A stretch of DNA of 35,096 nucleotides from the IMG/VR virus record IMGVR_UViG_3300032116_000702, positions 1 to 35,096 of that record. One strand, written 5' to 3'. This document shows positions 1 through 35,096 of the stretch, piece after piece. The position numbers were made by a program, and so were the translations under genes. This DNA comes from a virus. The notes below the pieces were generated by a model, which did no database searches, was not told where the DNA came from, and saw nothing but the letters and a program-made list of their open reading frames with translations. Position 1 is the stretch's first letter, and each line of letters opens with the position of its first letter.

Positions 1-127
1 TGCCAATCGCAGACAGCCCAGCCTTGACCATGTCGCCTAGGCCGGGCTTCGCTCGCGGGTACGCCGGGTGCGTCTCGTCCACGGTGATCGTGTCGCCGTC
101 CTCGCTGACGATGCACGCACGCACCTC
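1..127. repeat. Left copy of the 127-bp terminal direct repeat
   Basis: These 127 bases are identical to positions 34970-35096. A coding frame passes through the repeat without interruption when the two ends are merged, which means that the contig is circular (or the phage is circularly permuted) rather than carrying true short terminal repeats. An exact length of 127 is also a common assembler k-mer size, so the duplication is most likely an assembly overlap. Confidence 0.93.
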
Positions 128-190
128 GTGGAGCGTGTAGCCACGCTCCACGCAACGGGACTCAAACGATGAGCGACGCCCAGTGATCAT
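1..190 (-). CDS. Small conserved phage protein, 5' part (gene crosses the circular junction)
   Basis: This is the N-terminal part of a 96-residue protein; the rest lies at 34869-34969. The ATG at 190-188 overlaps the TGA of the upstream gene as ATGA, and the frame (codon tops at positions 1 mod 3) matches the frame of the right-hand piece exactly. The protein starts MITGRRSSFESRC and ends with a GRPCGCSKRAESLN motif. The short CxC-K-R-x-E-x-LN motif is a pattern I recall from small proteins encoded near the tail genes of many phages, but the function is unknown. It lies between the cysteine-rich distal structural protein and the HExxH protein. Confidence 0.85.
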   Translation of the reverse strand, partial: MITGRRSSFESRCVERGYTLHEVRACIVSEDGDTITVDETHPAYPRAKPGLGDMVKAGLSAIG

Positions 191-756
191 GGGAACTCGT
201 TGCAGACGGGCGTTGGCGAGTCGTAGTACTCAAGCCACTGAGTGCATGCGACCGGATCGCCGATGCAAAACTCTTCGCCCGGACTAGATTCGGGCTCTAG
301 ATTGCCCTGCAATGCCCTGTCGGTGACATCAGAGATAGACGCAGGCTGCTCTTCTGTTGGGCAGTTTATGACCATGACCCGATAGCGGTATCTTGTTTTG
401 ACAGCAATGAGCAAAGACCCCGGCTGCCCAGGGCAGTTGTCATAGCAACAGCCGATGCTTAGAGAATCCACTACAAGCGCCCAGTTGCATTGCGAGAGAG
501 CGCCAGGAAATCCGTCCTGCCACGTCACGTCCCCAGGAAGAGGCCCGCCTCGATAATAGATGTTCTGCCCTCGCGACGAAGGGCCAGCGAGTCCATCCCC
601 GCACTCAATGTACTCCTCCCCGAACTCAAAACGATCGGCAGGCCACGAGCAGTCATTGCACGGCGTGCATGAGAATGGAGCGCAGCAACACGCCTGCCCG
701 GTGCCCACAGCACCATTGCGCAAGATCGGGCCGCCGTCCCATGCGATGCTGGTCAT
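187..756 (-). CDS. Cysteine-rich hypothetical protein of the distal structural module
   Basis: I chose the ATG at 756 because it overlaps the TGA of the upstream gene as ATGA; a longer frame to 801 would overlap that gene by 49 bases. The product has 189 residues and about 14 cysteines, including a tight cluster (CCCAPFSCTPCNDC) near residues 23-36. No signal peptide or membrane segment is evident. It follows two other beta-rich, Thr/Ser-rich proteins downstream of the tape measure gene, so a role in the tail tip or host recognition is plausible, but I do not recognise the family. Disulfides or metal binding could explain the cysteines. Confidence 0.8.
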   Translation of the reverse strand: MTSIAWDGGPILRNGAVGTGQACCCAPFSCTPCNDCSWPADRFEFGEEYIECGDGLAGPSSRGQNIYYRGGPLPGDVTWQDGFPGALSQCNWALVVDSLSIGCCYDNCPGQPGSLLIAVKTRYRYRVMVINCPTEEQPASISDVTDRALQGNLEPESSPGEEFCIGDPVACTQWLEYYDSPTPVCNEFP

Positions 757-1286
757 GTCGTGGCACAGGTCGTGATCGAGTACCACGTCAGCGTTGAGCA
801 CGCCGTGCCAGACGTAGCGGCAGCAGAGTGGCCCAGCAGTTGAATGCTGCCGGCGGAGTAGCCAGGCAGGGCGGTCAAATCAACGCCGGCTATTGATGTG
901 AGGCACGTCTGCGATGTCGGCAAGCCTAGCTGAATCTCGACGACGCTATTTGTGCCGCTAGCCTTGCCGAAGATCACATATCGGGTGGAAGTGGTGTTTG
1001 CTGTATCAGCGTGGAGAGACGAATTGCACCAGTTGTAGACGCTAGCTGTGTTAGTCGAGCCGTGGATTGTTACCGTCCTGTATTGGCCGGTTGCCCAGTT
1101 TCCTGTAAACGTGGCCAGTTTTAGCGGAGAAGCTAAAGAACTCGCTACTCGCTCAAACCGCAGGCCAGATGAAGAGCGGTCGCCGTCCTCAATAGTCCTC
1201 ACAACCTTTGCGATTCGCTCGGCAGCAGGCCTAGTGAATACCACTCGCTCGGTAACTTGCGCCTTGCCGTCTGGTCGTTGTGCCAT
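753..1286 (-). CDS. Hypothetical structural protein (tail region)
   Basis: The product has 177 residues, starts MAQRPDGKAQ and is rich in Thr, Ser, Ala and Gly with alternating hydrophobic positions, as in beta-sandwich virion proteins. The N-terminal 40 residues are charged and probably helical. The gene starts two bases after the stop of 1289-1768 and overlaps the next gene by ATGA, so it belongs to the tail transcription unit. I do not recognise a family; a tail-tip, fibre or decoration role is inferred from position only. Confidence 0.78.
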   Translation of the reverse strand: MAQRPDGKAQVTERVVFTRPAAERIAKVVRTIEDGDRSSSGLRFERVASSLASPLKLATFTGNWATGQYRTVTIHGSTNTASVYNWCNSSLHADTANTTSTRYVIFGKASGTNSVVEIQLGLPTSQTCLTSIAGVDLTALPGYSAGSIQLLGHSAAATSGTACSTLTWYSITTCATT

Positions 1287-1288
1287 GG

Positions 1289-1768
1289 CTAGCTCACCTG
1301 CACGTCGCAGATGCTGAGCGCCGGAGTAGGCGTCGTGGCCGCGATAGCCATATTGATCGTGCCGCTCAAGAGCACCGCCGTGCTCGAAGTGACGGAAGAC
1401 GAGTAGGCCGTTGCGGGCGTGTGCGATGACAGATGAACGACGTACCTGTACCGTCGCGGCGTTGCCCCAGCGACGTGCTCCACCGAAGTCGCCGCAAACC
1501 CTTGGCCAAAGGTCAGCGTGGCAGTGTGCACGTCGCCGGCTGTGTTTGCAGTTGCGGCCAACGTCGCTGCGGTGAAAACGCCAGTGCTAGGCGTAAACCA
1601 CCGGAGTGGACGATCGGCGGAATAGAAGGTGGTGCCGTCAGACGTAGCGGCAGAAAACACAGGGTACGCCGTCAGGCTGAGCGTGGCAGTATTGGCCGTG
1701 CACAGCGTCAGTGTTACCTGTTTGCTGGTGGCTGCAGTGATGACGATGTTTTGCGTTGGCTGCGACAT
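1289..1768 (-). CDS. Hypothetical beta-rich structural protein
   Basis: The product has 159 residues with very high Thr/Ala/Ser content and repeated short beta-strand-like stretches (for example TLTLCTANTATLSLTAYPVF). The ATG at 1768 lies a few bases after the stop of 1772-2653. The composition and the position downstream of the tape measure suggest a minor tail or fibre protein, but there is no family match I can name. Confidence 0.75.
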   Translation of the reverse strand: MSQPTQNIVITAATSKQVTLTLCTANTATLSLTAYPVFSAATSDGTTFYSADRPLRWFTPSTGVFTAATLAATANTAGDVHTATLTFGQGFAATSVEHVAGATPRRYRYVVHLSSHTPATAYSSSVTSSTAVLLSGTINMAIAATTPTPALSICDVQVS

Positions 1769-1771
1769 GGC

Positions 1772-2653
1772 TTAGAACGGCGGAGTGCCGAAGTAAACGG
1801 AAAAGTTCGTTTCTGGGTACACACGCCGCACCAGAATGTCTGGTTCCGAGCCATCCGCCTTTAACCCGCCTGACGTGGTGAGCGGCACCGGAGTGGTGCA
1901 GGGCACTTTTTCGCCGCTGTCAGGATCTTTCACGTAAGCACGTTTTTTGACTCCGCCTTCGAGGAAGTTGAAGCCGACATCCGGAAGCAGAAGGTTGTGT
2001 CCGCTCTGCCTGTAGATGAGCTCAGCAGTGACTTGCCAGTAGCGAACCTCAGCGTCGTTGACTACCTCGCTCGTCTGCTGGCCACTAATGCCTGTGCAAA
2101 ACCAAGTGTGTGCGGCACCTCCTAAATACGGCGACGAGTTCACGGTGTTGGTCACTGCAGCAGCCAGGCCAAGCGGGAACTGTGCCCGGTTGCTGGAAAT
2201 GCTGGCTCGCACTTCTGCTTCGTTTACGGTGAGCCCCTCGAAATAATCCTTGGCGGAGTTCTGCAGTGGTTTGCGGGTGCTGTTTCCGGAGCCGTCGAAA
2301 TACACAAGAGCCGGAACTTGTGCGCCACCAATCGAGAACGTCCACACGTCTGGGCGGGCGAGGGGGTTGGGCTCGTAGTCTTGCCCGCTCTCGCCCATCG
2401 GCTTGGGCAGTTCGTACCGAAATGTGATTTCAACGTGCTGGCGGTCAACTTCGCTGAGTGACGCATCAAGCATCCGCAGAAATGAATACTCAGGATGAGA
2501 GTCCCCGATGCGGACGCCCACCGCATTGATTACTTCTTGCGTGCTGGTCGGCTCGTCAACAGTGACAACAACTTTCGTCTCCGCAGTTGGCGACTCGCCA
2601 AACCGCTGCGAGAAAGTCCTTGGCAAAACCTCGCGCCATTGGATGACAGCCAT
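1772..2653 (-). CDS. Putative distal tail / baseplate-hub protein
   Basis: The product has 293 residues and is encoded directly after the tape measure gene (two-base gap), the usual place for a distal tail (Dit) protein in siphoviruses. The sequence is soluble, with mixed alpha/beta character: an N-terminal segment with FSQRFGESPTAETKV and a C-terminal half with YWQVTAELIYRQSG and VGFNFLEGG motifs. I cannot see a diagnostic Dit or Tal signature, so the assignment rests on gene order. Confidence 0.6.
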   Translation of the reverse strand: MAVIQWREVLPRTFSQRFGESPTAETKVVVTVDEPTSTQEVINAVGVRIGDSHPEYSFLRMLDASLSEVDRQHVEITFRYELPKPMGESGQDYEPNPLARPDVWTFSIGGAQVPALVYFDGSGNSTRKPLQNSAKDYFEGLTVNEAEVRASISSNRAQFPLGLAAAVTNTVNSSPYLGGAAHTWFCTGISGQQTSEVVNDAEVRYWQVTAELIYRQSGHNLLLPDVGFNFLEGGVKKRAYVKDPDSGEKVPCTTPVPLTTSGGLKADGSEPDILVRRVYPETNFSVYFGTPPF

Positions 2654-2655
2654 AG

Positions 2656-3984
2656 CTATAGGAACTCCACGACGCCGACTTCGCCATTCCGCTTGATCTG
2701 ACGCAAGACCTCCAGCTGCTCCTTCTGGGCCTTGTTTGGCTCCGCCGATGCGGCTTGCGATTCCATTCTCTGCCGCAGGCTGTCAGACGCTGTGTCGATG
2801 GCTGCGTTGAAGTTCGCTTGAAACTTGTTCAGCACGCTGCCGGCGGCTTCTGCTGCAATCTGCGTCTCGAGCTCGCGGATTCTTGCAAGTTGCTCGGGCG
2901 TCAGTTCCGCGCCACGCAGCGACTGAGGCACAACGCCGCCCATGCCGCCTCCTGCCGCTCCCGCAGATGCTCGTGCCTGCTGCTCGCGCAGAGTCTCCAA
3001 CTCTTTCTCAGCCTCAGAGCGAATATCAATACCAAGGACCGGAGCAAACTTGTTTACGAAAGCCTCAATAAACTGAGCGAGCTTAAAAAAGGCGTTGCCG
3101 GCCAGCTTGATGAAATCCAGCAGGCCAGACGCCACCTGCTGAGCGATCTGCTGCGGGCCAGCCTGTTTAATGACGCCAAGAAGCTCCTCGGCGATAGTTG
3201 CTATTGGCCCTGCTAACTCGCCAAGGATTGCCCCTGCAATGCCCTTGATCGTCGCGTAGACCTTGCCGAAGGCGTCGTTCATGTTGTCGATTGCCTTGAC
3301 GGCGTCGGCACTGACAACCTGCCCGAGGGCAATAGCCTCTTCACGCATTTTCTCTAAGGCACCTGGCCCAAGCGTGAAGAGTTCGCCGAGTTGAATGCCG
3401 CCTTTGCCGAAGAACTTAACAGCAGTGGCCGCACGCTCGGCAGGATCTGCAATGCGGGAAATCGCATCCACGATTTGTTCAAACTGCTGCTCTGGCGTCT
3501 GCTCCTTCAGCTCCGAGAACACAATGCCGAGCTCCTCAAACTTCTTTTGCGCTTTTTCGTCTAGCGTCGCTTTTCCAATGTTGAGGGTGAGCGTCTGTAT
3601 CTGTTTGGCAAAGCCCTCAACGCTAATGCCGGTGTCGGCTGCTGCTCGAGCGTATGCCTGCAACGCCTCAACCCCGACGCCAGTACGGTTCGCCACGTCG
3701 TTGAGCGCATCCAGTTCTTGGCCTACGCTTAACGCAAATGACGCAACGCTCGTGACTGCTCCTGTCACTGCGCCGCTCAGATTGATGAAGGCAGTGGTGG
3801 CAGCCTGCAAACCGCCAACCGCAAGCTCGCCAATCTTTAGGTTCTTGAGCGTGCCGAGATCATCGGCAGCCTTTTGGCCAGCGGCGGCCATGGAGTCAAG
3901 CCGGCTGTTTACGTCAGCGACAGCCTGCGCCAGCTGGGCAGTATTCGCCGTAATCTGCATCGCCAGGCCGAGTGCGGTGCTCAT
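2656..3984 (-). CDS. Tail tape measure protein
   Basis: This is the longest gene of the tail module (442 residues) and follows the two tail assembly chaperone frames. The N-terminus (ANTAQLAQAVADVNSRLDSM) is a typical tape-measure coiled coil; residues 60-95 and roughly 245-300 are hydrophobic, Ala/Gly-rich helices that could insert in a membrane; the motif ATAVKFFGKGG is common in short tape measure proteins. The remainder is charged coiled coil (EAEKELETLREQQARA). At about 0.15 nm per residue the length suggests a short tail of some 60-70 nm. It determines tail length and probably helps DNA passage through the envelope. Confidence 0.9.
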   Translation of the reverse strand: MSTALGLAMQITANTAQLAQAVADVNSRLDSMAAAGQKAADDLGTLKNLKIGELAVGGLQAATTAFINLSGAVTGAVTSVASFALSVGQELDALNDVANRTGVGVEALQAYARAAADTGISVEGFAKQIQTLTLNIGKATLDEKAQKKFEELGIVFSELKEQTPEQQFEQIVDAISRIADPAERAATAVKFFGKGGIQLGELFTLGPGALEKMREEAIALGQVVSADAVKAIDNMNDAFGKVYATIKGIAGAILGELAGPIATIAEELLGVIKQAGPQQIAQQVASGLLDFIKLAGNAFFKLAQFIEAFVNKFAPVLGIDIRSEAEKELETLREQQARASAGAAGGGMGGVVPQSLRGAELTPEQLARIRELETQIAAEAAGSVLNKFQANFNAAIDTASDSLRQRMESQAASAEPNKAQKEQLEVLRQIKRNGEVGVVEFL

Positions 3985-3985
3985 A

Positions 3986-4264
3986 TCATTTGCCGTCCAA
4001 GTCCCGTTTCATTTGCTGCAGTACGTCGAGCATTTGCGTGCGGTGCTGCGGCGGCTTTTCCAATGGGATGAAGTCTGCTGGGGACGGCGATTGACCACGT
4101 CGTGTGTGAGGAGCCAAAACCACGCTGGCGAGAAGTCCTGTCTGTGCCCACGAGCTATCAAGCGGCTGAAAATACCGTGCATAGGCAAGCCACTCACTCA
4201 GCTCGCGGCTGTCCATCTCTCGCTCAATCTGCCCAACAGTCATCCGCAGATGGCTCGCTAGCAT
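3986..4264 (-). CDS. Tail assembly chaperone, T-type frame (probably made as a +1 frameshift fusion)
   Basis: The 92-residue frame carries REMDSRELSEWLAYARYFQPL, matching the lambda gpT-like pattern of a conserved ELSEW-x-AY segment. The T frame stays open upstream of its ATG to about 4318, and the residues encoded there (RRFLFML) continue the family pattern, which suggests that the ATG at 4264 is not the real start. A CTT TAA C site at 4298-4292 in the preceding gene would put ribosomes into this frame by a +1 shift, giving a 219-residue G-T fusion (117 + 102). Such fusions act as chaperones for the tape measure protein. Confidence 0.78.
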   Translation of the reverse strand: MLASHLRMTVGQIEREMDSRELSEWLAYARYFQPLDSSWAQTGLLASVVLAPHTRRGQSPSPADFIPLEKPPQHRTQMLDVLQQMKRDLDGK

Positions 4265-4292
4265 GAAGAGAAATCGACGCGACGGCCTCGCG

Positions 4293-4646
4293 TTAAAGCT
4301 CGCCGGCGAGTTCGACTACGTCCGCCTCCGTGAGTTTGTTGTGCCTCTGTGCCACGTCAAACAGTTCTCCCATGACTGCACCATCTAGCGACGCAACTTC
4401 GTTGATCTCGTTGTCTTGCCAGATTCGCACGCCATGCTCGTCGCACAAGGTGCGCACCAAGTAGAACGCTCGGAAGTTCTTAAACTTCTCGACGCCTTTG
4501 CTGCGAATGTCGATCCACGCGAGCTCCCAATCATCACGCTCGCCGACACTCAACACGCGGACGAAAACATCTATGTTCCACTCACGCACGTGCACCTTGA
4601 GAGGCTTTCGCACGCTGGCCGATTTGATCTGCTCGCGTAGTCCCAT
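4293..4646 (-). CDS. Tail assembly chaperone, G-type protein
   Basis: The product has 117 residues, starts MGLREQIKSASVRKPLKVHV and is mostly helical with the acidic C-terminal helix NKLTEADVVELAGEL. It lies directly upstream of the T-type frame and the tape measure gene, exactly as lambda G and GT. The gene ends CTT TAA C, which resembles the +1 shift site CTT TGA C of prfB. Both the unshifted and shifted products are expected, in a fixed ratio, to coat the tape measure during tail assembly. Confidence 0.82.
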   Translation of the reverse strand: MGLREQIKSASVRKPLKVHVREWNIDVFVRVLSVGERDDWELAWIDIRSKGVEKFKNFRAFYLVRTLCDEHGVRIWQDNEINEVASLDGAVMGELFDVAQRHNKLTEADVVELAGEL

Positions 4647-4649
4647 GGT

Positions 4650-4970
4650 CTAGGCATCCAATAGCTTGAACGTCACGGTGAAACGAGCCACGCCGTTCAC
4701 TTCGTTCGCAACGCTCAACGACTCCCATACTGCATAGGAGGTCAAGTTTTGGCCGCCACCAGATATGGTCAGCTGTTTGCGATTGCCGTACTCATCGGAA
4801 CTGGTATTGGCTGTCCCCAGCGTGGTGACGCTGACTGAGCCAACCTCATCAGTCCACTTGGTGAGCCGCCCTTTAGGCGGGCCGCCGCCGACCTGCCAAT
4901 CGAGCCCGACAACCTCAGTGAAGGGCGTGCCGCCCCATGACACTGATACGCCTTGGCTGTACGTCGCCAC
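4650..4970 (-). CDS. Putative tail tube-like protein (second copy or paralogue)
   Basis: The product has 106 residues and is strongly beta-predicted (VSVSWGGTPFTEVVGLDW; ARFTVTFKLLDA). It starts with GTG at 4970, preceded by AGGAG six bases upstream. It lies between the other small beta protein (4989-5366) and the G-type chaperone, where tail tube genes usually sit. Two consecutive small tube-like genes are unusual; one may be the major tail protein and the other a decorating or terminating ring protein. I cannot decide which from the sequence. Confidence 0.65.
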   Translation of the reverse strand: MATYSQGVSVSWGGTPFTEVVGLDWQVGGGPPKGRLTKWTDEVGSVSVTTLGTANTSSDEYGNRKQLTISGGGQNLTSYAVWESLSVANEVNGVARFTVTFKLLDA

Positions 4971-4988
4971 GGATGTCTCCTGTGGCGA

Positions 4989-5366
4989 TTAAGGCACCTG
5001 GAATGCGGCTGAACCACGCACGGCGTCATTCACCGTAAGCGTGATGCTTGAGCTCTTGCACGTTGCGCCGACGTTCAGCGAGACGCCGCCGGCAATCGAA
5101 AGCGTGCCGTTTGCGCCCTGGGCGATCGGGCCGCCAGACGTGGCGAGATACTCAATCGTGACTTCCTTGCCAGTGTCGCCGGCAGATCCCTTGAGAGGCC
5201 GAGCCAACGTCAGCACGGTCTGCCCAGCAGTTTGGCCAAGGTGCGAAACGTCGATCTGATCGGTTGTTGCATTGTCGGTGATGCTGTACGTGATCGACGT
5301 GACAGTGTAGGTCGTGCCTGCAAAAGAGAATGTCGTGCCGCTGGAGTCATGGGGCGTGATGGGCAT
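4989..5366 (-). CDS. Putative major tail (tube) protein
   Basis: The product has 125 residues with alternating beta strands and the segment TTDQIDVSHLG, resembling the D-x-I-D-x-(S/T)-H segment of siphovirus tail tube proteins. It directly follows the tail completion gene (four-base gap) and precedes 4650-4970. The fold and location support a tail tube subunit assembled around the tape measure. It is short for the family, so the assignment is moderate. Confidence 0.68.
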   Translation of the reverse strand: MPITPHDSSGTTFSFAGTTYTVTSITYSITDNATTDQIDVSHLGQTAGQTVLTLARPLKGSAGDTGKEVTIEYLATSGGPIAQGANGTLSIAGGVSLNVGATCKSSSITLTVNDAVRGSAAFQVP

Positions 5367-5370
5367 TTTG

Positions 5371-5784
5371 CTATTCCTCGCTCCACATTACGTCGTATCG
5401 CTGCGTGATCTGATACACGGGCGGTAGATCAGTTCCGGCCAGCGTGACAAAGTCATCCGACTCGTCCTGCAGAGCCGTCTGCCGTACCGTTGTATTTTCG
5501 AAAAACCCCCCGTATCCATCCAGAACAGCCCGCACCGCGTCGGCGAGACTTCTGGCCTCTTGATACGTCGTGCCGTACATAACGCATTCCACGCTCACTC
5601 GTGGCATTCCGGACGGCTGCCCGAGCGTTTGCTCACGCTCAATGCCAACGCGACGCCACGTAATAAACGGCAGGGCGGCCGAAGCTGGCGCGAGCAAGGG
5701 ATAGACACGAGTGCCGACGAGGATGGCGACAGCCGGGGCTGCGGCAAGAGCGTTGCTCAGCACTGACTCAGGCGATCGAAGCAT
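5371..5784 (-). CDS. Tail completion / terminator protein (DUF3168-like)
   Basis: The start is set at the ATG at 5784, preceded by GAGGG seven bases away and lying four bases after the upstream stop; the longer frame to 5841 would overlap the HK97 gp10-like gene. The 137-residue product begins MLRSPESVLSNALAA and has the DUF3168 layout: an N-terminal helix, VYPLLAPASAALPFITWRRV, then EARSLADAVRAVLDG, and a C-terminal strand QITQRYDVMW. Members cap the tail tube and join it to the head. Confidence 0.85.
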   Translation of the reverse strand: MLRSPESVLSNALAAAPAVAILVGTRVYPLLAPASAALPFITWRRVGIEREQTLGQPSGMPRVSVECVMYGTTYQEARSLADAVRAVLDGYGGFFENTTVRQTALQDESDDFVTLAGTDLPPVYQITQRYDVMWSEE

Positions 5785-5788
5785 CAAA

Positions 5789-6493
5789 TCACCCTCGTGG
5801 CCTGACGGGGAACTTGGAAGCCAAGTCCTTCTGCGCAGCAATCAGAGACTTTGTCATTTCAACCTGCAGCGCTGATCGCATCGTGCCTAACGACTCACGG
5901 TAGGCCGTCCTTACGGGTGGCTGCCCCTTTTTGCCGCCAACAGGCATTTCCCTGAGACTGAGCCGCTCCCCCGCAGAAGCCTTTTTGAAAAACGCTTTTG
6001 GGTACTTAGGGGAAGTGTTCACCCTGACTACGCCAGCAAACTTTCCGCGTCGAGCAACTCGAGCAATCTTGAACGCGCCGAGTGTCTTAAAGCTCGACGC
6101 AACTGACGCACCGCTGCGAATGGAAGAGGTTTTTATGAATCGCTCTTTCGTGCCGAACTCAACGAATCCGGCATGAAAAGCACGGTCCTTGCCCCGGCGA
6201 ACAGATCCGCCACCAGCGGACGCGGAGCGTGCACTTCCAGCAGCCACAAATCCCACCAGTCCTACTGCGTTGCCGCTTTTGTAGGTCTTCACCTTGCTGG
6301 TGATACCGCGATACAGGTTCCCTGTTGGGCCGCGAGTGACGTTGCTTTTAAGTGCCGTTAGCCCTGGGGCAAGGCTGCGACGAATAGCAGCGCCCATGTG
6401 CTTTCTTGCGAGGCTCGGGCGGAAACTGCGGAATGCGTCCCGCAGTTGCTTCATCTCAGGAAACTCAACCTTGATGTCTATTCCGCCAGCCAC
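5789..6493 (-). CDS. HK97 gp10-like head-tail joining protein
   Basis: The product has 234 residues and starts with GTG, sharing one base with the upstream TAG. The segments MGAAIRRSLAPGLTALKSNV, HAGFVEFGTKER and a Lys/Arg-rich core fit the HK97 gp10 family, in which the (Y/F)-x-x-F-x-E-(Y/F)-G-T motif is typical. At 234 residues it is longer than usual (about 130-160), with an insert of basic sequence after the FEFG-like motif. It acts at the head-tail interface. Confidence 0.82.
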   Translation of the reverse strand: MAGGIDIKVEFPEMKQLRDAFRSFRPSLARKHMGAAIRRSLAPGLTALKSNVTRGPTGNLYRGITSKVKTYKSGNAVGLVGFVAAGSARSASAGGGSVRRGKDRAFHAGFVEFGTKERFIKTSSIRSGASVASSFKTLGAFKIARVARRGKFAGVVRVNTSPKYPKAFFKKASAGERLSLREMPVGGKKGQPPVRTAYRESLGTMRSALQVEMTKSLIAAQKDLASKFPVRPRG

Positions 6494-6807
6494 TACGCCA
6501 CCTCTTCGCAGATAGCGACGTGCTCAGTGCGGTTGTCGTACTCAAGCAGGCTGACAATATTTAGAGTGCGAGATCGCCAGACAAGCCGCATGTTTTGCGT
6601 CATGCCACTTAGGTAACGCATCCGTACTCGATGCGTGATCGTCACGTCTTGCTGCCCAGCGGCAAGTGCCTCTCGGGACGAAACGCCTTCAACGCTCGCC
6701 CATCGCTCGGCAAATGTGCTCCACGACAGCATGATTTCGCCGAGGGCGTTGCGAGTCTCCGCAGCCTGCTGCACCGTTACTCGCTCGCGGAGGCGGCCGG
6801 CGTCCAT
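6493..6807 (-). CDS. Head-tail adaptor (phage head-tail joining protein family)
   Basis: The product has 104 residues. MDAGRLRERVTVQQAAETRNALGE at the N-terminus and the W-A-S-V-E-G-V-S-S-R-E segment are diagnostic of the SPP1 gp16 / head-tail joining family (PF05521 as I recall it). The gene starts two bases after the preceding stop and overlaps the next GTG. It forms the stopper ring below the connector. Confidence 0.9.
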   Translation of the reverse strand: MDAGRLRERVTVQQAAETRNALGEIMLSWSTFAERWASVEGVSSREALAAGQQDVTITHRVRMRYLSGMTQNMRLVWRSRTLNIVSLLEYDNRTEHVAICEEVA

Positions 6808-6809
6808 GG

Positions 6810-7298
6810 CTACACCGAGCCTTCGCCAACGAGCAGAACGTCGTAGTCAACGCTTTGCCCTTCACCCTCAGCGATCAACACCAAGGCGCTGCTCGCCCCA
6901 GTTGCCCAACCGGCCGCAGTTGGGTTTGTGTGAACAAACACGCCGCCAGCAGGGATAACCAGATTGAATGGAGAAAGCGTAGGATCGAGCGCCGTCCAGC
7001 TGTCCACCGTCACGTTCAGCCGATACAAAGCAGACTTGTTGCGAATATAGATTGCCTTCACGGCAGTCATGGACACCGTGCCGCGGTCATCGCTCAGCGC
7101 TTGAATGATTAGCTCGTTGGCAGAGCTTCCGCCCGCAGTCGAAGACGATGTCCACGCCACCTGTGCCTGGTTGGCCCCGGTGCCCTCTGTGAGCGGCAGC
7201 GCGTAAGTTGCTGCCGCGACACGCAGTTGGCTCGACAGGTTGCTCGTCGACTTGTCGTGAAACAGAACGTCAACATTGATGCGGCCGTCGATGCTCAT
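6810..7298 (-). CDS. Hypothetical virion-associated protein in the connector region
   Basis: The ATG at 7298 overlaps the upstream TGA as ATGA; the longer frame to 7484 is out-of-frame sequence of the connector gene. The 162-residue product begins MSIDGRINVDVLFHD and is beta-rich, with a C-terminal LVLIAEGEGQSVDYDVLLVGEG. Similar one-domain proteins that read as capsid or neck decorations occur in this position in some phages. No function can be assigned. Confidence 0.78.
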   Translation of the reverse strand: MSIDGRINVDVLFHDKSTSNLSSQLRVAAATYALPLTEGTGANQAQVAWTSSSTAGGSSANELIIQALSDDRGTVSMTAVKAIYIRNKSALYRLNVTVDSWTALDPTLSPFNLVIPAGGVFVHTNPTAAGWATGASSALVLIAEGEGQSVDYDVLLVGEGSV

Positions 7299-7912
7299 TG
7301 GTACGATCCCCAGCGTTGAGAGTCCAAGAGCGACTTGACGCCAAACGGCACTTCCTGCGGCACTGCTCCAGTTGTCACAGTGGCCTGCCGGGCACCGTCG
7401 TACCAGTGCCCAACAAGCATCAAGATGGCGTGCTTTGTTGCGGCGGGGACACTTGAGCCGCTGGCCCCGTACCCGGCCCACCACGTCACTACGACGGCGT
7501 CGTTGTCCTCCATGCTCGCCGGCCAGGTGCCGCCGTAGACAGTCGTTACACGGCCCGGCGTCTCAAACCGCTGCACCCGGTACTCTGCCGTCGAGAGCGT
7601 GGCAGTGCCGCCCGTCTCGGCGGTGTAGGTGATCGTTACCGCCGTGGCAGTGCCGCTCGACACGACGGGCGGGCGCGGCAAATAAATCGGGTATTGGCTG
7701 TCCGTGGGAAACCGATGGAGCCGCAGCCGCCACTGCGTATTCACGAGCGTGCGATCTAGGTACGACTCAACCCATTCACGCGCCGCAGTGACGAGCGTGC
7801 CAATGTAGGTATCGTCGTCGCTCGTATCCACCCGCAGGTGAGCCTTGGCCTCTGCGACGGTGACAGGCTCAACGGCCGGCGGCGTCTGGCGAGTCAGGCT
7901 TAGGTACTGCAC
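7295..7912 (-). CDS. Head-tail connector protein (gp6-like)
   Basis: The frame is open to 7978, but a GTG at 7912 preceded by GAGGA at five bases gives the expected N-terminus (VQYLSLTRQTPPAVEPVTVAE); this still overlaps the 79-residue gene upstream by 44 bases. The 205-residue product shows the connector signature VTVAEAKAHLRVD, then TAAREWVESYLDRTL, and a C-terminal AILMLVGHWYDGA motif, as in HK97 gp6/YqbG-like connectors. It forms the ring beneath the portal. Confidence 0.88.
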   Translation of the reverse strand: MQYLSLTRQTPPAVEPVTVAEAKAHLRVDTSDDDTYIGTLVTAAREWVESYLDRTLVNTQWRLRLHRFPTDSQYPIYLPRPPVVSSGTATAVTITYTAETGGTATLSTAEYRVQRFETPGRVTTVYGGTWPASMEDNDAVVVTWWAGYGASGSSVPAATKHAILMLVGHWYDGARQATVTTGAVPQEVPFGVKSLLDSQRWGSYQ

Positions 7913-8108
7913 GGCGTCCTCGTTTTCGTGGCGTGGCGTCGGCCGTCTCTGTGGCGTGCTCGATGGCGGCCGTTTCAATCAGCGACTGCTGGTTGTCCTC
8001 GACCGCGACACGCTGAGCGATCAGCTGCTGAGCGAGCCCGCCGGGCACGTCTGCCGTCTGGCCCTTGCAATAGCCACGCCACGCTCGGGTGAACTTCAGT
8101 TTCGCCAT
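7869..8108 (-). CDS. Small conserved head-region protein
   Basis: The product has 79 residues; its ATG at 8108 shares a base with the TAA of the glycosyltransferase gene (TAATG), and the longer frame to 8444 is a shadow of that gene. The N-terminal pattern KFTRAWRGYCKGQTADVPGG followed by LAQQLIAQRVA is a conserved motif of small phage proteins between capsid and connector genes; the rest is a basic, disordered tail (PRKRGRRAVPKP). Function unknown; a capsid-interior or assembly role is inferred from position. Confidence 0.8.
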   Translation of the reverse strand: MAKLKFTRAWRGYCKGQTADVPGGLAQQLIAQRVAVEDNQQSLIETAAIEHATETADATPRKRGRRAVPKPDSPDAAGR

Positions 8109-8839
8109 TAGCCGACACTCCATGCAGTTTCGGGGCGTTTGTGGGTTGTCGTGAACTCCGTGGCCCACTGAAACACAGGCGTTCCGAGGTTCTTGCCGGG
8201 CCACGTCACGACGTACTCTCCATGGCCCAGCACGACGCGGGGGGAAACAAACACACGGTTGCCGGATTCGCGCCAGTTCTTCCACCACCAGATATCGGGA
8301 TCGATCCGGCCGTCGTTCCACGAGCCATCGGGATCTGGCTTGCTCCAGAACCATGGCTTTTTGGTTCGCTTGAGTGCCGCCGTGCTGATCACGGTGCAGC
8401 CGAAGTGTGCCGTGTCCACCTCCTGCACGGGTTCGGCAAACCACGACGCCGGCAGCTGCGTGTGGCCCTCGTCGGGCGGATTGTCCAGCGTGCCCTTGAG
8501 CGTCAGCATTGGGCGGCCGTCTTCTCGCTTGGTTTGCAGCCCCGTGATGGCGTCACATTGAAACGTCATCGCCATGGCAAACAGCGTCTCAATATCCTGC
8601 CGCGTGAAGAACGTGTCGTAGTCGATGCAGAGTAGATATTCGGCCGAGTCAATGAACTGTTCCATCACTCGCGTATTGACTTGATCCCAGAACGCCCCGG
8701 TGCCCATTGTGGGGCGAATGCCGAGCGGCATGAGTGCTTGAGCCCATGCGAAGTGATTGGCCGTAAACGAGAGCCTAGGCATGCTCAGCACGGCCTCGAC
8801 TCGGATCTCTACTTCGGTGCCACCGACTTTAACTAGCAT
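8108..8839 (-). CDS. Glycosyltransferase-like protein (GT-A fold) within the head module
   Basis: The product has 243 residues. A DxD-type motif sits in LLCIDYDTFFT (around residues 88-98), followed by DAITGLQTKREDGRP and a C-terminal WWWKNWRESGNRVFVSPRVVLGHGEY, all characteristic of family-2-like GT-A transferases, in which the DxD aspartates hold a metal and the nucleotide sugar. It lies between the major capsid gene (a 78-base gap with a strong hairpin) and the connector genes, an unusual site; it might glycosylate virion proteins or the host surface. The substrate is not predictable. Confidence 0.8.
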   Translation of the reverse strand: MLVKVGGTEVEIRVEAVLSMPRLSFTANHFAWAQALMPLGIRPTMGTGAFWDQVNTRVMEQFIDSAEYLLCIDYDTFFTRQDIETLFAMAMTFQCDAITGLQTKREDGRPMLTLKGTLDNPPDEGHTQLPASWFAEPVQEVDTAHFGCTVISTAALKRTKKPWFWSKPDPDGSWNDGRIDPDIWWWKNWRESGNRVFVSPRVVLGHGEYVVTWPGKNLGTPVFQWATEFTTTHKRPETAWSVG

Positions 8840-8858
8840 GGTGCCCCTGCAAACGAGA

Positions 8859-8886
8859 GCGGGCGGCCCCGGTTGGAGCCGCCCGC
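8859..8886 (-). terminator. Hairpin downstream of the major capsid gene
   Basis: A perfect 9-bp GC-only stem (GCGGGCGGC / GCCGCCCGC) with a 10-base loop fills the gap between the capsid stop and the next gene. No T-run follows on the minus strand, so it may act as a partial terminator or as an RNA stabiliser that keeps capsid mRNA more abundant than the downstream connector genes. Confidence 0.6.
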
Positions 8887-8917
8887 CTAGCGTTGCACAG
8901 GTGTCAAGCCGTCAGGC

Positions 8918-10237
8918 TCAGGCACCCACGAGGCCGATGACCGGGCCAGCGACGGTGTCGCTGCCGAGCGTGTGGTGCGAGATGGCAACTCGGGCCACCG
9001 CACGAATCACGCTCTGGTCGCTCAGGAAGTTCACCTGATCGCTCGAAGCAATCTCGATGCCCTGGCGGACACCGTAGATCGACGAGTTCATCAGATCGCC
9101 GTACAGAGCCATCACCACGCCGGTCGAGTCCGATCCCGCCGGCAGCTGGTCGGTGAGCACTACCGGCTTGCCGAGGAACGTCAGCCCCATCCCCTGCGAC
9201 AGGCCCACCGATCCGCCCTGGGCGAGATCGAGGTTCTGCATGCAGGTGGCAAAGAAGAACGGCGAAACAAACCACTTCGCACCCGCCTGGGAGTGCTGGG
9301 GCAGAGTCGCCATCATCTTCAGCAGGTTGGCCTTGGTCACCTCGTCGGGAGTGTCGCCGGCAGCCGTCACGAGCGACGCCGCGTAGGTGGCACCAGACGA
9401 AGCGTAGAGCCCGCCCGTGTGGCCCGTGGCGATGCCGGCAACAGCCGGGGCATTGCTCGGGTTGCCGTTCCACGCCGCCGTTTCAATGGCGGTGGACAGC
9501 GTCAGCGAGAGCTCAGCAGCCAGCCAATCGGCGATGCTCACGATCGAGTCGCGCAGGAGCTCGTTCGCAATCGTCACCGCCCCGGTCACCTTCTTCGCAG
9601 TCAGGCTGACCTGCGTGCTGGTCGGATCGCTCGCCGTGATGGCGGTGTTTTCCGAGATCCAGTACGCCGTGGCACCGGCCGTCCGCTTCGGGAACAGCAC
9701 GTAGTCAGACGCCATGTTGACGTTCATCGCGTTGGCGGCGAACGCCGAATAGTCGTTGACGAGCCGCAGCACGGTGGACTCAAGAACGTCGGGCACGAAG
9801 GCCGAGCCGGTGGTCGAGCCGGTCGAGCCCTGGGCACGGCTCTCGACGCCGTGATCCTGGCACCACCGCTTCGCCTCAACGTCGCCGCCCTTGGCCTTGA
9901 ACCACATGCCGGTTTTGTAGGCGTCCTCTTCCGACTTGAACGCCCGCAGCTTGCCCGCGTAGGGCACGGACGAGATCCGCACCTTGGGCTCATCGGCACG
10001 CACCTCGGGAGCCGGCGTGCAGCGATCCACGACGCTGCGGAGGTTCTTCGACGCATCGGCCACCGACTTCTCAAAGTCGATCTTCTTGGCGAGCTTCGCG
10101 GCGTCGCTGTTGAGCGTCTCGAGCTCAAGGTCGCGCTCGGCGATCTTGTCGGCGTCGGTGCTCTCGATCGCCCGCACGGCGTCGATCCGGTTGGCGAGGG
10201 CGACGGCCTCGTCCTGCAGCTTCTTAAGGTTGTCCAC
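8918..10237 (-). CDS. Major capsid protein, HK97 fold
   Basis: The product has 439 residues and starts with GTG at 10237 behind CGGAG. The N-terminal ~70 residues form an acidic coiled coil (LEKLK-type heptads, LELETLNSDAAKLAKKID) corresponding to the scaffolding delta domain that the prohead protease removes. The mature part has typical HK97 features: GSAFVPDVLESTVLRLVND, the E-loop/P-domain region YWISENTAITASDPTSTQV, and TIANELLRDS. Gene order protease-capsid agrees. Coat protein of the icosahedral head. Confidence 0.96.
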   Translation of the reverse strand: MDNLKKLQDEAVALANRIDAVRAIESTDADKIAERDLELETLNSDAAKLAKKIDFEKSVADASKNLRSVVDRCTPAPEVRADEPKVRISSVPYAGKLRAFKSEEDAYKTGMWFKAKGGDVEAKRWCQDHGVESRAQGSTGSTTGSAFVPDVLESTVLRLVNDYSAFAANAMNVNMASDYVLFPKRTAGATAYWISENTAITASDPTSTQVSLTAKKVTGAVTIANELLRDSIVSIADWLAAELSLTLSTAIETAAWNGNPSNAPAVAGIATGHTGGLYASSGATYAASLVTAAGDTPDEVTKANLLKMMATLPQHSQAGAKWFVSPFFFATCMQNLDLAQGGSVGLSQGMGLTFLGKPVVLTDQLPAGSDSTGVVMALYGDLMNSSIYGVRQGIEIASSDQVNFLSDQSVIRAVARVAISHHTLGSDTVAGPVIGLVGA

Positions 10238-10285
10238 TGTGTGTGATCTCCGCCGGCGGTATTGCCGATGGAGTTCAACTTGCCA

Positions 10286-10456
10286 CTACGGGCGTGGAAC
10301 CTTGCAGTACCGCAGCGCGGAAAGTGTTGTTTTCACAAACGCAACAGCACGCTGCCCGCACCGTGGGCAACGCAAATACCGCTGCCGCTCGTCGCCGCAT
10401 TGGCGACTGCTGCGGGTTCGCAACTTCTCGCCGCACGTGCAGCGTGGTTCAGACAC
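10286..10456 (-). CDS. Small zinc-ribbon protein
   Basis: This 56-residue frame is too short for most gene finders. It starts with GTG at 10456, preceded by GAGG seven bases upstream, overlaps the end of the protease gene by eight bases and ends in TAG at 10286. The protein has CTCG at residues 6-9 and CPRCG at 30-34, a four-cysteine zinc ribbon (C6, C8, C30, C33), with basic residues between (KLRTRSSRQ), reminiscent of Ogr/Com-type phage zinc fingers. Its place between protease and capsid suggests a regulatory or nucleic-acid-binding role in late expression, which is inference. Confidence 0.78.
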   Translation of the reverse strand: MSEPRCTCGEKLRTRSSRQCGDERQRYLRCPRCGQRAVAFVKTTLSALRYCKVPRP

Positions 10457-11117
10457 GCTTGAGCCTCAGGAGAGCAGACCAGGCGGCGGCGACACCCCGC
10501 AGAGCCGAACGCGAATCAACCGCCTGGCCTGCTGGCTCGGGAGTCTCTTGCGATGCCAGCCACGCTGCGTATGAACGCTGGGCCACCGTCACGCTGCTTG
10601 CTGGGTAGGCGGGCGTCAGAACAACGCTCACGTCTGCCAGCAGCGACACCTCGCGGATCTCACGCACGGCACCTTGCTCGTCGCTCGTCCACCGCTCGGC
10701 GTTTGGGCCGGAAAGCCCGAAAGCGAAAGAACTTCCACGCAAGTCACGCCGACGGACGAGCTCCAGCGTGTCACGCCCCACCTGCGTATCGGGCGGCGTC
10801 ACCGTGTATCGCAGCCCCTTATCGTCGCTGGAAAGCTCCAGCGTCCCGCTCGACGTGCGGCCGAGAATCAGATTGGCGTCGTGGTTCAGCAGTGCCACAA
10901 CGTCGCTCTTGCCACGCTGACGGTTCAGGATCTTGTCGAAGGCACCGGGCAAGATGATCTCGCGGAACTGCGAGCCGCCTTCACGCAGCGGAAGACTGAA
11001 GCGGTTGTAGACGGCTGCGTATCCCGTCAGCACCTGCGTGCCGTTGGCACGAGTCTCAATCGTCAGTTCGGCTTCGGGGCACTCCTCAAACGCGAGGCAG
11101 CGTCGCTCAAGTTCCAT
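10449..11117 (-). CDS. Prohead serine protease (HK97 family, U35-like)
   Basis: I set the start at the ATG at 11117, preceded by a perfect AGGAGG, overlapping the portal stop by 11 bases. The 222-residue product begins MELERRCLAF and has the family order: LTGYAAVYNRFS, FREIILPGAF, catalytic His in LLNHDANLILGRT (H79) and catalytic Ser in RGSSFAFGL (S129/S130). It cleaves the capsid delta domain and itself during head maturation. The last ~50 residues are a variable tail. Confidence 0.95.
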   Translation of the reverse strand: MELERRCLAFEECPEAELTIETRANGTQVLTGYAAVYNRFSLPLREGGSQFREIILPGAFDKILNRQRGKSDVVALLNHDANLILGRTSSGTLELSSDDKGLRYTVTPPDTQVGRDTLELVRRRDLRGSSFAFGLSGPNAERWTSDEQGAVREIREVSLLADVSVVLTPAYPASSVTVAQRSYAAWLASQETPEPAGQAVDSRSALRGVAAAWSALLRLKRV

Positions 11118-12396
11118 CTGGCGTTTCCTCCTGCTCGGCCTGGTCTTCGGCGTCATCCTCTGGGCTGTCTTCGTCTTCCACTGCTGGCGGCTCTGGCGTT
11201 GGCTCAGGTGCAGCCGGCTCGCCTGCCTTGTCGAGCGTGGTCATGTTCAACTGAACAAAGTGCTTGTCACCTTCCGGCCCGATCGGGTTGAGGTTCTCCA
11301 ACTCCCGGATCTCGTTCACGCTCATCCAGCCGTTCTGCAGTGCGGAAACGAAATACGCAGCACGGCTCGCGTGGTCGCCACGCAGCAAGCCCGTCACGCT
11401 GTGCTCAGCGAAGTACCGCTCGTCATCCACGATGAGATCCCGCGAGATGGCGGCTTCCCAACGCTTCAGGTGCGGCATAAGGCAATGCTGCACGAACTCC
11501 GTGCCTTGCACTTCGATGTTGTTGAACGTCGAACGCTCAAGGCTTTGGATCATGTGCGGCGGAACCCGGAACGCCCGGCAAATCTCAATGACTTGGTACT
11601 GCCGCGTTTCCAGAAACTGGGCGGCCTCGTTGCTGCCGCTGAGCTCGTGAGCCTTCACACCATTAGGCAAGACGGCAGTGCGGAAGGCACGATCGCTGCC
11701 CCGGTGCATCCGCTCCCACTGCTCCCGCAGACGTTCAGCAGCCTCGGCCGGAATCGGGTTGTCGCTCTCCAGCACGATGCCGGGCCGGGCACCGTTGCCG
11801 AAATACGTGCTGCCATGAGCCTCTAGCGCTTGAGCCAGCCCGATGGCGTTTTGAAAAATCCTGTACGTCGGCACCGGCGTCACGCCATCCTCGGTCGTGA
11901 ATCGCAGGCAGAAAATCTGCTCCTGGCTGTAGATCGTCTCGCGTCCGCTTGGCTCGCGGTACTTGTACCGAACGCTGCCGTTCTCAAGCCGCTCGGGCGT
12001 CATCCGGCTGGAGTGCAGCGGCCACAGCTCAGAGACTGCGCCACGAGCACCAGGGCGAATCTCGGCGTAGCTCGCACCGTAGTGCAGATACATGCCGGTC
12101 ATCCAATCGCGGAACTCTTGGGCCGTCTGCCACGGATTGGGCTGCATGTGCAACAGCCGGTAAATCGGGTGGCTCGTGGCTTTCGCCTTGCCGCCGTTGG
12201 CCATCCGCTCAAAGACGTGAAGCGGCAGCGAAGAGACGGCATCCGAGATGACGCGAATGCAGGCCGTGTAGGCCGAGCACGCCATGGAGTTATCGGCCGT
12301 GACGCGAATGCCGGAAGGCGTGCGGCTGCTCGACACGTCGGGCCAATCGATGCCGCGAAGCTCAAGCATGCGGTGGTCGGCGAGAACTTCGCTCAT
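11107..12396 (-). CDS. Portal protein (HK97 family)
   Basis: The product has 429 residues. The segments SAYTACIRVISDAVSSLPLHVFE, HPIYRLLHMQPNPWQTAQEF and RVPPHMIQSLERSTFNNIE are diagnostic of HK97-type portals. The C-terminus is an acidic, disordered tail (PEPTPEPPAVEDEDSPEDD). The ATG overlaps the TerL stop by ATGA. It forms the dodecameric DNA entry channel and docks the terminase. Confidence 0.96.
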   Translation of the reverse strand: MSEVLADHRMLELRGIDWPDVSSSRTPSGIRVTADNSMACSAYTACIRVISDAVSSLPLHVFERMANGGKAKATSHPIYRLLHMQPNPWQTAQEFRDWMTGMYLHYGASYAEIRPGARGAVSELWPLHSSRMTPERLENGSVRYKYREPSGRETIYSQEQIFCLRFTTEDGVTPVPTYRIFQNAIGLAQALEAHGSTYFGNGARPGIVLESDNPIPAEAAERLREQWERMHRGSDRAFRTAVLPNGVKAHELSGSNEAAQFLETRQYQVIEICRAFRVPPHMIQSLERSTFNNIEVQGTEFVQHCLMPHLKRWEAAISRDLIVDDERYFAEHSVTGLLRGDHASRAAYFVSALQNGWMSVNEIRELENLNPIGPEGDKHFVQLNMTTLDKAGEPAAPEPTPEPPAVEDEDSPEDDAEDQAEQEETPDGT

Positions 12397-14006
12397 AGCG
12401 TGATGATGTCCCAGTTTTGTTCTGGTGGCGGAGCCGTTGCCTTCGCGTGAATCCCGAGGGCCATAACCATGGCCACCATCCCGTCAATGCGTTCCGTGCT
12501 CTTGGCTTTGCTGAGTTTGCAGTTGTCTTGGTGGTCGGTTTGCAGGGCACAGTTGGCGGCCATCCAACTCAGCACGGGATGGCTCCCATGCCGCATCCGC
12601 TCCGACAACACGAGCGCCTCGAGTTGGCGGCAGGGGCTCGTCATGCTGGCGTAGCCCTGCCCGTATCCTTCCACATCGATCCCATCGCCTTGCAGTTGCA
12701 GGGATAGTTGCGTCGCGTTCCATCTGTCGATACCCACTTGCCGGATGTTGTATTTCTTCGCCAGTTCGTTGATGTCTCGCCGGATCACGTCATAGTCGGT
12801 GACGTTGCCGTCGGTGGCACGGATGTGCCCGTCGCGTATCCAGCCGACGTAGTCCACTTTGTCTCGCAGCGTCCGCTCGGCGGCGTTGGCCTCGGGTACC
12901 CAGAAGAACGGAAGCACGTCGAAGGTGCCGTCGCTCGCCTGGCTCACCATGACGAACGCCGAAAGGTCGGTGGTGCTGGCGAGGTCAAGCCCGGCAAACC
13001 ATTCCCGCTTCTCTAGGTCGGAGTCGAGCGGCTTGCCACACTTCGCCCAGGCGTCAGGCGACAGCCATCGCGTGTCCTGCGTGGTCCAGACGTTGAGCCT
13101 GTAACGCAAGAAGGCATTGAGCTTGGAAGGCGATTGCTCGGCCTCGCGGGCATCGGCCTTGAATGACTCCAGCGTGATCGTCTCGCCCAGGCTGGGGTTG
13201 GCTTGGTGCCAGACGCTTTCTTCCTTCCACGTCCCATCGGCACCGCACTCGGGCGGGGCGGCGTAGATGCAGCCGAAGAACGCCGGGTCTGTGGTCGGGT
13301 CGGCCGTGCACCGCTCGGCGTACTGGTGCTGCTCCCAGCAGATGCTTTTGCGGTCGAAGCCGGCCGTGGTGATGGACAGGATGAGTGGCGATCTGCGAGC
13401 CGCACCGCCGTACCGCAAGGCATCCCACAAGCGGCGGTCACGCTGGGCGTGCAGTTCGTCGAAGAGCAGGGCATGAATGTTGAGCCCCTCAGCACGGAAC
13501 GCGTCAGCCGAGAGCACCCGGTAGAACGAGTTGCTCGCTTTGTGCACGATGGTCTTGCGGCTGTCTATCACCTCGAGGTGCCGAGACAACGCAGGCGACG
13601 CCCGCACCATCGACGCCGCCTCGCGGTAGATGATGCCCGCCTGCTCACGGTCACAGGCCGCCCCGTAGACTTCCGCCCCCGGCTCGGAGTCGAAGGCCGT
13701 CATGTAAAGAGCGATGCCGGCCAGCGTCGTGGACTTGCCCTGCTTCTTCGGCAGCTCGATATAGCCGACTCTGTGCTGCCGCGTGCCGTCTGGGTTCAGC
13801 CGGCCGAAGAGTTCCCGCAGCACATGATGCTGCCACGGCAGCAGCGTGAACGGCTTGCCGGCATTCTGCCCTTTGCTGTGCCGCAGCACCTTCTCAAAGA
13901 AGTGCACGACACGCTCGTACTTCGCCTGACCTTCGGGCGTCAGTTCACGCGCCGTGGAGACGGAAGAAGTCTTCGACTTCGTCGGCGGGTTTCTCTTCCT
14001 TGCCAC
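12393..14006 (-). CDS. terL: Terminase large subunit
   Basis: The product has 537 residues and starts with GTG at 14006 behind AAGGA/GAGG; it overlaps the TerS stop by 62 bases. The ATPase domain carries a Walker A variant, LPKKQGKS (residues 85-92), and Walker B, LLFDE (180-184). The nuclease domain begins near GLDLASTTDLSAF with D341 and D347 as probable metal ligands, and later GIDRWNATQL. The layout matches HK97-type TerL (Terminase_1). It packages DNA into the prohead and cuts it; together with the P27-like TerS this supports cos or headful packaging, which cannot be distinguished here. Confidence 0.96.
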   Translation of the reverse strand: MARKRNPPTKSKTSSVSTARELTPEGQAKYERVVHFFEKVLRHSKGQNAGKPFTLLPWQHHVLRELFGRLNPDGTRQHRVGYIELPKKQGKSTTLAGIALYMTAFDSEPGAEVYGAACDREQAGIIYREAASMVRASPALSRHLEVIDSRKTIVHKASNSFYRVLSADAFRAEGLNIHALLFDELHAQRDRRLWDALRYGGAARRSPLILSITTAGFDRKSICWEQHQYAERCTADPTTDPAFFGCIYAAPPECGADGTWKEESVWHQANPSLGETITLESFKADAREAEQSPSKLNAFLRYRLNVWTTQDTRWLSPDAWAKCGKPLDSDLEKREWFAGLDLASTTDLSAFVMVSQASDGTFDVLPFFWVPEANAAERTLRDKVDYVGWIRDGHIRATDGNVTDYDVIRRDINELAKKYNIRQVGIDRWNATQLSLQLQGDGIDVEGYGQGYASMTSPCRQLEALVLSERMRHGSHPVLSWMAANCALQTDHQDNCKLSKAKSTERIDGMVAMVMALGIHAKATAPPPEQNWDIITL

Positions 14007-14418
14007 CTAGCCTCGTCCTTGACGTTGGCGTCAGTCCAAACTCGCCCATTAGCGACGCCTGCAGGCTGACTAATCCGCGATATAGCGGGCCTGCCGGATT
14101 GGGCTTCACGCCACCCAGATCAGTGTGCATCACTGGTCCAGTGGCACGGAGCTCAAGCAGGCAGGCTTGTGCTGCACTATGCACCTCGCACAAAGTCGCT
14201 AACGCTTCGCCATCGGCCGTCGTGAGCGTGCCGATGCCCAGGAGGATGGGCACGAACTCGTGCCACTTCTCCACGGCGACCGGGTCCACCATTAGCCGAG
14301 CCGGAATCGGCGGCGCACCTGGCGGTGCCGGAAGGTCGGGCCTGATTGGCCGTTTGCCTGGGTTGCCGAGAAGTTTGCGTACCGAAGCAGGCTTTGGCTT
14401 GGGACCACGCTTGCCCAT
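13945..14418 (-). CDS. terS: Terminase small subunit, P27 family
   Basis: The ATG at 14418 has GAGG nine bases upstream and yields 157 residues starting MGKRGPKPKPASVRKLLGNPGKR, the standard N-terminus of P27-family small terminases. The helical region WHEFVPILLGIGTLTTADGEALATLCEV binds DNA, and the C-terminus (GLTPTSRTRLGG) is also conserved. It recognises the packaging site and feeds DNA to TerL. Confidence 0.94.
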   Translation of the reverse strand: MGKRGPKPKPASVRKLLGNPGKRPIRPDLPAPPGAPPIPARLMVDPVAVEKWHEFVPILLGIGTLTTADGEALATLCEVHSAAQACLLELRATGPVMHTDLGGVKPNPAGPLYRGLVSLQASLMGEFGLTPTSRTRLGGKEEKPADEVEDFFRLHGA

Positions 14419-14475
14419 CGTCAAAAACCTCGCGGAAACTTGCGGCCGCGCACACGCCACAGGCGACCGGGGTTT

Positions 14476-14886
14476 TTATTTTGCTTTGACGGAGGGATTT
14501 TGCCCGCCCTCCGTCGCAGCCACGGCGACGCCTCGCCCCGGCGACGGCTGCGCCGCGACGGCGACCTGGCTTCCTGCGCGACGCAAAGCCTGCTCGCGTC
14601 GCGTTTTCCGTCCGTGGCACGACCTGCACAGCGTCTGTCCGTTTGCTACGTCGTACCTAGCTCCACCTTCGCTGACGGGAACGATGTGGTCAGCGTGAGC
14701 TGATTGAGCCACCACGCCGCAGCCCAGGCATTGCCAGGCATCCCGCACAAGCACAGCCTGCCGCCATCGCTTGTGAGCCTTGTCGCAATACCCACGGGCT
14801 GCCGCGTTAGGCCTGCCGCTCTCGTCTCGCTGTGGGCGTGACGATCGCAGCCGCAGCGGCCTGTGGGTGGGAATGCGTTGTGGCAT
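14476..14886 (-). CDS. HNH endonuclease next to terS
   Basis: The product has 136 residues; its start overlaps the previous stop as TGATG. CLGC and CRSC form the zinc-binding pair, and ADHIVPVSEGG with YDVANGQTLCRSCHGRKT is the complete HNH motif (D/H-I-x-P ... N ... C-x-x-C-H). Phage HNH proteins beside terminase genes often assist cohesive-end cutting and packaging in HK97-type phages. The C-terminal 40 residues are low-complexity. Confidence 0.93.
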   Translation of the reverse strand: MPQRIPTHRPLRLRSSRPQRDESGRPNAAARGYCDKAHKRWRQAVLVRDAWQCLGCGVVAQSAHADHIVPVSEGGARYDVANGQTLCRSCHGRKTRREQALRRAGSQVAVAAQPSPGRGVAVAATEGGQNPSVKAK

Positions 14887-15242
14887 CAGCTCTTGAACAT
14901 CACGACGCCTGCCGTGCCGGTGCTGTTCGTGCTACCCGAGACGATCTTCAGGTACTCGGTGCCAAAGACTTCATCTGGCAGGGCATAGGCTCGCCCGTCC
15001 GTGCTCGAGGCAGAAAGCGTGAGATCAGCCACGCTGCCGTCAGACTTATAGAGACGGCGGAACGTACCAGTGGGCGCGGTGCCAACCCACATCTGGAGCG
15101 TGCTGGCGTTGGTGCTCATGGTGCCCAGCGTCACAACAGCACCAGCCACATCACGCATGTCTAGCGTGGTGGCCGATGCAGTGGCCGTGAACAATGTGAT
15201 GTCAATATCCCGGTTCTTGCGGCTGATGATGTTGTCGGCCAT
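14886..15242 (-). CDS. Hypothetical beta-rich phage protein
   Basis: The 118-residue product begins MADNIISRKNRDIDITLF and is a single Ser/Thr/Ala-rich beta domain ending TAGVVMFKS. Its ATG has AGGAGA upstream. It lies between the LamG-like pair and the HNH gene; the composition resembles virion decoration or fibre-associated proteins, but no family is recognised. Confidence 0.72.
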   Translation of the reverse strand: MADNIISRKNRDIDITLFTATASATTLDMRDVAGAVVTLGTMSTNASTLQMWVGTAPTGTFRRLYKSDGSVADLTLSASSTDGRAYALPDEVFGTEYLKIVSGSTNSTGTAGVVMFKS

Positions 15243-15281
15243 GAGTCTCTCCTGTGCGGTCTAGGGTATGGGCTGGGGTGG

Positions 15282-15572
15282 TTACTCTTGCAGTGACTGC
15301 TGCACCGCATCTCGGTACTCGGCCTCGGTGATCTCTGCTGCTGCACCGCTGCCAATCATGTAGCCAAGCATCTCCTCGGCAGCAAGGTAGGAGCAGAACT
15401 CATCATTGACGGCCAGGACGATGCGTCCTGCTGCGTCCCGTGGGGCGACGGCGGCTGGGTCAATGCACGTCTGAGTCTTGGTCTCGGCGTTTGGGTGGCC
15501 CCATGCAGCATCTAACGCAAGCCTTGCCTGCTCGTACGCCTCGTCGCCAGCATCGCAGCGGAAGTATCGCAT
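15282..15572 (-). CDS. Hypothetical small protein downstream of the LamG-like gene
   Basis: The ATG at 15572 shares one base with the upstream TGA (TGATG), giving 96 residues from MRYFRCDAGDEAYEQAR. The protein is mostly helical and acidic, with PRDAAGRIVLAVNDEFCSYLAAEE in the middle. Tight coupling to the LamG-like gene suggests that it is an accessory or chaperone for that protein; this is inference. Confidence 0.72.
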   Translation of the reverse strand: MRYFRCDAGDEAYEQARLALDAAWGHPNAETKTQTCIDPAAVAPRDAAGRIVLAVNDEFCSYLAAEEMLGYMIGSGAAAEITEAEYRDAVQQSLQE

Positions 15573-16357
15573 CAGTACGACACTCCCCATTTGGACTTTA
15601 GGTAGTTCTCAACAGATGTGCATTGCGATGCAGTCAGAAAAGCGTCATACGCGACAATCTCGCAGATGCTGCCGGAAAAGAAATTGCTGTAAGTCCCAGA
15701 CGCAGGAGTTGTATTCATTGCGCCCAAGTAAACGCCAGTGGCGTAAGCCGCCAGAGCGGGACTTGTGTTGGCGTTGTCGGCTGACCCGTTTGCTCTTCGG
15801 ACGGTGCTCCCAAAGTTTCCTGCATCAACCTCTGACCTGATCCACTGACATCTGAAGATGGTTGGAGTTGACGTGCTTGCGGATGTATTTACCTGACGAA
15901 ACGATGCGCCTGCAGTTTCATGCCGTGAGCAAAACACCGGGTAACCGTTAGTGGCGGAGAAACCCATGGTGTCATACCAGCCGTACAGCACAATGTTCTG
16001 CTTGCAACCGCAATAGAAGCCCTCAAGTCCCGTCCCTGCACCGCGCACCACAACAGCAAACACAGACCTATTCGCCGGATCGTCGGCCGTGGTGTTCCCA
16101 AGCGAATCATTCACGCCGTCAAACAGAATCGCCGTCTTGCCATTAACAGTCGTTGTGGTGGGCCTGTTGTTCGCAGTTGTTTGCGTGAAAGTGCGTGGAC
16201 TGCTTGAGCCACTCTTTGACGCCCAAGAACTGACGGCACCACTTGCAAGAGTGACGGTACTTGAGTCGTTGGCGTCTAGCCAAAAGGCAAGCCCGCTAAT
16301 GCTCTTCGGATTGAATCCCGTGGCTCTCGGCCTCAATAGCTTAGGACTCATCGCCAT
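15572..16357 (-). CDS. LamG/concanavalin-like jelly-roll protein, putative receptor-binding or surface protein
   Basis: The product has 261 residues and shows the LamG-like layout: ISGLAFWLDANDSSTV at the start, FDGVNDSLGN, a central beta sandwich, and the C-terminal signature ICEIVAYDAFLTASQCTSVENYLKSKWG. Such domains bind glycans and are frequent in phage tail or adhesion proteins. There is no signal peptide. It lies between the lysis-like genes and the terminase module rather than after the tape measure, so both a virion adhesin and a secreted factor are possible. Confidence 0.83.
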   Translation of the reverse strand: MAMSPKLLRPRATGFNPKSISGLAFWLDANDSSTVTLASGAVSSWASKSGSSSPRTFTQTTANNRPTTTTVNGKTAILFDGVNDSLGNTTADDPANRSVFAVVVRGAGTGLEGFYCGCKQNIVLYGWYDTMGFSATNGYPVFCSRHETAGASFRQVNTSASTSTPTIFRCQWIRSEVDAGNFGSTVRRANGSADNANTSPALAAYATGVYLGAMNTTPASGTYSNFFSGSICEIVAYDAFLTASQCTSVENYLKSKWGVSY

Positions 16358-16360
16358 GGC

Positions 16361-16603
16361 TTAGTTCTCCTGCTGTTCCGTTGCTCGAGGCTGGAGAGCG
16401 TAGAGCAGCTTTGTTTGCTCGGTGACGGCCTTGCTGATTTCGCTTTGCGTCTCGCTCAGGCTTCGCACGAAGACGCGGTGTTCTTCAACGAGCGGCAGCA
16501 GCACGTCATGCCGCAGCACCCAGCCAACAGCAATGGCAACGAGCGTCGGGAATCCCCATCGTTCGAGCACCGTGTAGAGCGTGTCCTTGGCAGCATCCGT
16601 CAC
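16361..16603 (-). CDS. Small membrane protein, candidate holin
   Basis: I chose the GTG at 16603, which overlaps the upstream stop as GTGA and has GGAGG seven bases upstream; the longer frame to 16813 is a shadow. The 80-residue product has one hydrophobic segment (GFPTLVAIAVGWVL, residues 14-27) followed by a charged coiled-coil tail (SETQSEISKAVTEQTKLL). Size, topology and neighbours (peptidase, lipoprotein, another membrane protein) fit a holin or anchored lysis factor, but no holin family motif is seen. Confidence 0.65.
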   Translation of the reverse strand: MTDAAKDTLYTVLERWGFPTLVAIAVGWVLRHDVLLPLVEEHRVFVRSLSETQSEISKAVTEQTKLLYALQPRATEQQEN

Positions 16604-16920
16604 AGCATCGCCTCCAGCATCTCGGTGCGATTCTCCAGCCAGCGTCGGATGAGAATCTTGATGATCTCGCTGACGATTGCGGCCAAGATGATCGAGGCGA
16701 AGAATCCCATTCCGTACTCGGCACGCTCTTGGCGTTCGATGCTCTTGGCCAGGTGCTCGCCGACAATCACCGTCTGCTGTGCGTCGCACTGATACAGCAC
16801 GGGCACGGGCCATTTCTTGATGCAGCGGGCCGTGAGCCGATCCACGCGGCGACGGCCGAGCAGGTAGCGGCTCTTAGGTAGCTCGTCCCAGACGGCGGCG
16901 ATGAGTTGGTCGCGGGTCAT
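16600..16920 (-). CDS. Small membrane protein of the putative lysis cluster
   Basis: The ATG at 16920 overlaps the upstream stop (ATGA); product 106 residues. A soluble N-terminus (MTRDQLIAAVWDELPKSRYLLG) precedes one membrane segment near residues 71-90 (MGFFASIILAAIVSEIIKIL) and a basic end. Translational coupling on both sides ties it to the lipoprotein and the candidate holin. It could be the holin, an antiholin or a pinholin; the sequence does not decide. Confidence 0.65.
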   Translation of the reverse strand: MTRDQLIAAVWDELPKSRYLLGRRRVDRLTARCIKKWPVPVLYQCDAQQTVIVGEHLAKSIERQERAEYGMGFFASIILAAIVSEIIKILIRRWLENRTEMLEAML

Positions 16921-17171
16921 TTCTTGCGCTTTCCAGTGCCGTCGCACTCTGGGCATTTCACGAACACTCGCCCGTCACCAACCTTGCCGGTGCCGTTGCA
17001 GTTCTCGCACTTGTCGCCGGCTGGAGTCGGAGTCGGTGCCGGCGTGGCCCGCATCTGCACCATGGCTCGTGCTGTCTCTGACGCGAGCTCAGCCGTCAGC
17101 GTGGAGTCATCAGCGGGCAGCGTCATCACGCAGCCAACCAGCACCAGCAAGAATGCGATCATGAATCTCAC
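16917..17171 (-). CDS. Lipoprotein with DnaJ-type CxxCxGxG zinc motifs
   Basis: The GTG at 17171 overlaps the peptidase stop as GTGA (an ATG nine bases later is an alternative). The 84-residue product has a signal peptide (RFMIAFLLVLVGC) whose LVGC lipobox puts the acylated cysteine at residue 14, then a Pro/Thr linker, and two CxxCxGTGK repeats (CENCNGTGK at 55-63, CPECDGTGK at 73-81) that should bind one zinc as in the DnaJ cysteine-rich region. It is expected on the periplasmic face of a membrane. A small lipoprotein beside a lytic enzyme suggests a spanin-like (Rz1-type) role; the zinc motif is not known for spanins. Confidence 0.78.
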   Translation of the reverse strand: MRFMIAFLLVLVGCVMTLPADDSTLTAELASETARAMVQMRATPAPTPTPAGDKCENCNGTGKVGDGRVFVKCPECDGTGKRKK

Positions 17172-18166
17172 AGTACGTCCCCCGTCCAGTTGGGCAGTTG
17201 CTGGGCAGGCCACCCATTCACGCCAGAGAAGGCAATGCAGTAGCGTCCGCTGATGTCCGACCACTTCGCCCAGAACCCACCGTGCGGGATCTCAAGCGTC
17301 GTGCCCATCACGGCCCGCGGCCCGGTGTTCCACTTACCCCACGAGTTCTGCACGAGCACCAACGGCTCGCCGTACGCCTTCTTGGTGGCGTCACGGTCAT
17401 CGACGCCGAGGTACGCCATGGCGTGATACCACGTTGCCGACGAGCGACGGGACACGCCGTTGGAGTCTCGGGTGTTGCCGAACGCCTCGCTGCCGCAGCT
17501 GCTGATGCAGTAGCCGTTTGCGATGAGATCCCGCACCTCCTCAAACGTGCGAGCCCTGGTGGCTGTCCGCACAAGGTGCTCGCGGCCGATGTTCAGCACG
17601 GCGGCAGGCGGCTTGCTCGAGCCCCACTTGCCGGCGACGTTGCCGCTGTACCGCGTCAGGTCCACGCCGATCGACTCGTACCGGCGACGAGCCCATAGGC
17701 CGGATTCCTTCAGCACCACCTCGGCCGCGTGGTCGCAACTCCAGCCGTCGCCGCCGTGCCCGCGAAACCAGTAGATCGCCTCGGTGCTCAGAACGCCGTC
17801 ACGCCGGGCATCGTCGGACAAATCGGGGGCACCTTCGACGAGGCCAGTGACTTCGTCGGGCTTGCCGGCGGCGATCTCGCAGGCGAGCGTGCCAAGGCAG
17901 GCGTTGCGGGTCGAGTGCGAGACGCAGTCGCCACGCGTCTGAGCAGACGCCGGCAGGCAGTCCGGAAACACCCGCTGCATAATCTCAAACGGTGCCCACA
18001 GTTTGCCGGCACCGGTGCCCACGAGCCCGTAGCGTCGGCATGTGGTGCCGCCGTCAGGTGCTTGGCCCTGCGTCAGCAGGTACTGCGTGAGCCGCTCAGA
18101 GGCAGCAGGATCGGCGTACACGCCGACCAGGCCGCCGAGGTACTCACTCTGGGCATCCCACGGCAT
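17168..18166 (-). CDS. Papain-like (C1 family) cysteine peptidase, candidate endolysin
   Basis: The product has 332 residues, with GGAGG before the ATG at 18166. Three papain-type motifs occur in order: QTRGDCVSHS (oxyanion Q76, nucleophile C81), YHAMAYLGVD (H248) and LVQNSWGKWN (N274 within the classical NSWG). No signal peptide or cell-wall-binding domain is seen. The gene is followed by a lipoprotein and two small membrane proteins, the usual composition of a lysis cassette, and no other endolysin candidate is present, so it may cut peptidoglycan peptides. A role in virion entry or protein processing is the alternative. Confidence 0.8.
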   Translation of the reverse strand: MPWDAQSEYLGGLVGVYADPAASERLTQYLLTQGQAPDGGTTCRRYGLVGTGAGKLWAPFEIMQRVFPDCLPASAQTRGDCVSHSTRNACLGTLACEIAAGKPDEVTGLVEGAPDLSDDARRDGVLSTEAIYWFRGHGGDGWSCDHAAEVVLKESGLWARRRYESIGVDLTRYSGNVAGKWGSSKPPAAVLNIGREHLVRTATRARTFEEVRDLIANGYCISSCGSEAFGNTRDSNGVSRRSSATWYHAMAYLGVDDRDATKKAYGEPLVLVQNSWGKWNTGPRAVMGTTLEIPHGGFWAKWSDISGRYCIAFSGVNGWPAQQLPNWTGDVL

Positions 18167-18169
18167 CGC

Positions 18170-18781
18170 TCACCCTCCAGCCATGCCGGCCCATGCGATG
18201 CCGCGATACAGTTCGACCACCTTGGCTCGCGTCTCGGCGTCGATTGGTTTGGCTTCCATGCCGAGCGTGTCGCTCATGGCCTTCTCGACGGCCTGCCGCA
18301 GCCCCGCATACGTGCCCGGCTTGTGGTCACCGATGCGACGCCAGCCGATGTCCAGGGCCAGCGTCGTAAACATCCGCAGGGCACGGGTGTCGGTGATCAC
18401 CACTTCGGTGCCGAGCTCGTCGCCGGCCACGACGGTGGCGGCCTTGCTCCAGAGATTCGCCCAGAGCATCCTGTCGCCAACGGGGGCGGACTTCAGCACG
18501 TCGGAAATCGGGCGTACGGTGGACTGCATCGCAGATGAAGGCGCGTCGATCGTGACTGCTGGGATGGCTGGGGCAGACGGCAGCGACGGCAGCGGGATCT
18601 TTCCCCACGCCGCCACGAGGATCAGTGCGGCGGCTGCGATGCGGCCGATGGTTGCACCGTGCTGCTTGGCGGCTTCGGCGGCCTGAGCGGCGTACTGAGC
18701 GAGCTGCTGCCGGTACGGCGCAGCGAGCAGAGCAACTGCCGCCACGACGGCGACGGTGCGTATGATCTCGTCATGGCTCAC
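18170..18781 (-). CDS. Membrane-anchored hypothetical protein
   Basis: The GTG at 18781 overlaps the preceding stop (GTGA). The 203-residue product has two hydrophobic segments, residues 7-21 (IRTVAVVAAVALLAA) and about 48-59 (IAAAALILVAAW), a Pro-rich linker, and a helical C-terminal domain of about 120 residues with charged surface. It lies immediately before the peptidase gene (three-base gap), so it may anchor or regulate the lysis proteins. No family recognised. Confidence 0.72.
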   Translation of the reverse strand: MSHDEIIRTVAVVAAVALLAAPYRQQLAQYAAQAAEAAKQHGATIGRIAAAALILVAAWGKIPLPSLPSAPAIPAVTIDAPSSAMQSTVRPISDVLKSAPVGDRMLWANLWSKAATVVAGDELGTEVVITDTRALRMFTTLALDIGWRRIGDHKPGTYAGLRQAVEKAMSDTLGMEAKPIDAETRAKVVELYRGIAWAGMAGG

Positions 18782-19080
18782 CGAACAGCCTCCGCCTGCT
18801 TCATCACCCAGCGAACCAGATCCTCGCCGGCAGGCGTCTTCAGCACGGCGGCCAACTTCGTTACCAGTTCGTCATCGGCACGAGCCTGCGTCTGCGAGGC
18901 GAGCCACTCAACGGCGTCCGCAACGATCAGCGAACGCTTGTACGGATCTGCCTCGGCCATGAAACGCTGGCCGTAGCCGATGAGCGGTGCCCATCGCTGC
19001 AGCAGCATGAGGCTCTGCCACAAGTTCAGGCCGTTGCCGTACTGCTCGAGCTCGCTGGGCGTGGCACCGTAGTCAGGCAT
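18778..19080 (-). CDS. Hypothetical helical protein
   Basis: The 100-residue product starts MPDYGATPSELEQYGNGLNL and is entirely helical, with one amphipathic stretch (LWQSLMLLQRWAPLIGYGQRF) that is too polar for a stable membrane segment. The gene is coupled by GTGA to the membrane protein downstream. Function unknown. Confidence 0.72.
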   Translation of the reverse strand: MPDYGATPSELEQYGNGLNLWQSLMLLQRWAPLIGYGQRFMAEADPYKRSLIVADAVEWLASQTQARADDELVTKLAAVLKTPAGEDLVRWVMKQAEAVR

Positions 19081-19082
19081 TT

Positions 19083-19358
19083 TCAGTCCTCCGAATCTGA
19101 TTCTGACTCGTCATCCTCGTCTCCTTGCAGTGGCGGGGTGACGTTGACGATTTCGTTAATCCAGTCGTAGGTGCTGTCGTAGGTGTCTTTGGCTTCGTCG
19201 AAAGCATCCTTGCGGTCGAGTCGAAACGGCTGCTTGAAAACCTCTTCGTCGAGAATCTTGCCGTTGCCGTCAGTCATGTAGATGTAGACGTAAAGCTGCC
19301 CATACTCCACGACGATCCGCCGTAGCACGTCTTCCTTGCCACGAGGTGCAAGCGTCAT
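19083..19358 (-). CDS. Small acidic hypothetical protein
   Basis: The ATG at 19358 overlaps the upstream TGA as ATGA; product 91 residues. It has a beta-strand core (VEYGQLYVYIYMTDGNGKIL) and a very acidic tail (DEDDESESDSED), which could mimic DNA or simply add solubility. No family recognised. Confidence 0.73.
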   Translation of the reverse strand: MTLAPRGKEDVLRRIVVEYGQLYVYIYMTDGNGKILDEEVFKQPFRLDRKDAFDEAKDTYDSTYDWINEIVNVTPPLQGDEDDESESDSED

Positions 19359-19732
19359 CGGTTGGCCTCCCATAGATCGGCGTCGCCGTCGTAATCGCCG
19401 GCCGCTCGCCTCGTCTCGTCATCCAGCGGGATGCGTTTGAGTGCAACGTGCTGCGTCTTGATCACTCGACGCAACTCGCGGACCTCGTCGCTCCAAGTCG
19501 CCTGGATCTCCATGCACCGGGTCTGTATCTCGGTTGTCGTGGGATCGACGGCCCTCTTGGGCTTGGCTCGCAGTTTGCGGTCGTGTCTGGGCGGCAGATC
19601 CCAGTGATGTTTCAGCCGGATGACTTGATCACGGGAAACGGTGTACCGCTCGCACAGTGCCCGCATGGGCATGTGCGTCAGCCAATCAGCACGAAACGCC
19701 GTCAGGCTGATGGTTGCGGTGTTGCCTCGCAT
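19355..19732 (-). CDS. Helix-turn-helix DNA-binding protein
   Basis: I set the start at the ATG at 19732; the frame extends to 20041 but only as a shadow of the glycosyltransferase. The 125-residue product contains a helix-turn-helix at residues 20-42 (PMRALCERYTVSRDQVIRLK) followed by HHWDLPPRHDRK, a pattern shared by phage regulators and GcrA-like proteins. The C-terminal half is a long charged helix. It could control expression of the late genes downstream; this is inference from its place between early and late modules. Confidence 0.72.
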   Translation of the reverse strand: MRGNTATISLTAFRADWLTHMPMRALCERYTVSRDQVIRLKHHWDLPPRHDRKLRAKPKRAVDPTTTEIQTRCMEIQATWSDEVRELRRVIKTQHVALKRIPLDDETRRAAGDYDGDADLWEANR

Positions 19733-20592
19733 GGCTCCGGTATCCAGCTCATGAGCATCCGTTGCGACGGGTTGAGATACAGATGCTGTCCAGTGGCCTC
19801 GGCGATGCTGCGATGAAACGGCACGTGCTCGCAGTCTGCGGTGCCGTCGTACGTGCCAGCCAGATACGCATCCGTGCGGTAGATCGTCATGCCGCCGAAT
19901 GCACTGGCGACGAGGGCGGGCGGCGAGCCGACAGGTGGCAGCCATGAGAAGCCGAAACCGCCATAGCCGTTCTGGTAGGCGTCGAAATAGCAATCGTGCT
20001 GGCCCAACCCACGCAGTGCCCAGAGATCGTAATGGCACCACTGCGGGCCTTGGCCGAAGTCGTACTGAAAGAGCGACGTGCTCGCCATGCCGTAGGCACC
20101 CGGCATCTCAACGAGCCACCCAAACCCGTTCAGCACGCCTTGCTGGTTCCATCCGCCCCAGGCGTCGAAGTCGATGACAACCACGTAGTCACAATCGCCA
20201 GCACACGAGCGAACCCAACGCTGGCAGGCGTCTCGGTACTCGGCCAGGGCAATCGTGCGGCGGCCGGCGAACTCGCCTGGGTGATGCGCCCGGCCGAGAA
20301 CTGCGTAGTGGAATGTGGCGTGGGGCTTGTCGCGGCAGAATCCTGCCAGCACGTTAAGCGTCTCGTCTTCGCAGTCGTTGCTCTCGACGTGCAGCCGCCA
20401 GCCTTTGCAGAGCTCGCCCAGGTGCTCGACGAGGCCAAGATTATGGGCGAGCCTCACGGCACAGTTGCGGGCCAGCCCCACAAAAGCGACGCGAGAGTGC
20501 CGCAGTCGCTCAGTGCCCTCGGCTACACGCTCGGCGTATGGCATCGCAAACGGCTCGTGTGGAAACCAAAGCCGGCTCGGGATGTCAGGCAT
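19702..20592 (-). CDS. Glycosyltransferase (GT-A, DFD motif)
   Basis: The ATG at 20592 overlaps the previous stop by eight bases and gives 296 residues. RVAFVGLARNCAVRLAHNL at the start, VESNDCEDET, and VVVIDFDAWGG (metal-binding DxD) follow the pattern of cap-synthesis-like transferases (CAP59/GT69-type as I recall). The C-terminal GGMTIYRTDAYLAGTYDGTADCEHVPFH matches the acceptor end of the same fold. It forms a pair with the GT2 gene upstream and may modify host surface glycans or virion proteins. Confidence 0.85.
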   Translation of the reverse strand: MPDIPSRLWFPHEPFAMPYAERVAEGTERLRHSRVAFVGLARNCAVRLAHNLGLVEHLGELCKGWRLHVESNDCEDETLNVLAGFCRDKPHATFHYAVLGRAHHPGEFAGRRTIALAEYRDACQRWVRSCAGDCDYVVVIDFDAWGGWNQQGVLNGFGWLVEMPGAYGMASTSLFQYDFGQGPQWCHYDLWALRGLGQHDCYFDAYQNGYGGFGFSWLPPVGSPPALVASAFGGMTIYRTDAYLAGTYDGTADCEHVPFHRSIAEATGQHLYLNPSQRMLMSWIPEPCEATPQPSA

Positions 20593-21355
20593 GCACGCCT
20601 CGCTTTCGGCAGATGGCCGTGGCAACGTCATTCGGCACCTGGGCACGTTTCAAGAATGCCCAGACCTCGATCATGTAGCGTGCGGAGTCGGGCCCGCTGC
20701 GTCGTGTTGCCCCATAGCCGGCATCGTCCTCGGTGAAGATCGCGCCGATTTCGTGCGTGTAGACGCACCCGGCCATAGCGGCGACGCTGGCATACCCAAC
20801 GGCGTCAGCCCACGGCCCCATTCGCCAATACTCATGCTTGCACAGCCAGGCCAGCCAATCGTGCCGGATCGCAGATCCGATGCCCGTCTCGCACGGCAAG
20901 GCATCGCTGGCCAAGTGCCGCTGCGCCTCGCCGGCAGTCATCGAGACGATGCCGCGAAACGGCACGGGCACGCCTCCGTGAACGTCTTGCCCCGGCTTGC
21001 GAACCATGTAGGCATGAAACACAACGGCGGCCTGCGGATGCCGCATGACGCTCTGCACGACGCCGGGGTGCAACTCGTCATCGGCACTGAGCCCGATGAT
21101 GTGCGAGCCGCTTAGGTAGGCGAACTGCTTAGCCGCTGCCTGCTCCCAGCAATCAGACTTTGTGACGTTGTGCTGCACCCATACGCAGTCGTACGCCATC
21201 GCAGCAGCGTCGGCCACGGCCACGCTGTTGTCGGTGCTGGCGTCATCGATCACTGCCACCTCGAGAGGCTGCTGCCGAACCGCCGAATAGATCGCCGCCC
21301 CAAGCGTTGCAGCGTGGTTCCGATTCGGGATGTAGACGCTCACGCCGAACTTCAA
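20585..21355 (-). CDS. Family 2 glycosyltransferase
   Basis: The product has 256 residues and starts with the typical GT2 N-terminus FGVSVYIPNRNHAATLGAAI, followed by VAVIDDASTDNS (nucleotide binding) and LSADDELHPG (DxD-type metal site, around residues 89-98). ATGA couples it to rusA. The substrate is unknown. Together with the next gene it forms a small glycan-modification unit inside an otherwise standard phage genome. Confidence 0.9.
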   Translation of the reverse strand: MKFGVSVYIPNRNHAATLGAAIYSAVRQQPLEVAVIDDASTDNSVAVADAAAMAYDCVWVQHNVTKSDCWEQAAAKQFAYLSGSHIIGLSADDELHPGVVQSVMRHPQAAVVFHAYMVRKPGQDVHGGVPVPFRGIVSMTAGEAQRHLASDALPCETGIGSAIRHDWLAWLCKHEYWRMGPWADAVGYASVAAMAGCVYTHEIGAIFTEDDAGYGATRRSGPDSARYMIEVWAFLKRAQVPNDVATAICRKRGVHA

Positions 21356-21750
21356 GAAACACGCACGGTTGTCCGTGCCTCCGTGCCGTAGCTCTTTTCC
21401 ACCACTAGGCGAGCAACCAGCGAGTCATCCCCCATCACGTCCTGCAGTGCGTCGAGCACGGCCTTGGCGATGTTGTCCACGTCGGGCCGTGGCAGCCTCG
21501 GGGCGTCTGGCCTCAAGACGCTCTTTCGCAGATGCGATTTCGGACGCACGAAGACGGCGTCAATCACGACGTTCAGCGGCTCGCCCGTCGTGCCGAGCCC
21601 GGCGTCACGGGCAGCAGCTGCGAGCGATGCACGGTAGTCGTGCACCGGGTGCGTGCTCGGCACGTACGCACGAGCGAAGCCGCCACGAGTCGAGACTCGC
21701 GGCCTCGGCTGCGGCACGGGGTCGCCCGGCACGGTGAACGTGATTGCCAT
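21352..21750 (-). CDS. rusA: RusA-like Holliday junction resolvase
   Basis: The product has 132 residues. The N-terminus (TFTVPGDPVPQPRPRVS) and the catalytic segment PRPDVDNIAKAVLDAL (D90, D92, K96, D100) with GDDS (107-110) are diagnostic of RusA. It resolves branched recombination intermediates, probably with the RecT of this phage before packaging. No Shine-Dalgarno is visible; the start codon lies inside a perfect 9-bp inverted repeat (21744-21766). Confidence 0.94.
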   Translation of the reverse strand: MAITFTVPGDPVPQPRPRVSTRGGFARAYVPSTHPVHDYRASLAAAARDAGLGTTGEPLNVVIDAVFVRPKSHLRKSVLRPDAPRLPRPDVDNIAKAVLDALQDVMGDDSLVARLVVEKSYGTEARTTVRVS

Positions 21751-21766
21751 GCACGCAGCATGGCAA
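21744..21766. promoter_or_regulatory. Inverted repeat covering the rusA start codon
   Basis: TTGCCATGC-ACGCA-GCATGGCAA forms a perfect 9-bp stem with a five-base loop. The rusA ATG (21750-21748) is inside the arm, and no other ribosome site precedes it, so an RNA hairpin would hide the start. It could also be a protein-binding palindrome. Confidence 0.6.
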
Positions 21767-21884
21767 CGGAGTCAAGCCGGACGGGTTCGGCGTACTACGC
21801 AGCACCCGCTCGCGTCTCGCGGCCGTGCGGCGTGGATTTGACCACCGATAACGCCGCTATGAGGTTCCGCATAATCACTGGTTC
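21751..21884. other. Non-coding gap between rusA and the attC-flanked genes
   Basis: The 134 bases hold the distal arm of the rusA palindrome and, directly after the stop of the upstream gene (21844-21885), a short weak hairpin bounded by GAGAAC and GTTATCG on the minus strand. The latter is reminiscent of a degenerate attC site, but its arms pair poorly. No convincing promoter was seen. Confidence 0.45.
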
Positions 21885-22196
21885 TCACTTTGTCCGTTCA
21901 AGAAGCGCGAGCAGTGCCGCCTTGTCCTCTGCAATGCCAGGAAAATCATCGTCCTCTTTGAGGTAGACGATGGCCGTCTTGATGGCGATCCTCTCAGCGT
22001 CTGTCAGCGCGGGCCAGCACACCGGAACAACACGTTCGCTCGCTGTCGCCACCCGCCGTGCATCTTCGTTCGTCAGGCCAAGGAAGCGAGTTCCTCCACT
22101 GGGATTCACAACTGCCCACGCCACAACAACGCCGTGAGAACCAGCGGATGCAGGAGACATCGCTGCCGAGTCATGCGGTTTCGTTTCGTCACTCAT
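21885..22196 (-). CDS. Hypothetical protein with a start signal inside an attC-like repeat
   Basis: The ATG at 22196 has AGGAG six bases upstream, and both lie inside the attC-like element 22136-22225; an alternative ATG at 22226 overlaps the preceding stop (TGATG). The 103-residue product continues VVVAWAVVNPSGGTRFLGLT and ends with PALTDAERIAIKTAIVYLKED ... LLALLERTK. The LTDAER ... LLxR ending is shared with the gene at 22564-22842, so the two belong to one family of small phage proteins of unknown function. The N-terminal 20 residues are encoded by the repeat itself. Confidence 0.72.
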   Translation of the reverse strand: MSDETKPHDSAAMSPASAGSHGVVVAWAVVNPSGGTRFLGLTNEDARRVATASERVVPVCWPALTDAERIAIKTAIVYLKEDDDFPGIAEDKAALLALLERTK

Positions 22197-22225
22197 GCGA
22201 TGCTCCTGATCCTGCGCGTTCTCCA
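22136..22225 (+). repeat. attC-like imperfect inverted repeat, copy 1
   Basis: Outer boxes TGAGAAC and GTTCTCC bound two paired arms. GGAT (22147-22150) pairs with ATCC (22210-22213), CAGGAG with CTCCTG, and CATCGC with GCGATG; G22151 and A22158 are left unpaired on the left arm. This is the R''-L''-L'-R' plan of integron attC sites with two extrahelical bases on one arm. It lies right after the stop of the 76-residue gene. Confidence 0.7.
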
Positions 22226-22456
22226 TCACTTCGCCGCGTTCGACCGCTCCCACTCGTCCCTCGGAACCAGAACCCACTCCTTCGTCTCCAACTCGCCAGC
22301 CAGCCTTTCCAGTTGGTCGCCAGTGACGTACTGCTCCGTAACGATTGCAACCACGCTGTTCAGTTCCATGCTAAGACGCAACGAACGAACGTACTTGAGC
22401 CCCAGCGCGTCAACGATCCTTCCAACTGCGTTGCCTTGTGATGTTGCTATCGCCAT
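22226..22456 (-). CDS. Hypothetical 76-residue protein in a cassette-like unit
   Basis: The start at 22456 has AGGAG eight bases upstream and lies about 16 bases after the end of attC-like copy 2; the stop (22228-22226) abuts copy 1. This is the layout of an integron gene cassette. The protein (MAIATSQGNAVGRIVDALGL at the start) has an alpha/beta pattern and ends VTGDQLERLAGELETKEWVLV followed by PRDEWE. Such short proteins occur in phages but have no assigned function. The two hairpins are oriented opposite to the gene if the extrahelical bases are read by the classical rule. Confidence 0.75.
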   Translation of the reverse strand: MAIATSQGNAVGRIVDALGLKYVRSLRLSMELNSVVAIVTEQYVTGDQLERLAGELETKEWVLVPRDEWERSNAAK

Positions 22457-22471
22457 TAAGAAATCTCCTAT

Positions 22472-22560
22472 GGAGAACCAGCGGATGCAGCGGACTCGCG
22501 ATTCCGTCTGCGGGTGTAGTTTCGTCAGCGGTCGCGAGCCGCTGATCCTGCGTGTTCTGC
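22472..22560 (+). repeat. attC-like imperfect inverted repeat, copy 2
   Basis: GGAGAAC and GTTCTGC boxes flank the arms. GGAT (22483-22486) pairs with ATCC (22545-22548), CAGCGG with CCGCTG, and CTCGCGA with TCGCGAG; G22487 and A22494 are unpaired. The bulges lie at exactly the same distance from the left box as in copy 1, while the stem sequences differ between copies by compensating changes. The central region differs in sequence but again forms a partial hairpin. Confidence 0.7.
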
Positions 22561-22563
22561 GTC

Positions 22564-22842
22564 CTACGCCAGCCGATCCAGCAGCGAGCGAAGTGTGGCG
22601 GCTGTCTTCGCTGCTTCCGGCACGGATTCGGCGTAGCGGTCGGCAGCGTCTGCAACAGCAGACCGCTCAGCGTCTGTGAGCGTGGCAACGTCGCCGCTGC
22701 GGATCACGTTGTCGGTGAACCGCAATCGATGCCGCAGTCGCTCAATCTCGCTCGCCGCCTCGTCCATGATGTCGCTGGCTGGCACCGCTTTGATGTCGTG
22801 GCACCACGCTCGTAGCTGTTCCACGATGTCACGCCTTGTCAT
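22564..22842 (-). CDS. Hypothetical protein with LTDAER ... TLRSLLDR ending
   Basis: The ATG at 22842 has GAGGGG six bases upstream; the longer frame to 23199 is a shadow. The 92-residue product begins MTRRDIVEQLRAWCHDIKAV, contains a helix EAASEIERLRHRL and ends LTDAERSAVADAADRYAES ... TLRSLLDRLA, a pattern of small phage proteins that I recall without a known role. It ends right before attC-like copy 2 and overlaps the HTH gene by 14 bases. Confidence 0.78.
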   Translation of the reverse strand: MTRRDIVEQLRAWCHDIKAVPASDIMDEAASEIERLRHRLRFTDNVIRSGDVATLTDAERSAVADAADRYAESVPEAAKTAATLRSLLDRLA

Positions 22843-23215
22843 GGTGCGCCCCTCTCGGCGTATTTGCTCCTCGCCGCCACGCAGCGGCCTTGCTGCGGGC
22901 GCACTCCGCTGGCTCACTGCGTCGCTCAAGATAGTGCCGCTCGCGCACCACCTTGGCTCGCTCCTCAACCCACGGCGACAGTGCCAGCCCTGCCAGCGAC
23001 GCTGCGTCATCCTCTGGCGTCGGGGCCGGTGCGTCGCAGTGCGACGGGTGGAGACGCTTCGGCAGCTTGTACCGCTGAGCCCACTTGCTGATCGTGCTGT
23101 TGGTGACGCCAAACCGCTCAGCCATCTCGGGGATCGTGGCACCTGCTGCCCACAGTTGGAACAGCAGGGCCACGTCCGCACGGCGGTGAGTTTTGGCAAC
23201 TTCGCTCGCCCTCAT
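22829..23215 (-). CDS. Helix-turn-helix regulator
   Basis: The 128-residue product has a resolvase/Hin-type helix-turn-helix at residues 18-52 (VALLFQLWAAGATIPEMAERF then GVTNSTISKWAQRYKLPKR). The remainder is basic and probably disordered. ATGA couples it to the sliding clamp gene. It probably regulates the early operon or acts as a small terminase-like DNA binder; the target is unknown. Confidence 0.78.
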   Translation of the reverse strand: MRASEVAKTHRRADVALLFQLWAAGATIPEMAERFGVTNSTISKWAQRYKLPKRLHPSHCDAPAPTPEDDAASLAGLALSPWVEERAKVVRERHYLERRSEPAECARSKAAAWRRGANTPRGAHHDKA

Positions 23216-24318
23216 GCGTCCTCCGCCAATGGCATGATCACGCCACGGTACTCGCCGCAGACGAGCGTGACGGCACCGCCAGGCCCAGTGGTGTGCACGA
23301 GCACGTTGGGCTCTTCGTCAGCCGGCAAGCCCGTCAGGTAGTCCCTGACGAAGTGCGGGTCCATCTTCACGCGGCACGCCGTCCCGGACTCGACGAGCTC
23401 GCACCGCACCTTGCTCTCGCCGTACTCGCTCGACTTCGCCGACAGCGTCAGCGACGAGCCGAAGTCGTACAGCACGCCCTTGCTCTGCTCGCTGGCCACG
23501 ACGGCCGCCGCCCTGGTCGCCGCCAGCAGCTCGCCACGATCGACGGCGTGCGGCTCATTGGCGGGCTCAGGGAACACGTCACGCCACTTTGGAAAGCGGC
23601 CGTCCACGAGCCGGGCCGTCAGCACGCCACCGTCAAAACTGAAGACCACGTCGCTGGCCGTCGCCTCAATCTGCACGCTGCCTTCGCTCCGCTCACTCAG
23701 CGTTGCTGCGAAGAGAGCGGCCACCACGGGCACGAGCGTAAGTGAACTGTCTGTGTCCTGGTCGTTTGACGTAGCAACAGCAGACAGCCGCCTCCCGTCC
23801 GTGCCAACAAACGTCGGATCCTCTCCACGCACAACCTCGATTAGCACTGCGCCCAGTGCGTACCTGCTCGACTCGCGGTCACAGGCGTATGCCACGGATC
23901 GCACGGCACGCACGAACTGATCCGCCGGCAGCCGGCAGACCGGCTTGGCGTCCGTAGACTCCCACGTCGGGAACTCAGCAACGTCTTCGCACGGCAGCGT
24001 CCACGAGCCACGCCCGCACTTCACCTTGACGCTGGCGCCGCTCGGCGTGAGCGTCACCGTGTCATCGTGCTTGCACGCCCGCAGAATCGCCAGCAGCCGA
24101 TCCGCCGGCAGCAGAAACGGCTCGCAGTGCTCGCCAATCTCGCGGTCAATGCGGATCTCCAGATTGGTGCCCGTGATGAGCCCGGCGCCGATGCGGACGT
24201 TGCCGAGAATCGGCTTCGGCCCACGGCTGCTCACCACCCTCGTCACGTCCATCATCGCCGCCAGCAGTTCGCCGGCAGCCATGCTCAAGCCCGTCCGCTC
24301 CTTCGTTGCCACATTCAT
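23212..24318 (-). CDS. dnaN: DNA polymerase III beta subunit-like sliding clamp
   Basis: The product has 368 residues, the normal length for a three-domain clamp. Recognisable clamp segments are LLAAMMDVTRVVSSRGPKPIL at the start, GTNLEIRIDREI, LPADQFVRAVRSVAYACDRESSRYALGAVL at the second domain, TDGRRLSAVA, and the C-terminal hallmark GVIMPL. The clamp tethers a polymerase to DNA; since no polymerase is encoded here, it would recruit the host enzyme. ATGA overlaps exist at both ends, so it is embedded in the early operon. Confidence 0.95.
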   Translation of the reverse strand: MNVATKERTGLSMAAGELLAAMMDVTRVVSSRGPKPILGNVRIGAGLITGTNLEIRIDREIGEHCEPFLLPADRLLAILRACKHDDTVTLTPSGASVKVKCGRGSWTLPCEDVAEFPTWESTDAKPVCRLPADQFVRAVRSVAYACDRESSRYALGAVLIEVVRGEDPTFVGTDGRRLSAVATSNDQDTDSSLTLVPVVAALFAATLSERSEGSVQIEATASDVVFSFDGGVLTARLVDGRFPKWRDVFPEPANEPHAVDRGELLAATRAAAVVASEQSKGVLYDFGSSLTLSAKSSEYGESKVRCELVESGTACRVKMDPHFVRDYLTGLPADEEPNVLVHTTGPGGAVTLVCGEYRGVIMPLAEDA

Positions 24319-24428
24319 CGTTGCGTCTCCTTACGCTTCATCGTCGCGCCGACGAGGAGGCCGAGCCCAAACGTAAGGGCCAGCAGAATCTCCCCGGCAG
24401 CCACCATCACCAAGTCTCGAATGCTCAT
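24315..24428 (-). CDS. Tiny single-pass membrane protein
   Basis: This 37-residue frame is below common length cut-offs. Its ATG (24428) overlaps the upstream TGA as ATGA, and its own TGA overlaps the dnaN ATG the same way, filling the gap exactly. The protein is one hydrophobic helix (AAGEILLALTFGLGLLVGAT, residues 10-29) with a basic end (MKRKETQR). The clamp's ribosome site (AAGGAG) lies in its last codons. Function unknown. Confidence 0.65.
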   Translation of the reverse strand: MSIRDLVMVAAGEILLALTFGLGLLVGATMKRKETQR

Positions 24429-24712
24429 AGTGCAGCCCCCGGATCGTCATCGTCGGGCTCGAGCAGCGGCCACGTCTTCGGTGACAAAGCCGCCTCAAAC
24501 TGCTCGAACCAGCACGCCTGACGCACAAGCCGCTCTCGCAGCTGCTGGCACTCGGCGTCGGCCTTGAGCAACGAGTCGCACGCCTCCAGCAGCACCGTGG
24601 CCTGCATCGTGAGCCGAGCCCGGCTGACACGGCCGGTGTCATCGGCTGCGGCAACGGTGGTTGTCGCCTCGGCCAGGCCACGCAGGTACTCGACGATTTC
24701 GTGCGTAGTCAT
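24425..24712 (-). CDS. Hypothetical helical protein
   Basis: The 95-residue product starts MTTHEIVEYLRGLAEATTTV and is predicted all-helical with a coiled-coil-like middle (LLKADAECQQLRERLVRQACW) and a C-terminal acidic tail. It is coupled by ATGA on both sides. The N-terminus resembles that of 22564-22842 (short helix with I-V-E-Y/Q-L-R), so the two may be distantly related. No function can be given. Confidence 0.75.
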   Translation of the reverse strand: MTTHEIVEYLRGLAEATTTVAAADDTGRVSRARLTMQATVLLEACDSLLKADAECQQLRERLVRQACWFEQFEAALSPKTWPLLEPDDDDPGAAL

Positions 24713-24930
24713 GCGATCACCTCAATGTTACGGCTGCGGCCTGGGATGCGACGCACGAAGCCCTTTCGCTCTAACGCTTTCAGGTGCACGGTTACGGCGT
24801 GCGGCGAACGAAAGTTGAAGTGCCTTGCAATCTCCCGACTCGTCGGAGAAGCGGCCTGCGTGTTGGCCTTGATGAACTCAAGCACGGCGGCCTGCTTGGA
24901 TGTCAGATGTGGTGTCTGCGTCTCGGTCAT
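24709..24930 (-). CDS. LexA-type winged-helix DNA-binding protein
   Basis: The 73-residue product is a stand-alone LexA DNA-binding domain: LTSKQAAVLEFIKANTQAAS, PTSREIARHF, NFRSPHAVTVHLKALERKGF and VRRIPGRSRNIEV match the LexA N-terminal winged helix, without the S24 peptidase. It may bind LexA-like operators as a non-cleavable regulator or compete with host LexA. ATGA junctions on both sides put it in the early operon. Confidence 0.88.
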   Translation of the reverse strand: MTETQTPHLTSKQAAVLEFIKANTQAASPTSREIARHFNFRSPHAVTVHLKALERKGFVRRIPGRSRNIEVIA

Positions 24931-25748
24931 GTGCCCTCCTTGGCGGCTGCAAGTTTTCTACGTGTGCGGTCAAACGCTTCGGCTACGTCGCCGGTAAATG
25001 CTCGTGGCGGTGCAGGTGCGTCCGCGAAGTCACGGCCAGATTGCTTGCCGGGCGCATCGTCAAACGAGCCAGCCAGAACCTTGTCCACGAAGCCGGGCGA
25101 GAACAGCTGCAGCATCGTGGCCGGCGTCTTGAAGAACCGGCACTTTGGCAGACGCTCAATGGCAGCCAGGGCATCGCGGCACCAGTCTGGATCGTCCGCC
25201 AGGTGGGCGTTCTGCTTTGGCGGGCGTTCCAGTTTCCATGGCTTTAGCCCACTGGCTTCCCATGCTTTCTGGATTTCCTGCCAAGTCACTCGCGTGGATG
25301 AGGATGAATTTCTCTTCTCTTCTCCTCTTAATTCTGGGGCGCACGAGCGCCCAGGGTCCGACGCATCAGCGCCCTCACCCTGGGCGCATGAGCGCCGCAC
25401 CTCCCTGTCCTTGGCATGACGGACGGCAGCCTGCACCCGAGCCTTGGCCGAAGAAGAGAACCGACGCTCCCATCCTGGGATCGCCACAGTTCCCGTAGCC
25501 TCGTCCACATCGAGCCAGCCGACACGCTGGACGCCCGCCCAGAACGTGTCACTGCCACCAATCAGCCGGGCAAGACGCCGCACTGTCATGCGGGCCGTGC
25601 CATCCTCAGAGTTCATTGCGGCCCACAGCCACAGTTGCACAACGCGGCCAATCACCGCGTCTTGCGGCTCGCCTGTCTCGTCCACGAGCTCAAGCACTTC
25701 GGGCTTCGTGGCGAGGTTGCAGTCAATGGGAATCCATTCACCGGCCAT
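24927..25748 (-). CDS. Replication initiator / replisome-organizer-like protein
   Basis: The ATG at 25748 has a perfect AAGGAG seven bases upstream; the longer frame to 25922 is a shadow. The 273-residue product has the N-terminal winged-helix seen in phage replication proteins (WIPIDCNLATKPEVLELVDE, then RVVQLWLWAAMNSEDGT, RLARLIGG, VGWLDVDEATGTVAIPGWERRF), a charged linker and a C-terminal helical domain (WCRDALAAIERLPKCRFFKT, TPATMLQLFSPGFVDKVLAG) like DnaD/replisome organisers. It probably binds the phage origin and loads host helicase. Confidence 0.8.
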   Translation of the reverse strand: MAGEWIPIDCNLATKPEVLELVDETGEPQDAVIGRVVQLWLWAAMNSEDGTARMTVRRLARLIGGSDTFWAGVQRVGWLDVDEATGTVAIPGWERRFSSSAKARVQAAVRHAKDREVRRSCAQGEGADASDPGRSCAPELRGEEKRNSSSSTRVTWQEIQKAWEASGLKPWKLERPPKQNAHLADDPDWCRDALAAIERLPKCRFFKTPATMLQLFSPGFVDKVLAGSFDDAPGKQSGRDFADAPAPPRAFTGDVAEAFDRTRRKLAAAKEGT

Positions 25749-25759
25749 GCACAGTCTCC

Positions 25760-26659
25760 TTACTTGACCGATACGGAGTTGGCTTCGGCCGCTAGGCAGT
25801 CGCCGTGGCACCGCTGCGGATAGCAGTGGCACACGAGAACCTTTCCGGTGAGCTCGCCGGCGTCTATGCGTTCCGTAATGGAAGGCTTTCGGACGATGTA
25901 GTGCCTCTCGTACGAGTCGCACACGGCGTCCCTGTCGCCGTCTTCTTCAAGAATGAACGGGTTTCCGTAACGGGTGCCCCGGTCAATCCTGACGGCAAGC
26001 CCTTGACGCTCAGCCCAGCAAATGAGGTTCTTGTCGGCCGCTGCGTTGGCTACTACGGTGATTCCGTCCTTCACCTGGGCCTGTCGGTCGCGCTCGTCTT
26101 GCCGCCAATCGTCTGTCGGCTTCTTCGCCACCTCACGCTTGGCATCCTGTAGCGTGATCTTTCCAGCCTTCAGTCGCTCAAACACCTCTGGAGCTTCGGT
26201 CTTTACCTTCTTGGCGTCGGAGACGTAGCGGTCATTTACGCCGACTGACTTGGCAGCTTCCTCGCGGGCCTTTGCCTTTTCAATAGGTGGAAGTTTTTCC
26301 ACCTTCTGAGCCTGTGGCTGGTTGCGCTTCGCCTGCTCTGCCTGCCTGCGCTTTGCGTCAGCCGCGAAGTGCGGCTCGAGCTCGGCGGCCACGGCCGCGA
26401 GCGAGCCCTTGTTCATGTGCCGACGCCGATCATTCAGCGACACGGCGAACGCGGTAGGCTCGTCGCCTGTGTATTCCTTGGTCTTCGGTTCGACGCCTGC
26501 GATCTTGCAGGCGGCCCACCGATTGCGGCCGTCAAGAATCTTGCCCTCGTACAGCCACACTGGCACCAGCTGGCCATTCTTCTGAATGTCTTCCGCTAGT
26601 TCGTGGAGTTTGGCCTCGTCCATCATTGGCCATACGTCAGCAATAGGATGATTCTTCAT
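25760..26659 (-). CDS. ParB-like domain fused to a DUF4326-like domain
   Basis: The product has 299 residues. Residues 1-100 form a ParB/Srx-type fold with the pocket segment EGKILDGRNRWAA; the middle is a helical, Lys-rich DNA-binding region (EAAKSVGVNDRYVSDAKKVK); the end has RIDRGTRYGNPF ... CHCYPQRCHGD, the DUF4326 signature with conserved Cys/His. ParB domains can be CTP-binding or nuclease/adapter modules. The fusion suggests a modification or sensing role, which is inferred. It is coupled by ATGA to the HNH gene upstream. Confidence 0.85.
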   Translation of the reverse strand: MKNHPIADVWPMMDEAKLHELAEDIQKNGQLVPVWLYEGKILDGRNRWAACKIAGVEPKTKEYTGDEPTAFAVSLNDRRRHMNKGSLAAVAAELEPHFAADAKRRQAEQAKRNQPQAQKVEKLPPIEKAKAREEAAKSVGVNDRYVSDAKKVKTEAPEVFERLKAGKITLQDAKREVAKKPTDDWRQDERDRQAQVKDGITVVANAAADKNLICWAERQGLAVRIDRGTRYGNPFILEEDGDRDAVCDSYERHYIVRKPSITERIDAGELTGKVLVCHCYPQRCHGDCLAAEANSVSVK

Positions 26660-26883
26660 CTGCGGTGAATCCTTTCATGACAGGGTCGGCAAACAAGCAG
26701 GTAGTCAGAGTCCTCGTACTCCCAAGGCTCCAGATCGGCGTCGTATCTCAAGTGGTGAACAACAGTTGCTGCCCCGTTGAGGCGACACGCCTCGCACGCA
26801 GTTCCTCGAGCGGCAAATAAGGCCAGCCGCCTGGCTTGCCATCGGCGATCGAGCAGCCTTCGAGCGTAGGTTGCGCGGTCGTT
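26656..26883 (-). CDS. HNH endonuclease module without its own clear start codon
   Basis: The 75-codon segment below the A8 run encodes CEACRLNGAATVVHHLRYD then DYLLVCRPCHERIHRR, a complete HNH motif (CxxC, VHH, CxxCH). No convincing start codon or ribosome site lies at its 5' end; the frame extends upstream to an ATG at 26994 only as a shadow of the preceding gene. The frame is entered from gene 26748-27557 by a -1 shift at A AAA AAA (26889-26883), giving a 300-residue fusion (225 + 75). The alternative is transcriptional slippage, or a start codon lost by mutation or sequencing error in the homopolymer. Confidence 0.75.
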   Translation of the reverse strand, partial: NDRATYARRLLDRRWQARRLALFAARGTACEACRLNGAATVVHHLRYDADLEPWEYEDSDYLLVCRPCHERIHRR

Positions 26884-27557
26884 TTTTTTAGACGGTGGAC
26901 GTGAACTACTACCCAAGTCGTGCGGTGCTGGCTCGTATTTCCAACCAACAGCCACTTGGTGTAGTCGATGTCCTCGATGCGCATGTTGGCCCACAACTGA
27001 GATGCTTTTGACGGCTCATTTCTCAACCATTCGTATGCGCCGTGCTCGCACAGTTGATGCTCGTGTTTCTTGCCAGCCTCGCTCCTCCACCAGATGTACG
27101 GCTTCTGCGGAGTCTCGCACTGGGCCATTACCCAATCTGGAGACTCCTTGAAGTCTCTGACTTCCATGCCGTATCCGATTCCAGTAGCAGACTGTCGAAT
27201 GATCGCAATACTGCGACGCATGCGATTCAAATAATCGATTGGATCCTCGTTACCGCAACTCAAAGCGCAGGCGTCAAGAATCAGACGCTTCTCGCTTGAT
27301 GACTCAACCTTGCCAACAACGTCAACTTCGTCGAGCCTCAGACTCTCCTCCCTGCTGTCCTTACTTGTGAAGTGTGCCGCACACGACACGCGATCCCACA
27401 CGCTCACTTTCGCCATCATTGGTCCGAAGTCTGCGTAGATCCTGCACAGTCCGTGATCGTCTGCGAGAACGATTGCGCACTGGACAGCGCGTCCGTCCTT
27501 GCTCCTGTTTGGAGCACCAACACCCAGCACAACACCTGTGATCACGTCGCTCTTCAT
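26748..27557 (-). CDS. Conserved phage/bacterial protein of unknown function (frameshift partner of HNH)
   Basis: The ATG at 27557 overlaps the upstream TGA as ATGA, giving 269 residues if read without shift. Residues 1-225 look like genuine protein: GVVLGVGAPNRSKDGRAVQC, a CGNEDPIDYLNRMR segment, and the conserved-looking end YTKWLLVGNTSQHRTTWVVV followed by HVHRLKK. The last 44 residues (TTAQPTLEGC onward) are only an out-of-frame reading of the HNH module, so the natural product probably ends or shifts at the A8 run. No catalytic motif identified. Confidence 0.72.
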   Translation of the reverse strand: MKSDVITGVVLGVGAPNRSKDGRAVQCAIVLADDHGLCRIYADFGPMMAKVSVWDRVSCAAHFTSKDSREESLRLDEVDVVGKVESSSEKRLILDACALSCGNEDPIDYLNRMRRSIAIIRQSATGIGYGMEVRDFKESPDWVMAQCETPQKPYIWWRSEAGKKHEHQLCEHGAYEWLRNEPSKASQLWANMRIEDIDYTKWLLVGNTSQHRTTWVVVHVHRLKKTTAQPTLEGCSIADGKPGGWPYLPLEELRARRVASTGQQLLFTT

Positions 27558-27889
27558 GATTTCCTCCAAATCACCGCCATCCGTCCGCTGCTCGTCCGCC
27601 TGGTCCCGTCCTGCACGACGAGCCCTCGCCGTGCCAACTCGATCCGCCGTGGCCGCTCGGTGCTCGGATTCATGCCAAGCCCCGTGGCAATCTCCTCGTC
27701 AGTGCTCGGCCCGTGCTCTTCGAGGTACGCCAGCACGCGCCGCTGCATGGCGTTGAGCGTGTTGCCGTCGAGCGAGTCGGCCGCAGCGGCAGACGTGATC
27801 GAGCCGTGGACGCTGGGGGCACGGGCCGCGAACAGCGGCAGATCAGCCATCCCGCGGCCGATGTCGATGGCGGGGTTGAAGTCGGTCAT
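27554..27889 (-). CDS. Winged-helix protein
   Basis: The ATG at 27889 overlaps the preceding TGA as ATGA; product 111 residues. The C-terminal 60 residues form a winged helix: MQRRVLAYLEEHGPSTDEEI, ATGLGMNPSTERPRRIELAR, RGLVVQDGTRRTSSGRMAVIW, a MarR-like layout common in phage early regions. The first 45 residues are a disordered Ala-rich arm. It may be a regulator or a replication accessory. Confidence 0.82.
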   Translation of the reverse strand: MTDFNPAIDIGRGMADLPLFAARAPSVHGSITSAAAADSLDGNTLNAMQRRVLAYLEEHGPSTDEEIATGLGMNPSTERPRRIELARRGLVVQDGTRRTSSGRMAVIWRKS

Positions 27890-28401
27890 CGACGCCTCCT
27901 CGCGCGAATCCAGAACACGCCGGAATAGTCCTTTGGCTGAGACTCTTGCTGGCGACTCTCCCGCTTTCGCCGCCACGCATCAGTGCGCGCGCTGCAGTCG
28001 CCTCGCCTGTGCGGTTTGTGCTGCTTTCGCTGCGTGTAGAACGCAATCAGCCACCGCTGTTTCGGGTCTTTCTTGCGGGCCAGTTCAAACATCATTGTGT
28101 TTGCTTGTGCCAGCGACCCCTTTGATCCATCTACGTTTATCTCAATCAGTTCGTGGCACTTATGGCACAACGGAGCAAGATGAAGGCGATGCACTCCAAG
28201 CAAAGTGGCTGAGTCGTACTTGACGTGATGCACGACCTGCGGCTTGCTGTCGCAGCAAATACATTCGCTGTAGTCAGCAAACACTTGCGACCTAAGTGCA
28301 CGCCACTCATCGGACTTTAGGTATTGCTTGTAGGTGCGATACCCAAACGAGCGAAGTAGTTCGTTCCTAACGTCGTAGACAAATGCGTGCTTTTCTTTCA
28401 T
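27886..28401 (-). CDS. HNH endonuclease
   Basis: The ATG at 28401 has AAAGGAG seven bases upstream; the longer frame to 28617 is a shadow. The 171-residue product has YKQYLKSDEWRALRSQVFAD, CICC, PQVVHHVKYDSATLLGVHRL, APLCHKCHELIE, the full HNH set (CxxC, HH, CxxCH). The C-terminus is strongly basic (KQHKPHRRGDCSARTDAWRR). It could be a homing-type or defence nuclease, or cut DNA during recombination. Confidence 0.88.
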   Translation of the reverse strand: MKEKHAFVYDVRNELLRSFGYRTYKQYLKSDEWRALRSQVFADYSECICCDSKPQVVHHVKYDSATLLGVHRLHLAPLCHKCHELIEINVDGSKGSLAQANTMMFELARKKDPKQRWLIAFYTQRKQHKPHRRGDCSARTDAWRRKRESRQQESQPKDYSGVFWIRARRRR

Positions 28402-28436
28402 CGCCAGACTCCTTTCTGCTTCGCCCATGGCGGGGC

Positions 28437-28652
28437 TTAGTCGCTGTTCCTTCCTCGTGCCACGTGATCCGGCGGCCTCCAGATCGGATGCACCTTTGAA
28501 CGCAGTGCGTTGAACTGGCGCACTGCGTCCTCCGCAGCGGCTCGGTTCGCAGCCTCGCTCCGCTTGAGTGCATCGATCGTCGCTGCCATGCCGGGCTGCT
28601 CTTCGTGACGCAGCCACTCAATGACATCGTCCACAGTTGGGAACCTCCTCAT
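28437..28652 (-). CDS. Small hypothetical protein
   Basis: The 71-residue product (MRRFPTVDDVIEWLRHEEQP at the start) is helical with a coiled-coil middle and a Pro/Arg-rich end. ATGA overlaps the upstream stop at 28652-28649. Nothing identifies its function. Confidence 0.65.
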   Translation of the reverse strand: MRRFPTVDDVIEWLRHEEQPGMAATIDALKRSEAANRAAAEDAVRQFNALRSKVHPIWRPPDHVARGRNSD

Positions 28653-28819
28653 CGCTTTGGCCTCCTCTTGGCCTTCTTTTGCGTCTTGGCCTCAGCCTTG
28701 CGCTTGATCCGCTGCGACTCCTCCAACGCCGCAGCGCATATCCTGCTGCCTTCGTCGCTGACGCCAACCAATGCGGCACCCAGCATCATCAGTCTCATTT
28801 CTGTGTCGCTGAGCTTCAT
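28649..28819 (-). CDS. Small basic hypothetical protein
   Basis: The ATG at 28819 has AAGGAG eight bases upstream and overlaps the TGA of the 55-residue gene before it. The 56-residue product begins MKLSDTEMRLMMLGAALVGV and ends in a Lys/Arg-rich helix (KRKAEAKTQKKAKRRPKR) that could bind nucleic acid. The N-terminal helix is hydrophobic but short. Confidence 0.65.
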   Translation of the reverse strand: MKLSDTEMRLMMLGAALVGVSDEGSRICAAALEESQRIKRKAEAKTQKKAKRRPKR

Positions 28820-28983
28820 GTGGCACGCTCCTTGATTGACTTTAAGACCGACACGTAGTCGCGGAGGTACGGCACCGCTTCTCGAAGCAGGCACATCAAC
28901 GCACCTGCGCGAGCCTCGTCGTAGCCACGATCCAGCTCTTTACTGGCGAGCGTCAGGACGGCTTCGATGTGCTTGATCTCCAT
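28816..28983 (-). CDS. Small hypothetical protein (55 residues)
   Basis: This short frame lies in the gap between recT and the basic protein. The ATG at 28983 comes two bases after the recT stop, and its TGA overlaps the next ATG (ATGA), so it is translationally coupled on both sides. The protein (MEIKHIEAVLTLASKELDRG at the start, then YDEARAGALMCLLREAVPYL) is a helical hairpin. The in-phase packing and clean fit are the main support. Confidence 0.68.
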   Translation of the reverse strand: MEIKHIEAVLTLASKELDRGYDEARAGALMCLLREAVPYLRDYVSVLKSIKERAT

Positions 28984-28985
28984 GC

Positions 28986-29831
28986 TCACGACACGGCCTC
29001 CGTGCTGGCGTGCTCGAACTCGGTGCCGGTGTCATCGCCGATCAGCATCTCGACCCGGTGGTGCAGCAGCTGCACGAGCGTGTCGTGCTGGGCCTGCGTA
29101 AAGATCCCGTCCGCCAGCCGCTGGACCATGAGCGTCCGCAGCTTCTCGGCACCAGCAATGCTGTCGCACTTGCTCACCGCCAGGCGGGCCTTGCCAACCG
29201 GATCGTCGGCGGGCTTGGCGGGCTCCGGCTTGAGCTTGACAACCGTGGGCTCGTCGAACTTCGGCCGCACCACCACGGGCTCGGGCTGCGTCGGGTAGTC
29301 CTGCGCCTCCTCGGCAGTCACGAGCCCCTTGAGCACGTCGGGGAAGGCGTCACGCAGGGCGAATCCTCGGGCACGCAGCTGCAGCATCCGCTTGGGGTAC
29401 TGCGTCCACGGGCCACTCTTGCCCCACAGCCCGGCCTTCTTGGCGTCAGCCACCGAGAACCGTGCCACGGTCGGCGTTTCGTAGCCACGCCGCTTGGCGG
29501 TGCAGGTCGCCACCATCTGCTCGCCGTCGCCCTCGATGGACTCGCGGACGTACTCGCAGACCGGGCTGGCCATCGCCACAGCCAAGGCAGCATCACCCCA
29601 GATCGCCGGGCGGCCGTTGATGCAGGCGATGTTCTGCAGGCTCTGCATCGGGCTCAGGCCGATCTCGCTGCCGTGCTGGATCGCCAGCAGGCAGCTCTCG
29701 GGCTTGCCCTTGAAGTCCTTGGGGGCGAAGTCGCTCTTCGCCACCATCTGGGCGAACGCCATGGCCTCGCCCATCGTCTGCAGTGCCAGCCCCCTGGCCG
29801 GCGTCGTGTTGGTGCTGATCTCCGTGCTCAT
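28986..29831 (-). CDS. recT: RecT-family single-strand annealing protein
   Basis: The product has 281 residues. The core GLSPMQSLQNIACINGRPAI followed by WGDAALAVAMASPVCE, then FSVADAKKAGLWGKSGPWTQ and RMLQLRARGFALRDAFPDVLKG, is diagnostic of RecT/Bet-like annealases. Residues after about 190 are a variable Pro-rich tail. A ribosome site (AAAGGA) precedes the ATG. It anneals complementary strands and promotes recombination. No partner exonuclease is seen nearby, so it may use a host nuclease. Preceded by a structured 255-base leader. Confidence 0.94.
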   Translation of the reverse strand: MSTEISTNTTPARGLALQTMGEAMAFAQMVAKSDFAPKDFKGKPESCLLAIQHGSEIGLSPMQSLQNIACINGRPAIWGDAALAVAMASPVCEYVRESIEGDGEQMVATCTAKRRGYETPTVARFSVADAKKAGLWGKSGPWTQYPKRMLQLRARGFALRDAFPDVLKGLVTAEEAQDYPTQPEPVVVRPKFDEPTVVKLKPEPAKPADDPVGKARLAVSKCDSIAGAEKLRTLMVQRLADGIFTQAQHDTLVQLLHHRVEMLIGDDTGTEFEHASTEAVS

Positions 29832-30086
29832 CTCGTGTCCTTTCGTTTTCTGGAAACTGGAAAACCGGCTGGCGTCCTGCTCACCGGCTCGTTGGTGCGT
29901 CCTTGCTGCTCGGGCTCCGCCCGCTCCTTCTCCGGTCTGGTTCCACCGAACCGGAGTCCTTTTCCTTTCAGTGCGTAGCGATTGAATCCCTCAAGCGATG
30001 CTCCCTCGTGCGAGCCCCCACAATCAGCGGCGATGAAAATAAGCGGGGTGGGGGGGGCAACCCCCGTGCCAAAACCCCCGTGATTT
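29832..30086 (-). promoter_or_regulatory. Structured non-coding leader of recT
   Basis: No convincing gene fills these 255 bases. They hold a GGGGG-TTG-CCCCC hairpin followed by a short T-rich stretch (30053-30065, possible terminator of the preceding gene), two mutually exclusive pairings around 29930-29956 (CTCCGGT with ACCGGAG, or GGTTC with GAACC) and a CGGGC-GGA-GCCCG hairpin (29911-29923). The arrangement is like an attenuator controlling recT. No clear promoter was seen. Confidence 0.5.
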
Positions 30087-30317
30087 TCAGTGCGTCACGT
30101 CCTTTGCGGACACAGCGAGCCAGCCGCCGTCGATCTCGATGCTGAGCCGATCGCCGTCGATGTCCCAAATCCGGCCCTGCCACCGCAAGCCGCCGCTGGT
30201 GCCGCTGACGAAGTCGCCAATGGCGTACACGCGCGGGCTCGGCGTCTGCTCGGGCAGGCCGCTCACGGCGGCGAGGTACTCGTTTTCGTGCGGGCTGCTG
30301 TCGTTCGTGGCAATCAT
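30087..30317 (-). CDS. Hypothetical small beta protein
   Basis: The 76-residue product has an AAGGAG site before its ATG and its own promoter upstream. After a disordered start, the segment VYAIGDFVSGTSGGLRWQGR with IWDIDGDRLSIEIDGGWLAV looks like an SH3/KOW-type beta barrel. It is the first gene of the transcription unit leading to recT. No function known. Confidence 0.76.
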   Translation of the reverse strand: MIATNDSSPHENEYLAAVSGLPEQTPSPRVYAIGDFVSGTSGGLRWQGRIWDIDGDRLSIEIDGGWLAVSAKDVTH

Positions 30318-30345
30318 GGGGGGCTCTCCTTCGTGTGGGTGGCGT

Positions 30346-30373
30346 AATGTACGCCCGTTCAGTCGTTCGTCAA
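30346..30373 (-). promoter_or_regulatory. Sigma70-like promoter for the 30087-30317 gene
   Basis: TTGACG (30373-30368), 16 bases, TACATT (30351-30346), 29 bases from the start codon. It lies downstream (in reading direction) of the GGTAGTT tandem repeat region. Confidence 0.62.
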
Positions 30374-30412
30374 ATCGGATTTATGTGCGTGGCGCACGGG
30401 GAAAACGTCGAT

Positions 30413-30436
30413 GAGGGGAGTCGAAAGTTTGTATAG
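30413..30436 (+). repeat. 24-bp direct repeat, copy A
   Basis: GAGGGGAGTCGA, four variable bases, TTGTATAG. The same arrangement with identical spacing is present at 31602-31625, and the orientation is the same. Probably a binding site for a phage regulator or an integrase arm site. Confidence 0.6.
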
Positions 30437-30453
30437 GGGTCGGTGGCGGTAGA

Positions 30454-30487
30454 GGTAGTTCGGCTACTTATAGCGGTAGTTCGGCTA
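30454..30487. promoter_or_regulatory. Tandem operator-like repeats (GGTAGTTCGGCTA)
   Basis: Two identical 13-bp units at 30454-30466 and 30475-30487 lie 21 bp apart, exactly two helical turns, as for cooperative repressor sites. The core GGTAGTT also occurs inside two promoters of this region (31124-31130 and 31491-31497). The second unit covers the stop codon of the small gene at 30485-30628. Confidence 0.6.
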
Positions 30488-30628
30488 ACGTGCAACCAAG
30501 CCAGCCACGCTGGCCAGCAGTTCCAGCAGATCGTGCAGGGCTCGAGAGGCTGGCGAGTCGGTGCCAAGCTCTTGGCCGATGCGGATCAACACCAAGGCCG
30601 GCAGCAGGTTGTCGAGCGTTCGTCGCAT
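30485..30628 (-). CDS. Small helical protein (47 residues)
   Basis: The ATG at 30628 has AAGGGGGG upstream; a longer frame starts at 30676. The protein starts MRRTLDNLLPALVLIRIGQE and continues LGTDSPASRALHDLLELLAS, two amphipathic helices. The gene follows 30669-31055 by 40 bases. Short length and lack of homology knowledge keep confidence moderate. Confidence 0.5.
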   Translation of the reverse strand: MRRTLDNLLPALVLIRIGQELGTDSPASRALHDLLELLASVAGLVAR

Positions 30629-30668
30629 TGCGTGGCCCCCCTTGGCCAGAGAATCCGTTGTGCGCCTG

Positions 30669-31055
30669 TCAGGCAATCGCGGTAGCGGTCAGGTGGCGAT
30701 ACAGACGCTCATCACGCTGGTACGAGTCGATGCCAGCCCAGTCTGCCCAGTACGACGCCAAGCACTGCAGTGCGGTTGCCTTGGCTTCGTCGCTGTACTC
30801 CCGCTGGCAGAAGACGTAGTCGGCACCGCCTGGGCGGCCGTCGTTGGCGTACTCGTAGCAGTCGATCATGCCGTCGAACGTGCCGTTGGTGTACTTGCAA
30901 GTGATTTCTGCGACCTGCTTCTGAGTCGGGCCGTTGGTCCAAGTGACGTTGATGGAGCAGCTGTGGCTGCGAACGCTGAACCTAACACCGGGGAAAGCCA
31001 CCTTGAGATCAGAGCGAATGGCCTTAGCGGCGGCGGTCGTGGTCAGGCGGGGCAT
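30669..31055 (-). CDS. LPD29-like domain protein
   Basis: The ATG at 31055 follows AAGGA at seven bases and yields 128 residues. TTTAAAKAIRSDLKVAFPGV, RFSVRSHSCSINVTWTNGPT and GTFDGMIDCYEYAND are the signature of the LPD29 domain found in large polyvalent proteins of mobile elements, here as a stand-alone gene. Function unknown; LPD29 proteins are often early-expressed. It has its own promoter with a GGTAGTT operator in the spacer. Confidence 0.8.
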   Translation of the reverse strand: MPRLTTTAAAKAIRSDLKVAFPGVRFSVRSHSCSINVTWTNGPTQKQVAEITCKYTNGTFDGMIDCYEYANDGRPGGADYVFCQREYSDEAKATALQCLASYWADWAGIDSYQRDERLYRHLTATAIA

Positions 31056-31110
31056 GGTCGTTTCCTTGCGTTGCTGGTCGCGGCGAGTCTCATTTGCTCG
31101 CCACGCCCAT

Positions 31111-31139
31111 ACTGTAGGGTATCGGTAGTTAGGCGTCAA
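31111..31139 (-). promoter_or_regulatory. Sigma70-like promoter for the LPD29-like gene, with operator in the spacer
   Basis: TTGACG (31139-31134), 17 bases, TACAGT (31116-31111). The GGTAGTT core (31124-31130) lies between the two boxes, so a bound repressor would block RNA polymerase. Confidence 0.68.
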
Positions 31140-31163
31140 CGGCATGAGAAAAGATTTTTTTGG

Positions 31164-31190
31164 GTAGCGTTTCGCCGGGGAAAACGCTAC
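31164..31190 (-). terminator. Terminator-like hairpin at the end of the HTH gene
   Basis: GTAGCGTTT and AAACGCTAC form a perfect 9-bp stem with a nine-base loop. The stop codon of the HTH gene (31189-31187) is part of the stem, and a TCTTTTC stretch follows some ten bases later. It would separate the HTH transcript from the next promoter. Confidence 0.65.
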
Positions 31191-31459
31191 TTCCGGCGGG
31201 CGGCGGCCTTCTTGGGCTTTTTCCGCTTGGCGGCTGGCCGCTTGGCGAGGTGCTTTTTGCCGACTGACCGGGTGCTGAGGTTGTCCTTTGCCTCGCGGGC
31301 GGCGGCGGCCGGGATTACCCAGACACGCTGGCCGATGCGACGAGCGCCAGCAATCTTGCCGTCTCGCAGCAGCATCCGCACCCAGCCCTCGCTGCAGCCC
31401 ATTACGGCCGTGGCTTCAGCCACGGTGAGGTATTCGCCGCCCTCGATGTTGTGCGCCAT
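31187..31459 (-). CDS. Excisionase/MerR-like helix-turn-helix protein
   Basis: The product has 90 residues from the ATG at 31459 (an ATG at 31468 is nine bases upstream, almost at the predicted transcription start). GGEYLTVAEATAVMGCSEGW, VRMLLRDGKIAGARRIGQRV and WVIPAAAAREA form the helix-turn-helix of phage excisionases and MerR-like proteins; the tail is very basic (KRPAAKRKKPKKAAARRK). It is divergent from the integrase, the usual place for a recombination directionality factor or repressor. It is the best candidate to bind the GGTAGTT sites. Confidence 0.82.
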   Translation of the reverse strand: MAHNIEGGEYLTVAEATAVMGCSEGWVRMLLRDGKIAGARRIGQRVWVIPAAAAREAKDNLSTRSVGKKHLAKRPAAKRKKPKKAAARRK

Positions 31460-31475
31460 GCAAACCATGCCCCCA

Positions 31476-31503
31476 ATACTACATGCCTGCGGTAGTTGGT
31501 CAA
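31476..31503 (-). promoter_or_regulatory. Sigma70-like promoter of the HTH gene
   Basis: TTGACC (31503-31498), 16 bases, TAGTAT (31481-31476). GGTAGTT (31491-31497) abuts the -35 box inside the spacer. The predicted transcription start falls close to the ATG at 31468, so the mRNA would be nearly leaderless. Confidence 0.66.
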
Positions 31504-31568
31504 ACCAGCGTCCCGCGATCCACTGACGCCGCCGGAATCCGGCAGGTTGCCCTGCCAGACCCGGTCGG

Positions 31569-31584
31569 CGTACAGTGGTGTACG
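31569..31584. promoter_or_regulatory. Palindrome in the divergent integrase/HTH region
   Basis: CGTACA-GTGG-TGTACG is a perfect 6-bp inverted repeat with a four-base spacer, a typical dimeric operator size. It lies between the divergent genes, upstream of the integrase -10-like TATAGT (31621-31626). Confidence 0.55.
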
Positions 31585-31601
31585 AGGACTCTAGTGGAGG
31601 C

Positions 31602-31625
31602 GAGGGGAGTCGAGGGGTTGTATAG
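31602..31625 (+). repeat. 24-bp direct repeat, copy B (integrase upstream region)
   Basis: GAGGGGAGTCGA, four variable bases, TTGTATAG, the same as at 30413-30436. The right end overlaps a TATAGT -10-like box about 50 bases before the integrase start, so it may control the integrase. No good -35 box is seen. Confidence 0.6.
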
Positions 31626-31672
31626 TAGTCCCGAGGCATGGACAGCCGTTCACCTGCCGGGGATCATCAGCC

Positions 31673-32584
31673 ATGGCCATGACGTTGCGAGATTTGGTTG
31701 AGCGTTACGCCCTGTTACGGGGGCTCAAGGGGAAGACCGTCGCCCTGTACGGGATGCTCGTGGACAGGCTCGAGCGGTTCCTTGGGCACGAGCCCACCGT
31801 CAAGGATCTCGACGATCTGGTCATTGCCCGCTACCTACGGTGGCGAGCCGAGACACCTGGGTGGCGTGGCAAACTGCCGAGCCCGGCATCGGTTCGCAAA
31901 GACAAGGTGATGATTCAGGCCTGCTGGACCTATGCTGCCCGTAAGCGGCTGGCCGCCGAGTTCCCAGAGTTGCCCACCATCAAGGTGCCCAAGAGGCTAC
32001 CCACCGGCCGAGCCTACACAGCCGAAGACGTTTCCGCCTTGGTGCGGCAGGCTCGGCACCGCAATGGCTACATCGACGGGCTGCCTGCCGCATGGTGGTG
32101 GGGCACGCTGATCTACACCATCTACTGCACCGGGGAGCGCTATGAGGCCACCACGTCGCTCAGGTGGGGCGATGTTGACCTAGCCGGCCGTCGGGTCATC
32201 TTTCGCGGAGAAACCCGTAAGGGCTCAACCAGGGACATCGAGCGGCAGATAACGCCAGACCTCGCCGCCATGCTGGCCCAGCACCGGCGCGAGGATAGCC
32301 AGTTGGTCTGGCCGTGGGACCGGAAAAGCCGCAGCCAGTGGACGAGCCTGAAACTCCTGTGCAAGTCGGCCGGCGTCAAATACAGGGGCTTTCACGGCCT
32401 GAGACGCACGGCTGCCTCATATGCCGCCCTCGCCGGTGGACGGGCCGCAGCCACGCAGCTGCTCGATCACAGCGACCCCAACCTGCAGCGTGTCTACGTG
32501 GATCCGGTCATTTGCCCGAACGACAGCGACTCGACGGCAGCACTGCCGCCGCTGGACCTGAACGGGCCGGGCAAGCCGAGGTAG
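31673..32584 (+). CDS. int: Tyrosine recombinase / integrase
   Basis: The product has 303 residues. The catalytic set is complete: R156 (CTGERYEA), K183 (TRKGSTRD), H241-x-x-R244 (FHGLRRTAASY), H266 (LLDHSDPN) and Y275 (RVYVDP). The N-terminal 100 residues form a core-binding SAM-like domain. It is the only plus-strand gene and makes the phage temperate. The start at 31673 is used here; the ATG at 31679 is an alternative. The attachment site was not identified, but should be near this gene. Confidence 0.95.
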   Translation: MAMTLRDLVERYALLRGLKGKTVALYGMLVDRLERFLGHEPTVKDLDDLVIARYLRWRAETPGWRGKLPSPASVRKDKVMIQACWTYAARKRLAAEFPELPTIKVPKRLPTGRAYTAEDVSALVRQARHRNGYIDGLPAAWWWGTLIYTIYCTGERYEATTSLRWGDVDLAGRRVIFRGETRKGSTRDIERQITPDLAAMLAQHRREDSQLVWPWDRKSRSQWTSLKLLCKSAGVKYRGFHGLRRTAASYAALAGGRAAATQLLDHSDPNLQRVYVDPVICPNDSDSTAALPPLDLNGPGKPR

Positions 32585-32597
32585 CCGAGCAAGCGGG

Positions 32598-32629
32598 GAG
32601 GCGTCGGGGAAAGGAGTACCCGCCGCCTC
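32598..32629. terminator. Bidirectional terminator-like hairpin between convergent genes
   Basis: GAGGCG-T-CGGG and CCCG-C-CGCCTC form an 11-position stem with one mismatch and a ten-base loop. It lies between the converging integrase and the last minus-strand gene; no T-run is present. It would separate the two transcripts. Confidence 0.62.
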
Positions 32630-32644
32630 AACCCGCCGCCCGGC

Positions 32645-32824
32645 TCACGCATCTACTCGTCTGGCTCGCTCAACGGCGGCCTCGCCCTTAATCCGGCTGA
32701 GCTCCTTGAGCAACCGCAGCACGTCCGCTGCCAGCGTGCCAGAGGTGCCGGTGTACGCACCGCTGAACTTGCGGGCACGCATCTCGCACTCAAGCAGGTA
32801 GGCGTCGGTGAGCGGCTCAGGCAT
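32645..32824 (-). CDS. Small hypothetical protein, last gene of the leftward unit
   Basis: The ATG at 32824 overlaps the preceding stop by eight bases, giving 59 residues (MPEPLTDAYLLECEMRARKF at the start). It is helical with AADVLRLLKELSRIKGEAAV. No function known. Confidence 0.68.
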   Translation of the reverse strand: MPEPLTDAYLLECEMRARKFSGAYTGTSGTLAADVLRLLKELSRIKGEAAVERARRVDA

Positions 32825-33398
32825 TACGCCCCTCGTCGAACAGCACGATAGCCAGAAGGCTATATGCAGCGAGATCCAGAAGCGTGTCACGCACACCTTC
32901 GTGGACGAGCCGACCGGTGCGGCAGTACGTCTTTAGTCGCTGCACCTTGTCGGCCACTCGCACCAAGCACCCACGCCATGGCTCGATGCCGACGAACTCG
33001 GCACCTTGGCGGATGTTGGCGAGCGGGTCGCTCTCGCTCCCGTAGTCCTGCGACTTGCTCAGGTGCAGAGTCCGCAACTCCTCGAGCAACTCAAGAAACG
33101 GCAGCGAGCCTGGCCGCTGCTCGTGCGAGATGCCGTCACCACGCAGCCGCTCAATGGCCTCGTCAAGCTCGTCTTGCGTCAGGCCCGCCCGGTGCAGGTG
33201 GTGCTCGTGAATGTCCTGCTGATACGAAACCTCTGCCTCATGTCGCTGGGGCAGAGGTTTTGTAACAGGTTGAAACGAATCTGTTTCACTTGGTGACACG
33301 TACCACGCCTCGTGCGGCTTGCCGGCGGCCTGGGCCTCGCGGCGGATCTCAACGGCCTGGCGTAGTGCGGCGTTTGCGTCTGCGATTGATGGGCTCAT
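32817..33398 (-). CDS. Protein with a C-terminal Nmad1 (DUF1599)-like domain
   Basis: The ATG at 33398 has AAAGGA upstream; product 193 residues. Residues 1-90 are an extended charged arm; the end carries LHLSKSQDYGSESDPLANIR, IEPWRGCLVRVADKVQRLKT and EGVRDTLLDLAAYSLLAIVL, the pattern of the nucleotide-modification-associated domain 1 (a MazG-like fold). In other phages such proteins occur with base-modification genes; none is recognised here. The gene overlaps the small protein upstream by 50 bases. Confidence 0.8.
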   Translation of the reverse strand: MSPSIADANAALRQAVEIRREAQAAGKPHEAWYVSPSETDSFQPVTKPLPQRHEAEVSYQQDIHEHHLHRAGLTQDELDEAIERLRGDGISHEQRPGSLPFLELLEELRTLHLSKSQDYGSESDPLANIRQGAEFVGIEPWRGCLVRVADKVQRLKTYCRTGRLVHEGVRDTLLDLAAYSLLAIVLFDEGRNA

Positions 33399-33555
33399 CG
33401 GCGTCCTTTCGTTTGGCGTGCAGTAGGCAGGTTTCGCCAATCCAAAACACCGTAGCGGTGCCCCAGAAAAACCCGCGTCCGTGGTGATTGTCCAACACAG
33501 GGCAAGTGCAACCGGCCTTAATCGCGGCGTCGCTGCCGGGCGTTGGTTTGCTCAT
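33349..33555 (-). CDS. Small conserved cysteine-containing phage protein
   Basis: The ATG at 33555 overlaps the phosphoesterase stop as ATGA; product 68 residues. The pattern MSKPTPGSDAAIKAGCTCPV, LDNHHGRG and CLLH (CxC ... C-x-L-H) recurs in small proteins of many phages and may bind zinc. The end is basic (INRRRKRRTTPGR). Function unknown. Confidence 0.8.
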   Translation of the reverse strand: MSKPTPGSDAAIKAGCTCPVLDNHHGRGFFWGTATVFWIGETCLLHAKRKDADEPINRRRKRRTTPGR

Positions 33556-34556
33556 GCCGATCGCACCGTGCCGTCGCCCATGACTCGGTAGTTGTGCACG
33601 TCGAACGCCCCACGCTCGTGAACGGTGCACACGGCGAATCCCCAGTTCCAAGCATTTACCCGCGAATACTCAGGCGTGAGATCGCAGAGACAGCCGACAG
33701 ACCAGTTGGCAGTTTCACGGTGCCGCCAATCGCTCTCGGCGTGATTGCTTGTGCGGTGATGGTGACCGACGAGGCCCGTGCCCTTCATTCGCATCCACAC
33801 GCCACGAGCGACGTTCACCGGGGCAGCCATGCCACGCGGCAACTCGTGGCCGTGGAACACGGGCAACTGCCCAAGCATGATGGGCCGCTGGTCTTCAACG
33901 AGCGTCACGTCGTGCTTGTCTAGATCCAGCCACGCCCCAAGGCTCATGCGTGGATCGTCGCTGATCTCAGCGGCGTGCTGCCACAGCCAGTGCGTCCAAC
34001 GCTCTTCGTGGTTGCCGAGCTTGTAAGCGATTGGGATGTCGGGAAACTCTTGCCGCACGTAGGCAATGAACGCACGCACCGCCTCAAGCTCGCCCTTGAA
34101 GTCTCGCTGCGTCGGATCCTTCATGTAGCGACTGATTGCATAGAAGTCTGCGATGTCTCCGTTGAGCAGCAGAGCCGATAGGTTCTGCTCCTTGAGAAAC
34201 CCGATGGCAGCGGCCACGGCGATCTCAGAGTGATACGGAACGTGCACGTCGGAGATGATGCCTACCGGCCCCAGCACCTTCATGACGTGCGGCGTCCACG
34301 ATTCGGCCATGCTCTTAGGCATTGAGATCACTTCGCCAGCCTTACGGCCGGCACGTGGTGCGACGGCCCGAACGTTCTTTCGTGAGTGCTTTCCCTGCAC
34401 GCCGAACTGCCGAGAGATCCGCAGGTTGGCCTGCTTCAAAGTGATGGCGTTGTTGCACTCTCGCACCAGGCGGCGAGCCAGCGTGCGTGCAGGTGCGTCC
34501 GGGTGCAGCCTGCACAGCCGACGGGCCATCTCAGTGATTGCGTCAGCTCCCGCCAT
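33552..34556 (-). CDS. Calcineurin-like metallophosphoesterase
   Basis: The ATG at 34556 has GGGAGG upstream; product 334 residues. The N-terminal 70 residues look like a helical DNA-binding or adapter domain (TLARRLVRECNNAITLKQAN). The metal-binding motifs follow in order: ISDVH (D103, H105), LLNGDI (D134), LGNHEE (N182, H183), FHGHEL (H235, H237) and VGHHHR. Such enzymes in phages are typically phosphodiesterases or nucleases acting on DNA or cyclic nucleotides; the substrate is not known. Confidence 0.9.
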   Translation of the reverse strand: MAGADAITEMARRLCRLHPDAPARTLARRLVRECNNAITLKQANLRISRQFGVQGKHSRKNVRAVAPRAGRKAGEVISMPKSMAESWTPHVMKVLGPVGIISDVHVPYHSEIAVAAAIGFLKEQNLSALLLNGDIADFYAISRYMKDPTQRDFKGELEAVRAFIAYVRQEFPDIPIAYKLGNHEERWTHWLWQHAAEISDDPRMSLGAWLDLDKHDVTLVEDQRPIMLGQLPVFHGHELPRGMAAPVNVARGVWMRMKGTGLVGHHHRTSNHAESDWRHRETANWSVGCLCDLTPEYSRVNAWNWGFAVCTVHERGAFDVHNYRVMGDGTVRSA

Positions 34557-34833
34557 CCTGCACCTCCCGGTATCCGAGGCTGTAGAGCACCTTGGCAATG
34601 TCTTTGCCCGCCTGCTCCGTGTGCTCCTCGCTGGCCGTTGGGTACAAAGCGTGGAGCAACTCGTGCACGATGATCGTGAGCTTGTGCCGCCCCTTGAGCC
34701 CGTTGTGGATCAAGATGCGTGGCCGCTTCGCCTTCTGCGAGAACGTGTAGCCGTACGCCTGGCCCTTAAGATCAGTGAAACGGATCAGCCACCGCTCGTC
34801 ACCGTTGAGCGTAAAGACGTGATCCTCGGCCAC
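34543..34833 (-). CDS. HExxH metallopeptidase-like protein
   Basis: The product has 96 residues; it starts with GTG at 34833, with AAAGGAG seven bases upstream. The HELLH zinc motif (57-61) sits in KLTIIVHELLHALYPTASEE; E69 or E70 could be the third ligand. The small size resembles ImmA/SprT-like peptidase domains, in which such a motif cleaves or senses a regulator. It overlaps the phosphoesterase start by 14 bases. A non-catalytic role cannot be excluded. Confidence 0.82.
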   Translation of the reverse strand: MAEDHVFTLNGDERWLIRFTDLKGQAYGYTFSQKAKRPRILIHNGLKGRHKLTIIVHELLHALYPTASEEHTEQAGKDIAKVLYSLGYREVQDGGS

Positions 34834-34868
34834 GGGCAGACTCCTTTCGCCAGACTATGGCAGGGGCG

Positions 34869-35096
34869 TCAACCAATGCCGATCTTGCGGCCTAGTGCGT
34901 TCAGCGACTCAGCCCGCTTTGAGCAACCACACGGGCGGCCAATGGCCTTGCTGATTCGCTCTTCGGTAATGCCAATCGCAGACAGCCCAGCCTTGACCAT
35001 GTCGCCTAGGCCGGGCTTCGCTCGCGGGTACGCCGGGTGCGTCTCGTCCACGGTGATCGTGTCGCCGTCCTCGCTGACGATGCACGCACGCACCTC
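34869..35096 (-). CDS. Small conserved phage protein, 3' part (same gene as 1-190)
   Basis: This is the C-terminal part of the junction-crossing 96-residue gene: the frame from 190 continues through the repeat here and stops at 34869. The visible segment includes PAYPRAKPGLGDMVKAGLSA and GRPCGCSKRAESLN, with the CxC motif. The apparent internal start at 35093 is only a codon (GTG) within the complete gene. Confidence 0.85.
   Translation of the reverse strand, partial: EVRACIVSEDGDTITVDETHPAYPRAKPGLGDMVKAGLSAIGITEERISKAIGRPCGCSKRAESLNALGRKIGIG
34970..35096. repeat. Right copy of the 127-bp terminal direct repeat
   Basis: Identical to positions 1-127; see the left copy. Removing one copy gives a circular genome of 34,969 bp. 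Confidence 0.93.

Follow-up and report, generated by a model that had tools for sequence, protein, structure and literature searches.

Background

Integrons have been studied as bacterial gene-capture machines, which sometimes carry anti-phage defences. Qi et al. 2023 (PMC9892861) reported integron components in 21 phages, including CALINs without an integrase. In that study, two of the virulent phages come closest to the usual layout of bacterial arrays, and attC sites from isolated virulent phages recombined with IntI1. Ghaly et al. 2021 (PMC8352920) observed that attC sites are conserved within taxa and that Planctomycetes exhibit a type of their own. Here we describe a phage locus that we interpret, with considerable confidence, as an integron devoid of its own integrase, made of an attI-like site, cassettes and attC sites encoding a gene start, on which a host IntI most likely acts in trans.

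The locus and its phage setting

The window (the whole stretch of DNA that was analysed) is an entire IMG/VR record of 35,096 bases. The presence of a gene for the terminase large subunit identifies the record as a phage. Profile matches also reveal a portal and a tape measure protein, together with RusA, a sliding clamp and a tyrosine integrase. The hosts of the virus are probably planctomycete bacteria, with no finer identification. The array is inserted within a run of minus-strand phage genes, with RusA on one side and the clamp on the other. The features of the record are as follows.

12393..14006, minus strand: terminase large subunit, marking the record as phage
21352..21750, minus strand: RusA, a phage gene flanking the array at its attI end
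21803..21883, plus strand: attI-like site, with a 30-nt core (21854-21883) and the crossover G|TT at 21881-21883
21882..22218, plus strand: cassette 1, bounded by the crossover points G|TT of attI and attC1 (limits inferred from the breakpoint rule)
21885..22196, minus strand: cassette 1 gene, 103 aa, MSDETKPHDSAAMSPASAGS-HGVVVAWAVV..., starting in the attC1 loop (from ORF, leader class and family)
22137..22222, plus strand: attC1, with R'' AGAAC 22137-22141, extrahelical G22150 and A22157, R' GTTCT 22218-22222
22194..22196, minus strand: codon in the attC1 loop at which gene 1 starts (from sequence)
22203..22208, minus strand: Shine-Dalgarno CAGGAG of gene 1, within the attC stem (from sequence)
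22219..22554, plus strand: cassette 2, the one noted first (limits from the breakpoint rule)
22226..22456, minus strand: cassette 2 gene, 76 aa, with its own Shine-Dalgarno (SD) and ATG (ORF)
22474..22558, plus strand: attC2, with R'' AGAAC 22474-22478, extrahelical G22487 and A22494, R' GTTCT 22554-22558
22564..22842, minus strand: 92-aa gene past the last attC, a phage gene or a remnant cassette (ORF)
22829..23215, minus strand: HTH protein, on the far side of the array
23212..24318, minus strand: DNA polymerase sliding clamp, a recurrent array neighbour (29 loci)
31673..32584, plus strand: phage tyrosine integrase, not an integron integrase

In our reading, the locus consists of an attI-like site and, behind it, two cassettes that are each closed by an attC hairpin. 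In the mechanism that we propose, an IntI-type tyrosine recombinase would fold a single strand of attC and swap cassettes at G|TT. The cassette genes are read against attC and attI, in the same direction as the phage genes. An attC equipped with an SD, an ATG and a leader of constant frame would double as the 5' end of a gene. Cassette 1 is of the kind that starts from its attC, and cassette 2 brings a start of its own. The stop codon of the cassette 1 gene overlaps the R box of attI. The initial annotation of this DNA had proposed that the 76-residue gene belongs to an integron cassette, and the gene indeed lies within cassette 2; its product exhibits no Pfam, PHROG or significant NCBIfam match. 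Both the attI-like site and the start codon in the loop of the first hairpin had been overlooked.

Two hairpins of attC type

Two 90-bp elements had been described at positions 22136-22225 and 22472-22560. Both are present there, and a fold check run on the plus strand returned the hairpins as described (shuffle z-scores of -2.3 for element 1 and -5.1 for element 2). When up to 3 mismatches are allowed, the window contains exactly two copies of the 18-nt left arm, against 0.06 expected. The core extends from AAC 22139-22141 to GTT 22218-22220 in element 1, and from AAC 22476-22478 to GTT 22554-22556 in element 2. The two unpaired bases of each element (G22150/A22157 and G22487/A22494) lie on one arm, 6 bp apart. 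Covariance model E-values are 4.5e-26 for attC1 and 3.6e-21 for attC2, both of which belong to the training set of that model. attC2 represents a subtype without an ATG in its loop.

The compensating changes that had been noticed between the two stems are borne out in 41 diverse relatives, where seven pairs are changed on both sides. The two-sided changes of the inner stem include GC->CG (11 sequences) and AU->GC (11 sequences). The proposed 19-pair structure leaves 94% of the cells paired in those 41 relatives, compared with 31-54% when the partner is slid. The extrahelical G is invariant and the A nearly invariant across the phage elements, and the same pair is found in host attC sites beside intI. 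An attC hairpin is expected to follow the plan R''-L''...L'-R' with AAC/GTT ends and to be conserved in structure above sequence, and the elements meet this criterion. The earlier caveat on the boxes holds: the phage R boxes are GTTCT or GTTAT, not GTTRRRY, and only AAC/GTT is retained. The lack of the classical RYYYAAC/GTTRRRY boxes weakens the case for a classical attC, with GTT remaining the crossover triplet. An Rfam search with E-values up to 1 gave no match for the locus.

A family of arrays in uncultured viruses

Pattern scans of viral contigs revealed more than a hundred carriers. A structural search identified 426 elements, distributed over 193 loci; the reversed sequences yielded 12. 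In 225 of 231 comparisons between adjacent elements the strand is shared, and the median gap between neighbours is 315 nt. The largest array (L236) contains up to nine attC sites. A CALIN is defined by at least two attC sites in a row without intI; the arrays satisfy this definition, the window holding two attC sites. Many of the carrier records are metagenome fragments. We considered whether the carriers might be chromosomal planctomycete arrays mis-sorted as viruses. This was ruled out by the terminase large subunits of one family found in 25 of the 50 array-bearing records tested, and it is also countered by the near absence of the phage-type sequence from species genomes: a scan of 84,980 of these with the core pattern returned 44 stretches, of which only a handful resemble real members. 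Searches of 50,697 phage records with the locus, by megablast and by distant blastn, returned no match, and no member of the family was found among annotated phages.

Two side observations concern the carriers. Three phage-type attC sites are found at L380:13485-14200, within a contig of 15.8 kb that belongs to the cyanobacterial assembly Cyanobium sp. FGCU52; this contig is probably a co-assembled phage. Further, the reading frame of the terminase match is interrupted by a single TAG in G310, G311, G333, G335, G329 and G330 (loci L076, L077, L224, L236, L209 and L212), and by TGA or TAA in a few other phages. These stops could reflect stop-codon recoding, an intron or a read-through artefact.

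An attI-like site at the head of the arrays

Arrays without an attC ahead of them are headed by a conserved sequence that runs up to the first GTT and has the consensus GGGTTATCCGGGTCCGCAGAAACACTG|GTT. We found 37 distinct homologues of this site in phage contigs, followed by unrelated first cassettes; even sites with upstream sequences at least 80% identical carry unrelated sequence after GTT. Compared with L117 (90%) and L385 (89%), the window exhibits identity from inside RusA up to 21883 and none beyond. A blind alignment of the stretch beside RusA was informative for L117 only. As an independent test, loci were fetched by the attI pattern alone, which yielded 30 new ones, 19 of them with at least 700 nt downstream. 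A same-strand attC was present within 2.5 kb downstream in 18 of these 19 usable loci, and none of the 30 had an attC upstream of attI. The site thus fulfils what is expected of an attI, being conserved, ending at G|TT at the start of the array and preceding a variable first cassette. Since no intI was found beside it in 100 viral records, we name it attI-like.

The best host counterpart is found at L358, about 200 nt from intI, with the sequence GGTTATCCAGGTCCGTACACTTACT|GTTAGCC and a score of 23.2 against a control maximum of 8.9. This likeness to host attI sites rests on few loci. Exact phage-type attI sequences were searched for in 392 Planctomycetota genomes with chance-level matches only, and the attI pattern was not found in the family of the L358 genome.

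Kinship with planctomycete integrons and the missing integrase

The covariance model R1 was built from phage elements only. Among 294 Planctomycetota genomes, R1 matches attC sites in 31, and IntI scores above its curated cut-off in 50. attC arrays adjoin intI in G111 (contig 11), G160 (two arrays), G167 (contig 35) and G239 (contig 328). The R1-matched attC sites beside intI end in GTTAGGC or GTTAGCC. Host sites such as GGCTAACAAGCCGATGCAGCGGACGGCCTTCGGCCGCCGCTGATCGGCAAGGCGTTAGCC exhibit the core and the unpaired G and A of the phage sites together with classical GTTRRRY ends, the phage sites retaining only the GTT of that box. That a model made from phage elements alone retrieves attC sites beside intI, and that breakpoints fall on G|TT (see below), bears out the attC identity first proposed; from these sequence comparisons the elements are supported as putative attC sites of planctomycete type. 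The likeness to planctomycete chromosomal arrays, raised in the initial annotation, stands as regards structure only, the phage-type sequence being nearly absent from the 84,980 species genomes.

We also observed attC-like sites with the same core outside Planctomycetota, at L159:4659-4716 in a Latescibacterota MAG, where the site ends in the classical GTTAGGC, and at L125 in a Cloacimonas MAG. In G160 (L363/L364), which contains two such integrons, the intI gene is oriented towards its own cassette array, not away from it.

A complete integron includes intI, and in this respect the phage arrays fall short. No IntI was found in 100 array-bearing viral records, though many of these are fragments, and a conserved recombinase gene adjoining the arrays was looked for and not found. 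In the absence of IntI from those 100 records, we infer that a planctomycete host IntI most likely acts in trans. By analogy with the phages of Qi et al. 2023, a host IntI appears the likely agent; its recognition of the phage sites remains an inference, made without recombination data. A recombinase of the phage other than IntI could instead move the cassettes. The product of 31673-32584 is the obvious candidate, being a tyrosine recombinase recurrent in these phages. However, its relatives occur in only 17 loci, usually several kb away from the array, it has no TIGR02249 match, and host-type attC and attI sites suit a host IntI better. We consider this explanation unlikely, and the phage tyrosine integrase a less likely agent than host IntI.

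Crossover points

To locate breakpoints, we took pairs of elements whose flanks are homologous on one side only, being unrelated on the other, and recorded where the identity ends. In pairs with homologous right flanks, identity begins at GTT and does not exceed background in the four spacer bases just before it; in 31 of 32 such families the element differs. The mirror image is seen in pairs sharing the left flank and the element, which are identical up to GTT with nothing in common beyond. Five contigs from different samples exhibit a near-identical body and an identical element followed by five different right flanks. The crossover is thereby located, at nucleotide resolution, at the G|TT of the 3' box, as required of an attC. 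The opposite reading, in which the minus strand would be the attC top strand (gene, then attC), was rejected: the element is shared in at most one of the 32 right-homologous families, and attI is always on the plus-strand 5' side.

There is a second class of breakpoint. Of 42 families with homologous left flanks, 28 keep the body up to AAC and continue with a different element, often from another subfamily. Bottom-strand recombination alone does not produce this change at the AAC box, which counts against our model. By inference, such breaks fit an exchange at the 5' box that uses the other strand.

The sites might also be dead derivatives of attC, left from an old capture and now shuffled only by phage recombination or assembly error. 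The phages indeed lack intI, the boxes are non-classical and metagenome contigs may be chimeric at repeats. Yet bodies more than 95% identical have different neighbours in contigs from different samples, the structure and the pairing of the boxes are maintained, and the partners share only GTT or about GAGAAC at the breaks, a stretch too short to serve either an assembler or homologous recombination. With so little in common between the partners, neither process explains the exchanges, and we regard dead sites as an improbable reading, of little weight.

Gene layout and start-encoding attC sites

The initial annotation had cautioned that the sites point opposite to the gene. This is true and systematic in the phages, and absent from the host arrays tested. 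In host arrays the long cassette ORF runs with the attC direction in 23 cases and against it in none (6 unclear); in phage arrays it runs against attC in 116 cases and with it in 31 (49 unclear). The classical layout of a cassette, with the gene along attC and attC at its 3' end, is thus not met, the gene being inverted and attC at its 5' end.

Among 298 distinct full-length elements, 242 contain in the loop, on the opposite strand, an ATG opening an ORF that exits the element. An SD-like tetramer is present in 221 of these 242 leader-bearing elements, the inner stem CAGGAG itself serving in the common subtypes, and 227 of them reach the element end in the same frame. Over 5,364 codons, 51 stops fall in the leader frame, compared with 223 and 226 in the two alternative frames. 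Examples of leaders are MSDENERSVASAGS and MSDDNTQDGAEPSPASAGS. One body may stand behind different leaders, as in 19 pairs with a body identity of at least 85% and a leader identity below 50%. By virtue of its ATG, SD and constant frame, the attC provides the translation start and the N-terminus, and exchange preserves the frame. We thus predict that the phage-type attC forms the 5' end of the cassette gene and that any body joined to it would be translated in frame; expression is itself inferred, no expression data being at hand. The frame, like the hairpin structure, the arrays, the attI-like site and the breakpoints, is read directly from the DNA.

Taking both classes of breakpoint together with this coding arrangement, attC may be a two-ended exchange module used on both strands, in which GTT moves a gene with its leader and AAC swaps the leader with its start, nearly always in frame. 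The host integrase would then run, to the advantage of the phage, a combinatorial shuffling of 5' ends that supplies counter-defence genes. Our judgement of this extended model is evenly balanced.

The location of the elements at gene starts, with the SD within an RNA hairpin stem, also raises the possibility of regulatory RNA, i.e. SD-hiding 5' leaders of ordinary phage genes exchanged by homologous recombination. We find this very unlikely, as the breaks fall on GTT/AAC where the partners have almost nothing else in common, the arrays open with an attI-like site that precedes unrelated cassettes, and the same architecture adjoins intI in bacteria. A dispersed hairpin family, whether MITE/REP, which the initial annotation had named among its refuting conditions, or IS200/IS605-like, is scarcely tenable despite the many copies of short imperfect hairpins, as the copies form ordered one-strand tandem arrays in which a gene separates successive copies and only one end bears an attI, and phage-type copies are nearly absent from chromosomes.

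Cassette cargo

Under the integron reading, the bodies behind the leaders are cassette cargo. Their profile matches include C5, N6/N4, MT-A70 and Dam-like methyltransferases, a weak match to Mom, several HNH nucleases, a HAD hydrolase and DUF551. Methyltransferase or weakly Mom-like genes with attC leaders are found at L183:10402-12081, L103:1930-2658, L223:3222-4298, L240:13562-14134, L071:862-1383 and L109:7138-7635. DUF551 is the cassette body behind an attC leader in 6 of the 61 members of alignment A2, which draws on many loci. One cluster of cassette proteins (197 members) is joined partly through common leaders, its bodies being mixed. It is plausible that several cargo genes are counter-restriction genes, a function that is inferred.

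Comparison with known systems

The kind of system is already known: integron cassettes and CALINs have been described, also in phages (PMC9892861), and so has the Planctomycetes attC type (PMC8352920). The models of PMC8352920 were derived from bacterial chromosomes, and R1 from phage elements. What appears from our data is that a broad group of uncultured phages keeps its own landing site and cassette arrays and leaves the integrase to the host. If this is true, a pool of cassettes, methyltransferases and nucleases among them, would be open to phages. The arrays also show how a single site can unite attC structure with coding, in such a way that shuffling yields a translatable gene nearly every time.

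A literature search, from which most subscription journals and all preprints were excluded, revealed no recombination site encoding an SD, a start codon and an N-terminus, and no start-encoding attC was found in the accessible part of PMC9892861. With the phage CALINs of that study, the present arrays share integrase-less attC arrays in phage genomes and methyltransferase cargo. They differ by their occurrence in many uncultured contigs, by a conserved attI whose place among the phage genes is fixed, and by the start-encoding attC sites. Like the planctomycete chromosomal integrons, they exhibit the attC core, a top-strand unpaired G and A 6 bp apart, an attI-type site, the G|TT crossover and an array direction set from attI. 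Unlike those integrons, they have no intI, their R boxes are GTTCT or GTTAT, their genes are inverted, and SD, ATG and leader lie in the attC loop. As far as the literature searched shows, the novelty thus resides in a phage attI without intI at a fixed locus, in inverted cassettes as the rule, in an attC that encodes an in-frame start, and in exchange at both of its ends.
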